Source: Micropruina glycogenica
Lineage (GTDB): Bacteria; Actinomycetota; Actinomycetes; Propionibacteriales; Propionibacteriaceae
DNA: 64,000 nucleotides
Assembly (NCBI RefSeq): GCF_900289045.1
Contig: NZ_LT985188.1
Span: 3,286,001 to 3,350,000 of the forward strand
Reading direction: 5' to 3'
Part shown: positions 1 to 64,000 of the stretch, piece after piece
How the letters are laid out: every line of letters begins with the position of its first letter
How positions within the stretch are numbered: the first letter of the stretch is position 1
Translations under genes and position numbers: made by a program
The notes under the pieces: model-generated
Seen by the model: only the letters and a program-made list of their open reading frames with translations
What the model was told of the DNA's origin: nothing
Database searches by the model: none

Positions 1-162
1 GCGGGTGAGCGTGGCGCGTTGGAGGGGACGCTGGCCGCGGCCGATGCGTACCTGGCCGACTTGCACCGCCGCACGGCCGCGACCAACGATCTGATCGACA
101 ACCTGATTCAGGGGGCTGCCGCCGGCACCCTCGCCCTCACACCGACCACGAAGGCAGGCTGA
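1..162 (+). CDS. C-terminal end of an unidentified protein (cut by window edge)
   Basis: The first frame is open from base 1 to a TGA at 160-162 and gives 53 residues. They are rich in Ala and Leu with a helical, coiled-coil-like pattern and end in a short polar tail. The stop lies one base before the GTG of hsdM, so this gene is the upstream member of the same operon. The pattern, a long helix followed by LIxxAAxGTL, resembles the C-terminal conserved helix of HsdS-type specificity subunits, but too little is present to assign it. Seen: the frame and the spacing. Inferred: operon membership and the loose HsdS resemblance. Confidence 0.5.
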   Translation, partial: AGERGALEGTLAAADAYLADLHRRTAATNDLIDNLIQGAAAGTLALTPTTKAG

Positions 163-163
163 C

Positions 164-1768
164 GTGCCACCTCGCAGAAAACAGAACCCACAGGCTCCCT
201 CGACCATGAAGGAGCTGAAAGACACCCTCTGGAAAGCCGCCGACAAGCTGCGGGGGTCACTGTCGGCCAGCCAGTACAAAGACGTGATCCTCGGGCTGGT
301 GTTTCTGAAGTACGTCTCGGACGCGTTCGACGAACGCCGCGAGACGCTGCGGGGTGAACTCTTGGCCGATGGCCTGGACGAGGCCGACGTCGAAGACCTG
401 ATCAAAGATCCGGACGAGTACCAGGGCTACGGGGTGTTTCTGGTGCCACCGGTGGCCCACTGGACTTACCTGGCGCAGCACGCGAAGGGAATGCCGGCCA
501 TCGGCGACCAACCGCCGCGCAGCATCGGTGCCCTTATCGACGCCGCCATGGACGCGTTGATGCGCGCCAACCCGAGCCTGTCGGGCACCCTGCCCCGGTT
601 GTACAACCGCGACAACATCGATCAACGCCGGCTCGGCGAACTGGTCGACCTGTTCAACAGCGCCCGGTTCAGCCGGCAGGGTGAGCATCGAGCGCGCGAC
701 CTGATGGGCGAGGTGTACGAGTACTTCTTGGGCGCTTTCGCCCGGGCCGAGGGCAAGCGGGGTGGCGAGTTCTTCACCCCACCGAGCGTGGTGAAGGTGA
801 TCGTCGAGGTTCTGCAACCCAGCGGTGGGCGGGTCTACGACCCGTGCTGCGGTTCGGGCGGCATGTTCGTGCAGACCGACAAGTTCATTCGCGCCCACGA
901 CGGTGACCCCACCAACGTGCACATCTACGGCCAGGAGGCCAACGAAGAGACCTGGCGGCTGGCCAAGATGAACCTCGCCATTCACGGCATCGACAACAAC
1001 GGCCTGGGCGCTCGCTGGGGCGACACGTTCGCCCGCGACATTCACCCCGGCGTGCTGATGGACTACGTGATGGCGAACCCGCCGTTCAACATCAAAGATT
1101 GGGCCCGCAACGTCGAAGACGTTCGCTGGCGTTACGGGGTGCCGCCGGCCACCAACGCCAACTACGCGTGGATTCAGCACATTCTCTCGAAGCTCAAACC
1201 GCAGGGCCAAGCCGGTGTGGTGATGGCGAACGGTTCCATGTCGTCGAACTCCAACGGCGAGGGCACCATTCGCGCCCAGATCGTCGAGGCCGACCTGGTG
1301 TCATGCATGGTGGCGCTACCCACCCAGTTGTTCCGCTCCACCGGCATTCCGGTCTGTCTGTGGTTCTTCGCCAAGAACAAGGGCGACCGCGCGGGTGAGG
1401 TGTTGTTCATCGACGCGCGCGAATTGGGGCACATGGTCGACCGCGCCGAACGAGCGCTGTCGGACGAGGACATCAAACGGATCGGTGGCACCTACCACGC
1501 CTGGCTGGGAACCTCGCCGGTGGAGCCTGTCGAGACCGAGACCTACGCGGACGTGCCCGGCTTCTGCAAGAGCGCGACCCTGGCCGAGATCAAAGAAGCC
1601 GACTACGCCCTGACGCCCGGACGGTACGTCGGTGCCGCAGAGGTCGAGGACGACGGGGAGGCCATCGGAGACAAGATCGAACGGCTTACCAAGGAGTTGC
1701 TGGCTGCGTTCGACGAGTCAGCGCGGTTGGAGAAGGTCGTGCGTGAGCAGTTGGGGCGCTTGTCGTGA
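164..1768 (+). CDS. hsdM: Type I restriction-modification system, N6-adenine methyltransferase subunit HsdM
   Basis: HsdM uses S-adenosylmethionine to methylate adenine in the target chosen by HsdS; the M2S complex is the methylase and joins HsdR for cleavage. The 534-residue protein has the N-terminal helical HsdM domain (about 10-150), then the methyltransferase fold with AdoMet motif DPCCGSGG near residue 226 and catalytic NPPF near residue 305. Length is typical. The start is GTG, one base after the preceding stop. The stop overlaps the hsdS start as GTGA. Near residue 453 the protein contains PVEPVET, encoded by DNA that nearly matches a dispersed intergenic repeat of this genome (1519-1537). 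Assignment is secure; recognition sequence cannot be told. Confidence 0.95.
   Translation: MPPRRKQNPQAPSTMKELKDTLWKAADKLRGSLSASQYKDVILGLVFLKYVSDAFDERRETLRGELLADGLDEADVEDLIKDPDEYQGYGVFLVPPVAHWTYLAQHAKGMPAIGDQPPRSIGALIDAAMDALMRANPSLSGTLPRLYNRDNIDQRRLGELVDLFNSARFSRQGEHRARDLMGEVYEYFLGAFARAEGKRGGEFFTPPSVVKVIVEVLQPSGGRVYDPCCGSGGMFVQTDKFIRAHDGDPTNVHIYGQEANEETWRLAKMNLAIHGIDNNGLGARWGDTFARDIHPGVLMDYVMANPPFNIKDWARNVEDVRWRYGVPPATNANYAWIQHILSKLKPQGQAGVVMANGSMSSNSNGEGTIRAQIVEADLVSCMVALPTQLFRSTGIPVCLWFFAKNKGDRAGEVLFIDARELGHMVDRAERALSDEDIKRIGGTYHAWLGTSPVEPVETETYADVPGFCKSATLAEIKEADYALTPGRYVGAAEVEDDGEAIGDKIERLTKELLAAFDESARLEKVVREQLGRLS
1519..1537 (+). repeat. Copy of dispersed GGTCGAGCCTGTCGAGACC repeat inside hsdM
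   Basis: These 19 bases differ at one position from the intergenic copy at 47471-47489. They encode PVEPVET in HsdM. Similar sequences occur between genes elsewhere in the window, so this looks like a repeat that has inserted into, or been retained within, a coding sequence. Confidence 0.5.
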
Positions 1769-2934
1769 CTCTTGTGAAGCTGGTTTCCTTGGGCGAGCTT
1801 GGCGTTTCTGTGCTCGACTGCGAACATCGAACTCCTGCAGCGGTGGCAGCTGGCCATCCCTATATTGCCATCCCCGATATCGTGGGAGGCAGGGTCAACC
1901 TTGAGTCCGCTAGGCGCATTTCAGACGACGATCTGAGTTCTTGGACCCGCAAGACATTGCCACGAGAGGGCGATGTCATTGTGACCAGGCGGGGGCGCGT
2001 CGGTGATACCGCTCCCGTGCCGCCGGGCGTTGCCTGTGCAATCGGACAGAATCTTGTTTTGCTGCGTTCTAGCGGCGCAGCGATCCGCCAAGACTATCTT
2101 CGTTGGGCAACACGGGGGCCCATGTGGTGGGCCGAGGTGGAGCGGCTCATGAATGTAGGAGCGGTCTTTTCCAGCCTTAACGTGTCCGACGTTGCCCGAC
2201 TGCGAATAGCGCCACACCCACTCAAGACCCAGCGAGCTATTGCCGAGGTCCTGGGCGCACTAGACGACAAGATCACCGCCAACGATCGAGCCCTGTCAGT
2301 CGGAGATTCGTTGGTGCGCGCTGACTTTGCACACCTGAGTGGCGAGCCGATCACTCTCCAAGACCTGGTGACCAGCGTTCGTGAGCAGGTAGATCCGACG
2401 TCGCGACCGGCGGCGACACCATACGTAGGCCTTGAGCATGTTCCGCGGCGAAGGATGTGGCTGCAGGAATTTGGTACCGCGAAGATGGTCGCCAGTGCGA
2501 AGTCGTCGTTTCAAGAGGGTGATGTGCTATTTGGGAAGTTGAGGCCCTACTTTCATAAGGTTGTGCGAGCACCTTCCTCGGGAATTGCTTCCACGGACAT
2601 TCTTGTACTAAGGGCCAAACGGCCCGAACTAGCGGGACTGGCTCTCGCGGCGGCCTCGTCAGATGGTGCAGTTGCCGCAGCGACTGGAGCTGCCGATGGA
2701 ACCCGTATGCCGCGGGCGAACTGGTCCGTCCTGAAGGAGGTGCTCGTCCCTTGGCCGGGTGAGACGGAAGCGGTGAGATTCAGTCGTCGTGTTGATGGCG
2801 TCGCACGCCTCGCTGCCGGACTTGCGGCCGAGACGCGTGCCCTGGGTTCCACCCGCGACGAACTCCTGCCGCTGCTGATGTCGGGCCGCCTCCACGTCAA
2901 GGATGCCGAGAAGGTGGTCGCGGAGGTCGTCTGA
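1765..2934 (+). CDS. hsdS: Type I restriction-modification system, specificity subunit HsdS
   Basis: HsdS sets the bipartite DNA target of the HsdM/HsdR complex. The 389-residue protein has two target-recognition halves, about 1-185 and 200-385, each ending in a conserved helical spacer (for example LKTQRAIAEVLGALDDKI near 150-170). Start GTG overlaps the hsdM stop by four bases, so translation is coupled. Codon use is more mixed and less GC-rich than in hsdM or hsdR, which is usual for exchangeable recognition domains and suggests they were acquired by recombination. Both halves look intact. The assignment follows from operon position and architecture. Confidence 0.9.
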   Translation: MTLVKLVSLGELGVSVLDCEHRTPAAVAAGHPYIAIPDIVGGRVNLESARRISDDDLSSWTRKTLPREGDVIVTRRGRVGDTAPVPPGVACAIGQNLVLLRSSGAAIRQDYLRWATRGPMWWAEVERLMNVGAVFSSLNVSDVARLRIAPHPLKTQRAIAEVLGALDDKITANDRALSVGDSLVRADFAHLSGEPITLQDLVTSVREQVDPTSRPAATPYVGLEHVPRRRMWLQEFGTAKMVASAKSSFQEGDVLFGKLRPYFHKVVRAPSSGIASTDILVLRAKRPELAGLALAAASSDGAVAAATGAADGTRMPRANWSVLKEVLVPWPGETEAVRFSRRVDGVARLAAGLAAETRALGSTRDELLPLLMSGRLHVKDAEKVVAEVV

Positions 2935-2973
2935 TCGGTTACGTCGCGGTGGTCGCGGTTCGCTCCCTTGCGC

Positions 2974-3006
2974 GACTCTTTCACCGTGAGAGAGTCGTGA
3001 AAGAGT
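2974..3006 (+). promoter_or_regulatory. Overlapping, mutually exclusive hairpins upstream of the AlbA_2 gene
   Basis: ACTCTTTCAC (2975-2984) has a perfect inverted copy GTGAAAGAGT (2997-3006). The same left arm also pairs with 2986-2996 (GACTCT against AGAGTC, extended inward with one G-T pair). Only one hairpin can form at a time. A purine-rich run with repeated GAGAGAGT follows up to the next gene. This could be an operator or an attenuator in the middle of the restriction operon; the function is inference. Confidence 0.5.
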
Positions 3007-3049
3007 TAGCGAGAGAGTGCGAGAGTTGAGAGAGTGAAGTGAAATCGTC

Positions 3050-4810
3050 GTGGGAGTAGACGACAGTGTCGATGCGCTGGTCGATCGACTGCGCCGACTG
3101 GGGCTCGAACCCACCGACATCGAGGTGAAGGCGGGGGCCGGGGGACTGCCACGCTCCACGCCCGAAACGCTGAGCGCGTTCGCCAACGGGTCGGGCGGCA
3201 CCCTGCTCATCGGCTTGTCTGAAGACGACGGCTTCCGACCGGTCCAGGGTTTCAACGCCGAGGGCGTCCGTGAGGCGCTCGCGCAAGCGTGCCACGACAA
3301 GATAGTTCCTCCGCTGCGGCTGCCCATTGAGATCGTGGAGTTCGAGGGGGCGCAGGTCGTCCGCGTCGACATCGAGGGGCTCGACCCGGTCGACAAGCCG
3401 TGCTTCGTCGAGGCCAAGGGCGAGTACTACGGCGCGTACATCCGTGGTGGTGATGGCGATCGTCGCCTGTCGCGGTACGAGGTCACCCAACTGTTGATGA
3501 ACCGAACTCAGCCGACTTTCGACCTCGAGGTTCTCGCCGATGCGACTCTTGACGACCTGGATCGTGACCTCGTGCGGCAAACGCTCTCGCGAGCATCCCG
3601 GCGGGCACCGCGCACCGTCAAAGGGCTTGACCCTGGCCAGGCGCTGGTGCGACTCGGGGCCGCCCGGTTGGTGGACGGCGACGCGAAACCGACGATCGCG
3701 GGCCTGCTCAGCCTTGGGCAGCACCCTCAGCAGTTCTTCCCCCAACTGTTCATCTCGTTCGTCGCACTGCCCGGGCTCACCATGGGCGACACGGGGCTCG
3801 CGGGGGAACGCTTCCTCGACAACGTCACGATCGACGGGCCGATTCCGACCCTGCTCGAAGAGGTTGGCATCGCGCTGCGACGCAACATGAACACCGCAGC
3901 CGTGGTTCGTGGCCTCGGCCGCGAAGACCGCTACGACTACCCGCTCGAAGTCATCCGCGAACTGATCACCAACGCGGTCATGCACCGCGACTACAGCCCT
4001 GACGCGCGCGGAACCCAGGTGCAGGTCGAGCTCTACCCCGATCGACTCGTGGTGAAAAGCCCAGGCGGCCTGCATGGCAACGTCCGGGCCGACGACCTCG
4101 GTACGACAACCGTGACGTCCACATCGCGCAATGCGGCTCTGGCGAAGCTGCTGTCGGACGTTCCCACGTCAGAGGCGCCCGGCGAGACGGTGGTCGAGAA
4201 TCGTGGCTCCGGCCTGGTGCGGGTGGTCGCCGCTCTGAGGCGAGCGGGAATGTCGCCACCGCGCTTCGAGGTGGAGCCGGGTCGGGTGACGGTGGAAGTG
4301 CCTCGCAACGCGTTGCTGTCACCTGACACCATCGACTGGATCGCATCGCTCGGGTACGCCGACCTCAGCGACGCGCAACACCTCGCCCTGGCGATGATGC
4401 GCAACTCCGGCGGTGCGACAGCGGCCATGCTGCGTGTGTGGGGCGTGGCGGCTGCGGAAGCCGGCTTGGCACTACGTGACTTGGTGGGTCGGGGCGTCGC
4501 CGAACGATCGGGCGGCAGGCGCTACGCCGTCTACCACCTGGCGGTTGGTGCGCAGAACACCGTTGGCCAGCCCGCCCTGGTCGGCCCGACGGGCGGTAGT
4601 GGCGACACGACCGACCAATGGGCGGTCTTGGAAGCGATCCGGGCCGGGCACCACACCACCGCTCAGATTCGACAGCAACTCGGCCTCAGCTACCCGACAA
4701 CCATCAGACGCGTCAACGCACTGATCGAACAGGGGCTCATTCAACCCACCCGACCACGCAACAGCAGCCGACAAAGCTACCGGCTGACCAACCCCCAGGA
4801 GCAACCATGA
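3050..4810 (+). CDS. AlbA_2 (Schlafen-like AAA_4) and HATPase-domain protein inside the restriction operon
   Basis: The 586-residue protein begins with an AlbA_2 domain (about 10-130, with the typical LSAFANGSGGTLLIG segment), a nucleic-acid-binding module. It continues with a GHKL-type ATPase region (about 290-400; ITNAVMHRDY near residue 305, followed by a glycine-rich stretch) and ends in a winged helix-turn-helix (about 525-575). Proteins of this family are often annotated as transcriptional regulators or RecG-like ATPases and commonly sit between hsdS and hsdR (the rlo genes of Campylobacter loci are a precedent). The GTG start has no strong ribosome site, and 115 bases with hairpins separate it from hsdS. 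Its stop overlaps the hsdR start (ATGA). Its precise role is unknown; regulation of the operon is one reading. Confidence 0.85.
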   Translation: MGVDDSVDALVDRLRRLGLEPTDIEVKAGAGGLPRSTPETLSAFANGSGGTLLIGLSEDDGFRPVQGFNAEGVREALAQACHDKIVPPLRLPIEIVEFEGAQVVRVDIEGLDPVDKPCFVEAKGEYYGAYIRGGDGDRRLSRYEVTQLLMNRTQPTFDLEVLADATLDDLDRDLVRQTLSRASRRAPRTVKGLDPGQALVRLGAARLVDGDAKPTIAGLLSLGQHPQQFFPQLFISFVALPGLTMGDTGLAGERFLDNVTIDGPIPTLLEEVGIALRRNMNTAAVVRGLGREDRYDYPLEVIRELITNAVMHRDYSPDARGTQVQVELYPDRLVVKSPGGLHGNVRADDLGTTTVTSTSRNAALAKLLSDVPTSEAPGETVVENRGSGLVRVVAALRRAGMSPPRFEVEPGRVTVEVPRNALLSPDTIDWIASLGYADLSDAQHLALAMMRNSGGATAAMLRVWGVAAAEAGLALRDLVGRGVAERSGGRRYAVYHLAVGAQNTVGQPALVGPTGGSGDTTDQWAVLEAIRAGHHTTAQIRQQLGLSYPTTIRRVNALIEQGLIQPTRPRNSSRQSYRLTNPQEQP

Positions 4811-7800
4811 TCACCGAAGCCCAGTGGGAGGCGATCACCCTCGAACGACTCGCCGAGAACGACTGGCAGCATGTGCCCGGCAAAGACCTGCCGCCCAGCG
4901 CGCTCACCGGACGCGCCTCGTGGGGCGACCTGGTGCTGACCAGCAGAACGCTCGACGCCATGCGGCGACTGAACCCGCTGGTGCCGACCCAATATCTGGA
5001 ACAGGCGCTCGCCGAAATCGTGGCACCGAAGTCGCAAGACGCCCTGGCCGAGAACTACCGGCTGCACGAGATTCTGGTGAAGGGGTACCGCGGCATCACG
5101 TTCACCGACGCTTCAGGCGTGGAACACAACCCGACCATTCACCTGATCGGCCCGCGGGTCGACGACAACGACCGGCTGGCGGTCAGCCAACTGACCATTC
5201 GGTCGCGCGAGGTGGAGCGCCGCTTCGACGTGGTGCTGTACCTCAACGGCCTGCCCGTGGTGTTCGTCGAACTCAAGCGAGCAGCGGCGCAAGCGGCCGG
5301 GCTGGCGTCCGCGCACGCCCAACTGAACACCTACCTGCGTGAGTTTCCGATGGCCTTTAGGTTCGCCGTGCTCACCATCATCAGCGACGGCATCACCGCC
5401 CGCTACGGAACGCCGTTCACGCCGTTGAACCACTACGCGCCCTGGAACGTCGACGACGACGGCCGGCGCGCGTCCCTCACCAGCGATCCGGACAACCTCA
5501 ACCTGGGTGTCGAACTGGAGTACCTGATCGACGGCGTGTGCAACCCCGAACGGTTCTTGCAGTTGCAGCGCAACTTCGTGGCGTTCGACGCGGGCGGTGA
5601 CGGGTTCGTCAAACGAATCGCCAAGCCGCACCAGTACTTCGCGGTCACCAAGGCCGTCGGGGCCACCGTGACGGCCGCCGAGACCAACGGCAAGGCCGGG
5701 GTGGTGTGGCACACCCAGGGCTCGGGCAAGTCGATGGAGATGGAGCTCTATGCCCACCTCGTTGCACAGCAGCCCAAGCTGAAGAACCCCACGTTGGTGG
5801 TTGTCACCGACCGCAACGAGCTGGACACCCAACTGTTCGAGAGCTTCAATCGATCGCGGCTGCTCGCCGAATCGCCCACCCGCATCGGCGATCGAGCCGA
5901 ACTGCGGGCAGAGCTGAGCAATCGACAAACCGGTGGAATCTACTTCACCACCCTGCAGAAGTTCGGGCTTTCTCGTGAAGAGCGCGAGGCCGGGCTCGAC
6001 CACCCGCTGCTCAGCGATCGGCGCAACATCATCGTGATCGTTGACGAGGCGCACCGCAGCCATTACGACCAGTTGGACGGATTCGCCCGGCGCATTCGCG
6101 AGGCGCTGCCCAACGCGACGTTCATAGCCTTCACGGGTACGCCCATCTCGTTCGCCGACCGAAACACCGTCGAGGTGTTCGGTGACGTGATCGACACCTA
6201 CGACCTGACCCGTGCCGTCGAAGACGGCGCAACCGTTCCGGTCTACTTCGAGCCGCGCCTGATCACCGTCAAGCTCACCGGCGAGGTCACCGAAGAACAG
6301 CTGGACCTTGCCGCCGACGAAGCAACCGTCGGTCTCGATCAGGTGGAGCGGGAGAAGATCGAACAGTCGGTCGCCGTCATCAACGCCGTCTACGGAGCCC
6401 CCGCGCGCCTGGCCGAGTTGGCGGCGGACATTCTGCAGCACTGGGACGCCCGCAGCGACGCGATGCGTCCGTTCATCGAGTCGCCGGGCAAGGCGATGAT
6501 CGTTTGCTCCACGCGAGAAATCTGCGCAGACCTCTACGAACAGATCGTCAAATTGCGCCCTGACTGGCACGACGACGCGGTCGACGCCGGCGTGGTCAAG
6601 GTCGTCTACTCGGGCTTGGCCTCAGACACAGAGCCCGTGATCAAGCATGTGCGCCGCGAAAGCCAGAACAAGGTGATTCAGGGCCGCCTGAAGGATCCCG
6701 ACGACCCGCTGCAACTGGTGATCGTGCAGAACATGATGCTGACCGGTTTCGACGCCCCCCCGCTGCACACGCTCTACCTCGATCGTCCGATCAAGGGCGC
6801 CCTGTTGATGCAGACGCTCGCCCGGGTGAACCGCACCTTTCGCGGCAAGCCGGACGGTCTGCTGGTCGCCTACGCGCCAGTCGCCGAGCACCTGCGTGAG
6901 GCGCTGGACGAATACACCGAGGCAGACCGGGCAAGCCGCCCCGTCGGACGCAACGTGGACGAGGCCGCGGTGCTGGCTCGCTCGCTCATCGAGGCCCTCG
7001 ACGTCGTGTGCTCGGGCTACCCGTGGCGAAACAAGCTGACGGGCGACACCCGCAGCTGGGTCAAGGCCGCGGTGGGCCTCACCAACTACTTGCGGTCTCC
7101 CACCTCGCCCGGCAACCAGGTTGCTGATGGCGAGGACGACCTGGCCACCCGGTTCCGCAAGCTGGCGAACCAGTTGGCGCGGGCCTGGGCCTTGGCGTCC
7201 GGGCAGGAAACGCTGGGGGACCTGAGCTCCGTGGCCCGATTCTACGAAGAGGTCCGGGTGTGGATGAGCAAGTTCGACGCCCAGGAGCGACAGGCGTCGG
7301 GGCGTCCGGTACCTGAAGAGATTCAGCGGCTGCTGTCGAGCCTGGTGGCCACGTCGACGGCGGCGGGTGAGATCGTCGACATCTACGACGCCGCCGGACT
7401 GCCGAAGCCGACGCTATCTGAACTCGGCCCCGACTTCGCCACCCGGGCGCAGAACGCGGCCAACCCGCACCTGGCCATCGAGGCGCTGCGTGACCTGCTG
7501 ACCGAAGAGTCCGCCGCAGTTTCGCAGAACAACCTGGTGCGCCAGCGGGCGTTCTCGCAGAAGGTTCAGGAGTTGATGAACCGCTACACCAACCAGCAAC
7601 TGACCTCGGCCGAGGTGATCGCCGAACTGATCGAGTTGGCCAAAGAGGTGGCTGCCGAGGGCAACCGAGGGCAGCGGTTCACGCCGCCGTTGTCATCGGA
7701 CGAGCTTTCGTTCTACGACTCGCTGGCCACCAACGAGTCGGCCCTGACCGTTCAGGGCGAGAGCGTGCTCGCGCAGATCGCCCGCGAGCTGTGGGCGATT

Positions 7801-7989
7801 CTGCGCCGCGACGTGAAGACCGACTGGACGGTTCGCGACGACGTGCGAGCCAAGCTGAGGTCGTCCGTCAAGCGACTGCTGGTCAAGTACAAGTACCCGC
7901 CCGACGAGCAGCCCGAAGCGATTCGGCTGGTCATCGAGCAGTTGGAGAGCATGGCACCCCGCATGGCCGAAGAAGGAGCAGTCCGATGA
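4807..7989 (+). CDS. hsdR: Type I restriction-modification system, endonuclease/translocase subunit HsdR
   Basis: HsdR is the motor and nuclease subunit that translocates and cuts DNA at unmethylated targets. I chose ATG 4807, overlapping the preceding TGA, although the frame is open further upstream inside the previous gene. The 1060-residue product has the N-terminal PD-(D/E)XK nuclease (ELK near 153-155), a superfamily 2 helicase with Walker A GSGKS near 305, DEAH near 413-416, and FTGTP slightly downstream, and the helical C-terminal region that binds HsdM. Length and motifs are complete. It is coupled at its end to a small unknown gene (ATGA overlap). Confidence 0.93.
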   Translation: MITEAQWEAITLERLAENDWQHVPGKDLPPSALTGRASWGDLVLTSRTLDAMRRLNPLVPTQYLEQALAEIVAPKSQDALAENYRLHEILVKGYRGITFTDASGVEHNPTIHLIGPRVDDNDRLAVSQLTIRSREVERRFDVVLYLNGLPVVFVELKRAAAQAAGLASAHAQLNTYLREFPMAFRFAVLTIISDGITARYGTPFTPLNHYAPWNVDDDGRRASLTSDPDNLNLGVELEYLIDGVCNPERFLQLQRNFVAFDAGGDGFVKRIAKPHQYFAVTKAVGATVTAAETNGKAGVVWHTQGSGKSMEMELYAHLVAQQPKLKNPTLVVVTDRNELDTQLFESFNRSRLLAESPTRIGDRAELRAELSNRQTGGIYFTTLQKFGLSREEREAGLDHPLLSDRRNIIVIVDEAHRSHYDQLDGFARRIREALPNATFIAFTGTPISFADRNTVEVFGDVIDTYDLTRAVEDGATVPVYFEPRLITVKLTGEVTEEQLDLAADEATVGLDQVEREKIEQSVAVINAVYGAPARLAELAADILQHWDARSDAMRPFIESPGKAMIVCSTREICADLYEQIVKLRPDWHDDAVDAGVVKVVYSGLASDTEPVIKHVRRESQNKVIQGRLKDPDDPLQLVIVQNMMLTGFDAPPLHTLYLDRPIKGALLMQTLARVNRTFRGKPDGLLVAYAPVAEHLREALDEYTEADRASRPVGRNVDEAAVLARSLIEALDVVCSGYPWRNKLTGDTRSWVKAAVGLTNYLRSPTSPGNQVADGEDDLATRFRKLANQLARAWALASGQETLGDLSSVARFYEEVRVWMSKFDAQERQASGRPVPEEIQRLLSSLVATSTAAGEIVDIYDAAGLPKPTLSELGPDFATRAQNAANPHLAIEALRDLLTEESAAVSQNNLVRQRAFSQKVQELMNRYTNQQLTSAEVIAELIELAKEVAAEGNRGQRFTPPLSSDELSFYDSLATNESALTVQGESVLAQIARELWAILRRDVKTDWTVRDDVRAKLRSSVKRLLVKYKYPPDEQPEAIRLVIEQLESMAPRMAEEGAVR

Positions 7990-8534
7990 CCGAAGCGCCC
8001 AACGTTGATGAGTTGGCGCACCAGTTCAGCGATCGATTTGTGGGCCAGCCGGAGTGGATCGTCTACGCCTGGGGCGTGCTTGCGACGGCCGGCGTCGTAC
8101 CGCCCGACGTCGACGAGATGCACTCCAACCTGACCGACCATTTGGTCACGGTGGCCGCGCTGGCCTATCTGGCGGAGGTGATCAACAACGAAGGTGCCGC
8201 TCAGGTGCCCGACATCACCGAGGGAGTCTTTCCGGTCGCTGACATAGACCTTGGCAGGTACGCCGAACGGCAGGGCGTCTACAGCGCTGAATGGCCGGAG
8301 AATGCCATCGACTTGGCGGCCGAGTGCGTGAAGAGTCGCATGCCTGCGGTGGCGCGAGCGCTGGCCGGTGAACTGACCCCGATGACTCTTTTCCTGAGCC
8401 TCTGGGCGCAACAAGAAGGGGTCGTCGACTATCCCCTGGACGATGAGACAGCGTTCTCGATCGGCAACTATGGCTTGTGCGGCGACAAGATGGTCGCCCA
8501 CGACTGGTTGATGGGTGAGGTGCTGAAAATCTAG
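7986..8534 (+). CDS. Hypothetical protein coupled to hsdR
   Basis: This 182-residue acidic, soluble protein starts with an ATG that overlaps the hsdR stop (ATGA), so it is the last gene of the restriction operon. There is no signal peptide or membrane segment, and no motif I recognise. The sequence is mostly helical, with many Glu, Asp and Trp residues. Tight coupling to hsdR suggests a product made in proportion to HsdR, for example a control or accessory protein, but this is inference. The frame has no internal damage, and base composition matches its neighbours. Confidence 0.8.
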   Translation: MTEAPNVDELAHQFSDRFVGQPEWIVYAWGVLATAGVVPPDVDEMHSNLTDHLVTVAALAYLAEVINNEGAAQVPDITEGVFPVADIDLGRYAERQGVYSAEWPENAIDLAAECVKSRMPAVARALAGELTPMTLFLSLWAQQEGVVDYPLDDETAFSIGNYGLCGDKMVAHDWLMGEVLKI

Positions 8535-8552
8535 CGCGCTGACAGCTAGCCC

Positions 8553-8630
8553 AGTGTCACCCCGACGAAAACCGGGACCTCTAAGCGGTGAGCCGGTGGT
8601 GAGATCCCGGATCAGGTCCGGGAGGACGGT
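8553..8630. repeat. Two intergenic palindromic repeats
   Basis: Bases 8553-8578 form a degenerate copy of the GTCACCCCGGCG...GCCGGGACCTC palindrome. Bases 8601-8630 (gagatcccggatcaggtccg and on) form a second palindrome that recurs at 57326-57355 with two changes. They lie between the restriction operon and the convergent frnE-like gene, where they may also act as a bidirectional terminator. Confidence 0.55.
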
Positions 8631-8646
8631 GGTCGGGCTGCGCCGG

Positions 8647-9294
8647 TTAGTCGCGGTCGTTCCAGGCGGCCTCGAGGGTGCGGCTGAAGGCTTCGGTGGG
8701 CTGCGCGCCCGCGATTCCGTAGCGCTGGTCGACCACGAAGAACGGCACTCCGGTGGCGCCGTAGGCGCGGGCCCGGGCGACGTCGGCCTCGACGTCGTCG
8801 TCGAATTCGTCGGTGCTCAGCACCTGATCAACACGCGCAGGATCGAGGCCGGCCGCGATGGCCGACTCGCGCAGCAGCGCGTGATCGGCGGGGTTCTGGG
8901 CGTCGACGAAGTAGTTCTGCAGCAGGCGTTCGTTGAGCGCGGCCTGGGCGCTCTGGCCGCCTTCGGCGAGTGCCAGGTGCAGCAGCCGGTGGGCATCGCG
9001 GGTGTTGGCGTGCGGAGCGTCCGCCTGGTTAAAGACCAGCCCCTCGCCGGCGGCCATCTGATCGACGCCGGCCATGTTGGCCAGCGCCTGTTCGGTGCTG
9101 ATGCCGTACTTGCGGGCCAGCGCCGTCGGCACCTTCTCGGTGGGCTCGGTGGGGGCGTCGGGGTCGAGTTCGAAGGAACGCAGCACGACATCCACGTCGT
9201 CACGATGCTCGAAGTTCGCCAGGGCGGTCTCGAACCGACGCTTACCGATGTAGCAGAAGGGGCACACGACGTCCGACCAGATTTCTACACGCAC
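8647..9294 (-). CDS. DsbA-family oxidoreductase, FrnE type
   Basis: The 215-residue protein belongs to the FrnE/2-hydroxychromene-2-carboxylate isomerase branch of the thioredoxin fold. Near the N-terminus is VEIWSDVVCPFCYIGKRRFE, whose CPFC pair is the expected redox active site; a helical insert and a second thioredoxin half (GVPFFVVDQRYGIAGAQ near 175-190) follow. There is no signal peptide, so it is cytoplasmic. FrnE of Deinococcus has been linked to oxidative stress tolerance; the substrate here is unknown. It stands alone, convergent with the restriction operon and downstream of a terminator hairpin that closes the next gene. Confidence 0.9.
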   Translation of the reverse strand: MRVEIWSDVVCPFCYIGKRRFETALANFEHRDDVDVVLRSFELDPDAPTEPTEKVPTALARKYGISTEQALANMAGVDQMAAGEGLVFNQADAPHANTRDAHRLLHLALAEGGQSAQAALNERLLQNYFVDAQNPADHALLRESAIAAGLDPARVDQVLSTDEFDDDVEADVARARAYGATGVPFFVVDQRYGIAGAQPTEAFSRTLEAAWNDRD

Positions 9295-9299
9295 GACGA

Positions 9300-9326
9300 A
9301 ACAACCCCGGCGGGGCCGGGGTTGTT
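9300..9326 (-). terminator. Terminator hairpin of the secreted-protein gene
   Basis: AACAACCCCGGC (9300-9311) and GCCGGGGTTGTT (9315-9326) form a perfect 12-bp stem with a GGG loop. It sits just after the stop of the minus-strand gene ending at 9352 and directly before the start codon at 9294, so it ends the former transcript. A run of T is weak. Confidence 0.75.
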
Positions 9327-9351
9327 CCGTGCGAAGGGAACTCGTCGCGAC

Positions 9352-9804
9352 TCAGTTGAAGAAGGACTGAACGCCCGACTTCTGCCAGCCGGTCCACGCC
9401 GAGGTGACGCCGTTGCTGGACACGCGGAGCCGGATCTTCTGGTACATCTCCTCTTGCCCCAGCTCGGTGTCGGGCAGGGTGCCGTAGAAGTAGATGTACT
9501 GGGTGCCGGCCGAGCTGAACGAACGGTTGTAGGTGGTGTGGCCGATCGTGTCGTCCGAGAAGGTGTCTTCTTCCATGCGGTACTGCTCGACGGTGGCCGT
9601 GCGGTTGGCCGAGCAGGTCACCTGGATCTTGTACTGCAGCACTTTCACCCCGGAGGTGTTGGTGTACGAGTACGTCGGCGTGTACGGCGTGGCGGTGCAG
9701 CTCGAGGTGCTGACGGCCTGTGCGGCACCGGCGAAACCGATGGCGGCGATGGCGGCGACGGCGCCACTGGCGGCGATCCGGCGGGTGTTCTTCTTGAGGG
9801 TCAT
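9352..9804 (-). CDS. Small secreted protein of unknown function
   Basis: The 150-residue product starts with a classical Sec signal (two Arg, then an Ala/Gly-rich hydrophobic core, AQA cleavage site near residue 30). The mature part is rich in Thr, Ser, Tyr and Gln and predicted mostly beta, with two Cys (STSSC near 35 and VTC near 62) that could form a disulphide. The ATG is preceded by a good AAGGAG. A GC hairpin (9846-9862) lies in its leader, and a strong terminator follows the gene. I do not recognise the family. It is probably exported and free, since no anchor is visible. Confidence 0.85.
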   Translation of the reverse strand: MTLKKNTRRIAASGAVAAIAAIGFAGAAQAVSTSSCTATPYTPTYSYTNTSGVKVLQYKIQVTCSANRTATVEQYRMEEDTFSDDTIGHTTYNRSFSSAGTQYIYFYGTLPDTELGQEEMYQKIRLRVSSNGVTSAWTGWQKSGVQSFFN

Positions 9805-9942
9805 GGCGACTCCTTTCACGAGCGGCTTATGCCTGCTTCCCCCTTGCGGGCTTCTTGCCCGCACACCAAGAATCGTCAATTGACTAGGGGGGACGCGTCT
9901 GCCGTCGGACAGGTTTCGCGACGTATGCCTGGGGGTATAGAG

Positions 9943-9984
9943 GATCTCGACAAGCTCGACCAACGGGGTCTCGACCAGCGAGGT
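9943..9984. repeat. Dispersed repeat, CTCGACAAGCTCGACCA family
   Basis: The intergenic stretch between the secreted-protein gene and ppc holds gatctcgacaagctcgacca followed by a half copy ggtctcgaccagcgaggt. The same words recur at 31.6, 38.7, 48.6, 57.1 and 62.4 kb. Confidence 0.5.
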
Positions 9985-9986
9985 GT

Positions 9987-12824
<2,838 letters not shown>

Positions 12825-12852
12825 GGCCCCACTGTGTCTCGGTGGACGGCGC

Positions 12853-13500
12853 TCAGCTCGCCGTGACCAGGCCCGAGGTGAACGCCAGCGCGGTGGCCTG
12901 CGCACGATCGCGGCAGCCGGTCTTGAACAGGATCCGCGACATGTGGGTCTTGATCGTGCCGACCCCCACGAACAGGCGCTGCGCCATCTCGTGGTTCGAC
13001 AGGCCGTCGGCGAGCAGGGCCAGCACCTCACGCTCGCGTGCGGTCAGCAGGCCCACCAGCGCGTCGGGCAGGCCGGGCCTGGGTTGGGCGGCCAGGGCGG
13101 CCAGCACGTGGCCGGCCACGGCCGGGTCGAGCCACACCTCGCCGGCGTGCACATGCCTGATCGCGGCGGGCAGTTGGTCGGGGTTGCGCTTCAGTACGTA
13201 GCCGGACGCTCCGGCGCGCAGCGCGTCGAGCACGTCGGGGTCGCCGTCGAACGTGGTGAGCATGAGCACCGGGGGAGCGGGGTCGGCGGCGCACACCGCG
13301 CGGGCGGCCTCGATGCCGCTCAGCCGGGTCATGCGCAGATCCATCAGCATCACGTCGGGGCGTGTGCGCTGCACGAGCGCGGCCGCCTCGTCACCGTCGG
13401 CGGCCTGGCCGACCACGCTCAGGTCGGGGTGGGCGTCGATCAGAGCGGCGATGCCGGCCCTGATCAGCGGCTCGTCGTCGACGATGGCGACGGTGATCAC
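12853..13500 (-). CDS. NarL/FixJ-family response regulator
   Basis: The 215-residue protein has an N-terminal receiver ([12 protein letters not shown] at the start, phospho-acceptor Asp in VMLMDLRM near residue 54, conserved Thr and Lys later) and a C-terminal LuxR-type helix-turn-helix ([20 protein letters not shown] near 150-170). It overlaps the histidine kinase gene by four bases and is its cognate partner. Targets are unknown; the next gene downstream is ppc. Length is standard. Confidence 0.93.
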
Positions 13501-14606
13501 CGGGCACCCACCGGCACTCGGGCGGCCAGCCTGAAGCCGTCACCGTGGCTGCCCGAGGTGACGGCCCCGCCGAGTCCGCCGAGCCGGTCGGCCAGCCCGG
13601 CCAGCCCTCGTCCACCGGTTGCGGGCAGGTCGAGACGGCGGCCGGTCAGCGGCTGGTCGATCACGTCGATCACCAGTTCGTCGGCGCTCCAGGCCAGGTG
13701 CACCAGGCAGCGGGTGCCCGGCGGTGCGTACTTGAGCGTGTTGGTGATGCCCTCTTGCACCGCGCGGTAGGCGGCGTTCGACGCAGCCGCATCAAGGGTG
13801 TGCGGCGTGCCCGTCCAGGTGTGCACCACGTCGAGCCCGGCCGCCCGAGCCAGTTGGAGCAGGTTGGGCAGATCGTGCAGGGTGGGGCCCGCCGGCACGC
13901 CCGCGTTGCGCGGCATCAACCGCAGTGTGGCCTGAATCTCTTCCATCGCCTGACGGGCGGTGCGTTCGATGCCGTGCAACAGTTCGGCGTCGCCGCGTGC
14001 GGCGGCTCGCCCGGCCGCGGCCTGCACCAGCACCGTGGTGATGGTGTTCGCGACCCCGTCGTGCAGCTCGCGGGCCAGGGCCACCCGCTCGTCGAGCGCG
14101 GCCTGGACGTGCAGCCGCTCCTGCTCGGCGTGCCAGGCCTGCAACTGCCGGCTGCGGCGGCGCACGTGCCGTCCGAGTAGCCAGGCGGCCGCGCCGATGG
14201 CCAGGTAGCACAACGCACCCTGCGTCAGGCCGATCAGCTTGCTGTCGAACCACACCGACAGCGCCCACGCGTGCGCCAGCAGCGGCACGGCGGCCACCCA
14301 ACCCCAGCGGGCCCGACGTGCCCCGGTGGTGGCGGCCACGGCGAACGTGGCGATCAGCAGGCCCGCGATCGGCTGCCATAGCGGCACCACCAGACTGACC
14401 AGCGAGAACCCGACCTGTACGGTGTACACGGCCACGGGACGGCTGCGCCGCCACCACAGGCTGGTGTGCACCACGACGGTGGCCAGTACCGGCAGCCAGA
14501 TCGGCACGACGCTCCCGCCGAAGGCCTGCACCTCACCCGACCAGAACGTGAGGTCGATCGCGATCGCCGCAGCGACCACCGCTGCGTTGCGAACGGTGCG
14601 GTTCAT
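13497..14606 (-). CDS. Sensor histidine kinase, DesK/NarX-like (HisKA_3)
   Basis: The 369-residue membrane kinase starts with several hydrophobic helices (about 10-150), followed by the dimerisation box LARELHDGVANTITTVLV (phosphorylated His near residue 182) and a HATPase domain that ends in GGRGLAGLADRLGGLGG. There is no sizeable extracytoplasmic sensor, so it probably reads a membrane or intramembrane signal. It overlaps the response regulator (ATGA type) and follows a small unknown gene after 13 bases. Confidence 0.92.
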   Translation of the reverse strand: MNRTVRNAAVVAAAIAIDLTFWSGEVQAFGGSVVPIWLPVLATVVVHTSLWWRRSRPVAVYTVQVGFSLVSLVVPLWQPIAGLLIATFAVAATTGARRARWGWVAAVPLLAHAWALSVWFDSKLIGLTQGALCYLAIGAAAWLLGRHVRRRSRQLQAWHAEQERLHVQAALDERVALARELHDGVANTITTVLVQAAAGRAAARGDAELLHGIERTARQAMEEIQATLRLMPRNAGVPAGPTLHDLPNLLQLARAAGLDVVHTWTGTPHTLDAAASNAAYRAVQEGITNTLKYAPPGTRCLVHLAWSADELVIDVIDQPLTGRRLDLPATGGRGLAGLADRLGGLGGAVTSGSHGDGFRLAARVPVGAR

Positions 14607-14619
14607 CGGTGGTGGGCCG

Positions 14620-15078
14620 TCAGTTCGCGTGGCACATCGACAGCCAGGGGAACAGGAAGCACCACCCGCTGGCCGGGCTGCTGCCGGGCGGCATGGTGAC
14701 CGGCAGCGGGGCTTTGGTGGGTGTGGTCAGCTCCATCGCCCACATGTCGGGGTTGGGTTGGTCGTTGATCTCGGCCGTGGCGAAGCCGCGCACGGTGCGC
14801 ACGTCGGTGTGACCGGTGCCGAGTCGCACCCAGGCGAAGCCCACCTGGGTGGGCGTCGCGCCCGCCTTCAGCGCCGTGACGGTGTCGGGGCCGCCCAGCA
14901 CGACGGTGTCTTTGACCAGATTGCCCGTGCCCAGCACCTCGACCCTGGTCGAACCCTCGCGCTTGCCGAACACGGCCACGAACACCGGCCCCGTGTGCGA
15001 GGCGGGCCCGGTGACGACCGGCCCGACTTTCAGTTCGAGGTCGGCCACGACCGCCTGAAACTTCGTGCGCTTCGCCAT
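14620..15078 (-). CDS. Hypothetical protein upstream of the two-component system
   Basis: The 152-residue protein starts at an ATG with a well-placed AAGGAG. It has no clear signal peptide. The sequence is mainly beta, with repeated Val/Gly/Thr stretches (VGPVVTGPASHTGPVFVAVF near 18-38) and a C-terminal tail rich in Pro, Trp and Cys. It is 13 bases before the kinase gene and likely co-transcribed with it. I do not recognise the family; a link to the sensory system is only positional. Confidence 0.75.
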   Translation of the reverse strand: MAKRTKFQAVVADLELKVGPVVTGPASHTGPVFVAVFGKREGSTRVEVLGTGNLVKDTVVLGGPDTVTALKAGATPTQVGFAWVRLGTGHTDVRTVRGFATAEINDQPNPDMWAMELTTPTKAPLPVTMPPGSSPASGWCFLFPWLSMCHAN

Positions 15079-15137
15079 GGGAGGACTCCTTCGTGATCAG
15101 GTGACCTCAGGAGCCCTCCCTGCGACGCACTGATACC

Positions 15138-16604
15138 TCAGTTGACCCGAACCTCTTCGGGGGCGGGCAGGCCGAGCCTGGCGCGTTCTTTGCGGGCGAA
15201 CGGCCCGATGATCGCCTCGCCCGGACGGGCGTCGTTCAGCACGGTCAGGTCGCGTCCGGCCGTCTCGGGCATCACGATCGCGGCACCGAGCGAGCAGATC
15301 GAGAAGAACCCGATCATGATCGCGATCGGCCACCACGAGCCGCCGGTGCCGACCACCAGGGCTGCCGCCACGACCGGGCCGATGCCGGTGGCGACGATGG
15401 CCGCCAGTTCTTTCGCCAGGGCGAGCTGGGTGAGCCGGGCCCGGGCGCCGAACAGCTCCGACATGGTGTTGTTCTCGAGCGAGGCCAGGGCCAGCACCGA
15501 CGTCTGGTGAATGATGATGTAGCCGGCGAAGACCGAGTTCACGTTCTTGGTGGCGATCATGTAGATCATCGGCCCGGCCAGCAGCAGCGCGATGGACGAC
15601 ATCACGATGTACATCAGCTTGCGGCCCACCTTGTCGGACAGCCAACCGATGAACGGAACGGTGACGAAGCCGACCAGCGACGAGGTGATCACCACGCCGG
15701 TGCCCACGCTGGGCGCCAGCAGCAGCACCGCGGTGATGTAGCTGATCAGGTAGGTCTGCACCATGCCCGAGTTGCCGGCCTGGCCGAACCGCAGGAAGAA
15801 GCCTTCGAAGAACGCCCGGCCCTTACGCTCGTGCATCGCCTCGGCCAGCACGTTGTCGTGCTTCGCGGCCTCGTCGAGCTGCTCGCGACTGAGCGCCTCA
15901 CCGTCGACCACGTCTGCGCGGCCCTCGAACACCGGCGATTCCTTCAGGTTTCGGCGCAGCCACACCGCGAACAGCATGATCAGCGACGACGCGATGAACG
16001 GAATGCGCCAGCCCCACTCGATCACCGCCTGGGTCGACAAGGTAGCGACCAGAACGCCCCAGATGGCCGAGGCGCCGAGGGTGCCGGAGTTGGTGCCCAG
16101 GGCGACCAGCGAGCCGACCAGGCCACGGTTGCGGCGGGGGGCGTACTCGGTGAGCATCACCGACGAGCCCGCGATCTCGGCACCGGCGCCGAAGCCCTGG
16201 GCCAGGCGCAGCACGACCAGCAGGATCGGTGCCAGGATGCCGACCTGATGGTAGGTGGGCAACAGGCCGATGGCGGTGGTCGCGATGCCCATCAGGGCGA
16301 TCGTGTAGAACAGCACCTTGGTGCGGCCCACGCGGTCACCCAGCCGGCCGAAGTACCAGGCGCCAAGGGGGCGGCTCAGGTACCCGGTGGCGTAGGTGGC
16401 CATGGCAAGAATGATCGCCATGCCGGGGGCGTCGCTGGGAAAGAAGATGTCTTTGAACACCAGCGCCGCGGCCAGCGAGTAGAGCTGAAAGTCCATGAAC
16501 TCCAGGGCCGTGCCGAGCCAGCCCGAAACGGCCGCCTTGGCGAGGTCTTTGGTGGTGCGCTGAGCGACACCCCCGGGTGGGGCGTCGGCGTGCGGTGCGG
16601 TCAT
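15138..16604 (-). CDS. MFS transporter, metabolite:H+ symporter (MHS) family
   Basis: The 488-residue protein has 12 membrane segments and MHS hallmarks: GWLGTALEFMDFQLY in TM1, RPLGAWYFGRLGDRVGRTK between TM2 and TM3, and RLAQGFGAGAEIAGS in TM4. This family (ShiA, ProP, KgtP) imports organic acids or osmolytes with protons. It lies 13 bases after uxuA on the same strand, and its AAGGAG site overlaps the uxuA stop, so the two are one operon. A sugar acid such as a hexuronate or mannonate is therefore a sensible substrate, by inference from context only. Confidence 0.9.
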   Translation of the reverse strand: MTAPHADAPPGGVAQRTTKDLAKAAVSGWLGTALEFMDFQLYSLAAALVFKDIFFPSDAPGMAIILAMATYATGYLSRPLGAWYFGRLGDRVGRTKVLFYTIALMGIATTAIGLLPTYHQVGILAPILLVVLRLAQGFGAGAEIAGSSVMLTEYAPRRNRGLVGSLVALGTNSGTLGASAIWGVLVATLSTQAVIEWGWRIPFIASSLIMLFAVWLRRNLKESPVFEGRADVVDGEALSREQLDEAAKHDNVLAEAMHERKGRAFFEGFFLRFGQAGNSGMVQTYLISYITAVLLLAPSVGTGVVITSSLVGFVTVPFIGWLSDKVGRKLMYIVMSSIALLLAGPMIYMIATKNVNSVFAGYIIIHQTSVLALASLENNTMSELFGARARLTQLALAKELAAIVATGIGPVVAAALVVGTGGSWWPIAIMIGFFSICSLGAAIVMPETAGRDLTVLNDARPGEAIIGPFARKERARLGLPAPEEVRVN

Positions 16605-16617
16605 TGCTTCTCCTTCA

Positions 16618-17769
16618 TCATTGAGCGGATTTCTGCGGGTGGGTACTGCGGTTGGTGGTGGCGTCCCAGACGCCGAGCAGGTACTGAATGCCGAGTGCCC
16701 GGTCGTACAACCCGTAGCCGGGGCGGGGTTTATTGGTGGTGTTCTCGGTCCACAGATGCCGTCCGTGGTCGGGCCTGAGGTAGCCGGTGTAGCCGCCCTC
16801 GGCGTAGGCGCGCATCACGCCGACGGTGTCGACGTCGCCCTCGCAGGCGCGGTGGCCAACCTCGCTGAAGTCGCCGTTGGGGTAGTGCTTGACGTTGCGC
16901 ACGTGCGAGAAGTGGATGCGCGGCAGGTAGGTGCGCACCGCCTCTTCGGCCCGGGGGGCTTGGGCGGCGTTGGCCGAGAACGAGCCCAGGCACAGCGTGA
17001 GCCCGTGGTGGGGGCTGTCGTTCAGCGACAACACCGTGCCCAGGTCGTCCATGGTCGAGACGACCCGCGGCCAGCCGAAGATGTCGAACGGCGGGTCGTC
17101 GGGGTGCACGCCGAGCTTGACGTCGAACTCTTCGCAGGTGGGAATGATCGCGTCCAGGAAGTACGCGTACGTGCGGTACAGGTCGGCGTGGGTGACGCCC
17201 TCGTAGGCGGCGTTCAGTTCACTGAAACTCGCCAGCCGTTCGGGTTCCCAGCCCGGCAGTGTCAGCCCGCCCGAGTTGGCCGCCATGTCGGCGATCAGCT
17301 TCTGGGGGGTGAGTCGGTCGACCACGGCCTTCTCGAAGTACAGGGCGGTGGAGCCGTCGGGCAGGGGGTGCCACAGGTCGGTGCGTAGCCAGTCGAACAC
17401 CGGCATGAAGTTGTAGCAGACCACCTTCACGCCGGCCCGCCCGAGCCGCTCCAGAGTGGTGATGTAGTTGGCGATCGCCTCGTCGCGGCCCATGCCCAGC
17501 ACGGTCTTGCCCAGCTTGATCGACTCGTGCACGTTGACCGACTCGACCACGTCGGCGTCCAGTCGTTTGGTCACCCCACGGGCGGCCGCCTCGTCTGAGA
17601 TGGCTGCGATCTTGCCCATCTCTGCGGCGATCTCGGCCTCGCCCCACGCCTCGCCGGCCTGCTTGTGGTGCAGGCTCCACACGACGGTCTCGACACCCGG
17701 GATTTGACGAATGTCGTCGAGCGTCACGGTGTCGTTGCCGTCGCCGTACCAACGGAAACCCATCTTCAT
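16618..17769 (-). CDS. uxuA: Mannonate dehydratase
   Basis: UxuA dehydrates D-mannonate to 2-keto-3-deoxygluconate in glucuronate breakdown. The 383-residue protein begins MKMGFRWYG, has the VVWSLHHK segment near 30, the metal-ligand region LGVHPDDPPFDIFGWPRV near 250, LCLGSFSANA near 290, and the C-terminal GYLRPDHGRHLW, all typical of the family. I chose the ATG at 17769. It starts 4 bases after a 24-bp palindrome, and TAGTGT (17782-17777) lies exactly 7 bases upstream, so the transcript is probably leaderless. The gene is divergent from a GntR regulator and precedes the MHS transporter. Confidence 0.93.
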   Translation of the reverse strand: MKMGFRWYGDGNDTVTLDDIRQIPGVETVVWSLHHKQAGEAWGEAEIAAEMGKIAAISDEAAARGVTKRLDADVVESVNVHESIKLGKTVLGMGRDEAIANYITTLERLGRAGVKVVCYNFMPVFDWLRTDLWHPLPDGSTALYFEKAVVDRLTPQKLIADMAANSGGLTLPGWEPERLASFSELNAAYEGVTHADLYRTYAYFLDAIIPTCEEFDVKLGVHPDDPPFDIFGWPRVVSTMDDLGTVLSLNDSPHHGLTLCLGSFSANAAQAPRAEEAVRTYLPRIHFSHVRNVKHYPNGDFSEVGHRACEGDVDTVGVMRAYAEGGYTGYLRPDHGRHLWTENTTNKPRPGYGLYDRALGIQYLLGVWDATTNRSTHPQKSAQ

Positions 17770-17773
17770 GCGC

Positions 17774-17797
17774 TGCACACTACCATGGTAGTGTGCA
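17774..17797. promoter_or_regulatory. Perfect 24-bp palindrome, probable GntR operator between uxuA and its regulator
   Basis: The sequence reads TGCACACTACCA and its exact inverse. It lies between two divergent genes, and on each strand contains TAGTGT, a plausible -10 box. Binding of a dimer would cover both promoters. This is the expected layout for a GntR/FadR-type autoregulator of hexuronate genes. Symmetry is seen directly; the protein that binds is inferred. Confidence 0.8.
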
Positions 17798-17817
17798 TGA
17801 ATGGAAGAGGGGTAGCT

Positions 17818-18525
17818 GTGCTGCATAATCGGGGAATGCTGACGTCGACTGACCTGAGAGCCGAGCGGCTGCGCGGCAAGAGTGCCCGCAGAATCGTCCA
17901 CGAACTGCTGAGAGCTCAGATCGTCGGCATGGAACTGCCGCCCGGAACCGCTCTTTCCGAGGCCGAGATCGCCAAGAGCGTCGGCGTCAGCCGCACGCCC
18001 GTGCGCGAAAGCCTGCTGTTGCTCGCCGAAGAGGGACTCGTCGACATCTATCCGCAGCGCGGCACGTTCGTCGCACCCATCCAGTTCGCCGACGTGGTCG
18101 GCGCGCAGTTCATTCGCGAAGCGCTGGAGTGCACCTCACTCGAACAGACCGACCCGTTGTCGCAGGCCGACCTCACCGATCTGCGCCGACTCATCGACCA
18201 GCAGCACACGGCCGACGCCACCAACGACACCGAGGCATTCTTCCGCCTCGACGAGGCCTTTCACGCCCGACTTCTCGAGGCGGGCAAGCACCCCGCCGTT
18301 TGGCCGATCGTCGCTCAGGCCAAGTCGCAGATGGACCGCGCCCGCCGGCTGTCACTGCCCGCGGGCGGCAAAATGTCCGATCTGATCGCCCAGCATTCAG
18401 CCGTCGTCGACGCTCTCGAGGAACGCAACGTGGGCGGCGCTGTCCAAGCGCTTCGGCACCACCTGCGCGTGGTGCTCGCCGACATCGCCCAGATGCGCAC
18501 CGAGAACCCCGGCCTGTTCGAGTGA
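17818..18525 (+). CDS. GntR-family (FadR subfamily) transcriptional regulator of uxuA
   Basis: The 235-residue protein has an N-terminal winged helix (LPPGTALSEAEIAKSVGVSR then TPVRESL near 40-65) and an all-helical FCD ligand-binding domain that keeps metal-ligand-like His residues (FFRLDEAFH, HSAVVDAL, LRHHLRVV). I chose GTG 17818, which has GAGGGG five bases upstream; ATG 17836 is an alternative, with CATAAT six bases upstream that would make it leaderless. It is divergent from uxuA across a palindromic operator, so it most likely represses uxuA and the transporter until a hexuronate intermediate binds. Confidence 0.9.
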   Translation: MLHNRGMLTSTDLRAERLRGKSARRIVHELLRAQIVGMELPPGTALSEAEIAKSVGVSRTPVRESLLLLAEEGLVDIYPQRGTFVAPIQFADVVGAQFIREALECTSLEQTDPLSQADLTDLRRLIDQQHTADATNDTEAFFRLDEAFHARLLEAGKHPAVWPIVAQAKSQMDRARRLSLPAGGKMSDLIAQHSAVVDALEERNVGGAVQALRHHLRVVLADIAQMRTENPGLFE

Positions 18526-18544
18526 CCGCTGTTGGGCCCGACTC

Positions 18545-21112
<2,568 letters not shown>

Positions 21113-21187
21113 GCCGCCTACCGTAGCCAAACAATGTTACGGCTAGCACATCGCGGACGCCCCGTGAGCCGTGCGCTATTCTCCGCC

Positions 21188-21270
21188 GATGCACGATGCA
21201 CGATGCACGATGCACGATGCACGATGCACGATGCACGATGCACGATGCACGATGCACGATGCACGATGCG
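21188..21270. repeat. Heptanucleotide tandem repeat, 11 full copies of GATGCAC plus part
   Basis: Eleven uninterrupted perfect copies of GATGCAC run from 21188 to 21264 and end in GATGCG. Each unit contains an ATG, so start codons appear in all three frames. Copy-number change would shift the frame of the downstream dehydrogenase start or alter the glgP promoter on the other strand. Such arrays are typical of slippage-prone contingency loci. Confidence 0.95.
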
Positions 21271-21690
21271 CTGCAGGCCGACGTTGTCGTGATCGGCGCT
21301 GGGCTGGCCGGTTTGGCCGCCGCGTGTGAGGATGCCGAGGCCGGACGCCGCGTGATCGTGCTCGATCAAGAACCCGAGCAGTCGCTGGCGGGCAGGCGCA
21401 CTGGTCGCTGGGCGGCATCTTTCTGGTCGACTCGCGTGAGCAGCGTCGGCTGGGGGTGACGGATTCGCTCGACCTCGCGAGGAGTGACTGGTTCGGCAGC
21501 ATCGCCGAGGAGGCTGGGGCGCGCGTGATCAACGGCGACCGCATGTGGCACTACACCGAGGGGCTGCGCAGCTGGAACCCGGTCTGGCACAACCACGACA
21601 TTCGCATTCTGCCGGGGCCGTCGTCGCTGTGGCTGGACGCCCGGGGCAACCGGCTACCGGCCCCCTGCTACCCGGGCTTCGACACGTTCA
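21259..21690 (+). pseudogene. FAD-binding dehydrogenase (KstD-like) remnant, frameshifted and truncated
   Basis: The first frame gives LQADVVVIGAGLAGLAAA, the FAD-binding start of a 3-ketosteroid-dehydrogenase-like flavoprotein, then VIVLDQEPEQSLAG. Near 21390 the homology moves to another frame (AHWSLGGIFLVDSREQRRLG). An internal block expected after DWFGS is missing; homology resumes at DRMWHYTEGLRSWNPVW and RILPGPSSLWLDARG and stops at YPGFDTF near 21690, where the tail of an opposite-strand TIR gene begins. The intact family is over 500 residues, so this is dead. Lesions seen: a frameshift, an internal deletion and loss of the 3' two-thirds. Confidence 0.8.
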
Positions 21691-21925
21691 GATCTCGGGC
21701 GTACGTCAACTCCAACTGGCACGCCTCGGATTCGAGGGCGTTCTCGGACAGGGCGAAGACGAACACGCTGCACTCTCGGATGTGGCGCAGGATGGAGGTC
21801 CACCACGCCTCCCCGCCCGTCAGGTCTTGGTCGAGCCAGATCTGATTTCCGCCACCCTGAAGGCTGGCCACCAGTGCCCGTACAGCGTCACTGTCCGTGC
21901 TGGCATGTGAAACGAAGATGGTCAT
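21668..21925 (-). pseudogene. TIR-domain protein, 3'-truncated
   Basis: The ATG at 21925 opens MTIFVSHASTDSDAVRALV, followed by IWLDQDLTGGEAWWTSI and VFVFALSENALESEACQLEL. This is the start of a TIR domain of the toll-like, effector type, including the region of the catalytic Glu. TIR identity ends at YARDLN (about 21690), and the last five codons come from the abutting dehydrogenase remnant. A full TIR domain needs about 135 residues and an effector usually more, so about half is gone. It was perhaps part of a defence gene. Confidence 0.75.
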
Positions 21926-22048
21926 GGCTCACCCCGGCCAGGGCTCTGACTTTGCGCGGAAGCACAGGTGAATTGCTTGTCGCAATGAGCGTGCGTGGTA
22001 ATAGTGCGCAGATTCGAGGGGATTGTGCGAGCCAGGTAGTTTCGATGA

Positions 22049-23200
22049 ATGGCAGCCACGTTGCGCGGACTGGTGTTCGCAACGGTCCTATTCATGACCA
22101 CCGCCTGCACCGGGGCCTCGGGGGCCGGCACATCCGGGCCTGCTGTCTCGCCGACCCCGTCCACCGCAACTTCCGTTGTGACCGCGTCTCCCTCGACTCT
22201 TGACGGCACGCCGTTCGCGGTGCAGAACCTCGGCAGCTTCGACGAACCCTGGGCGCTGGCGTTTCTACCCGGCGGGTCGGACGCGCTGATCACCGAACGC
22301 GGCGGTGCGCTCAAGCTCCGCCGGGGTGACGGCACTGTGCTCGACGTGAGTGGCGTACCCGACGTGGTGGCTCAGGGCCAGGGTGGCCTGGGTGAGGTGG
22401 TGGTGTCGCCGACGTTCGCCACCGACGGCCAGGTGTATCTGAGTTGGGCGGCGGCCGGCGACGGCGGTTCGGGGGCCGAGGTGGGCCGTGGCAGGCTCGT
22501 GCTCGACGGGGCGTCCGCGCGCTTGGACGGCTTCACGGTGATCTGGCGGCAGCAGCCCAAGGTGAGCGGCAGCGGGCACTACGGGCACCGGCTCGCGTTC
22601 TCGCCCGACGGCAGCCACCTGTTCGTCACCTCGGGCGAGCGGCAGAAGATGCAGCCGGCGCAAGATCCCGGCAGCGACCTGGGCAAGATCATTCGCATGA
22701 ACCCCGACGGCACCGATGCGCAGCATTGGACCCTCGGCCACCGCAACCCGCTGGGCATCGCGTTCGACGCCGCCGGCAACCTGTGGAGCTCAGAGATGGG
22801 GCCGCAGGGCGGCGACGAGCTGAACCTGATCGTCGAGGGTCGCAACTACGGCTGGCCCGAGGTGTCGAACGGTTCCCACTACGGTGGCGCCGACATTCCC
22901 GACCATGCCGCCGGCGACGGGTTCGAGGCGCCCAAGGTGTGGTGGAACCCGTCCATTTCGCCGGGCAGCCTGATGATCTACTCGGGTGCGCAGTTCCCGC
23001 AGTGGCAGGGCGACGCGTTCATCGGGGCGCTGTCGGGTGAGGCCCTGATCAGGGTCGACCTCGACGGCACGGCGGCCACGAAGGGCGATCAGTGGGGCTT
23101 CGGGGCGCGCATCCGCGCGGTCGATCAGGCCCCCGACGGCTCGATCTGGCTGCTCACCGACGGCTCGGACGGCCGGCTCCTGCGGCTCACCCCGGCGTGA
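22049..23200 (+). CDS. PQQ-dependent sugar dehydrogenase-like lipoprotein (GSDH/YliI family)
   Basis: The 383-residue protein begins with a lipoprotein signal peptide (lipobox MTTAC near residue 20), then a Ser/Thr/Pro linker to about 50 and a six-bladed beta-propeller of the soluble glucose/aldose sugar dehydrogenase family: LGSFDEPWALAFLPGG, the HYGHRLAFSPDG segment with catalytic-type His, LGHRNPLGIAFD, and the metal/PQQ region MGPQGGDELNLI with NYGWPEVS. It probably oxidises sugars at the outer face of the membrane. Actinobacteria often lack PQQ synthesis, so cofactor use is unproven. Its 3' end overlaps the next, convergent gene by 14 bases. Confidence 0.88.
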   Translation: MAATLRGLVFATVLFMTTACTGASGAGTSGPAVSPTPSTATSVVTASPSTLDGTPFAVQNLGSFDEPWALAFLPGGSDALITERGGALKLRRGDGTVLDVSGVPDVVAQGQGGLGEVVVSPTFATDGQVYLSWAAAGDGGSGAEVGRGRLVLDGASARLDGFTVIWRQQPKVSGSGHYGHRLAFSPDGSHLFVTSGERQKMQPAQDPGSDLGKIIRMNPDGTDAQHWTLGHRNPLGIAFDAAGNLWSSEMGPQGGDELNLIVEGRNYGWPEVSNGSHYGGADIPDHAAGDGFEAPKVWWNPSISPGSLMIYSGAQFPQWQGDAFIGALSGEALIRVDLDGTAATKGDQWGFGARIRAVDQAPDGSIWLLTDGSDGRLLRLTPA

Positions 23201-23846
23201 CGGGCTTCTCGAACGGCGCCTGACAGAACAGCGGCGTCGGAGCGCAGCCCAGCTCGGTGTTCGAGATGCGCCGGGTGCGCTCGACCTTCACCTGCGCGCC
23301 CACGCCGGTTGCCGAGGGCAGGCTCTGCCAGTCGACCGAGGTGGTGCGGCCGTCGTCCGGTCTGGTGGTGACGGGGCAGCTCTCATCGCGGTAGGTCACC
23401 TCGGCCGCGCCGGGTGCGAACGAGAACAACCTGCTGCATGCCTTCAGCCCGACGTTGCCCCAGCGGGGGCCGAAGCGCTGGTCGGCACCCGGCAGGGTGA
23501 CGATGGCCGCCTCGACCTTCTCGATGGCGTCAGTGGTGGGGTAGAGGCTCGTGGTGCGCAGAAAGCACTCCTGCCGCCAGCCGCTCACGATCCAGCCGCT
23601 GTCGTCGTGCACGACCTCGCAGTAGTAGCCGGTGCGTACCCCGCCGGGGCTGCCCAACACCGGCTCGAGCAGGGCCGTGTCGAGCCGGGTTTCGTTCTCG
23701 AACGAAGTGCGCTGCGCCGCCAGGCCGCTGGCGACGTCGCCCCTGGCCTTCGACTGCAGGTACAACGGCTGCACCAGGTACCAGGCCAGCCAGCCGACCA
23801 GCAGCACGGCAAGGGCGATCGCGACGGTGCGCAGCGTCCGAGACAT
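23187..23846 (-). CDS. Hypothetical single-pass membrane protein
   Basis: The 219-residue product starts at an ATG at 23846 with one N-terminal membrane helix (about 7-26, including WLAWYLVQPLYL) and an extracytoplasmic domain with paired Cys residues (YYCEVV, RQECFLR, LKACSRLF, DESCPV, ELGC, PLFC), suggesting disulphides. I do not know the family. The frame stays open upstream into an aldo/keto-reductase remnant, so automatic calls may fuse the two; the membrane helix argues for the start used here. Confidence 0.75.
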   Translation of the reverse strand: MSRTLRTVAIALAVLLVGWLAWYLVQPLYLQSKARGDVASGLAAQRTSFENETRLDTALLEPVLGSPGGVRTGYYCEVVHDDSGWIVSGWRQECFLRTTSLYPTTDAIEKVEAAIVTLPGADQRFGPRWGNVGLKACSRLFSFAPGAAEVTYRDESCPVTTRPDDGRTTSVDWQSLPSATGVGAQVKVERTRRISNTELGCAPTPLFCQAPFEKPVTPG

Positions 23847-23945
23847 TCGGCAACCGTACAAGCGGCACGGGTCGGGTCGTCCGGGCCGGCCCAGTTCACA
23901 CAGATTGCGTGAAAATCTTCTCAAAGGGTTGATCGTTTCAAAGTC

Positions 23946-24251
23946 TTGGACGACCTGGCCGACGATGTGCTCGTACGAGAAGTCGAAATAGGGCCCGTCG
24001 GGCACGATGCCGCACTTGGTCTGAATGGTGATCTCGGCGCGCTCGGCGGGGCTGAGCCGCATGGCCTGCGCGAACCGCTCCTCGCACGCGTGCATGCGGC
24101 CGCCGTAGATGTCGGCGTGGTCGAAGAAGTCGATGCCGGCGTCGCGAGCCGGGCCGACCAAGGTGCGGATCTCGTCGTCGGGCGAGTCCATGATGCGCAT
24201 CAGGCCGAGCACGACGTTGGGCACCTGGGTTTCGGACTTGCCGAGGGGACG
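23946..24251 (-). pseudogene. Aldo/keto reductase, N-terminal remnant
   Basis: Translation gives RPLGKSETQVPNVVLGLMRI, then AGIDFFDHADIYGG (the catalytic Asp/Tyr region), CEERFAQAM and KCGIVPDGPYFDFSYEHIV. That is the first third of a YdhF-like aldo/keto reductase. The in-frame start codon is lost (the nearest ATG is out of frame by one) and everything after the VGQVVQ segment is missing; the frame then runs on into the next gene. A 76-bp hairpin element borders its 5' side. Confidence 0.8.
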
Positions 24252-24273
24252 GTTCTCATGAGCCCCCCCTAGG

Positions 24274-24349
24274 CGACGGACTTCGCTGCCTTCGTGACAG
24301 GTGACTGCCTGCATGCGGGCAGCGAAGTGTCACAAGGGCAGCTACGTCG
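24274..24349. repeat. 76-bp hairpin element, copy A
   Basis: An imperfect palindrome runs from CGACG (24274) to CGTCG (24349), with the core gactgcctgcatgcgggcag. Its reverse complement aligns along its whole length with 41845-41916 (shared words include CTGCCCTTGTGACAC and GCAGGCAG). It sits beside the 5' end of the aldo/keto-reductase remnant. It has the size and shape of a MITE or REP-type element. Confidence 0.7.
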
Positions 24350-24355
24350 AGCGGG

Positions 24356-24733
24356 TCAGACTGCGCGCGATACCCAGGGGAACCGGCGGTCGATCTGCGG
24401 GTCGTAGAGCGGCACACCCATGGCGTCAAGGGTCTGAATCGCGGGATCCATCACCGTGAGGTCTTTCACGTTGTGAAAGGTGAGTACCACGAAGGTGCCG
24501 CCGGCGATCCAGACGTCGAACGACCCGTGGGTCGGGTGGCTGAAGTGGTAGGTGTCGCTGCGCCGCCAGGTGCCGTACATGATGGCCAACTCGTTGAGCA
24601 CCCGCTCGGTGTCGAGGGGGGCGACGTCCTTGACCCTGCGGCCCTTGATCAGCTTCAGGTACGTGCGGCGATCGGCCACGCGATTACTGCGCCGGCCGTC
24701 GGGGTAGGCCCAGAACGCCAGTTGGTAGCTCAC
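24356..24733 (-). CDS. Hypothetical protein
   Basis: The 125-residue soluble protein begins at GTG 24733 (MSYQLAFWAYPDG); a TTG three codons earlier is possible. It has a beta-rich centre (HGSFDVWIAGGTFVVLTFHN) and a short helical end. I recognise no domain. It is alone between the hairpin element and the twin-hairpin locus. Base composition is like the core genome and the frame is clean, so it is probably a real gene. Confidence 0.7.
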   Translation of the reverse strand: MSYQLAFWAYPDGRRSNRVADRRTYLKLIKGRRVKDVAPLDTERVLNELAIMYGTWRRSDTYHFSHPTHGSFDVWIAGGTFVVLTFHNVKDLTVMDPAIQTLDAMGVPLYDPQIDRRFPWVSRAV

Positions 24734-24823
24734 AGGGCGCAATCTAGTTCGTGACCCACCAGATCAAGCCGCACGACGCGGGTGTTCAGGTGATCTTTGG
24801 CATCGGGTTCAACTGGGTCGTGA

Positions 24824-24875
24824 AAGACAGTGTGAGTTTGGGCATCGTCTCCGGTACCCAAACTCACAGTGTCTT
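24824..24875. repeat. Hairpin element flanking the AbiEi/DUF559 gene, left copy
   Basis: Arms AAGACAGTGTGAGTTTGGG (24824-24842) and CCCAAACTCACAGTGTCTT (24857-24875) pair at 18 of 19 positions. The second copy is at 25887-25938 in the same orientation; both share the 21 bases from tgtgagtttgggcatcgtct onward. Confidence 0.85.
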
Positions 24876-24940
24876 CGGTGGCCCGCGGGCATGAACGCGA
24901 ATCTGACCATTTCGGCAGGCTCGGTGCCCACACTGCGAGC

Positions 24941-25873
24941 GTGAGAGCTCGCACAGCCCTGCCCGCCGACCTGGTGGCGCTCGCTCAACGCCAGGCCGGT
25001 GTGCTTTCTCGTGACCAACTCTTGCGGTTCGCCCTGTCGCGTCAGACCATCGCCCGGCTACTGGCGAGCGGGCTGCTCACGGTTCTGACACCGGGAATCT
25101 ATCTGCGGGGCGGCGAGCCGAGTTGGATGAGCCGAGCCTGGGCCGGCCTGCTGATCGGCGGGTCGACGGCCGTGCTGGGTGGGCCGACTGCTGGCTACCT
25201 GCAGAAGTTGGTGCGCGAGCCGCCCGACGTGATCACGGTCTACTCCAATCGTCAGTTGGCGCCTCGGGACGGTTGGCTGTTCGTTCGAGGTACTCGAGCC
25301 TGCAGTGGCGAACCGGCTCGCACGCGGTACGAGGCAACGGTTATCGATCTCTGCGCTGAGGGTGACGAAGACGACGTGGCTGCCGTGCTCGCCGACGCGG
25401 TCTCGAGCCGTCGAACGACGACCAAGAAACTGCTGGCCGAGGTGCATAGCCGCTCTCGGTTGCGTCACCGGTCGTTGCTCTGTGACGTGCTGGGCGATGT
25501 GGACGCCGGCGCGCATTCCGCGCTGGAGCGCCGCTTTCTCGTCGATGTCGAACGCGCGCACGGTCTACCCACTGCCACTCGGCAGGCTCATGCCGGCACG
25601 GCACATCGCAGTGACGCCTGGTACGAGGAGTACGCACTCGTGGTCGAACTCGACAGCAAGCGGCACCACAGCGGCGGCGCAACATTTCACGACACGACTC
25701 GCGACAACGACCACGCGCTCGTCGGGTTGACCACCTTGCGGCTCCGTTGGGCGCATGTAACGGGTTCCAACGCCTGCGCCACCGCTCAAGTACTGGGGGC
25801 GGCGCTAGCGGCCCGCGGTTGGCACGGGCCACTCACGTCGTGCCCGAAGTGTGCCTTGGTGCATCCGATCTAG
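24941..25873 (+). CDS. AbiEi-type antitoxin N-terminal domain with DUF559 (PD-(D/E)XK-like) C-terminal domain
   Basis: The 310-residue protein starts with a winged-helix module typical of type IV antitoxins of the AbiEi family (ALAQRQAGVLSRDQLLRFAL and LTPGIYLRGG). The C-terminal part has a Vsr/DUF559-like nuclease pattern: ALVVELDSKRHH near 233-244 (E and D before a K), RDN, and LTTLRLRWAHVT. I chose GTG 24941; the frame is open into the left hairpin. No AbiEii-type toxin partner is next to it. The gene sits between two same-orientation hairpin copies, as if mobilised or insulated as a unit. Family assignment is moderate; its biochemical role is not established. Confidence 0.78.
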   Translation: MRARTALPADLVALAQRQAGVLSRDQLLRFALSRQTIARLLASGLLTVLTPGIYLRGGEPSWMSRAWAGLLIGGSTAVLGGPTAGYLQKLVREPPDVITVYSNRQLAPRDGWLFVRGTRACSGEPARTRYEATVIDLCAEGDEDDVAAVLADAVSSRRTTTKKLLAEVHSRSRLRHRSLLCDVLGDVDAGAHSALERRFLVDVERAHGLPTATRQAHAGTAHRSDAWYEEYALVVELDSKRHHSGGATFHDTTRDNDHALVGLTTLRLRWAHVTGSNACATAQVLGAALAARGWHGPLTSCPKCALVHPI

Positions 25874-25886
25874 TTCTGGCCACAAA

Positions 25887-25938
25887 AAGACGGTGTGAGT
25901 TTGGGCATCGTCTGGACTACCCGAACTCACACTGTCTT
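25887..25938. repeat. Hairpin element flanking the AbiEi/DUF559 gene, right copy
   Basis: Arms AAGACGGTGTGAGTTTGGG (25887-25905) and CCCGAACTCACACTGTCTT (25920-25938) pair with two G-T-type mismatches. It separates two convergent genes and could serve as a bidirectional terminator, but its close match to the left copy points to a shared element. Confidence 0.85.
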
Positions 25939-25944
25939 CGAGGT

Positions 25945-28900
25945 CTACAGGGGCTGACGCCCCAACGTGCCCACCAGGGCCGCCCGGTAGTCGTCGCTGC
26001 CGAACCGGTCGAGTTCGGCGCGCGCCGCGGTGAGCCGGCTCGGCACGTCGAGGCGCTCACTGGCTTCGGCGTTCTCGGGCACGCCCGCAAAGCCCTCCAA
26101 GCGATCGACCACGGCCTGCGCGCGGTTCTGAGCCCACTGCCGCTTGCTGTCGAGTCGCTCGGCGTACCAGTCGGAGTTCAGCACGGTGTCGCGGTCGAAC
26201 AGCCCGCGCACCTCGGCCGAATCGAGGTCGTGGCCATCGGCCGTGGTGCCGTTCGCCATGATCTCGAGCAACGCCCGCAGCGGCGGAATCGCCAACTCGA
26301 TGGTGCCGTCGTCGAAGTACGACTGGGCGACCCGGCGATGGGTCTCGACGATGATGTCGAGGCTGTCGGCGTAGATGCCCTCGTCCTGCAGCTCCGGACG
26401 CAGCATGTCGGCGGTGAACACCACGTGCGGGTGCAGAAAGATGCGGCCGAAGTACTTGCGGGCGAACTTCTGCGTCATGCGGTAGCCGAGCCGGCTGGCG
26501 CGCACGGGGCGTCCGTCGATCTCGGTGTCTTCGACGCGTTCGAGGCACCCCTCGGCGATCAGGTTCGCGGCCGAGCGTTCGTCGTCGGTCATGCGCGAGA
26601 ACACCTCAGGAATCAGCATCGAGATGTCGTGGTCGACCCGCACGTTCGGGCCGACGTAGCCGGCGCACGACACCCAGCCGTCATAGCCGGTGAGCACGTA
26701 GCTGAGCAGCGCCGCATTCAGGTCGACGATGGCCGGCATGGCGTTGAACGGGCCCTTGGTCAGCGCGCCTTCGGACCCGGCACCGGTGGTGGACGGCGAC
26801 TTGCCGGTCATCGAGCTGATGTATTCCATGAACAGCTCGGGCAGTTCCATGTAGTGCAGCGGGTTGTACGAACACAGCGCCGGCACCGGGCCGTCCGGCG
26901 GGTTGTTGCGCCGTCCGGCGGCCACCACGTCGACCGGCACGGGCATGGGCGCAGCGCTGGGCAGCTTGGCCAGCAGGTGCATGGCCAGGTCGGCCGCGGC
27001 GGTGGCCTGGGCGTTGGTCAGGTCGGGCCGCTTCTGCAGGTACCTCGGGTTCTTGGACGGCTTGCCGCCCACCAACCGCGGGTTGGCCGACGACACCACG
27101 AACCGTGGGCTCTGGTCGTCCGGCTGGTCGGCGAACTCGGCCAGCAGCTGCTGCATCGGGGTGGTGAACGCGCTGAACGCCACCGCGTCGTCGCGCATCT
27201 CGCGGGCGTCGAAGCGGGTCAGCGGTTCGAAGTTCGACAAGAAGTTGTCGTGGCCCGACATGTCGAGCTCGGTCTGCTTGTCGTAGCCGCGGTGAATGGC
27301 GTCGTCAGGGCGCTGAAAGAGCAGGTTCTCGCAGTTCTGCACGTACTTGCGGCTCAGCCCGATCGCGCCGTCGGGCACGGCGGTGAGGTGCGCCGGGCCG
27401 ACGATCGAGGCGGTGATGTCGTCTTCGGTCTGCACCTTGACGGCCGGGTTGAAGTCGTGGCGCAGGCCGAACAGCCGCCACGAGCCGTCGGTGTCGAAGC
27501 CGACCCGCAGCATGTTCACGTTGATGCGCTCACCGTCGAGCCGCAGCGCGTTGCCCTGCCGGCCGTTCATGATGCCGACGGTGAAGTGACTGCGCCAGTC
27601 GCCACCCCACTCGGGCCGGTGGAACCGCTTGACCACGAACACGAGTTCCTTCACGTGCGGCGGAATGCTCTCGAGCCACTCGTTGTAGGCATCGGTGAAG
27701 TCGTCGGACGGCGTGAGCAGCTTGATCACGCTGCCGATCGAGCGGGTGGGCGACAGGATCGCGCGGGTGTCGGTGCCGCGCAGGGCTTCGTCGGCGAACC
27801 GGTCGGAATGGTCGCGGGCGAGGATCGCTTCGACGGCGTCCATGTCGGCGTCGAAGTCGGCGGTGTAGGCGTTGCCGAAGATGAACGCGTCGGTGATGGC
27901 CTTGCTGATCTCTGACTTGCCGCCGCCCGAGACGGTGCACGGCTTGTGGCACGAGGTGACGTTGGGCACCACGGCCTTGAGGTCCCAGTGCTTGGGGTCG
28001 CTCGGCGACTGCGCCAGTTGCACGCGGTAGCCGTTGGGGCCGAAGTAGGTCTTGTCGGCGCGCAGCCTGATCGAACGCTCACCCGAGGGCGTGTTCCACG
28101 ACACGGTCATCGTGCGCAGCGAATAGGTCGGACGACTCGGCACCAGCACGTGCTCGGGGTGTTCGAGATCGATCGCATGACCCTCGGGCTGCCGTACGAA
28201 TCGGTGCGGGTCGCGCGCCAGCACGTCGTCGAGCCGGTAGTCGTCGGTGGCCGACTCGTCGGTGTAGCCGCTGCCGATGTTGTACGACGGAAAGACCAGG
28301 GCGCCGCCCGCGTGCTCTTCTTCGACGTTGCCGAACAGGTTCGCGGTGTAGCTGATCTGGGTCTTCACCTCTTTCTTGCAGTAGCCGAAGTAGTTGTCGG
28401 CGATCACGGTGACCATCACGCCGCGCGCGTCGCGGGCGCAGATCTTGAACGCCTGGCCGCCGTTGTACCGCTCGTCGGGCTTCGACCAGCACATGCCGTC
28501 GCGGCGCTGGCGCGGGGTGGCGTCGTCGATGTGCGGCAGGCCCAGCTCCTTCTTGGTCACCCGGGTCAGATGCGGCGCCAGAATGACGCAGCCGGTCGTG
28601 CCCGTCCAGGTGCCGGGGTCGAGGGACGCGTCGTGCTCCGGCAAGTAGGGGTCGCCGCCGTTGCCGAAGATGCCTTCGACGAAGTCGAGGTTCGCGACCA
28701 GGCCGCCGGGCACGATGAACCGGGTCTCCATGCGGCGTTCGGTGGCGTAACCGGGCACCGCGGGCGACACCAGCGGCCGCAGCAGCAGCGACACGAAACA
28801 GGCCGCAGGGTGATCGGTGTGCGACAGGTAGGGCAGCACCAGGTCGCCCTCGGGGGGGCGGAAGGCGAGCGTCAACAGCCGTCCGAACACCGCCTTGGGG

Positions 28901-29355
28901 GCGGCGATCTTGTCGTCGGGAATAGGCAGGCCGCCCTCGGCGATGTGAAACACCCCCGCGGTGGTACGGCGGTCGTTGGCCGGGTTGTGCAGCACGCCGT
29001 TGGCCAGCCGGTAGCTCGACAGCAGCGGTGATGAGAACGAGTCACCGTTCACCGGCAACGAGATCGCGCGAGCCAGGCCGGGCTCGTCGAGCACCAGGGT
29101 GCGCCGGGGAAGCATCGGGCGGTCGGCGGCCAGGTCACCTGGGTAGACGTCGGCAAGGTAATCGTCGAGAAAGGTCTGAATGCGCTGGTCGGCCGCGCAG
29201 AGCCGATCGGACAGCCGACGGCTGAGCTCGCGCTGACGGGCCAGAATCGGGGCCACCAACTGGGCGCTGGTTTCTTCTTCGGCCTGTACGGGCACCGCGA
29301 GGCCGATCAGGGCGAGGCGCAGATTGACGGCGGCAGAGGTCACTTCAGAGGGCAT
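25945..29355 (-). CDS. Probable PPi-dependent phosphoenolpyruvate carboxykinase
   Basis: This 1136-residue cytoplasmic protein has the size and features I associate with the PPi-type PEPCK (EC 4.1.1.38) known from Propionibacterium, Actinomyces and Entamoeba, about twice the size of GTP-PEPCK. It interconverts PEP, CO2 and phosphate with oxaloacetate and PPi. Visible motifs are a P-loop-like TVSGGGKSEISKA near 475-487 and a conserved block NYFGYCKKEVKTQISY near 320-335 followed by EEEHAGGALVFPSYN. Other conserved-looking blocks are RFHRPEWGGDWRSHFTVGIM and FLHPHVVFTADMLRPELQ. There is no signal peptide. It is transcribed alone, ending against the hairpin. Identification is from memory of the family, so moderately sure; if wrong, it is a large conserved actinobacterial protein of unknown function. 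Confidence 0.65.
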   Translation of the reverse strand: MPSEVTSAAVNLRLALIGLAVPVQAEEETSAQLVAPILARQRELSRRLSDRLCAADQRIQTFLDDYLADVYPGDLAADRPMLPRRTLVLDEPGLARAISLPVNGDSFSSPLLSSYRLANGVLHNPANDRRTTAGVFHIAEGGLPIPDDKIAAPKAVFGRLLTLAFRPPEGDLVLPYLSHTDHPAACFVSLLLRPLVSPAVPGYATERRMETRFIVPGGLVANLDFVEGIFGNGGDPYLPEHDASLDPGTWTGTTGCVILAPHLTRVTKKELGLPHIDDATPRQRRDGMCWSKPDERYNGGQAFKICARDARGVMVTVIADNYFGYCKKEVKTQISYTANLFGNVEEEHAGGALVFPSYNIGSGYTDESATDDYRLDDVLARDPHRFVRQPEGHAIDLEHPEHVLVPSRPTYSLRTMTVSWNTPSGERSIRLRADKTYFGPNGYRVQLAQSPSDPKHWDLKAVVPNVTSCHKPCTVSGGGKSEISKAITDAFIFGNAYTADFDADMDAVEAILARDHSDRFADEALRGTDTRAILSPTRSIGSVIKLLTPSDDFTDAYNEWLESIPPHVKELVFVVKRFHRPEWGGDWRSHFTVGIMNGRQGNALRLDGERINVNMLRVGFDTDGSWRLFGLRHDFNPAVKVQTEDDITASIVGPAHLTAVPDGAIGLSRKYVQNCENLLFQRPDDAIHRGYDKQTELDMSGHDNFLSNFEPLTRFDAREMRDDAVAFSAFTTPMQQLLAEFADQPDDQSPRFVVSSANPRLVGGKPSKNPRYLQKRPDLTNAQATAAADLAMHLLAKLPSAAPMPVPVDVVAAGRRNNPPDGPVPALCSYNPLHYMELPELFMEYISSMTGKSPSTTGAGSEGALTKGPFNAMPAIVDLNAALLSYVLTGYDGWVSCAGYVGPNVRVDHDISMLIPEVFSRMTDDERSAANLIAEGCLERVEDTEIDGRPVRASRLGYRMTQKFARKYFGRIFLHPHVVFTADMLRPELQDEGIYADSLDIIVETHRRVAQSYFDDGTIELAIPPLRALLEIMANGTTADGHDLDSAEVRGLFDRDTVLNSDWYAERLDSKRQWAQNRAQAVVDRLEGFAGVPENAEASERLDVPSRLTAARAELDRFGSDDYRAALVGTLGRQPL

Positions 29356-29473
29356 GGGTCAAGTCTCGGGGACTCGGCGGAGCTTGTCAGTAGGTGCAGA
29401 GCCTGTCCCACGATCGTTACGAACGGGTCTCGACATTCGGTTGCAACATTGGCGATCAAACCCGGCAATTCCC

Positions 29474-29502
29474 TTGACCAGGGGCTTGTGGAAGCGCTTT
29501 CA
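29474..29502 (+). promoter_or_regulatory. Candidate -35 box and LacI/CelR-type operator of the beta-glucanase
   Basis: TTGACC lies at 29474-29479. TGGAAGCGCTTTCA at 29489-29502 is a nearly perfect palindrome with the central GCGC that LacI-family sugar regulators such as CelR bind. It is about 40 bases upstream of the ATG of the GH16 gene. Which of the LacI regulators binds is unknown; no -10 box is clear. Confidence 0.5.
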
Positions 29503-29541
29503 TAAGGCGATCATCCCCCCGTGTCAAAGGAGACACAGATC

Positions 29542-31485
29542 ATGAGGCTCCACTCGCGCACCCCCCGCAGTCGCAGTACTCGCAGCAGAATCGCTCGAAC
29601 CGCCGCATTCGTGGGCGCTGTCGGGCTCGCCGTCACCGGCGGATTGAGTGCCGCTCGGGCCCAGGCCGCCCCGGTCGCGGACGGCTGGACGACGGTCTGG
29701 TCGGACGACTTCAGCGGTGCCGCCGGCGCATTGCCCGGTTCGGACTGGCAGATCGACACCGGCACCAGCTACCCCGGCGGCCCGCCCGCCTGGGGCACCT
29801 GGGAGGTGCAGACCTACACGAACTCGACCGCCAACCTGTACACCGACGGCAACGGGCACCTGAACATCAAGCCCATTCGTGACGCCGCCGGCAACTGGAC
29901 CTCGGCCCGCATCGAGACCAAGCGGTCGAACTTCAAGGCCCCAGCTGGAGGGTTGCTGGCGATCGAGTCGCGCATTCAGATGCCCAACGTCACCGGCGAC
30001 GAGGCACTGGGCTACTGGCCGGCGTTCTGGGCGTTGGGCAGCCCCTACCGGGGCAACTGGTGGAACTGGCCGGGCATCGGCGAGCTCGACATCATGGAGA
30101 ACGTCAACGGCCTCGACCGGGTGTGGGGCGTGCTGCACTGCGGGGTGAACCCGGGCGGGCCGTGCAACGAGACCACCGGCATCGCGGCCAGCCGGCCTTG
30201 CCCTGGGTCGTCGTGCCAGTCGGCGTTTCACACCTACCGGTTCGAGTGGGACCGCTCGGTGACCCCCAACCAGCTGCGTTGGTACGTGGACGGTGTCGAG
30301 TTTCACAAGGTGACGCAGGACCAGTTGCCGGCCGACACCTGGACGAACATGACCAGCCACGAGGGCTACTTCGTGCTGCTGAACGTGGCCATGGGCGGTG
30401 CTTTCCCGAACGCGTTGGCCGGTACCACACCCACGGCCTCGACGGTGTCGGGGCGTCCGATGGTGGTCGATTACGTGAGCGTGCAGGCCAAGGGCGGCAC
30501 GGGTGAGCCGGAGCCGACTCCGACGCCGACGGCCACCGCCACCGCCACGGAGACCCCCACGGCCACGCCCACCCCGACCGCGACGGCGACTGCAACGGCG
30601 ACGCCGACTGCCGGTTCGGGTGGTTCCGCGTATCGGGTGATCGAGGCCGAGGCGGCGTCCGATTCGAAGGGTGCGTCGGTGGGTTCGTCGGCGGTGACGG
30701 GTCTGGGTAATGGGGACTGGTTGAAGTTCTCGGGGCTGGATTTTGGTTCGGGTGTGCCGGCGAATCAGTTTGTTGCGACGGTGGCCTCTGGCGCCTCGGG
30801 TGGGGTGTCGGGTCTGGTCGAGGTGCGCCTTGATTCGCCGTCGGCGCCGGTGATCGGCAGTTTCGCAGTGGCGAACACGGGTGGGTGGACCTCATGGCGC
30901 TCGGTGCCGGCGAACATCGCGGGTACGACCGGGGTGCATGACGTGTATGTGACGTTCACCTCGGGTCAGCCGGCCGACTTCGTGGCCATCGACAACCTGA
31001 GCTTCGCCCGTCCGGGTGGTGCTGAGCCCACGGCCACGCCCACCCCGACCGCGACGGCGACTGCAACGGCGACGCCGACTGCCGGTTCGGGTGGTTCTGC
31101 GTATCGGGTGATCGAGGCCGAGGCGGCGTCTGATTCGAAGGGTGCGTCGGTGGGTTCGTCGGCGGTGACGGGTCTGGGTAATGGGGACTGGTTGAAGTTC
31201 TCGGGGCTGGATTTCGGTTCGGGTGTGCCGGCGAATCAGTTTGTTGCGACGGTGGCCTCTGGCGCCTCGGGTGGGGTGTCGGGTCTGGTCGAGGTGCGCC
31301 TTGATTCGCCGTCGGCGCCGGTGATCGGCAGTTTCGCACTGGCGAACACGGGTGGGTGGACCTCATGGCGATCGGTGCCGGCGAACATTGCGGGTACGAC
31401 CGGGGTGCATGACGTGTATGTGACGTTCACCTCGGGTCAGCCGGCCGACTTCGTGGCCATCGACACCATCACCTTCGGCCGGTAG
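29542..31485 (+). CDS. Secreted GH16 beta-glucanase with two CBM6-like modules
   Basis: The 647-residue enzyme is secreted: an Arg-rich start, hydrophobic core and AQA site near residue 42. The GH16 domain (about 45-320) has catalytic GELDIMEN near 180 (nucleophile and acid/base Glu), as in laminarinases that hydrolyse beta-1,3-glucan. A Pro/Thr/Ala linker follows, then a CBM6-like module (about 362-490), a second linker and a second CBM6-like module (519-647) almost identical to the first. I chose ATG 29542, nine bases after AAAGGAG. The GCGC palindrome upstream suggests induction by sugars. The near-identity of the modules indicates a recent duplication. Confidence 0.93.
   Translation: MRLHSRTPRSRSTRSRIARTAAFVGAVGLAVTGGLSAARAQAAPVADGWTTVWSDDFSGAAGALPGSDWQIDTGTSYPGGPPAWGTWEVQTYTNSTANLYTDGNGHLNIKPIRDAAGNWTSARIETKRSNFKAPAGGLLAIESRIQMPNVTGDEALGYWPAFWALGSPYRGNWWNWPGIGELDIMENVNGLDRVWGVLHCGVNPGGPCNETTGIAASRPCPGSSCQSAFHTYRFEWDRSVTPNQLRWYVDGVEFHKVTQDQLPADTWTNMTSHEGYFVLLNVAMGGAFPNALAGTTPTASTVSGRPMVVDYVSVQAKGGTGEPEPTPTPTATATATETPTATPTPTATATATATPTAGSGGSAYRVIEAEAASDSKGASVGSSAVTGLGNGDWLKFSGLDFGSGVPANQFVATVASGASGGVSGLVEVRLDSPSAPVIGSFAVANTGGWTSWRSVPANIAGTTGVHDVYVTFTSGQPADFVAIDNLSFARPGGAEPTATPTPTATATATATPTAGSGGSAYRVIEAEAASDSKGASVGSSAVTGLGNGDWLKFSGLDFGSGVPANQFVATVASGASGGVSGLVEVRLDSPSAPVIGSFALANTGGWTSWRSVPANIAGTTGVHDVYVTFTSGQPADFVAIDTITFGR
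30559..31485 (+). repeat. 471-bp in-frame tandem duplication inside the GH16 gene
   Basis: Linker plus carbohydrate-binding module repeats with a period of 471 bases (157 codons); compare cccacggccacgcccacccc ending the linker at about 30556 and 31027. The copies differ at only a few positions over some 450 bases, including silent ones. Confidence 0.9.
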
Positions 31486-31503
31486 TCACTCGACCAGCGG
31501 GTT

Positions 31504-31718
31504 CCGTCATCCCGGCGCACGCCGGAATCTCACAAGCCCCTGATCAAGGCGCGGCACGTCTCTCCGCTCCTTGGTCGGAGAGATCCCGGCGTGCGCCGGG
31601 ATGACGGAGGGGACGCCCGCGAGGTGCGGTGATCGAGCGTGTCGAGATCTGATTCGCTCAGGTCTCGACACGCTCGACCGGCGGGCGAACGTGTCATTCC
31701 GGCGAGCGCCGGAATCTC
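31504..31718. repeat. Cluster of dispersed palindromic repeats
   Basis: The 302 bases between the GH16 gene and adenosine deaminase hold three copies of the ATCCCGGCG/CGCCGGGAT palindrome (31504-31532, 31578-31607 inverted, and a degenerate one at 31691-31718) and, at 31633-31685, a pair of inverted GTGTCGAGA/TCTCGACAC words from the second repeat family. The first two copies also pair with each other. No gene is visible. Confidence 0.75.
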
Positions 31719-31787
31719 TGTGGCGCCGAACGAGTCTCGAGTGCGCCGCAACGACGAACCGGCCACGGGCGGATGGATGGGTGGGCA

Positions 31788-32798
31788 CTACTCGGCCAGC
31801 CAGGCGTCCACCTCGGCCAGCCACGTGGCCTTGTCGCTCTCGGACGCCAAGCTTGCGCTGATGCTGCTGCGTGCCAGGTCGGCCAGTTCGTCGTCGCTGA
31901 ACCCGAGTTCGTCACGCGCAAGTTGGTACTGGTCGGTCAGCCGCGACAGAAAGAGCAGCGGGTCGTCGGCCCCGAGGGCGACGGTGGCGCCGGCGTCCAC
32001 GAGTTGGCGCAGCGGCACGTCCGATTGGTGCTGGTAGACGCCCAGGTGCACGTTCGAGGTGGGGCACAGTTCGAGGGCGACGCCGGCGGCCACGAGGTCG
32101 TCGAGCAGCCGGGGGTCTTCGGCGGCGCGCACGCCGTGGCCGAGCCGAGCCGGCTGCAGATGTTCGACCACCTGGCGAACGTGCCGCGGCCCGAGCAGTT
32201 CGCCGCCGTGCGGCACGCCCGGCAAACCGGCCTGGCGCGCGATGCGAAAGGCGGGCTCCCAGTCGGCAGTGGTGCCGCTGCGTTCGTTGTTGCTGAGGCC
32301 GAACGCGACCACCCCGTTCTCGCCCGTGTGCCGGGCCGCGAGTCGCGCGATGGTGCGGGCGTCCAGTGGGTGACGCACGCGGCTGGCGGCCACGATGATC
32401 GCCACCTGCACACCCGTTTCGGCGCTGGCCCGCGCGGCCTCGTCGAGAATGATCTCGATGGCGGGGGCGAGGCCTCCGACGAACGGGGCGTAGGTCGACG
32501 GGTCGACCTGCAGTTCGAGCCGGCGCGACCCCTCGGCGGCGTCGTCACGGGCGGCCTGCGCCACGATGAACCGCATCGCGGCCTCGCTGGTCACCACGCT
32601 GCGGGCCATGTCGTAGAGTCGCTGGAACCGAAACCAGCCGCGCTCGTTGAACGGCACCAGCAGGCCGTTCTCGTCGATCAGAAAGTCGGGCAGCGGCTTG
32701 CCGGCCAGATCGGCCAGGTATTGCAGCGAAGCGATGCTCATCGAGCCGGTGAAGTGCAGGTGCAGGTGCGCCTTGGGCAACGACCTCAGCTCACGCAT
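31788..32798 (-). CDS. Adenosine deaminase family protein
   Basis: The 336-residue enzyme of the amidohydrolase fold deaminates adenosine or a related purine. Zinc ligands are visible in PKAHLHLHFTGS near 8-19 and LGADDPLLF near 290; the catalytic segment PHGGELLGP and the LGHGVRAAED and LCPTSNVHLGV blocks are all present. Compared with classical Add, FTGSM replaces the usual LDGSL after the HxH motif, so the substrate may differ. It starts at ATG 32798 and is 13 bases downstream of the acyltransferase/DUF2218 frame on the same strand. Confidence 0.92.
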   Translation of the reverse strand: MRELRSLPKAHLHLHFTGSMSIASLQYLADLAGKPLPDFLIDENGLLVPFNERGWFRFQRLYDMARSVVTSEAAMRFIVAQAARDDAAEGSRRLELQVDPSTYAPFVGGLAPAIEIILDEAARASAETGVQVAIIVAASRVRHPLDARTIARLAARHTGENGVVAFGLSNNERSGTTADWEPAFRIARQAGLPGVPHGGELLGPRHVRQVVEHLQPARLGHGVRAAEDPRLLDDLVAAGVALELCPTSNVHLGVYQHQSDVPLRQLVDAGATVALGADDPLLFLSRLTDQYQLARDELGFSDDELADLARSSISASLASESDKATWLAEVDAWLAE

Positions 32799-32811
32799 CG
32801 GTCGATCGTAG

Positions 32812-33141
32812 TCAGTCCTCGGACTTGCGCTGCACCGTGCCCGCCGCGCCGCCCTCGCGCACCCACTCGACGACGAGCTCGTCGTGGGTGCCGAAGCGCA
32901 CCAGGTGGCGCCCGACCACGTCTTCCATGAGTTCGAGGTGCTCGGGGTCGGCCTGCAGGGCGAGCAGCAGCGCGCCGTCGGCTGCGGCGAGGGTCAGGTC
33001 GGCGTTGGTGAACGTGATCGTGCCGTTGCCGGCCTCGTCGTCCCAGATGCCCTGGGCCTTGCGTGACATGTGTGACACGAGTTGCTTGGCGTAACGGCCG
33101 GGACGGTCGGTGGTCACGCTGGCGGTCGAGGCGGTGCTCAT
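32812..33141 (-). CDS. DUF2218 domain protein from an internal start
   Basis: The 109-residue protein starting at 33141 has its own AGGAG six bases upstream. It matches DUF2218 in size and layout: a Ser/Thr-rich start, RPGRYAKQLVSHMSRK, then an anti-parallel region with two helices. DUF2218 proteins are small, cytoplasmic and uncharacterised; some sit near siderophore or iron genes. It shares its stop with the longer acyltransferase frame. Confidence 0.6.
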   Translation of the reverse strand: MSTASTASVTTDRPGRYAKQLVSHMSRKAQGIWDDEAGNGTITFTNADLTLAAADGALLLALQADPEHLELMEDVVGRHLVRFGTHDELVVEWVREGGAAGTVQRKSED

Positions 33142-33996
33142 CGGATCTCCTAATTTTGAAACAAAAGAGTATCGGTATTCGAGCCGGGCGATCAATCGGT
33201 CCATGCGCGCGTGAACCTCGGCGACCACGTCGGGCCCCGGCATGAACGGTTCGCCCACGAGCACGGTTGTGTCGGTGTCGCGGTAGCGCCGCAGCAATAC
33301 CTGAAGCGTCGCGGCGGCGTACTCGCGATCAGCTGTGGGGACGATACGTCGCACGAACGGGGCCGCCAGCGCCGTGGTCGAGAGCACTCCACCGACGGCC
33401 AGCGGCTGCACCCGTAACCCGGGCAGCCCGCGGCTGAGGGCCCGTACCGAGGGCGACCAGTCGGCCAGAGCGGTTCGCGCCGAGCGTATCGACGGGTCGG
33501 GCTCGATGGCGCCGGCCGGAAACGTGAGCAGCGCACCACCGGCAGCGAGGTGAGCCCGCGCGGCATGAATCAGTGCGACGCGGTCGTGGTCGCCCACCAG
33601 GAGCAGCCGGTCGGCCAAGGCTGCAATAGCGCGCAGAAATGGCCGGTCGAGGGCCACGATCTTCAGGTCGGGCCGTGATTCGAGGGCCAGCATCAGCGCC
33701 ATCGCGTCGGTGAGTCCCGGGTGATTGGCCACCGCCAGCAGAGGGCCGTCGGCCGGCACCCGCTCGCGGCCGACGGTGGTCAGGCTGCGGGTGAAGGTCT
33801 GCAGCGCCCAGCGAGCGCCGGCCGGCAGGCCGCCGGCGGCCACCAGGTCGTCCAGGTGCTGCACCTGCCGGGCGAACCGCCGGGCCGGTGGCCACAGCAG
33901 GGCACCGGCGACCGGGTTGGCCGGCAGCCCGAACGCGCGGATCAGGTCGGCGCTGTTGGCTGCGGTGAGGGCGGCCAGGCGCTGCCTGCGACTCAT
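32812..33996 (-). CDS. 1-acylglycerol-3-phosphate acyltransferase-like protein reading through into DUF2218
   Basis: The 394-codon frame holds two units. Residues 1-280 form a PlsC-like acyltransferase: ADGPLLAVANHPGLTDAM carries NHPGxTD in place of the usual NHxxxxD, and FPAGAIEPD matches the FPEG-type motif. From Met at 33141 the frame is a complete DUF2218 protein. No stop separates them, yet AGGAG stands six bases before that Met and an AT-rich stretch precedes it. Either the acyltransferase lost its stop and now forms a fusion, or both products are made. Similar acyltransferases act in phospholipid synthesis at the membrane. Most likely a recent accident rather than a selected fusion, but undecided. 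Confidence 0.75.
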   Translation of the reverse strand: MSRRQRLAALTAANSADLIRAFGLPANPVAGALLWPPARRFARQVQHLDDLVAAGGLPAGARWALQTFTRSLTTVGRERVPADGPLLAVANHPGLTDAMALMLALESRPDLKIVALDRPFLRAIAALADRLLLVGDHDRVALIHAARAHLAAGGALLTFPAGAIEPDPSIRSARTALADWSPSVRALSRGLPGLRVQPLAVGGVLSTTALAAPFVRRIVPTADREYAAATLQVLLRRYRDTDTTVLVGEPFMPGPDVVAEVHARMDRLIARLEYRYSFVSKLGDPMSTASTASVTTDRPGRYAKQLVSHMSRKAQGIWDDEAGNGTITFTNADLTLAAADGALLLALQADPEHLELMEDVVGRHLVRFGTHDELVVEWVREGGAAGTVQRKSED

Positions 33997-34005
33997 CGCG
34001 CCAGC

Positions 34006-35241
34006 CTAGGGCGCCTCGTCCGCACGGCTCGCAACCACGTTGCTCACGGCTCCGGGCAGCAGCATGCACGCCACGACGCCCGCGGCGCCGGCGAGCACGG
34101 CCGCCCAGCCCAGCGGCACCGTGGTGCGATCGAGCAGATAGCTCAGATAGGTGCTGATGCTGGCCAGCTGTATGCCGGCCGCCGCCCACCAGTAGCGGGC
34201 ATCGATGAAGCCGGCCAGCACCAGTAACACCTCTGCGAGGTAGAAGTAGCGCTCGTGCATCTCGGGCAGCAGCAGGGGGATCAGCAGCGTCGACGTTGCC
34301 GCGAGCAACAGAATCTGCCGGCCGGTCAGCGGCGCGCCTCGGGCGATCAGCCAGACGCCGGAGCCGATCACCAGGCCCGCGGTGAGGGCCAGGCCGGCGT
34401 ACTTCCACAGCACGGACGCGTCCGCGGCCAGCCAGGCGTACGGCGTCGGGGCGTTGTGGGTGAAGCTCTGGCCGTCGTTGAGGGTGAAACCCCCACCACC
34501 GCCGGGACGTCCGCCGCCACCGCCGCCGGGGGGACGTGCACCGCCCACCGTGCCGCCGACGCCCGACGAATCGGTGATCTGCAGCGGGTAGACCATCAGT
34601 TGGCTGGCCAGGCTGCGTCCCGCGATCAGGGCGGGCATCAGTGAGGCGAAGAAGGTGGCGGGGGCGGCGAGCAGCGACCACCACCGGTGCCGGTTGACGA
34701 TCACCACCGCGATCAGTAGCGGCAGCAGAAAGATCGCCTGCAACTTGAACCCGAAGGCCAGCCCGAACCAGGCGGACGCCGCCAGTGCCCTGCGGTCGAT
34801 CAGCGCCAGCACGGCAGCCAGGCAGCACGCGGCGTACAGCGAATCGCACTGCCCCCAGACACCGCTGTTCATCACCACGGCGGGCAGCAGAAACACCTCG
34901 CCGAATGCGGCCACGGGCGTCCTGAACGACTGCGGACGGAGCCGCGCCACGATGGCCGCACCCACCCCGGCGAGCGCCAGGTCGCCAAGGATCGAGATCG
35001 CCTTCACCGCCACGATCGGCTGAATCGGCAGGTAGCTCGCCAGCGCGAGGATCACCAGGTATGGCGGGAGCCTGGCGGACGGCTCTGGGCGACTCGCGGC
35101 TTGCGAGCCGGACGAGCTGCCTTGGCGGTTGCTGTCGTAGTCACCACACGTCCCTTCGTTGGGAATGAGGCCGCCCTTGTGACGACCTTCGGTTGCAACT
35201 GGCCGAGACGCTACACGAGTAGACTCATCGGCGCAAGACAT
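34006..35241 (-). CDS. Membrane glycosyltransferase (GT-C/GT87-like), 5' region damaged
   Basis: From about residue 70 the protein is a polytopic membrane glycosyltransferase with ten or so helices, PPYLVILALASYLP, a GVWGQCDSLYAA loop, a Gly-rich loop and LLPEMHERYFYLAEVLL near the end, as in polyprenyl-phosphate sugar transferases. Families of this kind normally begin with a helix followed by GDYD and a long luminal loop ending in PPYLY. Here only CGDYDS remains, joined within about 25 codons to PPYLV, and the residues before it look non-native. The ATG at 35241 is a guess. Probably an internal deletion has made it non-functional. Confidence 0.6.
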   Translation of the reverse strand: MSCADESTRVASRPVATEGRHKGGLIPNEGTCGDYDSNRQGSSSGSQAASRPEPSARLPPYLVILALASYLPIQPIVAVKAISILGDLALAGVGAAIVARLRPQSFRTPVAAFGEVFLLPAVVMNSGVWGQCDSLYAACCLAAVLALIDRRALAASAWFGLAFGFKLQAIFLLPLLIAVVIVNRHRWWSLLAAPATFFASLMPALIAGRSLASQLMVYPLQITDSSGVGGTVGGARPPGGGGGGRPGGGGGFTLNDGQSFTHNAPTPYAWLAADASVLWKYAGLALTAGLVIGSGVWLIARGAPLTGRQILLLAATSTLLIPLLLPEMHERYFYLAEVLLVLAGFIDARYWWAAAGIQLASISTYLSYLLDRTTVPLGWAAVLAGAAGVVACMLLPGAVSNVVASRADEAP

Positions 35242-35342
35242 TGATGAAAACTCGCTACTGAGGCAGAAAACTGGTCGCTCGGTGGCGCAATCGATATGCA
35301 ATAGGTGTAGATTCCTGATTCGACCGTCGACGAGGAGGTGTG

Positions 35343-36443
35343 ATGAGGCAAACCGGAGCGCAGGCCGTCCGCTCGGCTCAGGGGCCCAACCGCGCCGTCA
35401 CGCGCGCCGACGTCGCCCGGCTGGCCGGCGTGAGTTCGGCGGTGGTCAGCTACGTGGTCAACGACGGCCCGCGCCCGGTCGCCGCCGCGACCGCCGACCG
35501 CGTCCGCGAGGCGATGGAGCTGCTCGGCTACCGCCCCAACGCGAGCGCCCGGGCGTTGCGCACCGGCACCACCGAAACGGTCGGCCTGGTGCTGGGCGAC
35601 AGTCGCAATCCGTTCTTCACCGAGTACACCTTCGAGCTGGTCAAGGCGGCCGCCGGGCGCGGCAAGCAGTTGCTGATCGGCGACGCGCAGCACGGCCGGT
35701 TCGATGAGGCCGACATCGTCGACACCCTGATCGCCCGCCAGGTCGACGGCGTGCTGCTGGCCACGTCGCGAAGCCATTCCGACGTGCGCATCGCCGCCCG
35801 CACCGGCGACGTGCCCACGGTCATGGTCAACTACCCGGCGCCCTTGGTGGGCCGCCGCACGGTGGGTTCGGGGGCCAGAACCGGAGCCCGTGACGCAGTG
35901 GCCCACCTGATCGGGCACGGCCGGCGCCGCGTCGCACTGGTGATGGGCACCGAAGGCTTCGGCGACCCCGACCCACGCGAGAGCGGCTGGCTGGGCGCGC
36001 ACCTCGAGGCCGACCTGTCGCCGGGCCCGGTGGTGCGGGTGCCGTTCACCCGGGCCGGCGGCTACGCCGCCACGGTGCGGCTGCTCGATAGCGTGCCTGA
36101 GGTGGACGCCATCTTCGCCAGCAACGACCTGCAGGCCATCGGTGTACTGCGGGCGCTGCACGAGCGGGGCCGCGCCATACCCGACGACATCTCGGTCGCG
36201 TCGTTCGACGGCACGGTCGAGTCGGCGTTCTCGTGGCCGCCGCTCACCGTGGCCCGGCAAAACCTGCCGGCGATGGCCGCGGCCTGTTTCGACCTGCTGG
36301 CGGCCGACGACGTGCCCCGCGCCGGCCGGCACGTCGAGATACCCACCGACCTGATTCGCCGCATGAGCTGCGGCTGCCCGACCCCACCTGAGTTCGACCT
36401 TCGAGAAGAGAGTGACGCATGCCCCACGCCGTCGATTCAATGA
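35343..36443 (+). CDS. LacI-family transcriptional regulator of the alpha-galactosidase operon
   Basis: The 366-residue protein has the LacI helix-turn-helix (ADVARLAGVSSAVVSYVVND near 21-40) and a periplasmic-binding-protein-like sugar domain (IFASNDLQAIGVLRALHERG, then VASFDGT). ATG 35343 has GAGGAGG upstream. Its 3' end overlaps the alpha-galactosidase start by 25 bases, so it controls and is co-translated with that gene; an alpha-galactoside is the likely inducer. Its DNA-reading helix is identical to that of the LacI protein at 38845-39864. Confidence 0.92.
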   Translation: MRQTGAQAVRSAQGPNRAVTRADVARLAGVSSAVVSYVVNDGPRPVAAATADRVREAMELLGYRPNASARALRTGTTETVGLVLGDSRNPFFTEYTFELVKAAAGRGKQLLIGDAQHGRFDEADIVDTLIARQVDGVLLATSRSHSDVRIAARTGDVPTVMVNYPAPLVGRRTVGSGARTGARDAVAHLIGHGRRRVALVMGTEGFGDPDPRESGWLGAHLEADLSPGPVVRVPFTRAGGYAATVRLLDSVPEVDAIFASNDLQAIGVLRALHERGRAIPDDISVASFDGTVESAFSWPPLTVARQNLPAMAAACFDLLAADDVPRAGRHVEIPTDLIRRMSCGCPTPPEFDLREESDACPTPSIQ

Positions 36444-38665
36444 TCCTGCTGCGCGCCGGGGGAGTGGCGCTGCTACTCGACTGCACCGCCGACCAACTGC
36501 CCGCCGTGGTGCATTGGGGTGCCGACCTGGGTGAGTTGAGCGCGTCCGACGCCGCCACGATGATCGCCGCGGGGGTACACCCGATCGTGCCCAACATCGT
36601 CGATGAGCCGGTGCGGGTCGCCATGCTGCCCGAGCACCGCACGGGCTGGGTGGGTCGTCCGGGCCTCAGCGGGTCACGCGGCGGCCGCGACTGGTCGCCC
36701 CGGTTCACAGGCGCGGAGGTGTTCGTGGACGGTGACGCGGTCACCGAAGCGGGGTTGACGTCGTTGGGCGCCGGAGTGGTCGTGTGGCAGGGTGCCGACG
36801 CGGTGGCCGGGCTGGGGCTCACACTCACCGTCGAGCTGACCCCCGACGGGCTGGTGCGCACCCGCGCGAGGCTGGTCAACGACGGCTCGGACGACTACCA
36901 GTTGGGTGATCTGGTGATGGCACTGCCGGTGCCGCCGGTGGCCCGCGAGCTGTTCGACTTCGGCGGCCGCTGGGGCCGCGAGCGCAGCCCTCAACGAGGG
37001 CCGTTCACCGTGGGCGTGCACCTGCGTGAGGGCCGCAAGGGCCGCACCGGGCCCGACGCCGCCACCGTGCTGCACGCCGGTGTGCCCGGCTTCGACTTCG
37101 GCAGCGGCGAGCTGTGGGGGGTGCACACCGGCTGGAGCGGCAACCACACCCACTACGCCGAACGTCTCTCGACCGGCGAGCAGGTGCTGGGTGGGGGCGA
37201 GTTGCTGCTGCCCGGCGAGGTGGCCCTCGCCCCTGGTGCGAGCTACGAGTCGCCCTGGCTGTACGGCTCGTACGGCAACGGGTTGGACGAGGTCGCCCGC
37301 CGGTTCCACCGCTACCTGCGAGCCCGTCCGCAGCACCCGGCCACCGATCGTCCGGTCACCATCAACGTGTGGGAGGCGGTGTACTTCGACCACACCCTCG
37401 AGCCGTTGCTCGAGCTTGCCGAGAAGGCGGCCGCGGTGGGCGTCGAGCGCTACGTGCTCGACGACGGCTGGTTCGGCGCCCGGCGCAACGACAAGGCGGG
37501 GCTCGGCGATTGGACGGTCTCGGCGGACATGTGGCCCCACGGCCTGCACCCGCTGGTGAACCGGGTGCGCGAGCTCGGCATGCAGTTCGGCTTGTGGTTC
37601 GAGCCCGAGATGATCAACCTCGACTCAGACGTGGCCCGAGCCCACCCCGAGTGGATCATGAGCACCGGCGACCGGTTGCCGGTGCCGTCGCGCACCCAGC
37701 AGGTGATCAACCTGGGCATTGCCGAGTGTTACGCCTACATTCGCGACGCCATGTCGGCGCTGATCGCCGAGTACGGCATCGACTACATCAAGTGGGACCA
37801 CAACCGCGACCTGATCGACGCGGGCACGCAGCCGTCCGGCCGGCCGGGGGTGCACGCCCAAACCCTGGCCACCTACCGGTTGATGGACGATCTCAAGGCT
37901 GCGCACCCGGGCCTCGAGATCGAGTCGTGTTCGTCGGGCGGCTCGCGCGTCGACCTGGGCATTCTCGAGCGCACCGACCGGGTGTGGGTCTCAGACTGCA
38001 TCGACCCGCACGACCGTCAGCAGATGATGCGCTGGACCCAGCAGTTGCTGCCGCCGGAGCTGCTGGGCTCGCACATCGCCTCGGGCATCTCGCACACCAC
38101 CGGACGCAGCCACGAGCTCAACTTTCGGGCCGCGACGGCCATCTTCGGCCACCTGGGCATCGAGTGGGACATTCGTCGGGCGAGTGAGGCCGACATGGCT
38201 GAGTTGGCCGAGTGGGTGGCGTTCTACAAGGCCAATCGGTCGTTGCTGCTGGCCGGCGACCTGTACCGGGTGGACTTTCCCGACGCCTCGCTCAACGCCT
38301 TCGGCGTGGTGGCCCCCGACAAGTCGCGGGCGCTGTACTCGTTCGCGTCTGTCGACCGTTCAGGGGTGGCGCTGCTCGGACGGCTGCGGCTGCCGGGTCT
38401 GGATGCTTCCCGGCGCTACCGGGTCGCCCCGGTGCTGGTCGGACGGGCTCCGTCGGGGCTTCGTCCGCCGGCGTGGTGGGGCGTCGAGCGCGACTGGTCG
38501 AACGAGCTGGAAGATCTGACGGCGCACAAGCCGCCGCGGTTCGTGCCCAGCCGACCCGACCTCGGGGTGGTGCTGCCCGGCTCGGCACTGGCGAGCAACG
38601 GGTTGACCGACGCCCCCGTCGATCCCGACCACGTGATTCTCTACGAGGTCACCGCCGTCGACTGA
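36419..38665 (+). CDS. Alpha-galactosidase, GH36
   Basis: The 748-residue cytoplasmic enzyme hydrolyses alpha-1,6-galactosides such as melibiose and raffinose. The barrel contains YVLDDGWFGARRNDKAGLGDW near residue 345, LWFEPEMINLDSD near 383, the nucleophile region DYIKWDHNRD near 455 (Asp of KWDHN) and the acid/base segment WVSDCIDPHDRQQMMRW near 525. All are intact and the length is typical. Start ATG 36419 lies inside the end of the LacI gene; ATG 36440 is an alternative that overlaps the LacI stop as ATGA. No transporter for the sugar is nearby. Confidence 0.95.
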   Translation: MPHAVDSMILLRAGGVALLLDCTADQLPAVVHWGADLGELSASDAATMIAAGVHPIVPNIVDEPVRVAMLPEHRTGWVGRPGLSGSRGGRDWSPRFTGAEVFVDGDAVTEAGLTSLGAGVVVWQGADAVAGLGLTLTVELTPDGLVRTRARLVNDGSDDYQLGDLVMALPVPPVARELFDFGGRWGRERSPQRGPFTVGVHLREGRKGRTGPDAATVLHAGVPGFDFGSGELWGVHTGWSGNHTHYAERLSTGEQVLGGGELLLPGEVALAPGASYESPWLYGSYGNGLDEVARRFHRYLRARPQHPATDRPVTINVWEAVYFDHTLEPLLELAEKAAAVGVERYVLDDGWFGARRNDKAGLGDWTVSADMWPHGLHPLVNRVRELGMQFGLWFEPEMINLDSDVARAHPEWIMSTGDRLPVPSRTQQVINLGIAECYAYIRDAMSALIAEYGIDYIKWDHNRDLIDAGTQPSGRPGVHAQTLATYRLMDDLKAAHPGLEIESCSSGGSRVDLGILERTDRVWVSDCIDPHDRQQMMRWTQQLLPPELLGSHIASGISHTTGRSHELNFRAATAIFGHLGIEWDIRRASEADMAELAEWVAFYKANRSLLLAGDLYRVDFPDASLNAFGVVAPDKSRALYSFASVDRSGVALLGRLRLPGLDASRRYRVAPVLVGRAPSGLRPPAWWGVERDWSNELEDLTAHKPPRFVPSRPDLGVVLPGSALASNGLTDAPVDPDHVILYEVTAVD

Positions 38666-38676
38666 CGGCAGAACGT

Positions 38677-38843
38677 CATCCCGGCGGACGCCGGGATCTC
38701 CCAACTCGACCACGACGGGTCTCGACGAGCTCGACCAGCGGACGCCGGAGGCCACCCGTTCTGTGTCCGGGTTGCGTGTGGAGATCTCGGGGCAAGCCCG
38801 CTGTCAGCTTGCGTGATCCCGGCGGACGCCGGGATCTCACAGC
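38677..38843. repeat. Pair of dispersed palindromes plus CTCGACCA-family repeat
   Basis: Two near-identical copies of atcccggcggacgccgggat (in 38677-38705 and 38815-38842) flank a segment with ggtctcgacgagctcgacca. Located between the 3' end of the alpha-galactosidase gene and the convergent LacI gene, they could also end transcription. Confidence 0.7.
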
Positions 38844-38844
38844 G

Positions 38845-39864
38845 TCACTCGGTGCCGACCCGGCACCCGCAGGACTCGCGCACGATCAGCTCCGTGGGGT
38901 AGATGCGCTTGTCGATGGTGCCGCCGTCCAACTGGTCGACGGCGTCCGACGACATCTGCTGAAACGGCACGCCAACGGTGGTGAGCGGCGGCACCGTGAA
39001 CTCGCCGACGAGGGCGCCGTCGAAGCCGACGATCGCGATGTCGTCGGGCACCCGTCGGCCCAAGGCGTGCAGGCCCGCGATCAGTCCGGCCGCCTGTTGG
39101 TCGCTCGCCGCGAACACGGCGGTGGCTTCGGGAAACCTCTCCACCAGAGGCAGCGCGGCATCTCTGCCGCCGGCGGTGGTCCACGACGTCTGCACCCGGC
39201 AGTCGGGCACCAGGCCCAGCAGCAGCAGCGCGTCGTGCCAGCCGCGCTCGCGCACGTCCATCGGCTCGCCGCCGGTCAGCAGCGCGATGCGTCGGTGGCC
39301 GTGCACCTCGGCCAGGTGCCGCACCGCCTGCTGCGCGCCACCGTAGAAGTCGGGCGAGAGGCTGGGCACGGCGTCCATGGGCTGGTCGAGGCTGAGCTTG
39401 ACCAGCGGCACGGTCAGCCGTCCGGTGCGCACCAGCAGGTCGGGCGGCAGCGGAGTGGCGGTGATGATGCCGTCCACCTGATGCCCGGCCAGCGATTCGA
39501 CGAGGTCTGGCAGTTGGTCGGGTTGGGCCTGGCCGAGCACGAGCCGCAGACCGCGCTTGGCCGCCGACTTCTCGACCGCCTTGGCCAGGGTGGCGAAGTA
39601 CTGGTTCTCGACGTCGGGCACGATCAGCCCGATCAGGTCGGACTTACCGGTGATCAGTGAACGGGCGGCGGTGTTGGGTCGGTAGCCGAGCTTGTCGATG
39701 GCGTCGAGCACGCGTGCCCTGGTGGCGGCGGCGACCGGGCGGGGCCCGTCGTTGACCACGTAGCTGACCACCGCGCTGCTCACTCCGGCCAGGCGCGCCA
39801 CGTCGTCACGTGTCGCATCTCGCCCGACTCCGGCCGTTCGTCGCACCACGGGCACGCCCCTCAC
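38845..39864 (-). CDS. LacI-family transcriptional regulator
   Basis: The 339-residue regulator has the helix-turn-helix DDVARLAGVSSAVVSYVVND and a sugar-binding C-terminal domain (VFAASDQQAAGLIAGLHALG; AIVGFDGALVGEF). The first 60 residues match the LacI at 35343 almost exactly in the reading helix, although the effector domains differ, so the two may compete for the same operators. Start GTG 39864 is used; GTG 39849 with GAGGGG seven bases upstream is also good. It is 32 bases downstream of the pirin gene on the same strand. Confidence 0.9.
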   Translation of the reverse strand: MRGVPVVRRTAGVGRDATRDDVARLAGVSSAVVSYVVNDGPRPVAAATRARVLDAIDKLGYRPNTAARSLITGKSDLIGLIVPDVENQYFATLAKAVEKSAAKRGLRLVLGQAQPDQLPDLVESLAGHQVDGIITATPLPPDLLVRTGRLTVPLVKLSLDQPMDAVPSLSPDFYGGAQQAVRHLAEVHGHRRIALLTGGEPMDVRERGWHDALLLLGLVPDCRVQTSWTTAGGRDAALPLVERFPEATAVFAASDQQAAGLIAGLHALGRRVPDDIAIVGFDGALVGEFTVPPLTTVGVPFQQMSSDAVDQLDGGTIDKRIYPTELIVRESCGCRVGTE

Positions 39865-39896
39865 TCACTGCTAAGGCGGCATCCTACTGGTCGACG

Positions 39897-40877
39897 TCAC
39901 TGCCTTCCGCGGCGGAATCGGCGCTTGAGCTTTAGGTCGGCGGGCAGCGGCGGGGCGGCCAGTCGCTGGGTGGGGCCGCGGTAGCCGGCAACCCTGCCGA
40001 AGCGGTCGTCGGGTGCGTCGTTCCACTCCTGCCGCATGCGCACGATGTCTTCGTGGCTACGGCCGATGAAGTTCCACCACATCACAATGCCCTCATCGAA
40101 CGGTTCACCACCCAGCAGCATCAGCCGGGCGGGCGCGTCGGTGGGGTTGGTGAGCCGCAGGTGGCCGAGCCCTGCGTCACGGACGCCCAGCACGCTGCGG
40201 TCGAGCCGCACGTCGTCGAAGTCGACCACGCCGGTATCGACCAGCACGCCGTGCTCGTGGCCCGCGTCCACCTCGACCTCCCACGTGACGCCCGGATCGA
40301 TCACCACTTCGGCACCCAGCAACGGGGTCTGGGTGTGCACCGGCGATGCGGCGCCGGCCAGGGTGCCCGTGAGCACCTTGACCCGCACGCCGTCGGCGTC
40401 GACCGGCTCGGGCACATGGTGCTGAAACTCGCGAATCAGGTCGCGGTCGGCCTCGGGCAGCGCCACCCACAGTTGCACGCCGTGCAGCAGGTCGCGCTCA
40501 GGCGTCGACACCTCCGAGTGCGCGATGCCGTAGCCGGACGTCATCAGGTTGAGCTCGCCGGGCCGCACCATGGCGTGCACGCCGCCCGAGTCGCGGTGCT
40601 CGATCTCGCCCTCGAAGAGCCAACTCACGGTCTGCAGCCCGGTGTGCGGGTGCGGTGGAACGTCCATGCACACGCCGTGCTCCGGGCCGTAATGGTCGGC
40701 GAAGCACCAGGCTCCGACGAACGAACGGCGTAGTGAGGGCAGGGTGCGGCGCACCTTGAGCGCGTCATCGGGGCCGAGCTGCACGTTCTTCGGTTCGATG
40801 CGCTGAATCTCGTGCGGGTCATGGCCGACGTCGGTGGGGCACTCGTGCACCTCGGCCCGGGTTTCGGTGTTACTCAT
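39897..40877 (-). CDS. Pirin family protein
   Basis: The 326-residue bicupin has the pirin metal-site pattern: PPHPHTGLQTVSWLFEGEIE with two His near 75 and HRDSGG, then HSEV near 122 in the N-terminal cupin. The C-terminal cupin carries LLGGEPFDE. Pirins bind iron and may act as quercetinases or redox-responsive partners; the role here is unknown. The ATG is normal and the frame clean. Confidence 0.92.
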   Translation of the reverse strand: MSNTETRAEVHECPTDVGHDPHEIQRIEPKNVQLGPDDALKVRRTLPSLRRSFVGAWCFADHYGPEHGVCMDVPPHPHTGLQTVSWLFEGEIEHRDSGGVHAMVRPGELNLMTSGYGIAHSEVSTPERDLLHGVQLWVALPEADRDLIREFQHHVPEPVDADGVRVKVLTGTLAGAASPVHTQTPLLGAEVVIDPGVTWEVEVDAGHEHGVLVDTGVVDFDDVRLDRSVLGVRDAGLGHLRLTNPTDAPARLMLLGGEPFDEGIVMWWNFIGRSHEDIVRMRQEWNDAPDDRFGRVAGYRGPTQRLAAPPLPADLKLKRRFRRGRQ

Positions 40878-40992
40878 GCACCGCCTCCGTCCATCGCGCC
40901 GGTCGCTGGTCGAGACGCTTGTCGAGACCCAGTCTGCACCGAGGTGGTTGATCGGGGGCTGTCCGAGGTGAAGTTGTCAGAGCCTGAGCACT

Positions 40993-41606
40993 GTGATCGC
41001 CGGGGTGATGGTCGGTGTGCTGGTCGTGGCGGCTCTCGTTGCCGCGGTGTGGTTGGTGATACGCAACTCGCTGGTGCGGGTGCCGATGGGTCAATTGGGG
41101 CTGCTCGTGGTGCGGGGACGGTCGACGGACACGTCGCTGCTGCCCGGCCTGCACTGGGTCACCGCGCTGCGTCAGCGCCAGGTGGTCTGCTACCCGGTGG
41201 TCGAGTTGTCGTACCGAGCCAGTTCTGACCCGGTGGTGAACAGCCGACCGAGGCCGGCGGACCGGCGCTGAAGGTGATGCTGGGCGACCGCGCCGAGGCC
41301 AAGGTCGGGTACACCGTGCGGTTTCGCCTGGTGCGCGACCAGTTGCGGCTCGTGCACGATCGATTCGGCACGACGGGCTATTGGTCGGCCGTGCGTGACA
41401 ACGTGGGGGTGGGGGCTGCGCTGGCGGTTGCCCTGGCTCAACCGGACGTCACCCTCGATTCGCTCTACCCTGGGCAGCGGCAGGAGCTGGAGCAGCAGTT
41501 GAAGCAGCGGCTGGCCGAGACGCTCGCCGCCGACGGCGTGAAGTTGGCCGGCTTCTCGTTGGGCGCGGTCGACCTGCCTTACCGCACAGAGTCAGGCCGA
41601 GGCAGA
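40993..41606 (+). pseudogene. SPFH/band-7 membrane protein remnant
   Basis: GTG 40993 opens one membrane helix followed by VRVPMGQLGLLVVRGR and LPGLHWV, the start of a band-7/SPFH scaffold protein. Near 41235 the homology moves to another frame (EAGGPALKVMLGDRAEAKVG), which continues to GVKLAGFSLGAVDLPYRTE and then breaks near 41606. So there is one frameshift plus loss of the 3' end. In intact relatives this domain is followed by a long helical tail. Confidence 0.7.
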
Positions 41607-41832
41607 TTCCAGAGCCGGTGACCAGGCCCGCTACGTCGGCGACCAGTACACGCTGGCCACGGTGCTGCTGGCGGTGTCGCTGTTCTTCGCCGGCGTCACC
41701 AGCTCGTTCCGTTCGCCCACCCTGCGCACTGCGCTGCTGGTGACCCGCGGTGTGATTCTGCTGGTGTCGTTCCTGAGGCTGGCTGAACTGCCCATCGCTG
41801 CGGCCACCTGGAGCATCTTCGACATGTCGTGA
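41607..41832 (+). pseudogene. C-terminal fragment of an unrelated membrane protein
   Basis: A third frame encodes DQARYVGDQYTLATVLLAVS and two membrane helices before a stop at 41832. It has no start of its own and is joined directly to the SPFH remnant, so a deletion has fused two broken genes. The original family is a small multi-pass membrane protein that I cannot name. Confidence 0.55.
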
Positions 41833-41844
41833 AGGCCTCAATGC

Positions 41845-41916
41845 CAACGTAACTGCCCTTGTGACACGTAACTGCCTGCGTGCAGGCAGCTAGGTGTCAC
41901 AAAGGCGGCTACGTTG
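41845..41916. repeat. 72-bp hairpin element, copy B
   Basis: An imperfect palindrome from CAACGTA (41845) to TACGTTG (41916), centred on CTGCCTGCGTGCAGGCAG. It aligns end to end with copy A at 24274-24349 in inverse orientation. It lies between the SPFH/membrane remnant and the efflux gene. A short match, GCCCTTGTGAC, also occurs near 35172 beside the damaged glycosyltransferase. Confidence 0.75.
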
Positions 41917-41932
41917 AGTGCGCCATTCTTGC

Positions 41933-43438
41933 TCAGACCCCGGGTCGCTCGGGCTCTGCCGCACGTCGCGGCATGGACGACGTCGCCTTGCTGCGGCGCA
42001 GGAACAACGCCACCACCAGGCCCACCGCCATCGCAGCCACCGAGAGCAGCATCGACTGCGCCATGGCCGACGAGAACGGCTCGACGATCGCGGCCGGCAA
42101 CTGGCCGGTGCCCAACCCGCTGGCCGAACCGGACGCCGCGCCGCCCAGGTTGGCCTCGAGCCGGGCCTGCATCAGGGCCGCGATGCCGGCCGAGCCGAGC
42201 ACCGAGCCGATGGTGCGGGTGGTGTTGTAGATGCCGGACGCCGCGCCCGCCTGCCGCGGCGGCAGGTCGAGGGTTGCGGTGGTGGCCAACGGCCCCCACA
42301 TACCGGCGCTGCCGAGGCCGATCAGCGCCGCGGGCCACAGGAACATCAGCACGTCGGTGGTGCCGTTCATCATGGCCGCGTACCAGAACTGGCCGCCGCC
42401 CACGAGCAGCAGGCTGGGCACCAGCAGCACCCGGGGATCGACTCGCACCAGCAGCATGCCGGCCAGGGGCGACAGCACGCCCGACAGTACGGCGGTGGGT
42501 ACGGTCAACAGCGCCGCCTGCGTGGGGGTCAGGCCGCGGGCCAACTGAAAGAAGAACATCATCGGCAGCGACATCGCGGTGATCGAGCAGCCGATCGCGG
42601 CGATGGCCACGTTCGAGGTCGAGAAGTTGCGGTCGCGGAACAGTTCCAGCGGCACCAGCGCCTCGGCGCGGGTGCGCGACTGCTGCCAGACGAACAACGC
42701 CAGCACCACCACGCCGGCGATGATCAGCGACCACACCGAGATGGGCCCCCAGATCACGCCCCAGTCGTACTTCTCGCCCTCTTGCAGCCCGAACACCAGT
42801 AGGAACAGGCCCACGGCGCTGATCACGATGCCGGCCACGTCGAACTTGTGCGGGTGTGTCTCGAGCCGGGGCACCAGCATCGCGGCCAGCACGAAACCGA
42901 TCACGCCCACCGGCAGGTTCACGTAGAAGATCGCCTGCCAGCCGAAGGCGTCCACCAGAAAGCCGCCGGCCAGCGGGCCGACCAGGGTCGCGACACCGGC
43001 GGTGGCGCCCCACAGGCCCATGGCGGCGCCGCGGTTCCTGGGTTCGAACGTGCGCGCGATCAGCGCCATCGACTGTGGGCTCATCAGCGCCGCGCCGAGG
43101 CCCTGCACGGCCCGCATCGCGACCAGCATGCCCAGGGTGGTCGACAGGCCGCAGCCCAGCGAGGCCAGGGTGAAGACGGCCAGCCCGGTGAGGTAGACGC
43201 GCTTGGGGCCGAACGCGTCGCCGAGTCGTCCGGCGATGAGCAACGGCACCGAGAACGTGAGCAGGTAGGCGCTGGTCACCCACACCACGTTGTCGAGGTT
43301 GGTGGTGGCCGGGTCGAGGGCGGCCTTGATGGCGGGGTTGGCCACCGAGACGATCGTGGTGTCGACCAGAAGCATGAAGAACCCGATGATCAAGGCCCAC
43401 AGGCCGGGCCACGGGTTGGTCGGACGCGCCTGGGTCAT
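41933..43438 (-). CDS. DHA2-family (EmrB/QacA) drug efflux transporter
   Basis: The 501-residue protein has 14 membrane helices with MFS motif A (GRLGDAFGPKRVYL), the DHA2 start LLVDTTIVSVANPAI and antiporter motif C (GPLAGGFLVDAFGWQAIF). It should expel hydrophobic cations or antibiotics in exchange for protons. I chose ATG 43438, which overlaps the stop of the PadR gene (ATGA); the frame is open further but only through PadR. The pair is therefore a drug-responsive operon controlled by PadR. Confidence 0.92.
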   Translation of the reverse strand: MTQARPTNPWPGLWALIIGFFMLLVDTTIVSVANPAIKAALDPATTNLDNVVWVTSAYLLTFSVPLLIAGRLGDAFGPKRVYLTGLAVFTLASLGCGLSTTLGMLVAMRAVQGLGAALMSPQSMALIARTFEPRNRGAAMGLWGATAGVATLVGPLAGGFLVDAFGWQAIFYVNLPVGVIGFVLAAMLVPRLETHPHKFDVAGIVISAVGLFLLVFGLQEGEKYDWGVIWGPISVWSLIIAGVVVLALFVWQQSRTRAEALVPLELFRDRNFSTSNVAIAAIGCSITAMSLPMMFFFQLARGLTPTQAALLTVPTAVLSGVLSPLAGMLLVRVDPRVLLVPSLLLVGGGQFWYAAMMNGTTDVLMFLWPAALIGLGSAGMWGPLATTATLDLPPRQAGAASGIYNTTRTIGSVLGSAGIAALMQARLEANLGGAASGSASGLGTGQLPAAIVEPFSSAMAQSMLLSVAAMAVGLVVALFLRRSKATSSMPRRAAEPERPGV

Positions 43439-44055
43439 TGGCGTGCTGCCTTTCGTTGGGCGAGATAGCGGTCGCTGGTTTCGTCCAGGGCGTGGACGTT
43501 CCAGTCGAGCGAGCGCTGTTCGATCGCGGCGATGATGTCGGTGAGCCACTGGTGGTCGGCCGCGAGCAGGGCGGCTTCGCGGCGGGTTTCGATCAGGTAG
43601 AAGTCGGGCACCCCGCGGGCCTCGGCCTTGGTGAGGCCGTGCTGCAGCACCGAGAGCTGCGCAGTGATGGCCGCGAGCCGTTGCTGCAGCAGGTCGACCA
43701 CCTCGTCGGGCGGCAGGTTGTGGGCCTCGGACAGCGCCACTCTGAACTGCTCCGGACGGTCGATGCGCGGCAGTTCGGCACGCACCCACTCGGGCACCAT
43801 GTTGCGGCCCGCTTCGGTGACGCGGTAGGTGGTGCGCTCGGGCCGATTACCCTCGCGATCGACCCCCTGCTCGGCCAACAGGCCCAGCTTCTGCAGCCGG
43901 GCGACGGTGTGATAAACCGTGCCGTTGGTCACCGGTACGAGCCGGTCGTCGTGCCGCAGCCGCAGCAGTCGGATCATCTCGTAGGGGTGCATGTCGCCCT
44001 CGTGCAGCAGCGCGAGCAGCATGACGCCCAGGGGCGTCAGACGGTCGGCATGCAT
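43435..44055 (-). CDS. PadR-family transcriptional regulator of the efflux pump
   Basis: The 206-residue protein has the PadR winged helix (LLALLHEGDMHPYEMIRLLR and VTNGTVYHTVARLQKLGLL) and the longer C-terminal Vir_act_alpha helices used for dimerisation. It probably represses itself and the efflux gene; PadR proteins commonly bind drugs at the dimer interface. The ATG has GAGG eight bases upstream, and an inverted repeat TAGTC-N6-GACTA lies at 44083-44098 in the promoter region. Confidence 0.92.
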   Translation of the reverse strand: MHADRLTPLGVMLLALLHEGDMHPYEMIRLLRLRHDDRLVPVTNGTVYHTVARLQKLGLLAEQGVDREGNRPERTTYRVTEAGRNMVPEWVRAELPRIDRPEQFRVALSEAHNLPPDEVVDLLQQRLAAITAQLSVLQHGLTKAEARGVPDFYLIETRREAALLAADHQWLTDIIAAIEQRSLDWNVHALDETSDRYLAQRKAARQ

Positions 44056-44082
44056 GGTCTACCTCGAATGATCGATGTTGAT

Positions 44083-44098
44083 TAGTCAATATGGACTA
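44083..44098. promoter_or_regulatory. Candidate PadR operator
   Basis: TAGTC (44083-44087) and GACTA (44094-44098) form an inverted repeat with a six-base spacer, 27 bases upstream of the PadR start, beside TTGACT on the minus strand that could be a -35 box. The assignment is by position and symmetry only. Confidence 0.45.
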
Positions 44099-44119
44099 TA
44101 TGCATTTCTGTGTCGCAGG

Positions 44120-44399
44120 GTTCAACTCGCGGTGGGCTCATCAGGGTGAAGCCGGCTTCGGCCTCGCCGCTGATGTACTGCGCTCCGCTGACCCCGGTGA
44201 GCGCAATGCCGAAGGCCTCAGGATCGGCCTCGGCCAGCGCGGGGTACACCTGCGGTTTCGCGCCGTCCGTAACGCCGCGAAACCGCTCGTGCGCACGCTG
44301 CAGCAGGTCGGTGATGCGCTGCTGATCGGGCAGCGTGCCGGTCGAGACGAAGCGTTGCCGTTGCTCGTCCTGCTTCACCGGGTGATCGGGCAGGTACAT
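44120..44399 (-). pseudogene. Glutaminase (GlsA) N-terminal remnant
   Basis: From ATG 44399 the frame gives STGTLPD, DLLQRAHERFRG, VYPALAEADPEAFGIALTGV and AQYISGEAEAGFTLMS, which match the first 90 residues of glutaminase. The Ser-x-x-Lys active site that should follow is absent, and the frame runs into the PadR promoter. The enzyme would need about 300 residues, so this is dead. Confidence 0.75.
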
Positions 44400-44406
44400 G
44401 AACGGC

Positions 44407-45221
44407 TCAGGGCATGTGCACCGGTGGGCCCGGCCCCCACGGAATGCCGAGCAAGAACCAGGCCAGGTACAGCACCGTTCAGGTGATCAGGATCCACATG
44501 GCGTACGGCACCATGAGGGCGATGATGGTGCCGATGCCGGCGTCCTTCTTGTACCGCTGCGCCACGGTCACCATGAACGGCAGGTACACCATCAGCGGGG
44601 TGAGCACGTTCACCGGCGAATCGCCCACCCGGTAGGCGGCCAGCAGGGTCTGCGGCACTAGGATCAGGTAGCCGGCGTCGATGGCCACCGACGACAGCAC
44701 GCCGACGAAGATCAATATGAAGGTGAGCCGGCGCGGTGGTGCGACCTTGACCACTTTTCGAATCAGCGCACCCATCAGGCCCGCGTGTTCGGCGACCTGA
44801 CGCCGGCCATCGACACCAGCACCACGGCCACGACGCCGAAGCCGGCGAAGTTGTCGACGAAGGACGAGAAGAAGAAGCGTGCGCCCTCGACCGGCAACAG
44901 GTTGCGCACCCCGAACGTCTGCTCGCTGACCACGAAGTCGGGTACTTCGGCGGGCTCGCCGGTGACCGAGTCGTAGATCGACCAGGTGCCGCCGAGGTGC
45001 TCGTTGATCTGGCTGAACTCGTCTTTGGGCACCGGGGTCACGACCTCGTCGGTTACTTTCACCCCCGACCACGCCAGTATCGCCGACAGCATGGCGATCA
45101 CGGCGATCAGGTAGACGAACATGATCGTCGGGTTGGGCACTTAGTTGCCGAATCGCTCGATCGTGTCGAGGAATTTGCCGGACGATTCGGCTTTGCTTTC
45201 GTTGCTTTGGGTTTGGGACAT
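44407..45221 (-). pseudogene. AbgT-family p-aminobenzoyl-glutamate transporter, multiply broken
   Basis: From ATG 45221 the protein begins FLDTIERFGN and meets a TAA at 45141-45143, continues as VPNPTIMFVYLIAVIAMLSA, then shifts frame near 44798 (AEHAGLMGALIRKVVKVAPP). At about 44660 DAGYLILVP is joined directly to QTLLAAYRVGDSPVN, losing roughly 270 residues. Finally, a TGA (44479-44481) stands where Trp is expected in AMWILIT-TVLYLAW. Four lesions make it non-functional. It and the glutaminase remnant are probably relics of a glutamate/folate-fragment salvage operon. Confidence 0.85.
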
Positions 45222-45462
45222 CGTGGCGCCTCGCTCGGGACGAAAAACTACGGAATCCCGGGCACCCCTCAGGGCGCTGCACGTAGTATCACGCGGCCAC
45301 CCCACGCCTTGGGGATGTTCGGCCAATGTTTATGAAAGGGCCATGCACGAACCGCTTGTCTCGGTTCTTCAGGCGCGACGAGCACGCCAGGACGTGCATG
45401 CTCAATGCCCGCAGCGTGAGCGAATCGGCGAGCGCGCCACTAGGCTCGCAACGGGAGGTGAC

Positions 45463-46005
45463 ATGGGCAGCGAGTCGGCATCGCGGCGCGGCTTCGACGT
45501 ACCGGGCCAAGCCGAGGCCGGCTCAGGCGAGCGGTTCGCGGGCCTGCTGCGCAACCTCTGGCGGGCGCAGGTGCGGGTCACCCGATCAGTGGCCAGACTG
45601 CCCGAGTTGCCCGAATCCCAGGTCGACCTGTTGCGGCTGCTGGTGCAGGCCGGCCCCATGACTCCGGCCGAGTTGGCCGACCGGCTGCGGCTGGCCCGTC
45701 CGACCGTCAGCAACGTGTTGCGCGACCTGCGCGGCAGCGGTCTGATCGAGCGGCAGCAGGCCCCCGACGACGGCCGCTCGGTGATCGTCGTCGCGACCGA
45801 CCGGGCGGCCGAGATCTTCGACACGTTCGCACGCACCAGGCTCGCCGCGCTCGAGGCGATTATGGCTCGGCTCGACCAACCCGACCGTGATCAGATCGAG
45901 GCGGCCCTGCCCGCCATGGAACGGCTGCTGCACGAGTTCGACGCCGAACTGCAGCGCATCGACCACCTGCCCCCTGAGGGCGAGAAAGAGAGCACCGATG
46001 ACTGA
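45463..46005 (+). CDS. MarR-family transcriptional regulator
   Basis: The 180-residue protein has the MarR winged helix (PMTPAELADRLRLARPTVSN and SGLIERQQAPDDGRSVIV, with the basic wing) and flanking dimerisation helices. ATG 45463 has an excellent GGGAGG. Its end overlaps the aldehyde dehydrogenase start by eight bases, so it is co-transcribed with and likely regulates that gene in response to an aldehyde or aromatic acid; the ligand is unknown. Confidence 0.9.
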   Translation: MGSESASRRGFDVPGQAEAGSGERFAGLLRNLWRAQVRVTRSVARLPELPESQVDLLRLLVQAGPMTPAELADRLRLARPTVSNVLRDLRGSGLIERQQAPDDGRSVIVVATDRAAEIFDTFARTRLAALEAIMARLDQPDRDQIEAALPAMERLLHEFDAELQRIDHLPPEGEKESTDD

Positions 46006-47461
46006 GAGCGAGTTGCTCGGCGACGTTCCGGACGGGTTGCTGATCGCAGGTGAGTGGGTGGCTGCCTCGGGTGGTGGCACGTTGGCGGTGCACGATCCGT
46101 CCACCGGGGCGGTGATCAAGCAGATCGCCGACGCGACCCCTGACGACGCCAAGGCGGCCATGGACGCCGCCGCCGACGCGTTCGCCGGCTGGGCGGCGAC
46201 GCCGGCGCGCGAGCGGGCCGAGTTGTTGCGGCGGGCGTTCGACCTGCTGCAGCAGCGCAAAGAGGACTTCGCGCTGCTGATGACGCTCGAGATGGGCAAG
46301 CCGTTGGCCGAGGCTCGCGGCGAGGTGGCCTACGGCGGCGAGTTCTTGCGCTGGTTCAGCGAAGAGGCCACGCACATCGCCGGACGGTACGGGCCGAACC
46401 CCGAGGGCACCGGACGCATGATCGTCACCCAGCACCCGGTTGGTCCGTGCTACCTGATCACGCCGTGGAACTTTCCGCTGGCGATGGCCACCCGCAAGAT
46501 CGCACCGGCCCTGGCCGCGGGCTGCACCGTCGTGGTGAAGCCCGCCGCTCTGACCCCGCTGACCACGTTGTACTTCGCCAAGCTGCTGCACGACGCCGGG
46601 CTGCCCGCGGGCGTGGTGAACGTACTCACCACGAGCGCGTCAGGCCCGGTGTCTGAGGTGATCATCGATGACCCGCGGTTGCGCAAGTTGTCGTTCACCG
46701 GGTCGACGTCGGTGGGGCAAACGTTGCTGCGCCAGGCCGCGCAGGGCGTGTTGCGCACGTCCATGGAGCTGGGCGGCAACGCGCCCTTCGTGGTGTTCGA
46801 CGACGCCGACCTCGACAAGGCGGTCGACGGCGCCATCGCGGCCAAGTTTCGCAACATCGGCCAGGCGTGCACCGCGGCGAACCGGTTCATCGTGGAGTCG
46901 TCCGTGGCTGAGGAGTTCGCCCACCGGGTCACCGAGCGGGTGGCGGCGTTCAAGACCGGTCGGGGTACCGAAGAGGGCGTGACCATCGGCCCGCTGATCG
47001 ACGATCGGGCGGTGGCGAAGGCGTCCGAACTCGTCACCGACGCGGTCGAACGTGGGGCGACGGTGCGCACCGGCGGGCACGCGATCGACAGGCCCGGCAC
47101 GTTCTACGCAGCGACCGTGTTGTCGGATGTGCAGGCGGGCAGCGCGATTCTGCGCGAAGAGATCTTCGGGCCCGTGCTGGCGATCGTCACCTTCGACACC
47201 GAGGACGAGGCGGTGCGCATCGCCAACGACACCGAGTACGGCCTGGTCAGCTACGTGTACACCCAGGACCTCGCGCGAGGGCAGCGCATGATCGAACGGC
47301 TCGAGACCGGCATGATGGGCCTCAACGTCGGCGTCGTGTCCAACGCCGCCGCACCCTTCGGCGGCTGGAAGTTGTCGGGCCTGGGCCGCGAGGGCGGTGC
47401 CGAAGGCATTCACGAATACTTGCAGACCAAATACACCCTGACCCCGAACCCCTTCGGCTGA
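45998..47461 (+). CDS. gabD: NAD(P)-dependent succinate-semialdehyde-type dehydrogenase
   Basis: The 487-residue aldehyde dehydrogenase matches the GabD branch: VGPCYLITPWNFPLAMATRK near 150, Rossmann GSTSVGQ, MELGGNAPFVVFDDAD with the general-base Glu near 265, catalytic Cys in FRNIGQACTAANRF near 298, and the C-terminal SGLGREGG. GabD oxidises succinate semialdehyde to succinate; closely related enzymes take other semialdehydes, so the substrate is probable rather than certain. It follows MarR in one operon. Confidence 0.9.
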   Translation: MTESELLGDVPDGLLIAGEWVAASGGGTLAVHDPSTGAVIKQIADATPDDAKAAMDAAADAFAGWAATPARERAELLRRAFDLLQQRKEDFALLMTLEMGKPLAEARGEVAYGGEFLRWFSEEATHIAGRYGPNPEGTGRMIVTQHPVGPCYLITPWNFPLAMATRKIAPALAAGCTVVVKPAALTPLTTLYFAKLLHDAGLPAGVVNVLTTSASGPVSEVIIDDPRLRKLSFTGSTSVGQTLLRQAAQGVLRTSMELGGNAPFVVFDDADLDKAVDGAIAAKFRNIGQACTAANRFIVESSVAEEFAHRVTERVAAFKTGRGTEEGVTIGPLIDDRAVAKASELVTDAVERGATVRTGGHAIDRPGTFYAATVLSDVQAGSAILREEIFGPVLAIVTFDTEDEAVRIANDTEYGLVSYVYTQDLARGQRMIERLETGMMGLNVGVVSNAAAPFGGWKLSGLGREGGAEGIHEYLQTKYTLTPNPFG

Positions 47462-47500
47462 GCCGTCGTGGGTCGAGCCTGTCGAGACCTCACCCCGGTT

Positions 47501-47612
47501 CGTCCGTCGTCCCGGCGAACTCTCCGTCGTCCCGGCGAACTCTCCGTCATCTCGGCGAACTTTCCGTCATCCCGGCGAAATCTCCGTCATCCCGGCGAAC
47601 GCCGGGATCTCC
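47501..47612. repeat. Tandem array of five 20-bp half-palindromes closed by a full palindrome
   Basis: Units start at 47501, 47521, 47541, 47561 and 47581; a typical unit is tctccgtcatcccggcgaac. Only the last is followed by the complementary arm gccgggatctcc (47601-47612). It looks like a local expansion of the left arm of the dispersed palindrome. A further degenerate palindrome lies at 47658-47688 and a copy of the other repeat family at 47471-47489. No gene is visible between 47462 and 47716. Confidence 0.9.
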
Positions 47613-47716
47613 AACCGCGATCCGATAGAAATCGGCGTCCAGTGAGGAGCAGGGCACGACTGAGATTCCGGCGTTCGCCGGAGTGACATGAACTGAACCC
47701 GGCGACATCAACTGAG

Positions 47717-48580
47717 TCAGACCAGCATCAGCAGGGTGCCGCCCACGATCAGCACGAGACCCACTGCCGCCCGACGGCTCAACCGCTCGTGCAACACGAG
47801 GGTGGCGAAGGCCACCGTGACCACGATCGACAGCTTGTCGATGGGCACCACCAGGCTGGCCGGTCCGTTCTGCAGCGCGTGGTAGAAGCACAGCCACGAC
47901 GCGCCGGTTGCGAACCCTGAGGCGACGATGAACACCGCGTCGCGACGGTCTATCGAGCCGAGCGCACGCTGCTCGCGGGTGACGAACACCACAAGCCACG
48001 CCATCACCAGCACCACACAGGTGCGAATCGCGGTGCCCAGATTCGACTCGACGTCGGTGATGCCCACCTTGCCCAGAATGGACGTCAGCGCCGCGAACAC
48101 CGCCGATCCGGCCGCGTACAGCAGCCACGTCCAACTGCGCGGCGTGCCGCCCTCGACCGGCTTGCGTTCGATCATCAGCCAGGTGCCGACCGCGATGATC
48201 GCGATGCCGCCCAGTCGGGTGGTTAGGTGATCGGTCTCGCCGAGCAGGGTGATGGCGAAGAGCACGCTCAGCACGATGCTCCACCGGTCGATCGGGGTGA
48301 CCTGGTTGACGTCGGCCAGTTGCAGGGCGCGAAAGTAGCAGAGCCACGACGCTCCGGTGGCCAGCCCCGACAGCACCAGAAACGCCCAGGTGCTCGTCGA
48401 CAGTCGACTGGTGGTGCCCCCCGAGCCCACCACGAACACCATCAGCCAGGCGAAGCCGAGCACCACCACGGTTCGAATGGCAGTGGCGAGATTGCTCGGG
48501 GTGTGCCTGATGCCGACCTTGGCCAGAATCGCCGTCAGTCCGGCGAAGATCGCCGAGCCGGTCGCGTACAGCAGCCACAT
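47717..48580 (-). CDS. EamA-family (DMT) transporter
   Basis: The 287-residue membrane protein has ten helices made of two EamA halves. The halves start WLLYATGSAIFAGLTAILAK and WLLYAAGSAVFAALTSILGK and stay alike afterwards (GLATGASWLCYFRALQ, GFATGASWLCFYHALQ). These proteins export amino acids or other metabolites; the substrate is unknown. I chose ATG 48580 with GGGG five bases upstream; the frame is open upstream through non-conserved sequence. A dispersed-repeat copy separates it from the divergent ABC exporter. Confidence 0.88.
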   Translation of the reverse strand: MWLLYATGSAIFAGLTAILAKVGIRHTPSNLATAIRTVVVLGFAWLMVFVVGSGGTTSRLSTSTWAFLVLSGLATGASWLCYFRALQLADVNQVTPIDRWSIVLSVLFAITLLGETDHLTTRLGGIAIIAVGTWLMIERKPVEGGTPRSWTWLLYAAGSAVFAALTSILGKVGITDVESNLGTAIRTCVVLVMAWLVVFVTREQRALGSIDRRDAVFIVASGFATGASWLCFYHALQNGPASLVVPIDKLSIVVTVAFATLVLHERLSRRAAVGLVLIVGGTLLMLV

Positions 48581-48616
48581 GAAGCCCCACGCTAGCGACC
48601 AAGCATCGCCAGTGGA

Positions 48617-48700
48617 TCGCTGATCAACGCGGCTGTCGTTGGTTGAGCGTGTCGAAACCCCTTGCCGCAACAGGTCTCGACAAGCTCGACCAGCGAAAGC
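48617..48700. repeat. About 80-bp dispersed repeat, copy 1
   Basis: The stretch cgctgatcaacgcg...ggttgagcgtgtcgaaacccc...ggtctcgacaagctcgaccagc matches 57046-57125 along its length. Its two halves, GGTTGAGC-GTCGAAACC and GGTCTCGAC-AGCTCGACC, are inverted relative to each other. Confidence 0.75.
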
Positions 48701-48755
48701 CGGCGCTTCCTTGGGAATCGTTGTCGGTGCCGCGTGGTTGAGTGGGTTTGTGAGT

Positions 48756-50630
48756 ATGAGCGGCTGGCAGGTCATGAACTCGATGACCCGCGATTCGTCG
48801 GTGCGCGACCACCGACTCGCGCCGGGCACGCGTCGGCGCGTGCTCAGCTATGCCGCCGCCTACAAGGGCCTGATCGCGGTCTTTCTCGGCCTCACGGTGA
48901 TCGACTCGCTGCTGGTCGTGGCCTCGCCGCTGCTGCTGCAGCGCCTCATCGACGACGGCGTCATACCCGGCAACGCTGGTCTGGTCATTCAGTTGGCGGT
49001 GCTGGTGGCGCTCATCGCCCTGGCCGACGCCACCCTCACCCTGGTCGAGCGCTGGTTCAGTTCGCGCATCGGCGAAGGCCTGATCTACGACCTGCGCACC
49101 CAGGTGTTCGGCCACGTGCTGCGCCAGCCCATCGCGTTCTTCACCCGCGCCCAGACCGGTGCGCTGGTCACCCGGCTCAACAGCGACGTGATCGGCGCCC
49201 AGCAGGCTTTCACCTCGGTGCTGCAGAACCTGGTGGGCAATGCCATCAGCCTGGTGGTGATCGTGGTGGCCATGGCGTCGCTGTCGTGGCAGCTCACCCT
49301 GGGCGCCCTGTTGCTGGTGCCGTTGTTCATCGTTCCGGCTCGCATCATCGGACGGCGCCTGGCCGGCCTCACCCGCCGGCAGATGTCGCTGAACGCCGAG
49401 ATGGGCGCTCAGATGAGCGAACGGTTCAACGTGGCCGGTGCGCTGCTGGTGAAGCTGTTCGGCGACCCGCGCCGTGAAGACGCCGAGTACGCCGACCACG
49501 CGCGTGGCGTTCGTGACGTGGGCGTCACGCTGGCGGTCAACCGGTCGGTGTTCTTCGTGGCCCTCGGCCTGGTGGCCTCGCTCGCCACAGCCATGGTGTA
49601 CGGCTTCGGCGGCGTGATGGCGGTGAACGGGTTGCTCACCGTCGGCACCCTGCTGGCGCTGGCCGCGCTGCTGGCGCGGCTGTACGCGCCGCTGACCGCG
49701 CTGTCGAACGTGCGGGTGGACGTGATGACGGCCCTGGTCTCGTTCGAGCGGGTCTTCGAGGTGCTCGACCTGAAGCCGCTGGTCGAACAGAAGCCCGACG
49801 CCGTCGACATACCCGACGAGCCGGTGCGGGTCGAGATCGATCAGGTGAGCTTTCGCTACCCGTCGGCCGACGAGATCTCACTCGCCTCGCTCGAAGGGGT
49901 CGCCAGCGGCGACCGCAAGGGCAGCGGCGACATTCTGCACGACATCACCTTCGACGTGGTCCCCGGTTCGATGGTGGCCCTGGTCGGCCCCAGCGGCGCC
50001 GGCAAGACCACGATCACCTCGCTGGTCGCCCGGCTGTACGACCCCACCGAGGGCGCGATTCGGGTGAACGGCGTCGACCTGCGTGACGCCACGCTCACCT
50101 CGTTGCATGACCGCGTCGGTGTCGTCACCCAAGAGGCTCACCTGTTTCACGACACGCTGCGCGCCAACCTGCTCTACGCCAAGCCCGAGGCCACCACCGC
50201 CGAACTCGAGGCCGCGCTGCGCGCCGCGCAGGTCTGGCATCTGGTCGAGTCGCTGCCGGCCGGTCTCGACACCGTGGTCGGCGACCGCGGCCACCGGCTC
50301 TCAGGTGGCGAGAAACAGCGGTTCGCGATCGCCCGGCTGCTGCTGAAGGGCCCTGGGCTGGTGGTGCTCGACGAGGCCACCGCACATCTCGACAGCGAGA
50401 GCGAGGCGGCCGTGCAGCGGGCCCTCGACGCGGCGCTGGCCGACCGCACGTCCATCGTGATCGCACACCGGCTGTCGACGGTGCGCGGCGCCGACCAGAT
50501 TCTGGTGGTCGACGACGGGCGCATCGTCGAGCGCGGCAGTCACGTGCAGCTGCTGGCGCAGGGCGGCCTCTACGCCGACCTGTACCGCACGCAGTTCGCC
50601 GAACAGGCGGTCACTGCAGCGCAGACGTGA
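48756..50630 (+). CDS. ABC exporter, fused membrane and ATPase domains
   Basis: The 624-residue half-transporter has six helices in the N-terminal half (with the ABC_membrane fold, RLNSDVIGAQQAF) and a complete ATPase: Walker A GPSGAGKTT near 412, Q-loop VTQEAHLF, signature LSGGEKQRFAIARLL, Walker B LVVLDEATAHLD and the H-loop in IVIAHRLST. It probably works as a homodimer exporting lipids or drugs. I chose ATG 48756, giving MSGWQVM, a start common in actinobacterial homologues, although the frame extends into the repeat upstream. Confidence 0.9.
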   Translation: MSGWQVMNSMTRDSSVRDHRLAPGTRRRVLSYAAAYKGLIAVFLGLTVIDSLLVVASPLLLQRLIDDGVIPGNAGLVIQLAVLVALIALADATLTLVERWFSSRIGEGLIYDLRTQVFGHVLRQPIAFFTRAQTGALVTRLNSDVIGAQQAFTSVLQNLVGNAISLVVIVVAMASLSWQLTLGALLLVPLFIVPARIIGRRLAGLTRRQMSLNAEMGAQMSERFNVAGALLVKLFGDPRREDAEYADHARGVRDVGVTLAVNRSVFFVALGLVASLATAMVYGFGGVMAVNGLLTVGTLLALAALLARLYAPLTALSNVRVDVMTALVSFERVFEVLDLKPLVEQKPDAVDIPDEPVRVEIDQVSFRYPSADEISLASLEGVASGDRKGSGDILHDITFDVVPGSMVALVGPSGAGKTTITSLVARLYDPTEGAIRVNGVDLRDATLTSLHDRVGVVTQEAHLFHDTLRANLLYAKPEATTAELEAALRAAQVWHLVESLPAGLDTVVGDRGHRLSGGEKQRFAIARLLLKGPGLVVLDEATAHLDSESEAAVQRALDAALADRTSIVIAHRLSTVRGADQILVVDDGRIVERGSHVQLLAQGGLYADLYRTQFAEQAVTAAQT

Positions 50631-50695
50631 GCCGGGCGAGGTTGTCGAGCACGGTCGAGCGCAGCGGCTGCTTCAGCCACTCGTCAGGGTGAGTT
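50611..50695 (-). pseudogene. C-terminal fragment of a lost gene
   Basis: On the minus strand the frame HPDEWLKQPLRSTVLDNLAR ends at a TGA (50611-50613) inside the 3' end of the ABC gene. It reads like a genuine protein terminus but has no beginning; the sequence before it belongs to the sigma-like gene. This marks a deletion or insertion junction at about 50.7 kb. The family is not recognised. Confidence 0.4.
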
Positions 50696-51409
50696 GGCGC
50701 GAGGCGTCCCGATACTGTGACTCGACGTCGCGCAACTGATCGACCAAGTCGGCGCCGCGCAGGCGACCGTGGCGAGGACGGGCAGGCCGAGGGTGCGGGC
50801 GACGTCCGCGGCCCGGTAGGGAAGGTTCTCGCCGACCACGACCGCCTGGGCGAGGTGGCTCAGGGCGTCGGTTGAGCGCTTGATCCGGCGCCGGATCGTC
50901 CGTGGCGAGCAGCCGTGCAACTCCCCGATCCGGGCCGAGACCCGGTCGCCGATGATCCCGACTCCAGGTCCCGACGGCGGGACGAGTTGCGCGGCGGCGT
51001 CCATGACGGCCAGCAGCAGGTCGACGTCGTCCTGGCCGATCACCTCGGCCTTGATGCCGTCGCTGGGGATCTCGATCAGTTCCTCGAGCGCGTCCGGTAG
51101 CGGGTCGTCCTGGACGACATCGTCGCCGTCGTGGGGGATCGGGCTGGAGGTCGGGACGAGGTCCTGTAGCACCTTCTTGCGCAGGTTGCGGTTCAGGTTC
51201 GCCGCGACCGGGCCGGTTGTCCGCCAGGGAAAGGTTCGGACGGCGATCCACAGCTGGGCTGCCACGTGGCAGTCGATGTCCTCACTCAACGTCCGCAACT
51301 GGTGGGCCAGCACCGTGGCCGACGGCATCATCACCCACGCCAGCACCAGTGCGGCGTCCGGGCACGCGCCGGCGCCGCAGTGCGCCAGTCTGGCCAGCCC
51401 ACGCAGCAC
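50684..51409 (-). CDS. Sigma-factor-like DNA-binding protein, C-terminus probably altered
   Basis: The 241-codon frame begins LRGLARLAHCGAG, has a helical body (VLAHQLRTLSEDIDCHVAAQ; LWIAVRTFPWR) and a C-terminal helix-turn-helix GCSPRTIRRRIKRSTDAL near 185-200. Similar proteins, resembling sigma-70 family regions, occur on actinobacterial plasmids and integrated elements. The last 50 codons (LPYRAADVARTLGLPVLATV and on) look like a different protein, and another frame reads RGADLVDQLRDVESQYRD, so the 3' end is probably chimeric or frameshifted. The start GTG 51409 is weak; the frame is open a little further upstream. Confidence 0.55.
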   Translation of the reverse strand: MLRGLARLAHCGAGACPDAALVLAWVMMPSATVLAHQLRTLSEDIDCHVAAQLWIAVRTFPWRTTGPVAANLNRNLRKKVLQDLVPTSSPIPHDGDDVVQDDPLPDALEELIEIPSDGIKAEVIGQDDVDLLLAVMDAAAQLVPPSGPGVGIIGDRVSARIGELHGCSPRTIRRRIKRSTDALSHLAQAVVVGENLPYRAADVARTLGLPVLATVACAAPTWSISCATSSHSIGTPRANSP

Positions 51410-51515
51410 CCGGTCGGCGTCCTCGGGTGGCGCCTCCGGAGCCAGTGGGGGTTCCTTCCGTGGGTCCTGAGACCACGGAACCTCACCAAATCGATGTCAC
51501 CAGCGGTGTAACCAA

Positions 51516-51552
51516 CATCTGTGGACAACGACAATTGCGTTATCCACAGATG
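51516..51552. promoter_or_regulatory. Palindrome made of two inverted DnaA boxes
   Basis: TGTGGACAA (51520-51528, inverse of TTGTCCACA) and TTATCCACA (51540-51548) are both consensus DnaA boxes, facing each other across an 11-base loop. The flanks extend the symmetry to 12 of 13 positions (CATC...GATG). Possible part of a replication origin of an integrated element, or a DnaA-controlled promoter for the adjacent gene. Confidence 0.65.
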
Positions 51553-51584
51553 TAGTGAACGTCCTTGCCAACCCACGTTCACTA
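51553..51584. repeat. Inverted repeat next to the DnaA boxes
   Basis: TAGTGAACGT (51553-51562) and ACGTTCACTA (51575-51584) form a perfect 10-bp stem with a 12-base loop, directly abutting the DnaA-box palindrome. A further GGTTCAC follows at 51585, so GTGAAC words occur three times, iteron-like. Confidence 0.7.
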
Positions 51585-51639
51585 GGTTCACCAAGTCACC
51601 GATAGACAGCCTCCTCCGATGCCCAGAGTCGCACCTGTG

Positions 51640-52032
51640 TCAGGCCATCGCGGCAGCCATGCCCGTGAAGTAGGGGACGAGCCAGATGGCCCAGACGACG
51701 ATGCTGAAGCGGTGGAAGGCGCGCTTCTCGTCGGGACGGTTGCGGAGCATGGTGACGACGGCCCAGACGAGGTGCAGCGCCATCAGGATCAGGGCGAGCA
51801 ATCCGGTGATCGCCATGGTCTGGGTCAGGACGGAGTTCTGGTCGACGCCGCTCGGCCCGCCGCTGCCGGCGATCACGCTCATCACCGCGGTGCCGCTGAT
51901 GTCGGCGGCCAGGCCGGCGGCGAATGCCGCGACGTGCCACCAGCGAAGCTCGCCGGAGCGGCGCTCGGCCCAGACTCCGAGTGTGTAGAAGGCCAGCGCG
52001 AGGCTGATCAGGACGATGGCGAGAGCGAGCAT
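51640..52032 (-). CDS. HsmA family membrane protein
   Basis: The 130-residue protein has four membrane helices (MLALAIVLISLALAFYTLGV at the start; VLTQTMAITGLLALILMALH in the middle) and matches the HsmA (TIGR03987-type) proteins in length and pattern: a WAERRSGELRWWHVAAF loop between helices 1 and 2. It follows the DUF2871 gene after only two bases with its own AAGGAG. The pair is commonly found together; the function is unknown, with proposed links to membrane stress. It is probably controlled by the divergent two-component system. Confidence 0.8.
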   Translation of the reverse strand: MLALAIVLISLALAFYTLGVWAERRSGELRWWHVAAFAAGLAADISGTAVMSVIAGSGGPSGVDQNSVLTQTMAITGLLALILMALHLVWAVVTMLRNRPDEKRAFHRFSIVVWAIWLVPYFTGMAAAMA

Positions 52033-52034
52033 GG

Positions 52035-52460
52035 TCAGTTCTCCTTGGTGGCGGTGAGGCGGGTGCGCAGTGGCTTGTCGAGGCAGGCCAGCAGGCAACC
52101 GATGCCGATGGTGAGCAGGATGTGGCCCAGGCCGGCGATGCCGGCGATCGCGGGTCCCGCGTCCTGGCCGAAGACCTGGAGGAGTCCATGCCAGGTCATC
52201 GCGGCCGCGGTGATGAGGAGTCCGACGTTGTAGGTGGTGAAGAACCAGGAGAACCATCGGCTGCCGCTGAGGCCGATGGTGGCGTCGAGGGCGAGGACGA
52301 TCAGCATGACCAGCAGGCCGAGGGCGAGAAAGTGGGTGTGCACCACGGCGAGTTGGGTGTTGCCGGTGAAGTCTCGGGCGTGGGTGATCTCGCGGTAGAA
52401 CAGTCCGCCGGCCAGGCCGAGTGTGGCGTACGCGATGGCGGCCAGGTAGAGCCGTCGCAT
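52035..52460 (-). CDS. DUF2871 membrane protein
   Basis: The 141-residue protein has four membrane helices, with AVVHTHFLALGLLVMLIVLA and a WFFTTYNVGLLITAAAMTWHG stretch; conserved His in two helices hints at metal or haem ligation. It is the first gene of the DUF2871-HsmA pair, transcribed divergently from the histidine kinase across 181 bases. An ATG with GGAGG is well placed. DUF2871 has no known function. Confidence 0.82.
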   Translation of the reverse strand: MRRLYLAAIAYATLGLAGGLFYREITHARDFTGNTQLAVVHTHFLALGLLVMLIVLALDATIGLSGSRWFSWFFTTYNVGLLITAAAMTWHGLLQVFGQDAGPAIAGIAGLGHILLTIGIGCLLACLDKPLRTRLTATKEN

Positions 52461-52641
52461 GGTTACCTCCTTGGTTGGGGCGGGTGTGTCAGCAGGTCCT
52501 GAGTTCAGCTGTCCTCAATGCTGCTGTTGGGGCGGCTTCGGGACATCGGGCGTCGGGATGGTCCCGGGTGGCCGTTCGGTGGGCTCCCGACTCCACCTTT
52601 CGGCTGACGTCGAGCGCAGCACGGCCGACTAGAGTGCCCGC

Positions 52642-53826
52642 GTGGAGCTGGGTTCGGAGCGGGTCGCGCGCCGCCTCATGGCCGGTCTGGACCTGCTGGC
52701 CGGGCTGCTGCTGGTGGTGGCACTCATGCCCCCGACCGGGTGGGCCTGGGCTGCCGGTGCCGCGTTCGCGACCTGCTGGGTCGTGGTCCGGCTGAGGGTG
52801 CGGGTGCTCGGTGAGCCGATGGACGCCCGCGGCGGATCTTGGCTGGCGGTTGCGGCTGCGTCCGGCCTGTTGGCCTGCTACGTCCTGGTGCTGGCGGCCA
52901 GTGCCTCGGGAATGTGGCTGGCCTTTCCGGTCATGCTGCTGCAGTTGCACCTGCTCGGACCCCGCAGCGGCGTGGTCGCGGTCACCCTGACCACCGTGGC
53001 TGCGGTTGTCCTCGGGGCCGTCTCCCGGGGCGAGGCCGGCCTGGGCTACGTACTGGGCCCGGTGGTCGGGGCGCTGGTGGCGGTGGCCTCGGTGGTGGGG
53101 CTAGAGTCGCTGGCGCGCATCGTCGCCGACCGCCAGCGTGCCCTCGACGACTTGGAGGACGCGCAACAACGGCTGCTGGCCGCCGAACGGGACCGGCTCC
53201 GGGCCGAGGAACGGGCAAACCTGGCCCGCGACATCCACGATACCCTCGCCCAGGACTTCGCCGCCGTCGAGCTGCACCTGCGCCGGGCCGCGACCCTCCT
53301 GGCCCCCGGCGATCCCGCAGCACCCTCGGTCGCCCTCGCCCAGCAGGCGACCGCTGAAGGGCTGGCCCAGGCCCGCCGCTTCCTCGCCGGAGGACCGGGC
53401 CATCGGATGGACGCCACGCTGTTGGGAGCAGTGCGCCACGCCGCGGAACGGGCGCAGGCCGATAGTGGTGGACGGACCTTGATCGAGGTCCGTGCCATGG
53501 GAAGTGAACCCGCTCTGTCCGCCGACCTGGCCACCGGGATCCTGCGGATGACGCAGTCCGCGCTGTCCAACGTCGTCCGGCATGCGGACGCCACCAGCGC
53601 CGCCGTCACCCTGACCTGGGAGCCCGACCGCGTGCTGCTGGACATCGTCGACGACGGTCGCGGCTTCGATCCGGACGGTCACACGGACACAACCGGTGGA
53701 GGGTTCGGTCTGCCGTCGCTGCGTTCGCGCGTCAGGGACCTCGGCGGGACTCTCGGTTTCGAGTCACAACCCGGCGAAGGGACGGCGATCGCCATCACCC
53801 TGCCGCTCGGATCGGAGCAGGGATGA
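52642..53826 (+). CDS. Sensor histidine kinase (HisKA_3, NarL-type system)
   Basis: The 394-residue kinase has five or so N-terminal helices (about 10-165), a coiled coil, the phospho-acceptor box NLARDIHDTLAQDFAAVELH near 194-213, and a HATPase domain with DIVDDGRGFDPDG and GGFGLPSLRSRVRDLGG. Start GTG 52642 follows CCGC without a strong ribosome site. Its stop overlaps the response regulator (ATGA). The system faces the DUF2871-HsmA pair and probably governs it. Codon choice (ATC before C) is freer than in the surrounding core genes. Confidence 0.9.
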   Translation: MELGSERVARRLMAGLDLLAGLLLVVALMPPTGWAWAAGAAFATCWVVVRLRVRVLGEPMDARGGSWLAVAAASGLLACYVLVLAASASGMWLAFPVMLLQLHLLGPRSGVVAVTLTTVAAVVLGAVSRGEAGLGYVLGPVVGALVAVASVVGLESLARIVADRQRALDDLEDAQQRLLAAERDRLRAEERANLARDIHDTLAQDFAAVELHLRRAATLLAPGDPAAPSVALAQQATAEGLAQARRFLAGGPGHRMDATLLGAVRHAAERAQADSGGRTLIEVRAMGSEPALSADLATGILRMTQSALSNVVRHADATSAAVTLTWEPDRVLLDIVDDGRGFDPDGHTDTTGGGFGLPSLRSRVRDLGGTLGFESQPGEGTAIAITLPLGSEQG

Positions 53827-54443
53827 TCCGGGTCGCGCTCGCCGACGACCACCCCGTCGTCCGTGCCGGCGTGGTCAGCGTCCTGGAAGGGCTCAGCGAC
53901 GTCACGGTCGCCGCCCAGTTCGGCAGCGCCGAGGACCTCCTGGCCTGGCTGGACGGCCACAGCTGCGACCTCCTCCTGCTCGACCTCCACTTCGGCGACG
54001 GGCTCATCAGCGGCGCCGAGGCCACTCGGCGCATCACGGCGTCCGGTGGGCCCGCCGTGCTCATCCTCACCACCTACGCCACGGACGCCGACATCCTCAC
54101 CGCCCTGGACGCCGGCGCGAGCGGCTACCTGCTCAAGGACGCCCCCACCGCCGAACTCGAACAAGCGATCCGAGCCGCCGCGGTGGGCCAGCCCGCGCTG
54201 TCCCCAGCCGTCCAGCAGCGCCTCATGCGACGCGTCCTCGACCCCGCCACGACCCTGACCCTGCGAGAACTGGACGTCCTCCGGCTCGCCGCAGACGGGC
54301 TGTCGAACGCCCAGATCGCCGGGCGCCTCTACCTCACCCTGGCAACCGTGAAGTCCCACCTCGCCCACACCTACGCCAAGCTCGGCGCACAGTCCCGGAC
54401 AGCGGCAATCGCCACCGCCAGAGAGCGCGGCCTGCTCACCTGA
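53823..54443 (+). CDS. NarL/FixJ-family response regulator
   Basis: The 206-residue regulator has a receiver (ALADDHPVVRAGVVS; phospho-acceptor in LLLLDLHFG near 54-60) and a LuxR helix-turn-helix (LTLRELDVLRLAADGLSNAQ with RLYLTLATVKSHL near 140-180). It is translationally coupled to its kinase. Its gene ends 520 bases before the tRNA-Ser gene. Confidence 0.92.
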   Translation: MIRVALADDHPVVRAGVVSVLEGLSDVTVAAQFGSAEDLLAWLDGHSCDLLLLDLHFGDGLISGAEATRRITASGGPAVLILTTYATDADILTALDAGASGYLLKDAPTAELEQAIRAAAVGQPALSPAVQQRLMRRVLDPATTLTLRELDVLRLAADGLSNAQIAGRLYLTLATVKSHLAHTYAKLGAQSRTAAIATARERGLLT

Positions 54444-54621
54444 ACTCACGCGCTCGCCGATCCAGCGGACTCCATGACATCCCGATCCGGCAGAATCACG
54501 CTCCTCGCCCAGAAGCGGAACCGTGGTCATGATCGGACTCCCAGCCTGCCGGGTCGGCGGGGTGTTCTACCCGGCGGCGGTGCAGTAGGTCACAGTGTTC
54601 CCCGCCGCACCGCGATTGTTC

Positions 54622-54732
54622 CTAGCGATTGGGGAGAAAAGCCCAGTGTTCCCAGGCACCGCCGCCGGGGTGTGAGCCGCTGATCGGAACGAGTGTGCCG
54701 AACGGTGCCTTCTGGAACAGTTTGACGTCCAC
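54622..54732 (-). pseudogene. Fic-family N-terminal fragment
   Basis: Thirty-six codons from GTG 54732 read VDVKLFQKAPFGTLVPISGS and HWAFLPNR before a stop, resembling the N-terminal segment of some Fic/DOC proteins (VPISG, then an F-P-x-P anchor). The catalytic Fic domain is absent. In the gap 54444-54962 nothing else is convincing; the stretch next to the tRNA has the look of a degraded integrase end, which I cannot prove. Confidence 0.4.
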
Positions 54733-54962
54733 AATGCGACACTACTGGCAGTTGTGGAAACTTTCATCGATGTGATTGATCCAGAGGCCGCAACGCGACG
54801 AAGCACTCGCGCAGGCCTCGCGCGGCGACTGCGTGCATCGCGAGGACGACGGCGCGAGGACCACGAGAAAGATAGCGCACATTTAGCGCACGAGATGGCC
54901 GTTGGGTCGACGTGCAACCTCTCAAACTGAGGTTTCACCCCTAGCCAGACTGGGAACGGCAC

Positions 54963-55050
54963 TGGCGGAGGATACGAGATTCGAACTCGTGAGGGTGTGA
55001 ACCCAACCCGCTTTCCAAGCGAGCGCCATAGGCCTCTAGGCGAATCCTCC
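54963..55050 (-). tRNA. tRNA-Ser (anticodon GGA)
   Basis: The minus strand folds as a class II tRNA: acceptor GGAGGAT pairs with ATCCTCC, the anticodon loop is CTTGGAAAG with GGA, a long variable arm follows, the T loop is GTTCGAATC, and CCA is encoded. It reads UCC and UCU Ser codons. Its 3' end faces the 50.6-54.9 kb island, the usual position for an integration site. Confidence 0.95.
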
Positions 55051-55243
55051 GTCGAAGACGATACCGGCAGCGGGTTGGCCGAGCCAAACGGTCACGGGCA
55101 GCCGCCGGGGCCGTCCAGGCGCGCCAACACCGGCGTCGACCTCGTTCGAACCGGTCTGTTCAGGCGTGTCACGGGACGCCACGCGCGACCGGTCGCTGGA
55201 GGCGTTCTCGGTTGACGCGCCGCCGCCGCAATAGGGTTGCCCG

Positions 55244-55849
55244 ATGATTGCCGCAGACAGTCAGTACGAGGTGTCTTTTCGACCCAACTGGGGTGATGAC
55301 GGCCCGATCGGCCATGTTGTGGTCCGCCGCCTCGACGACCGTGCTGTCGTCGCCGAGGCGCCGGTGTTGGACCAGTACGAAGCGGAACGTCTGTTGGCGC
55401 AGGCCGAGCACGACCTGCGTGGCTCGGCCGCAGACTTCGAGCTGACCTGGCGCATCGACGGTGAGGCGCGGGCCGACCCTGGCCCCGCCCTTCAGCCTGG
55501 CCCCACCTCGTTCGTCGACGAGCAGCAACCGGATCGTGGCCGTTCGGTGCCCGCCCTTGAAGCAGGGGTGCGGGCTTATCCGAGTGCCGACGGCGTGTTC
55601 ACCCCAGACCAGCCATGGCTTGGCCGTGTGCTGCATCCGCTGACTTCGATCGACCTGGCTGGCTTCGGGTTGTCCGGCTGGCTGACCATGCTGTTGCCGG
55701 TCGAACCGAATGTCGGCCTGCTGGGCGAAACCACGCCCGACCACCACAACGAGTGGGCGGGGTACGAACTGGATCTCGTTCGAGCTGAACGACGACAGCC
55801 TCATGCGATTTCTGGGCCCGCGACGCTACTTCGGCGTGCAGAACCCTGA
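55244..55849 (+). CDS. Hypothetical protein, probable first half of a frameshifted gene
   Basis: The 201-codon frame starts at ATG 55244 (MIAADSQYEVSFRPNWGDDG). It is soluble, acidic and plausible up to GYELDL near residue 177; the final 25 codons look like shadow sequence. The next frame (55710-56198) carries the continuation, overlapping by 140 bases. A one-base shift near 55770 would join GYE to WISFELND. Either the gene is broken or two overlapping products exist. No domain is recognised. Confidence 0.6.
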   Translation: MIAADSQYEVSFRPNWGDDGPIGHVVVRRLDDRAVVAEAPVLDQYEAERLLAQAEHDLRGSAADFELTWRIDGEARADPGPALQPGPTSFVDEQQPDRGRSVPALEAGVRAYPSADGVFTPDQPWLGRVLHPLTSIDLAGFGLSGWLTMLLPVEPNVGLLGETTPDHHNEWAGYELDLVRAERRQPHAISGPATLLRRAEP

Positions 55850-56198
55850 CGTGGCGGACGACCTGCGGTCTTGGTACGACGAGTCCGAGCGGGAGTTCGG
55901 AGCCGGACGAATCCGCTCCGGCGAGTCGGGCCTGCCGGCCGGCGAGAACGTTGCCCTGATCGACCAGTTGGGTGGTGAGCCCGGTTACGGCAACTGGGCC
56001 GCCTTCCGACCGCCGGCTGCCCTGGCGCTCGACGAGTCCCATCCGGTCAGTCCCACGCTGCGGCTCGCCGACGGGCGCCCGTTCACCTTCATCGCAGCCA
56101 CGGCCGGCTACCCATGGGTCGCGCACGGGCCCGACGCGATCCTGATGTTCTTCGAGCCCGAGACCCGCACGTCTGTCTTCACGTTCGACTGGTCGTGA
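55710..56198 (+). CDS. Hypothetical protein, probable second half of a frameshifted gene
   Basis: The 162-codon frame is convincing from WISFELNDDSLMRFLGPRRY onward and ends with FTFIAATAGYPWVAHGPDAI and a beta-rich terminus FFEPETRTSVFTFDWS; its first 20 codons look like noise. It therefore appears to be the downstream part of the gene beginning at 55244. ATG 55803 would be an independent start, but with no ribosome site. The family is unknown. Confidence 0.55.
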   Translation: MSACWAKPRPTTTTSGRGTNWISFELNDDSLMRFLGPRRYFGVQNPDVADDLRSWYDESEREFGAGRIRSGESGLPAGENVALIDQLGGEPGYGNWAAFRPPAALALDESHPVSPTLRLADGRPFTFIAATAGYPWVAHGPDAILMFFEPETRTSVFTFDWS

Positions 56199-56241
56199 GC
56201 GCCGGCTCCGTCGGCATCGGTCAGCGTGAGACGCTGAACCC

Positions 56242-57051
56242 ATGCGCGTCGCCCTGGCCCAGTTCACCGCCACCACCGAGCCCGCGCTGAACCTCGAGGT
56301 GGTGCTCGATCAGCTGGCCAAGGCTGCTGCGGCGGGTGCGCAACTGGTCGTCTTTCCCGAGGCGATGAGCTGCTCGTTCGCCCGACCGCGAGCCGAGGCC
56401 GCAGAAGCCCTGGACGGCCCGTGGGCGGCCGCCGTCCGAGAAGCCGCAGCAGAGTTGGGCGTCACGGCGGTGGTGGGGGTGTTCACGCCCGGGTCGTCCG
56501 GGCGGGTGCGCAACACGCTGCTGGTCACCGGGCCGGGCGTCGAGACCCACTTCGACAAGCTGCACCTGTTCGACGCGTACGGGTACGCAGAATCCGACCA
56601 GATTGAACCGGGCGACCAGCTGGTGCTGGTCGAAGTGAACGGAGTGCAGGTAGGTCTGGCCACCTGCTACGACATTCGCTTCGCCGAACAGTTCAAGGCA
56701 CTGGCGAGGCAGGGTGCGCAGGTGATCGTGGTGCCGTCGTCGTGGGCGCCGGGGGAGCGCAAGGTCGACCAATGGCGGTTGCTGGCCACTGCCAGGGCGC
56801 TCGATTGCACCAGCATCGTGGTGGCGGTCGACCAGGCCGAGCCGCTGTCGGACGACTCCGCGCAGGGTGCCCGCAAACCCACCGGAGTCGGCCACTCGAT
56901 CGTCGCGGGGCCGTTGGGCGAAGTGCTGCTCGAACTGGGCCCCGGCCCCGAGTTGGCTTTGATCGACCTCGACCTCGATTCGGTCGCGCAGGCACGCAAA
57001 GCGCTACCGGTGTTGGGCAACTCGCGGTTCAGCAGTTCCCTGGACCGCTGA
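56242..57051 (+). CDS. Carbon-nitrogen hydrolase (nitrilase superfamily, omega-amidase-like)
   Basis: The 269-residue enzyme has the nitrilase catalytic triad: Glu in LVVFPEAMSCSF near residue 41, Lys in HFDKLHLFDAYGY near 113 and Cys in GLATCYDIRFAEQFK near 145. It resembles the Nit2/YafV group of amidases that hydrolyse alpha-keto acid amides or deaminated glutathione. ATG 56242 has weak ribosome-site support. It stands alone; a dispersed-repeat copy overlaps its stop. Confidence 0.9.
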   Translation: MRVALAQFTATTEPALNLEVVLDQLAKAAAAGAQLVVFPEAMSCSFARPRAEAAEALDGPWAAAVREAAAELGVTAVVGVFTPGSSGRVRNTLLVTGPGVETHFDKLHLFDAYGYAESDQIEPGDQLVLVEVNGVQVGLATCYDIRFAEQFKALARQGAQVIVVPSSWAPGERKVDQWRLLATARALDCTSIVVAVDQAEPLSDDSAQGARKPTGVGHSIVAGPLGEVLLELGPGPELALIDLDLDSVAQARKALPVLGNSRFSSSLDR

Positions 57052-57125
57052 TCGACGCGCGGGTCGTTGGTTGAGCTTGGCGAAACCCCTGGCCGCAAAG
57101 GTCTCGACCAGCTCGACCAGCCAAA
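57046..57125. repeat. About 80-bp dispersed repeat, copy 2
   Basis: The sequence matches 48617-48700: cgctgatcgacgcg, ggttgagcttggcgaaaccc and ggtctcgaccagctcgacca in the same order. It starts inside the stop region of the nitrilase gene. Confidence 0.75.
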
Positions 57126-57175
57126 TCAGCCTCCGCAGTGACCGGGGGAGCGAGACGTTGTGGCGGTTGCGCAGA

Positions 57176-57355
57176 GATCCCGGCGTTCGCCGGGATGGCG
57201 TGGTGAGGTTCATCATTCCGACGCGCGCCGACGATGTTTGGGGTGTTCGCTGGTCGAGTTGGTCGAGACCATGTCTTCGCCATCCCTGCGAAGCCGGCAT
57301 CTCTCTGGTGCGGTGCGCGGGCGGTGAGATCCCGGATCAACTCCGGGAGGACGGT
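57176..57355. repeat. Dispersed palindromes upstream of the SRP RNA
   Basis: 57176-57200 carries atcccggcgttcgccgggat, a copy of the first palindrome family. 57326-57355 carries gagatcccggatcaactccg and on, a copy of 8601-8630. Between them is a degenerate gctggtcgagttggtcgaga. No gene is seen in 57052-57398. Confidence 0.7.
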
Positions 57356-57398
57356 GAAGACCGTTGCGGTGAGCCGGCCCTCCGACGTCCCCTACACT

Positions 57399-57497
57399 GG
57401 GGGCCAAGGTCCCCGCGCGGCGGTATCTCGCCCAACTCCCCCAGGGTCGAAAGACAGCAAGGGTAAGTGAGCTCTTCCGGGTGCGCGGGGGCCCCTT
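57399..57497 (+). ncRNA. ffs: Signal recognition particle RNA, small bacterial type
   Basis: The ends pair (GGGGCC with GGCCCC, then CCCCGCGC at 57411-57418 with GCGCGGGG at 57483-57490). The apical domain has the Ffh-binding signature CCAGGGTCGAAAGACAGCAA and GGGTAAGTGAGCTC around a GAAA tetraloop. A location just before dnaX is usual in actinobacteria. The RNA pairs with Ffh to target membrane proteins. Ends are approximate. Confidence 0.9.
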
Positions 57498-57549
57498 CGC
57501 GTCCGGCCCCGGAATGGTCGTCCGGTCGTAAACTGTCGAGCCCAGCACG

Positions 57550-57555
57550 TATGGT
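57550..57555 (+). promoter_or_regulatory. -10 box of a probable leaderless dnaX transcript
   Basis: TATGGT fits the actinobacterial TANNNT -10 consensus and lies six bases upstream of the GTG at 57562, where no ribosome-binding site exists. Transcription would then begin at the start codon. Confidence 0.5.
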
Positions 57556-57561
57556 TCACCC

Positions 57562-59772
57562 GTGGACGACGAGCGCGACGACGACCTGATCGACGAGTCC
57601 GCCCTCTTCGACGAGCCTGAGCCGTTCGAGCAGGACGGCCCCGATCTGTTCGGCATGCTCGACGAGCCGGACGTCGCGCCCGCTGAGCCAGCCGTTGCGT
57701 TCGACACTGAAGAACTTCCCTCCGACGCGGTCGTCGAGGCGCTCGAAGCCGCCCGCGAACCAGCCCCCGATCCGGCCGCCATGCAGCGCCCCGAAGCCCC
57801 GCTGGCGCTCTATCGCCGCTACCGTCCCGACACCTTCGCCGACGTGATCGGCCAAGAGCACGTCACCGAGCCGCTGCAGCGGGCGCTGGCCAACAACCGG
57901 GTCAACCACGCCTACCTGTTCTCGGGGCCGCGCGGCTGCGGCAAGACCACCTCGGCCCGCATTCTGGCCCGCGCCCTGAACTGCGCCAGGGGCCCGGCGC
58001 CGGTGCCGTGCGGGCAGTGCCAATCGTGCCGCGACCTGGCTCGTGGTGGCCCCGGTTCGATCGACGTGATCGAGATCGACGCCGCCAGCCACGGCGGTGT
58101 CGACGACGCCCGCGACCTGCGCGAGCGGGCCTTCTTCGCCCCGGTCAGCAGCCGCTACAAGATCTACATCGTCGACGAGGCGCACATGGTCACCACGGCG
58201 GGCTTCAACGCCTTGCTCAAGGTGGTCGAAGAGCCGCCGCCGCACGTCAAGTTCATCTTCGCGACCACCGAGCCCGAAAAGGTCATCGGCACGATTCGCT
58301 CGCGCACCCATCACTACCCGTTCCGGCTGGTGCCGCCCAAGACCCTGTCGGCGTATCTGGCCACGCTGTGCGAGGCCGAGGGGGTCGCCGTCGACGCCGC
58401 CGCGTTGCCGCTGGTGGTGCGGGCCGGCGCCGGCTCGGTGCGTGACTCGTTGTCGGTGCTCGACCAGTTGCTCGGTGGTGCCGACGAGCAGGGCGTCACG
58501 TATCACCAGGCCGCCGCGCTGCTCGGCTACACCCCCGACGTGCTGCTCGACGAGATCGTCGACGCGTTCGCCGCGGGTGACGCGCACGGCGTGTTCGCCT
58601 GCATCGACAAGGTGATCGAGGTTGGGCAAGACCCGCGCCGCTTCGCCGAAGACCTGTTGCGCCGGTTGCGCGACCTGATCATCGTGGCGGCCGTGCCAGA
58701 CGCCCTGACCACGGGCCTGGTCGACGTGGCCGCCGACCAGGCCGAACGGCTGCGCGGCCAGGCCACCACGCTGGGCCCCGGCGAACTCACCCGGGCCGCC
58801 GAGGTGCTCGCCGTCGGGCTCACCGAAATGCGCGGCACCACGGCGCCTCGGCTGCACCTCGAACTGATGTGCGCCCGGGTGCTGCTGCCGGCCGCTGACA
58901 CCCACGAGCGCGGCGTGCACGCGCGGCTCGACCGGCTCGAGCGGCGGCTGCAGATGACCGCCCCCGAAGCCCAGGGCGACGCAGAACCGCAGCCCAGCCC
59001 GGCCGCCGAAGCCCCGACTCGTCGTCCGGTGGCCGAGCCCGCGCCCTCAGCGGCCACGCGACCGCAGGCCCGGCCGGTGGCGAACCCACCGCAGCCGGCG
59101 TCGCAGCAGCAACCCGCAGAACGGCCAGAACCTCGGCCCGCCGTGGCCGAACCGGCTGCCGCTGAGCCGGTGGCGCAGATGCCCCAACCCGAACCGTCGG
59201 CGCCCGAGCCGTCGGTGCCCGAGCCGGCAGAGCCACTGTCGGCGCCGGCCACGGGCGACCAGCTCAGCACCGTCGACTTCCGCCGGCTGTGGCCAGACAT
59301 TCTCACCGAGGTGAAGAACCGACGCCGGTTCACCTGGATTCTGCTCAGCCAGAACGCCCACGTGATCGACGTGGTCGACGGTGTGCTCAGCCTCGGCATG
59401 TCCAACCAGGGGGCCCGTGACAGCTTCGGCCGTGGCGGCAGCGAAGACGTGCTGCGCGAGGCGATTCTGCAGGTGATGGCCACCAGCGTGAAGGTTCAGG
59501 TGGTCATCGACGCGGGCCAGCCGGCCTCCGACACGCCAGTGCCGGCCCGGGCGGCCACGCCCAGGCAGGCCGCCCCGGCCCAGTCGAACGCAGCGGCCGA
59601 GGCCGCCGCCCAGGCGCGGCAGAACATTCGTCCGACCAGCACCCAGGTCGAACCCCCACCCGTCGAAGAAGAGCCCAGCCGCGACGACGAGTCGGTCGAA
59701 GAAGAGTCGGCCAACCACGATGAGCTGCTGGCCAAGCACCTGGGTGCCGAGTTGATCGCAGAAGAAGACTGA
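57562..59772 (+). CDS. dnaX: DNA polymerase III subunits gamma/tau
   Basis: DnaX is the clamp-loader ATPase. The 736-residue protein has an acidic 73-residue N-terminal extension before the usual start (YRRYRPDTFADVIGQEHVTE), Walker A GPRGCGKTTSARIL near 121-135, a four-Cys zinc module CGQCQSC and neighbours, Walker B with DEAHMVTTAGFNALLK, and SRTHHYPF as the arginine-finger region. After domain III comes a long Ala/Pro-rich linker and a tau-like C-terminal domain. I used GTG 57562; ATG 57781 is the alternative that removes the extension. It is followed by ybaB and recR. Confidence 0.93.
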   Translation: MDDERDDDLIDESALFDEPEPFEQDGPDLFGMLDEPDVAPAEPAVAFDTEELPSDAVVEALEAAREPAPDPAAMQRPEAPLALYRRYRPDTFADVIGQEHVTEPLQRALANNRVNHAYLFSGPRGCGKTTSARILARALNCARGPAPVPCGQCQSCRDLARGGPGSIDVIEIDAASHGGVDDARDLRERAFFAPVSSRYKIYIVDEAHMVTTAGFNALLKVVEEPPPHVKFIFATTEPEKVIGTIRSRTHHYPFRLVPPKTLSAYLATLCEAEGVAVDAAALPLVVRAGAGSVRDSLSVLDQLLGGADEQGVTYHQAAALLGYTPDVLLDEIVDAFAAGDAHGVFACIDKVIEVGQDPRRFAEDLLRRLRDLIIVAAVPDALTTGLVDVAADQAERLRGQATTLGPGELTRAAEVLAVGLTEMRGTTAPRLHLELMCARVLLPAADTHERGVHARLDRLERRLQMTAPEAQGDAEPQPSPAAEAPTRRPVAEPAPSAATRPQARPVANPPQPASQQQPAERPEPRPAVAEPAAAEPVAQMPQPEPSAPEPSVPEPAEPLSAPATGDQLSTVDFRRLWPDILTEVKNRRRFTWILLSQNAHVIDVVDGVLSLGMSNQGARDSFGRGGSEDVLREAILQVMATSVKVQVVIDAGQPASDTPVPARAATPRQAAPAQSNAAAEAAAQARQNIRPTSTQVEPPPVEEEPSRDDESVEEESANHDELLAKHLGAELIAEED

Positions 59773-59813
59773 GAGCACCACTAGGCTGAAGTGCCTGATC
59801 GATTGGAGACGTG

Positions 59814-60137
59814 ATGTTCGGCGAACAGGGTTTCGACATGAATGCGCTGCTGGCGCAGGCCCAGGCCATGCAGTCGCAGATCGCCCGAGCCCAAGAAGAA
59901 CTGGCCGCCAAGCAGGTGCTCGGATCGGCCGGCGGTGACCTGGTGCAGGTCACCGTCAACGGGGCCGGCGAGCTGTTGAAGGTCGACATCAAGCCCGAGG
60001 CGTGGGACGAAGACGATCCGTCCACCCTGGGCGACCTCATCGTTGCCGCCGTGCGCGATGCGAACAAGAAGGTCGCGATTCTGACCGAGACCTCCATGCC
60101 GCAGCTGCCGGACCTCGGCGGACTGACCGGCCAGTAA
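59814..60137 (+). CDS. ybaB: YbaB/EbfC family nucleoid-associated protein
   Basis: The 107-residue protein (MFGEQGFDMNALLAQAQAMQ, then VLGSAGGDLVQVTVNGAGEL) is a dimeric DNA-binding protein that helps organise the nucleoid and is nearly always found between dnaX and recR. ATG 59814 has GGAG five bases upstream; a GTG one codon earlier is less likely. Confidence 0.93.
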   Translation: MFGEQGFDMNALLAQAQAMQSQIARAQEELAAKQVLGSAGGDLVQVTVNGAGELLKVDIKPEAWDEDDPSTLGDLIVAAVRDANKKVAILTETSMPQLPDLGGLTGQ

Positions 60138-60149
60138 GGCACGACAGAG

Positions 60150-60767
60150 GTGTTCGAAGGCCCGATTCAAGACCTGATCGACGAGCTGGCCCGGCTGCCC
60201 GGCATCGGGCCGAAGGGTGCCCAGCGCATCGCGTTTCACATTCTCACCGCCGACAAAACCGACGTCGAACGGCTGGCCGACTCGCTGCGGCACGTGGCTG
60301 AGAACGTGCGGTTCTGCGAACGCTGCTTCAACATCTCAGAGGCCGACACCTGCCGCATCTGCCGTGATCCCCGCCGCGACCAGACCGCCATCTGCGTGGT
60401 GGAGGAGTCGAAAGACGTCATGGCCATCGAGCGCACCAACGAGTTTCGCGGCCTGTACCACGTGCTCGGCGGCGCGATCTCGCCGATCGACAACGTGGGG
60501 CCGGGCGACCTGCACATTCGCGAGCTGGTCATTCGGCTGGGCGACGGCACGGTCACCGAGGTGATTCTGGCCACCGACCCCAACCTCGAAGGCGAAGCCA
60601 CCGCCACGTACTTGTCGCGGCTGATCGTGCCCATGGGGGTCACGGTGTCGAGGCTGGCGTCCGGGCTGCCGGTGGGCGGCGACCTCGAGTACGCCGACGA
60701 GGTGACGCTGGGTCGGGCGTTCCAGGGCCGGCGCCGACTCGGCGACCCGGCCACAGCTCGTGGCTGA
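60150..60767 (+). CDS. recR: Recombination mediator RecR
   Basis: RecR works with RecF and RecO to load RecA at gaps. The 205-residue protein has the helix-hairpin-helix [20 protein letters not shown], a four-Cys zinc finger ([18 protein letters not shown]), a TOPRIM segment [14 protein letters not shown] and a C-terminal Walker-like region near [15 protein letters not shown] 60150 is 12 bases after ybaB. Its stop overlaps the HAD gene start by eight bases. Confidence 0.95.
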
Positions 60768-61623
60768 CCAGCCCGCTTTCACGGGGCGTCCGCCGGCCAC
60801 GATTCGGCTGGTCAGCTCAGACATGGACAACACCATGCTCACCCACGGCTACACGATTTCGCCGCGGGTGCGTGAGGCGATGCGCGCCTGCCGTGACGCG
60901 GGCATCACCATCGCCCCCAACACCGGACGACAGCACCTGCGGTTGGCTGCGTTGCTGGCCGAGCAGGGTGGTCCGATCGGTCCGGCGGTCACCAACAACG
61001 GCGCGGTCGGGGTCGATCTGACCACGAACGAGATCCTGTTCGAAGAACTGATCGACGTCGAGGCCCAGCAGCAACTCGGCGAGCGGCTGAGCGCGGAGTT
61101 GCCCGACGCCCGGTTCTGGGCGCTGCGCAGTGGTGGTCACGATTCGGCGCTGCAACTCGGCTATCGCGGGCTGATGAGTGAGTCCGAGATTCTGTTCGGC
61201 GGGCCGCTCGGTGACGAGGGAACGCTTGCCGAGGTGCTCGCCGTGCCTGCGATCAAGCTGATCATTCGGCACCCCGAGTTGCCGCCCCACCCCTTGCTGC
61301 ACGTCATTCAGGGCTTGGGACTCGACGGCTTCCACGCCACCACGTCAGGGGCGCCGTTCGTCGAGGTGCAGGGTGCAGGGGTCACCAAGGCGTCCGGCAT
61401 CGCCCGGCTCGCCGCAGTGCTCGGGTTCGAGTCGCACGAGGTGCTGGGCATCGGCGACGAACTCAACGACATCGAAATGATTCGCTGGGCGGGCTACGGC
61501 GTCGCGATGGGTAACGCGCTGCCCGAGGTGCGGCGGGCGGCCCACGCGGTGACCGCCCACCACGAACACGACGGCCTGGCGTTGGTGCTCGAGGCGCTCG
61601 TGACCGAAGTCACAGCCTCCTGA
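60760..61623 (+). CDS. HAD-superfamily hydrolase, Cof-like
   Basis: The 287-residue phosphatase has motif [10 protein letters not shown] near residue 19 (nucleophile Asp), a Cof-type C2 cap, motif III Lys in [12 protein letters not shown] and motif [14 protein letters not shown]. Cof-like HADs dephosphorylate sugar phosphates, flavin or cofactor intermediates. It begins inside the end of recR and is co-transcribed with it. The substrate is unknown. Confidence 0.9.
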
Positions 61624-61626
61624 CAG

Positions 61627-61654
61627 TTGATCGCCGCGGATCGGCGCGCACTAT
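61627..61654 (+). promoter_or_regulatory. Candidate promoter of the SHOCT gene
   Basis: TTGATC (61627-61632) and CACTAT (61649-61654) are spaced by 16 bases, giving a sigma-70-like promoter about 30 bases upstream of the SHOCT gene start. Confidence 0.45.
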
Positions 61655-61688
61655 GGAAGCACGTCTTCGAGGCATTAAGGAGTTATTG

Positions 61689-62084
61689 ATGGGTCCCAGG
61701 GGTGGTGGCGGAGGCTTCGGCTTTCTGCACATGATCGGCGGTCTGATCGGCATGGCGTTGTTCTTCGCCGTGCTGCTGGGCTTGGCCGCGCTGGTTTACA
61801 AGATCGCGGTCAAGAAGGGTTGGGTGAAGCGGCACCACCGCGGCCCGCACGGGCACCGGCCCGAGCCGGGCGGCCCCCCGCAGCACCACCCCGGCGACGC
61901 GCTGCGCATTCTCGACGAGCGGCTGGCCCGCGGCGAGATCGAGATCGACGACTACAAGGCCCGACGCGACGCCCTGACCGGCAACAGCTTCCCGCCCTTC
62001 CACCAGCCGCCGCACCCCGAGCCCCCGCACCCCGCGGACGGCCCGAAGCCTGCCGGCCCGGCCGAGGACGGTGCGGCGCAGTGA
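61689..62084 (+). CDS. SHOCT-domain membrane protein
   Basis: The 131-residue protein has one membrane helix (about 12-36) after a Gly-rich start, a basic cytoplasmic stretch with His/Pro repeats, and a SHOCT domain GDALRILDERLARGEIEIDD near 76-103, a short oligomerisation motif. I chose ATG 61689, six bases after AAGGAG; a further ATG at 61653 lacks a ribosome site. Function is unknown. A strong terminator follows. Confidence 0.85.
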   Translation: MGPRGGGGGFGFLHMIGGLIGMALFFAVLLGLAALVYKIAVKKGWVKRHHRGPHGHRPEPGGPPQHHPGDALRILDERLARGEIEIDDYKARRDALTGNSFPPFHQPPHPEPPHPADGPKPAGPAEDGAAQ

Positions 62085-62138
62085 GGCTTCCAGAGCTCCG
62101 CTGAGCGGTCGGACTGAGGAGCCGTGCAGAACCTGAAG

Positions 62139-62170
62139 GATCGTGGCCCGACTACGGGCCACGATCTTTC
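62139..62170 (+). terminator. Rho-independent terminator
   Basis: GATCGTGGCCCG (62139-62150) and CGGGCCACGATC (62155-62166) form a perfect 12-bp stem with an ACTA loop followed by TTTCTCCTTTC. It ends the SHOCT transcript. The remaining 62171-62395 shows no gene. Confidence 0.9.
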
Positions 62171-62395
62171 TCCTTTCGCCGAGATGCATCCGGTTCGTGC
62201 TCGGCACGGGACCGGTTCCGAACCACCGCAACCAAGGCGGGTCTTGACCGTTGCCGGCATCTGTCACTCGTGCCATGAAGACGAAACTGGTGCCGCGATA
62301 TAGCACGGCAGTAGTCACCGAATCCGGCACTGAACACTGATGCCGGCATCGCGTGCCGCTGAGACCCTGCCGATGGGGTTGACCACAGGCCTTGG

Positions 62396-62452
62396 CCTCG
62401 ACCAGGGGTCTCGAGCTCGACCAGCGGGTCCTGACTAGCTCGACCAGCGAGG
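62396..62452. repeat. Dispersed CTCGACCAGCG repeats
   Basis: Three copies of ctcgaccag(c/g)g in 57 bases, with ggtctcgagctcgaccagcg in the middle, belong to the second repeat family. They border the 3' end of the DUF1801 gene. Confidence 0.6.
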
Positions 62453-62454
62453 TC

Positions 62455-62802
62455 TCAGCTCGCTCGGCGCTCGACCACTGCGTGGGCGATGCGGCTGATC
62501 AGTTGCTCGGGCAGCGGCTCGGCATGCACCAGCGCCACGCTGTCTTTGCTGCGCCGTAGCGGCTTCACCTCGGCCTCGAGGTCGTTGTCGAAAACCGGCA
62601 CCGGGTACAGCCCGATGTGCTTCTTCCAGCCGGCGAAGTGCAATCCGTAGCGGCCGTCGACCATGATCGCGGCGATGCCGTAGCGCATCTTCTGCTCGCC
62701 CTGGGGCATGGCCGCCAGCAACAGCTCGCGCACCCGCAGCAGCCTCTCGCGCACGGGCGCTTCGAAACCGGCGATGTAGTCGTCCACCGTTTGATCGGCC
62801 AT
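62455..62802 (-). CDS. DUF1801 (YdhG/YjbR-like) protein
   Basis: The 115-residue protein matches DUF1801: VDDYIAGFEAPVRERLLRVR, MPQGEQKMRYGIAAIM, and HFAGWKKHIGLYPVPVF. These small cytoplasmic proteins are related to the iron-carrying frataxin-like fold and are uncharacterised. ATG 62802 has a strong AAGGAGG. It is a single gene between repeat sequence and the divergent M50-like gene. Confidence 0.88.
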   Translation of the reverse strand: MADQTVDDYIAGFEAPVRERLLRVRELLLAAMPQGEQKMRYGIAAIMVDGRYGLHFAGWKKHIGLYPVPVFDNDLEAEVKPLRRSKDSVALVHAEPLPEQLISRIAHAVVERRAS

Positions 62803-62902
62803 CGCCGAACCTCCTTCGACCCCGCGATCGTCTCACGAGTCGCGCGCGCAACCCGCCGCCGCCCGTCCGATTCGCCGACGACCTGCGTGCTACGTTCACC
62901 GC

Positions 62903-63739
62903 ATGGCGAACCCGCACCCCAGGGACCTGCCGGCCGAACCGTCTGTGCCACAGTCATGGACCTACGCCTGGATCGTGGTGAACACCCTTGTCGCAATGGT
63001 GCTGGGCACCGGCATCACGGTGCTGCTGCACGAACTCGCCCACTGGGTGACGGGTGCCGCTCTGGGTTCGCAGGCCACCCTGTTCGCCTTCGGCGTCACC
63101 TATCACCCGCCGCTCACCGGTACCGCCGCCGCCGGCGCAGCGGCCGCCGGCCCCGTGGCAAGCCTGGTGATCGGCTCGGTGATGCAGGTGCTGCAGCCCT
63201 TTCGCTTTCGGGGCGACTTCGCCCACCTGTTGTGGATCTGGGTGGCCGTCACGTCGCTGATGCAGGCTGCTGTGTACCTGGCGATCACGCCCTATGGCGG
63301 TGACGTCGCCACGATCGTGCGCGAACTGAGCCTGCCCGCCTGGTCGGCCTGGGTCGCGGTCGCCGTCGGCGTGGCGGCTATGCTCGGCGTCGCGCACCAG
63401 TGGGCGATTCACTCGGTGCGGCTGTGCGGGCGTGACCTCACCCGGCTGCGGTGCTTCAGTGGGTACCCGTGGCTGATCGGCGCGGCGATTCTGGTCGGTC
63501 TCGCCGCAGTCACCACCGATCTGTCGGGCATGCCGTTCACCGATCGCGAACGCGCCGTGGTGCTGGTGGCAGCCGTGGCACAGACGGTGTTCGCCCCCCT
63601 GTCGTTGCTGATCGTCCGGTGGGTCAACGAACTCGAGGAGCCGCTGCTGGTGAAGCCCGTGCCCTGGGTCGGGCTTGTCGCCTGCGTCGGTCTCATCGGC
63701 TTCAACCTGGCGATCGGTGGCGGGCTCGTTCTCGGCTGA
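62903..63739 (+). CDS. Membrane protein with HExxH motif, M50-like metalloprotease candidate
   Basis: The 278-residue protein has six or so membrane helices. In the first region, VLLHELAHWVTGAALG near 42-57 carries HELAH, the zinc-protease signature of intramembrane site-2-type enzymes; a PVASLVIGS segment follows. The second metal ligand (usually an Asp in a later helix) may be in ITPYGGDVATIV near 130. Whether it is an active protease or an inactive relative is unclear. Confidence 0.75.
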   Translation: MANPHPRDLPAEPSVPQSWTYAWIVVNTLVAMVLGTGITVLLHELAHWVTGAALGSQATLFAFGVTYHPPLTGTAAAGAAAAGPVASLVIGSVMQVLQPFRFRGDFAHLLWIWVAVTSLMQAAVYLAITPYGGDVATIVRELSLPAWSAWVAVAVGVAAMLGVAHQWAIHSVRLCGRDLTRLRCFSGYPWLIGAAILVGLAAVTTDLSGMPFTDRERAVVLVAAVAQTVFAPLSLLIVRWVNELEEPLLVKPVPWVGLVACVGLIGFNLAIGGGLVLG

Positions 63740-63752
63740 TCGGCACCGTCGT

Positions 63753-63839
63753 CGGATTCTGAAATCGTTCTGGTTGTTGAACCTCGACCCGGCGTGTCTG
63801 GCCCCTTCGCGTCCACGCGAATGCACTTTTCAGAATCCG
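63753..63839. repeat. 12-bp inverted repeat before the T-box leader
   Basis: CGGATTCTGAAA (63753-63764) and TTTCAGAATCCG (63828-63839) are perfect inverted copies 63 bases apart, lying between the M50-like gene and the T-box. They could bound a small element or be a long-range terminator. The -10 box of the T-box transcript follows directly. Confidence 0.6.
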
Positions 63840-63844
63840 GCGGC

Positions 63845-64000
63845 TACCATGGACGACTGTCGCAAGGCATTGATGGGGCCATCACCCCGGAGTTGCCGGA
63901 AGAACGGCGGGTTCGCCCGCTCACTAGAACCGGCCGCGGCGAGCAAGAGCGGGTCGTCCGACGTGGCGGCCAAGAAGGGTGGTACCGCGGGGTCCGCCTC
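63845..64000 (+). promoter_or_regulatory. T-box riboswitch leader, probably of ileS (cut by window edge)
   Basis: TACCAT (63845-63850) is a good -10 box. The leader that follows contains ggggccatcaccccggagtt, where ATC (63881-63883) could be the isoleucine specifier, then further stem-loops, and the hallmark T-box sequence GGGTGGTACCGCGG (63977-63990). In actinobacteria ileS is controlled by such leaders, usually at translation initiation: uncharged tRNA-Ile binds and frees the ribosome site. The regulated gene lies beyond base 64000, so its identity is inferred. Confidence 0.88.

Follow-up and report, generated by a model that had tools for sequence, protein, structure and literature searches.

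Iterons together with DnaA boxes are known from the replication origins of theta plasmids, and the dnaA gene, through its autoregulation, has a DnaA-regulated promoter. Such a promoter is also found in front of sda in Bacillus subtilis, according to the available part of PMC4447404. The locus described here is similar to these promoters, as far as they are covered there, in that its promoter region contains DnaA-type 9-mers, singly or several together, but differs from them in that the boxes recur at promoters for DNA uptake, pili, and conjugation, with DnaA being a candidate reader. With theta-plasmid origins it shares the direct repeats beside DnaA-type boxes; here, however, there are several copies per genome, they are located in operon leaders, and the boxes are dispensable across clades. 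The integrative conjugative elements (ICEs) of Actinobacteria, with their MobF relaxase and SCO6880-type type IV secretion system (T4SS), are matched by TrwC/MobF, TraG/TraD, TrbL, the SCO6880 family, a VirB4-like ATPase, and a tyrosine recombinase beside one element, whereas the elements found here add a Tad-pilus module and leaders with DnaA-type boxes, and the window holds a relic only. Competence regulation in Actinobacteria is little known, and a ComK-type cascade is not reported for it, as far as the available parts of PMC4322843 and PMC8467076 tell. The Tad/Flp-dependent competence of Micrococcus luteus treated there involves comEA-comEC and tad genes, and genes of these types are the ones at which the box is found here, but no such promoter box is described in these parts, and the word DnaA is absent from both main texts. 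Within titles and the beginnings of abstracts, a scope that leaves most subscription papers outside, the literature searched shows no earlier report of DnaA boxes at comEA or tad promoters.

The window, which is the whole analysed stretch of 64,000 nucleotides from Micropruina glycogenica, contains two DnaA-type 9-mers (TTRTCCACA) inverted to each other and, after them, a perfect inverted repeat of 10 bp. The preliminary description had reported both, together with a third GTGAAC word and a position far from the chromosomal dnaA, and all of this can be read directly from the sequence, the separation from dnaA being about 266 kb. In one scan of genome contigs the closest relatives of the ORF beside the site were L005, L006, and L007, which are metagenome contigs. 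The features are as follows:

51516-51552, no strand: inverted repeat enclosing both boxes, 15-bp arms with 14 of 15 positions paired; the arms are CATCTGTGGACAACG (51516-51530) and CGTTATCCACAGATG (51538-51552)
51520-51528, minus strand: DnaA-type box 2, TGTGGACAA on the plus and TTGTCCACA on the minus strand; forward relative to the relic gene, at the same place in close relatives
51540-51548, plus strand: DnaA-type box 1, TTATCCACA, which is TGTGGATAA relative to the relic gene
51553-51562 and 51575-51584: perfect 10-bp inverted repeat, TAGTGAACGT and ACGTTCACTA
51553-51562, plus strand: inverted iteron copy, one arm of the 10-bp inverted repeat with 51575-51584
51555-51560 (plus), 51577-51582 (minus), and 51586-51591 (minus): GTGAAC words
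51577-51591, minus strand: iteron pair of two direct GTGAAC words, seen by eye
51563-51571, minus strand: TTGGCAAGG, a member of the -35-like TTGNCAAGG anchor
51493-51513, minus strand: the words GGTTACACC and GGTGACATC, which lie downstream of box 2 and recur in L005, L006, and L007
51446-51618, minus strand: leader of the element, with about 92% identity to L005/L006, the BLASTN matches stopping at 51618 and 51609
50845-51446, minus strand: remnant of the gene that heads the module, with about 89% identity to L005/L006 (BLASTN)
At 51446, minus strand: deletion, 126 bp including the start codon are gone
50760-50859, minus strand: fragment whose counterpart in L005 is located 2.8 kb further downstream, marking a second internal deletion

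Two TTRTCCACA words per 64 kb mean little alone (the mean in shuffled sequences is 0.40, and at least two occur in 8 of 100 shuffles). As an inverted pair with a gap of 5-20 nt, the site is the sole instance in the 3.84-Mb genome, and the reversed-pattern control gave 0; the whole genome has 40 TTRTCCACA words versus 21 of the reversed word. The leader has a GC content of 0.48-0.54 versus 0.76 in the adjoining gene stretch. A scan of the site for the sigma-70 consensus gave no match, and a search of the locus for a terminator-like site found none.

The minus-strand ORF 50684-51409 is a truncated member of the heading-gene family, a family without a Pfam match above the cut-off. When window positions 48601-55000 were compared by BLASTN with L005-L007, the element match was confined to the roughly 860 bp of 50760-51618, and the relaxase, coupling protein, T4SS, and integrase of the element were absent from the window copy in this comparison. 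The L005 counterpart of the 50760-50859 fragment lies inside a gene that we call cpaE-like by eye; the counterpart of this gene at L016:7548-8384 has no match in Pfam. The site is thus not an island but a decayed relic with two internal deletions. The neighbouring gene had been called plasmid-like, and it does derive from a mobile element. The stretches compared within the genus contain the ABC-transporter neighbour, with neither the relic nor its other neighbours found next to it. A tRNA-Ser(gga) gene at 54963-55050 of the window, about 3.3 kb from the relic, may be a candidate integration target.

The genome of M. glycogenica contains an element at about 812-845 kb (L016/L017), whose T4SS module is headed by the same gene family. 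Its Pfam content comprises SAF, T2SSE, T2SSF, TrbL, the SCO6880 family, VirB4-like, transglycosylase, and TraG/TraD domains, and a LysM domain is just below the cut-off. The relaxase (L017:12420-17948, 1842 aa) is a fusion of TrwC, AAA_30 (an SF1-type helicase), and a DnaG/Toprim primase. In L005-L007 it is the pilus (Tad) module that begins with a member of this gene family, and in L018, L193, and L194 the heading gene is, by eye, upstream of T4SS-type genes. Relaxase, coupling protein, and T4SS are present in L017 and a tyrosine recombinase (L074) adjoins an element of genome G002, so that the hallmark genes of an ICE are complete when pooled over relatives and not within one and the same element. 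Judged by this gene content, the source of the relic is taken to be an ICE of the Tad, T4SS, and MobF type. The heading-gene family was detected in 49 of the 198 genomes of the bacterial family (E 0.001) and in 78 of 391 genomes of the order (E 1e-10), and one member is plasmid-borne beside similar modules. A weak sigma-like match in one member only (E 0.04) is a lead at best; the predicted structure of the product, based on three alignment rows, is too poor for a structure search (mean pLDDT 52.9), and a search of solved structures with the product gave a single match with an E of 0.56. At about 4380-4830 of L016 the Tad module opens, by eye, with a box-free iteron leader and a small HTH/excisionase-like ORF instead of the heading gene.

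The preliminary description had suggested looking for the motif on related elements, and it is indeed found in the leaders of related conjugative elements. Leaders were extracted for the better matches of the heading-gene searches, giving 61 from the family, among them that of the window, 30 from a second family in the order, and the one of the plasmid copy. Defining a box as an exact T[TC][AG]TCCACA at -200 to -40, 28 of the 61 family leaders contain one versus 0.44 expected from shuffles and 0 of 60 in control stretches, although near-duplicates such as L034/L064 are included and the leaders share ancestry, so that their counts are not independent events. Removing redundancy at 75% leaves a box in 17 of 42 family leaders (0.25 in shuffles), and at 65% in 6 of 21. 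Because an exact box is missing in 33 of the 61 family leaders, in each of the 30 from the other family (0 of 16 and 0 of 10 after redundancy removal at 75% and 65%), and in that of the plasmid copy, the boxes seem to be dispensable in some elements. Relative to the gene, eight of the 28 box-bearing leaders have an inverted pair, 15 only reverse, and five only forward boxes, and in 14 of the 28 the reverse box (box 1) is located 19-20 nt after CAAGG. The palindrome itself is not conserved since L058, with two exact boxes, and L039, with one exact and one near box, carry them in the same direction. The 11-mer CTGTGGATAAC of the dnaA promoter, which contains TTATCCACA, is identical to box 1 of many leaders. 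A TANNNT word at a fixed distance after box 2 was not found in the ICE leaders.

Many leaders also have, as seen by eye, two direct repeats of 10-11 bp, accompanied by a TTGNCAAGG or TGACNAGG word and by additional copies of the repeat in either orientation; in the other family, some leaders, such as L135-L138, lack this pattern of repeats and anchor. The repeat word varies with the clade and can be GGGGACAT, GTGAAC, GCGGACAT, GGGGAAC, or GGGGTACG, as expected if it co-evolves with a protein of the element. The GTGAAC words and the 10-bp inverted repeat of the window are the element's own iterons of this kind. The intact element of M. glycogenica has degenerate boxes only in L012 and none in L016. 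More than one box-bearing leader per genome was found in G142, G148, and G151, and one element of G002 has two leaders of one architecture, with an exact box in L025 and a degenerate one in L065.

Because the other box pairs of M. glycogenica were followed up, a pattern at host promoters was found. At least one exact box within the upstream 300 nt is present in 22 of 30 loci of the cpaB/SAF gene and in 19 of 30 loci of a pilin-like gene (DUF4244), these loci being the best 30 of 182 and 129 positive genomes, respectively, while the control stretches at -900 to -600 have one in 2 and in 1 of the 30 loci, respectively. For comEA the box was found in 14 of 20 hand-picked genomes from three genera (13, 6, and 1), whereas the control stretches within comEA have it in 0 of 20. 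With 500 permutations of the letters of the 9-mer, the count always stays below the observed one in each of four promoter sets. The identity of ComEA was checked with Pfam in 2 of the 20 scanned, and those of SAF, DUF4244, UPF0102, RecA, SSB, and DUF222 were checked as well. The six genomes missing the box at comEA have one-mismatch forms at best; M. glycogenica is among them, and its comEA locus (L312) has no exact box. The ComEC loci (L282-L311), which seem mostly to start inside comEA, contain one box in 30. The box is therefore a motif enriched at comEA and tad promoters compared to the controls, with comEA tested in three genera.

At the host genes the placement is partly regular. Over 49 forward sites the motif is G-T[TC][AG]TCCACA-G, with frequencies of 0.92 for the preceding and 0.76 for the following G, and GATTT follows at several sites. 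The box points toward the gene for 26 of 28 boxes at cpaB and 23 of 24 at the pilin-like gene; the comEA promoters with a box have it forward in 10 of 14 cases and only reverse in four. Of the 22 forward-box promoters of cpaB, 20 have a -10-like TANNNT that starts 47-49 nt after the start of the box, for which a simple independence model ignoring shared ancestry gives a chance of about 1e-37. A weaker regularity is a TGAC at 23-24 nt in 5 of 10 comEA and 4 of 19 pilin-like rows. The element leaders differ from the host promoters in box orientation, which at cpaB and the pilin-like genes is nearly always forward.

Inverted pairs with a gap of 4-14 nt occur at 69 sites in 53 of the 198 family genomes, counting two identical G145 sites at contig ends that are perhaps one, and the reversed pattern occurs twice. 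Eight of the 69 are element leaders, and the surroundings were examined for 29 plus 20 sites. Box pairs or single boxes are also found, as single cases in M. glycogenica or elsewhere in the family, near UPF0102/yraN, recA, ssb-type, DUF222-HNH, DUF559/AbiEi-type, GIY-YIG, and sigma-70 genes (Pfam) and near parA-like genes (by eye); one neighbour, L343, has no Pfam match. Inverted pairs about 33 bp apart directly precede DUF222-HNH (13E12-type) genes at G000:C1 271834/271867, 1524329/1524362, and 2801833/2801865 (L281, L277, and L279; the identity is from Pfam for L281 and from similar protein starts for L277 and L279). In M. glycogenica, single boxes are located about 40-60 nt before AbiEi, DUF559, or (weakly) MTES_1575-type genes in L266, L267, L268, and L275. 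Box palindromes precede UPF0102 (yraN) genes in L344 and L350 (by Pfam) and L351 (by eye). In many bacteria, UPF0102 (yraN) genes precede comM-dprA.

Taken together, the site is probably the promoter or leader of a dead ICE fragment, and the box would be a transcriptional element common to competence, pilus, and conjugation promoters. In living copies the leader precedes the gene that heads the pilus or T4SS module. The iterons around the -35-like TTGNCAAGG are probably bound by a regulator encoded by the element; beside them the leader carries a box of the host type, T[TC][AG]TCCACA, or two of these. At host genes the box seems to be placed like an activator site, upstream of the core promoters of DNA-uptake and Tad-pilus genes; the conjugative elements carry the same box before their pilus and T4SS modules in another geometry. 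If the boxes control transcription, conjugation and competence/pilus genes would therefore be under one host signal. The likeliest candidate for the reader of the boxes is DnaA because it is the only protein found in the genome with a DnaA box-binding domain: domain IV (PF08299) is present once in M. glycogenica and in 193 of the 198 family genomes, in 2 of them with two copies.

Another protein could however read the same target, and a competence or pilus regulator with a DnaA-box-like site, whose operator the element borrowed, is a serious rival to which we give a real if clearly minor chance. It would account for the box before a -10-like word in one main orientation at the cpaB and pilin-like promoters and for flanks extending past the 9-mer (the G before, the G after, and GATTT), and the available parts of PMC8467076 and PMC4322843 name no competence regulator of the phylum. 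On the other hand, the variation of the box (T/C at position 2, A/G at position 3) equals that of the three strict boxes in the dnaA region of the genome, and, as said, only one protein with the binding domain is encoded. That the box pair is meaningless, being due to chance or pure ancestry, has next to no probability: although two boxes per 64 kb are not rare, the permuted words never reach the counts at the promoters. Hardly more credible is an RNA hairpin in the leader or a transcription terminator. The 15-bp arms with their one mismatch would fit, and close relatives have similar arms, but the boxes of L058 and L039 are in the same orientation, 20 of the 28 box-bearing leaders are without an exact inverted pair, and no terminator-like site was found.

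The preliminary description had left open whether the site is the origin of an excised circle of the island or a DnaA-controlled promoter. If it were an origin (oriV), replication of the excised circle would begin from DnaA and a protein of the element bound to the boxes and iterons. The iterons do adjoin DnaA-type boxes as in theta-plasmid origins, the leader is less GC-rich than the adjoining gene, and the relaxase of the element is fused to a DnaG-type primase. An origin should however be one conserved locus per replicon with boxes kept across the family, and what we find are several box-bearing leaders per genome, two like leaders in one G002 element, no boxes in the other family's leaders or the plasmid copy, the same boxes at host comEA, cpaB, and pilin-like promoters, and no replication initiator family among the scanned proteins. 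The origin reading fails because of this copy number, the absence of boxes in relatives, and their presence at host promoters, and with only a relic of about 860 bp in place of an island we consider it improbable. What stands of the proposal is a promoter region with DnaA-type boxes, DnaA being the candidate reader.

For the biology of the Propionibacteriaceae, the promoter reading has a wider implication, which is rather doubtful as a whole and offered tentatively. DnaA, or whatever protein reads the 9-mer, might be the missing competence regulator, one that activates comEA-comEC, the Tad pili, and genes for recombination, and ICEs might carry the same operator so that transformation and conjugation fire together depending on the replication state. 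The same boxes before DNA-uptake and pilus genes and before a relic of conjugation hint that the two kinds of gene transfer have a switch in common. With a 9-mer in front of comEA, cpaB, and pilin-like genes, competence regulation becomes directly accessible. If the ICEs truly obey the same box, natural transformation and conjugation would be linked at the level of the promoter, with replication stress as a conceivable common trigger of both.
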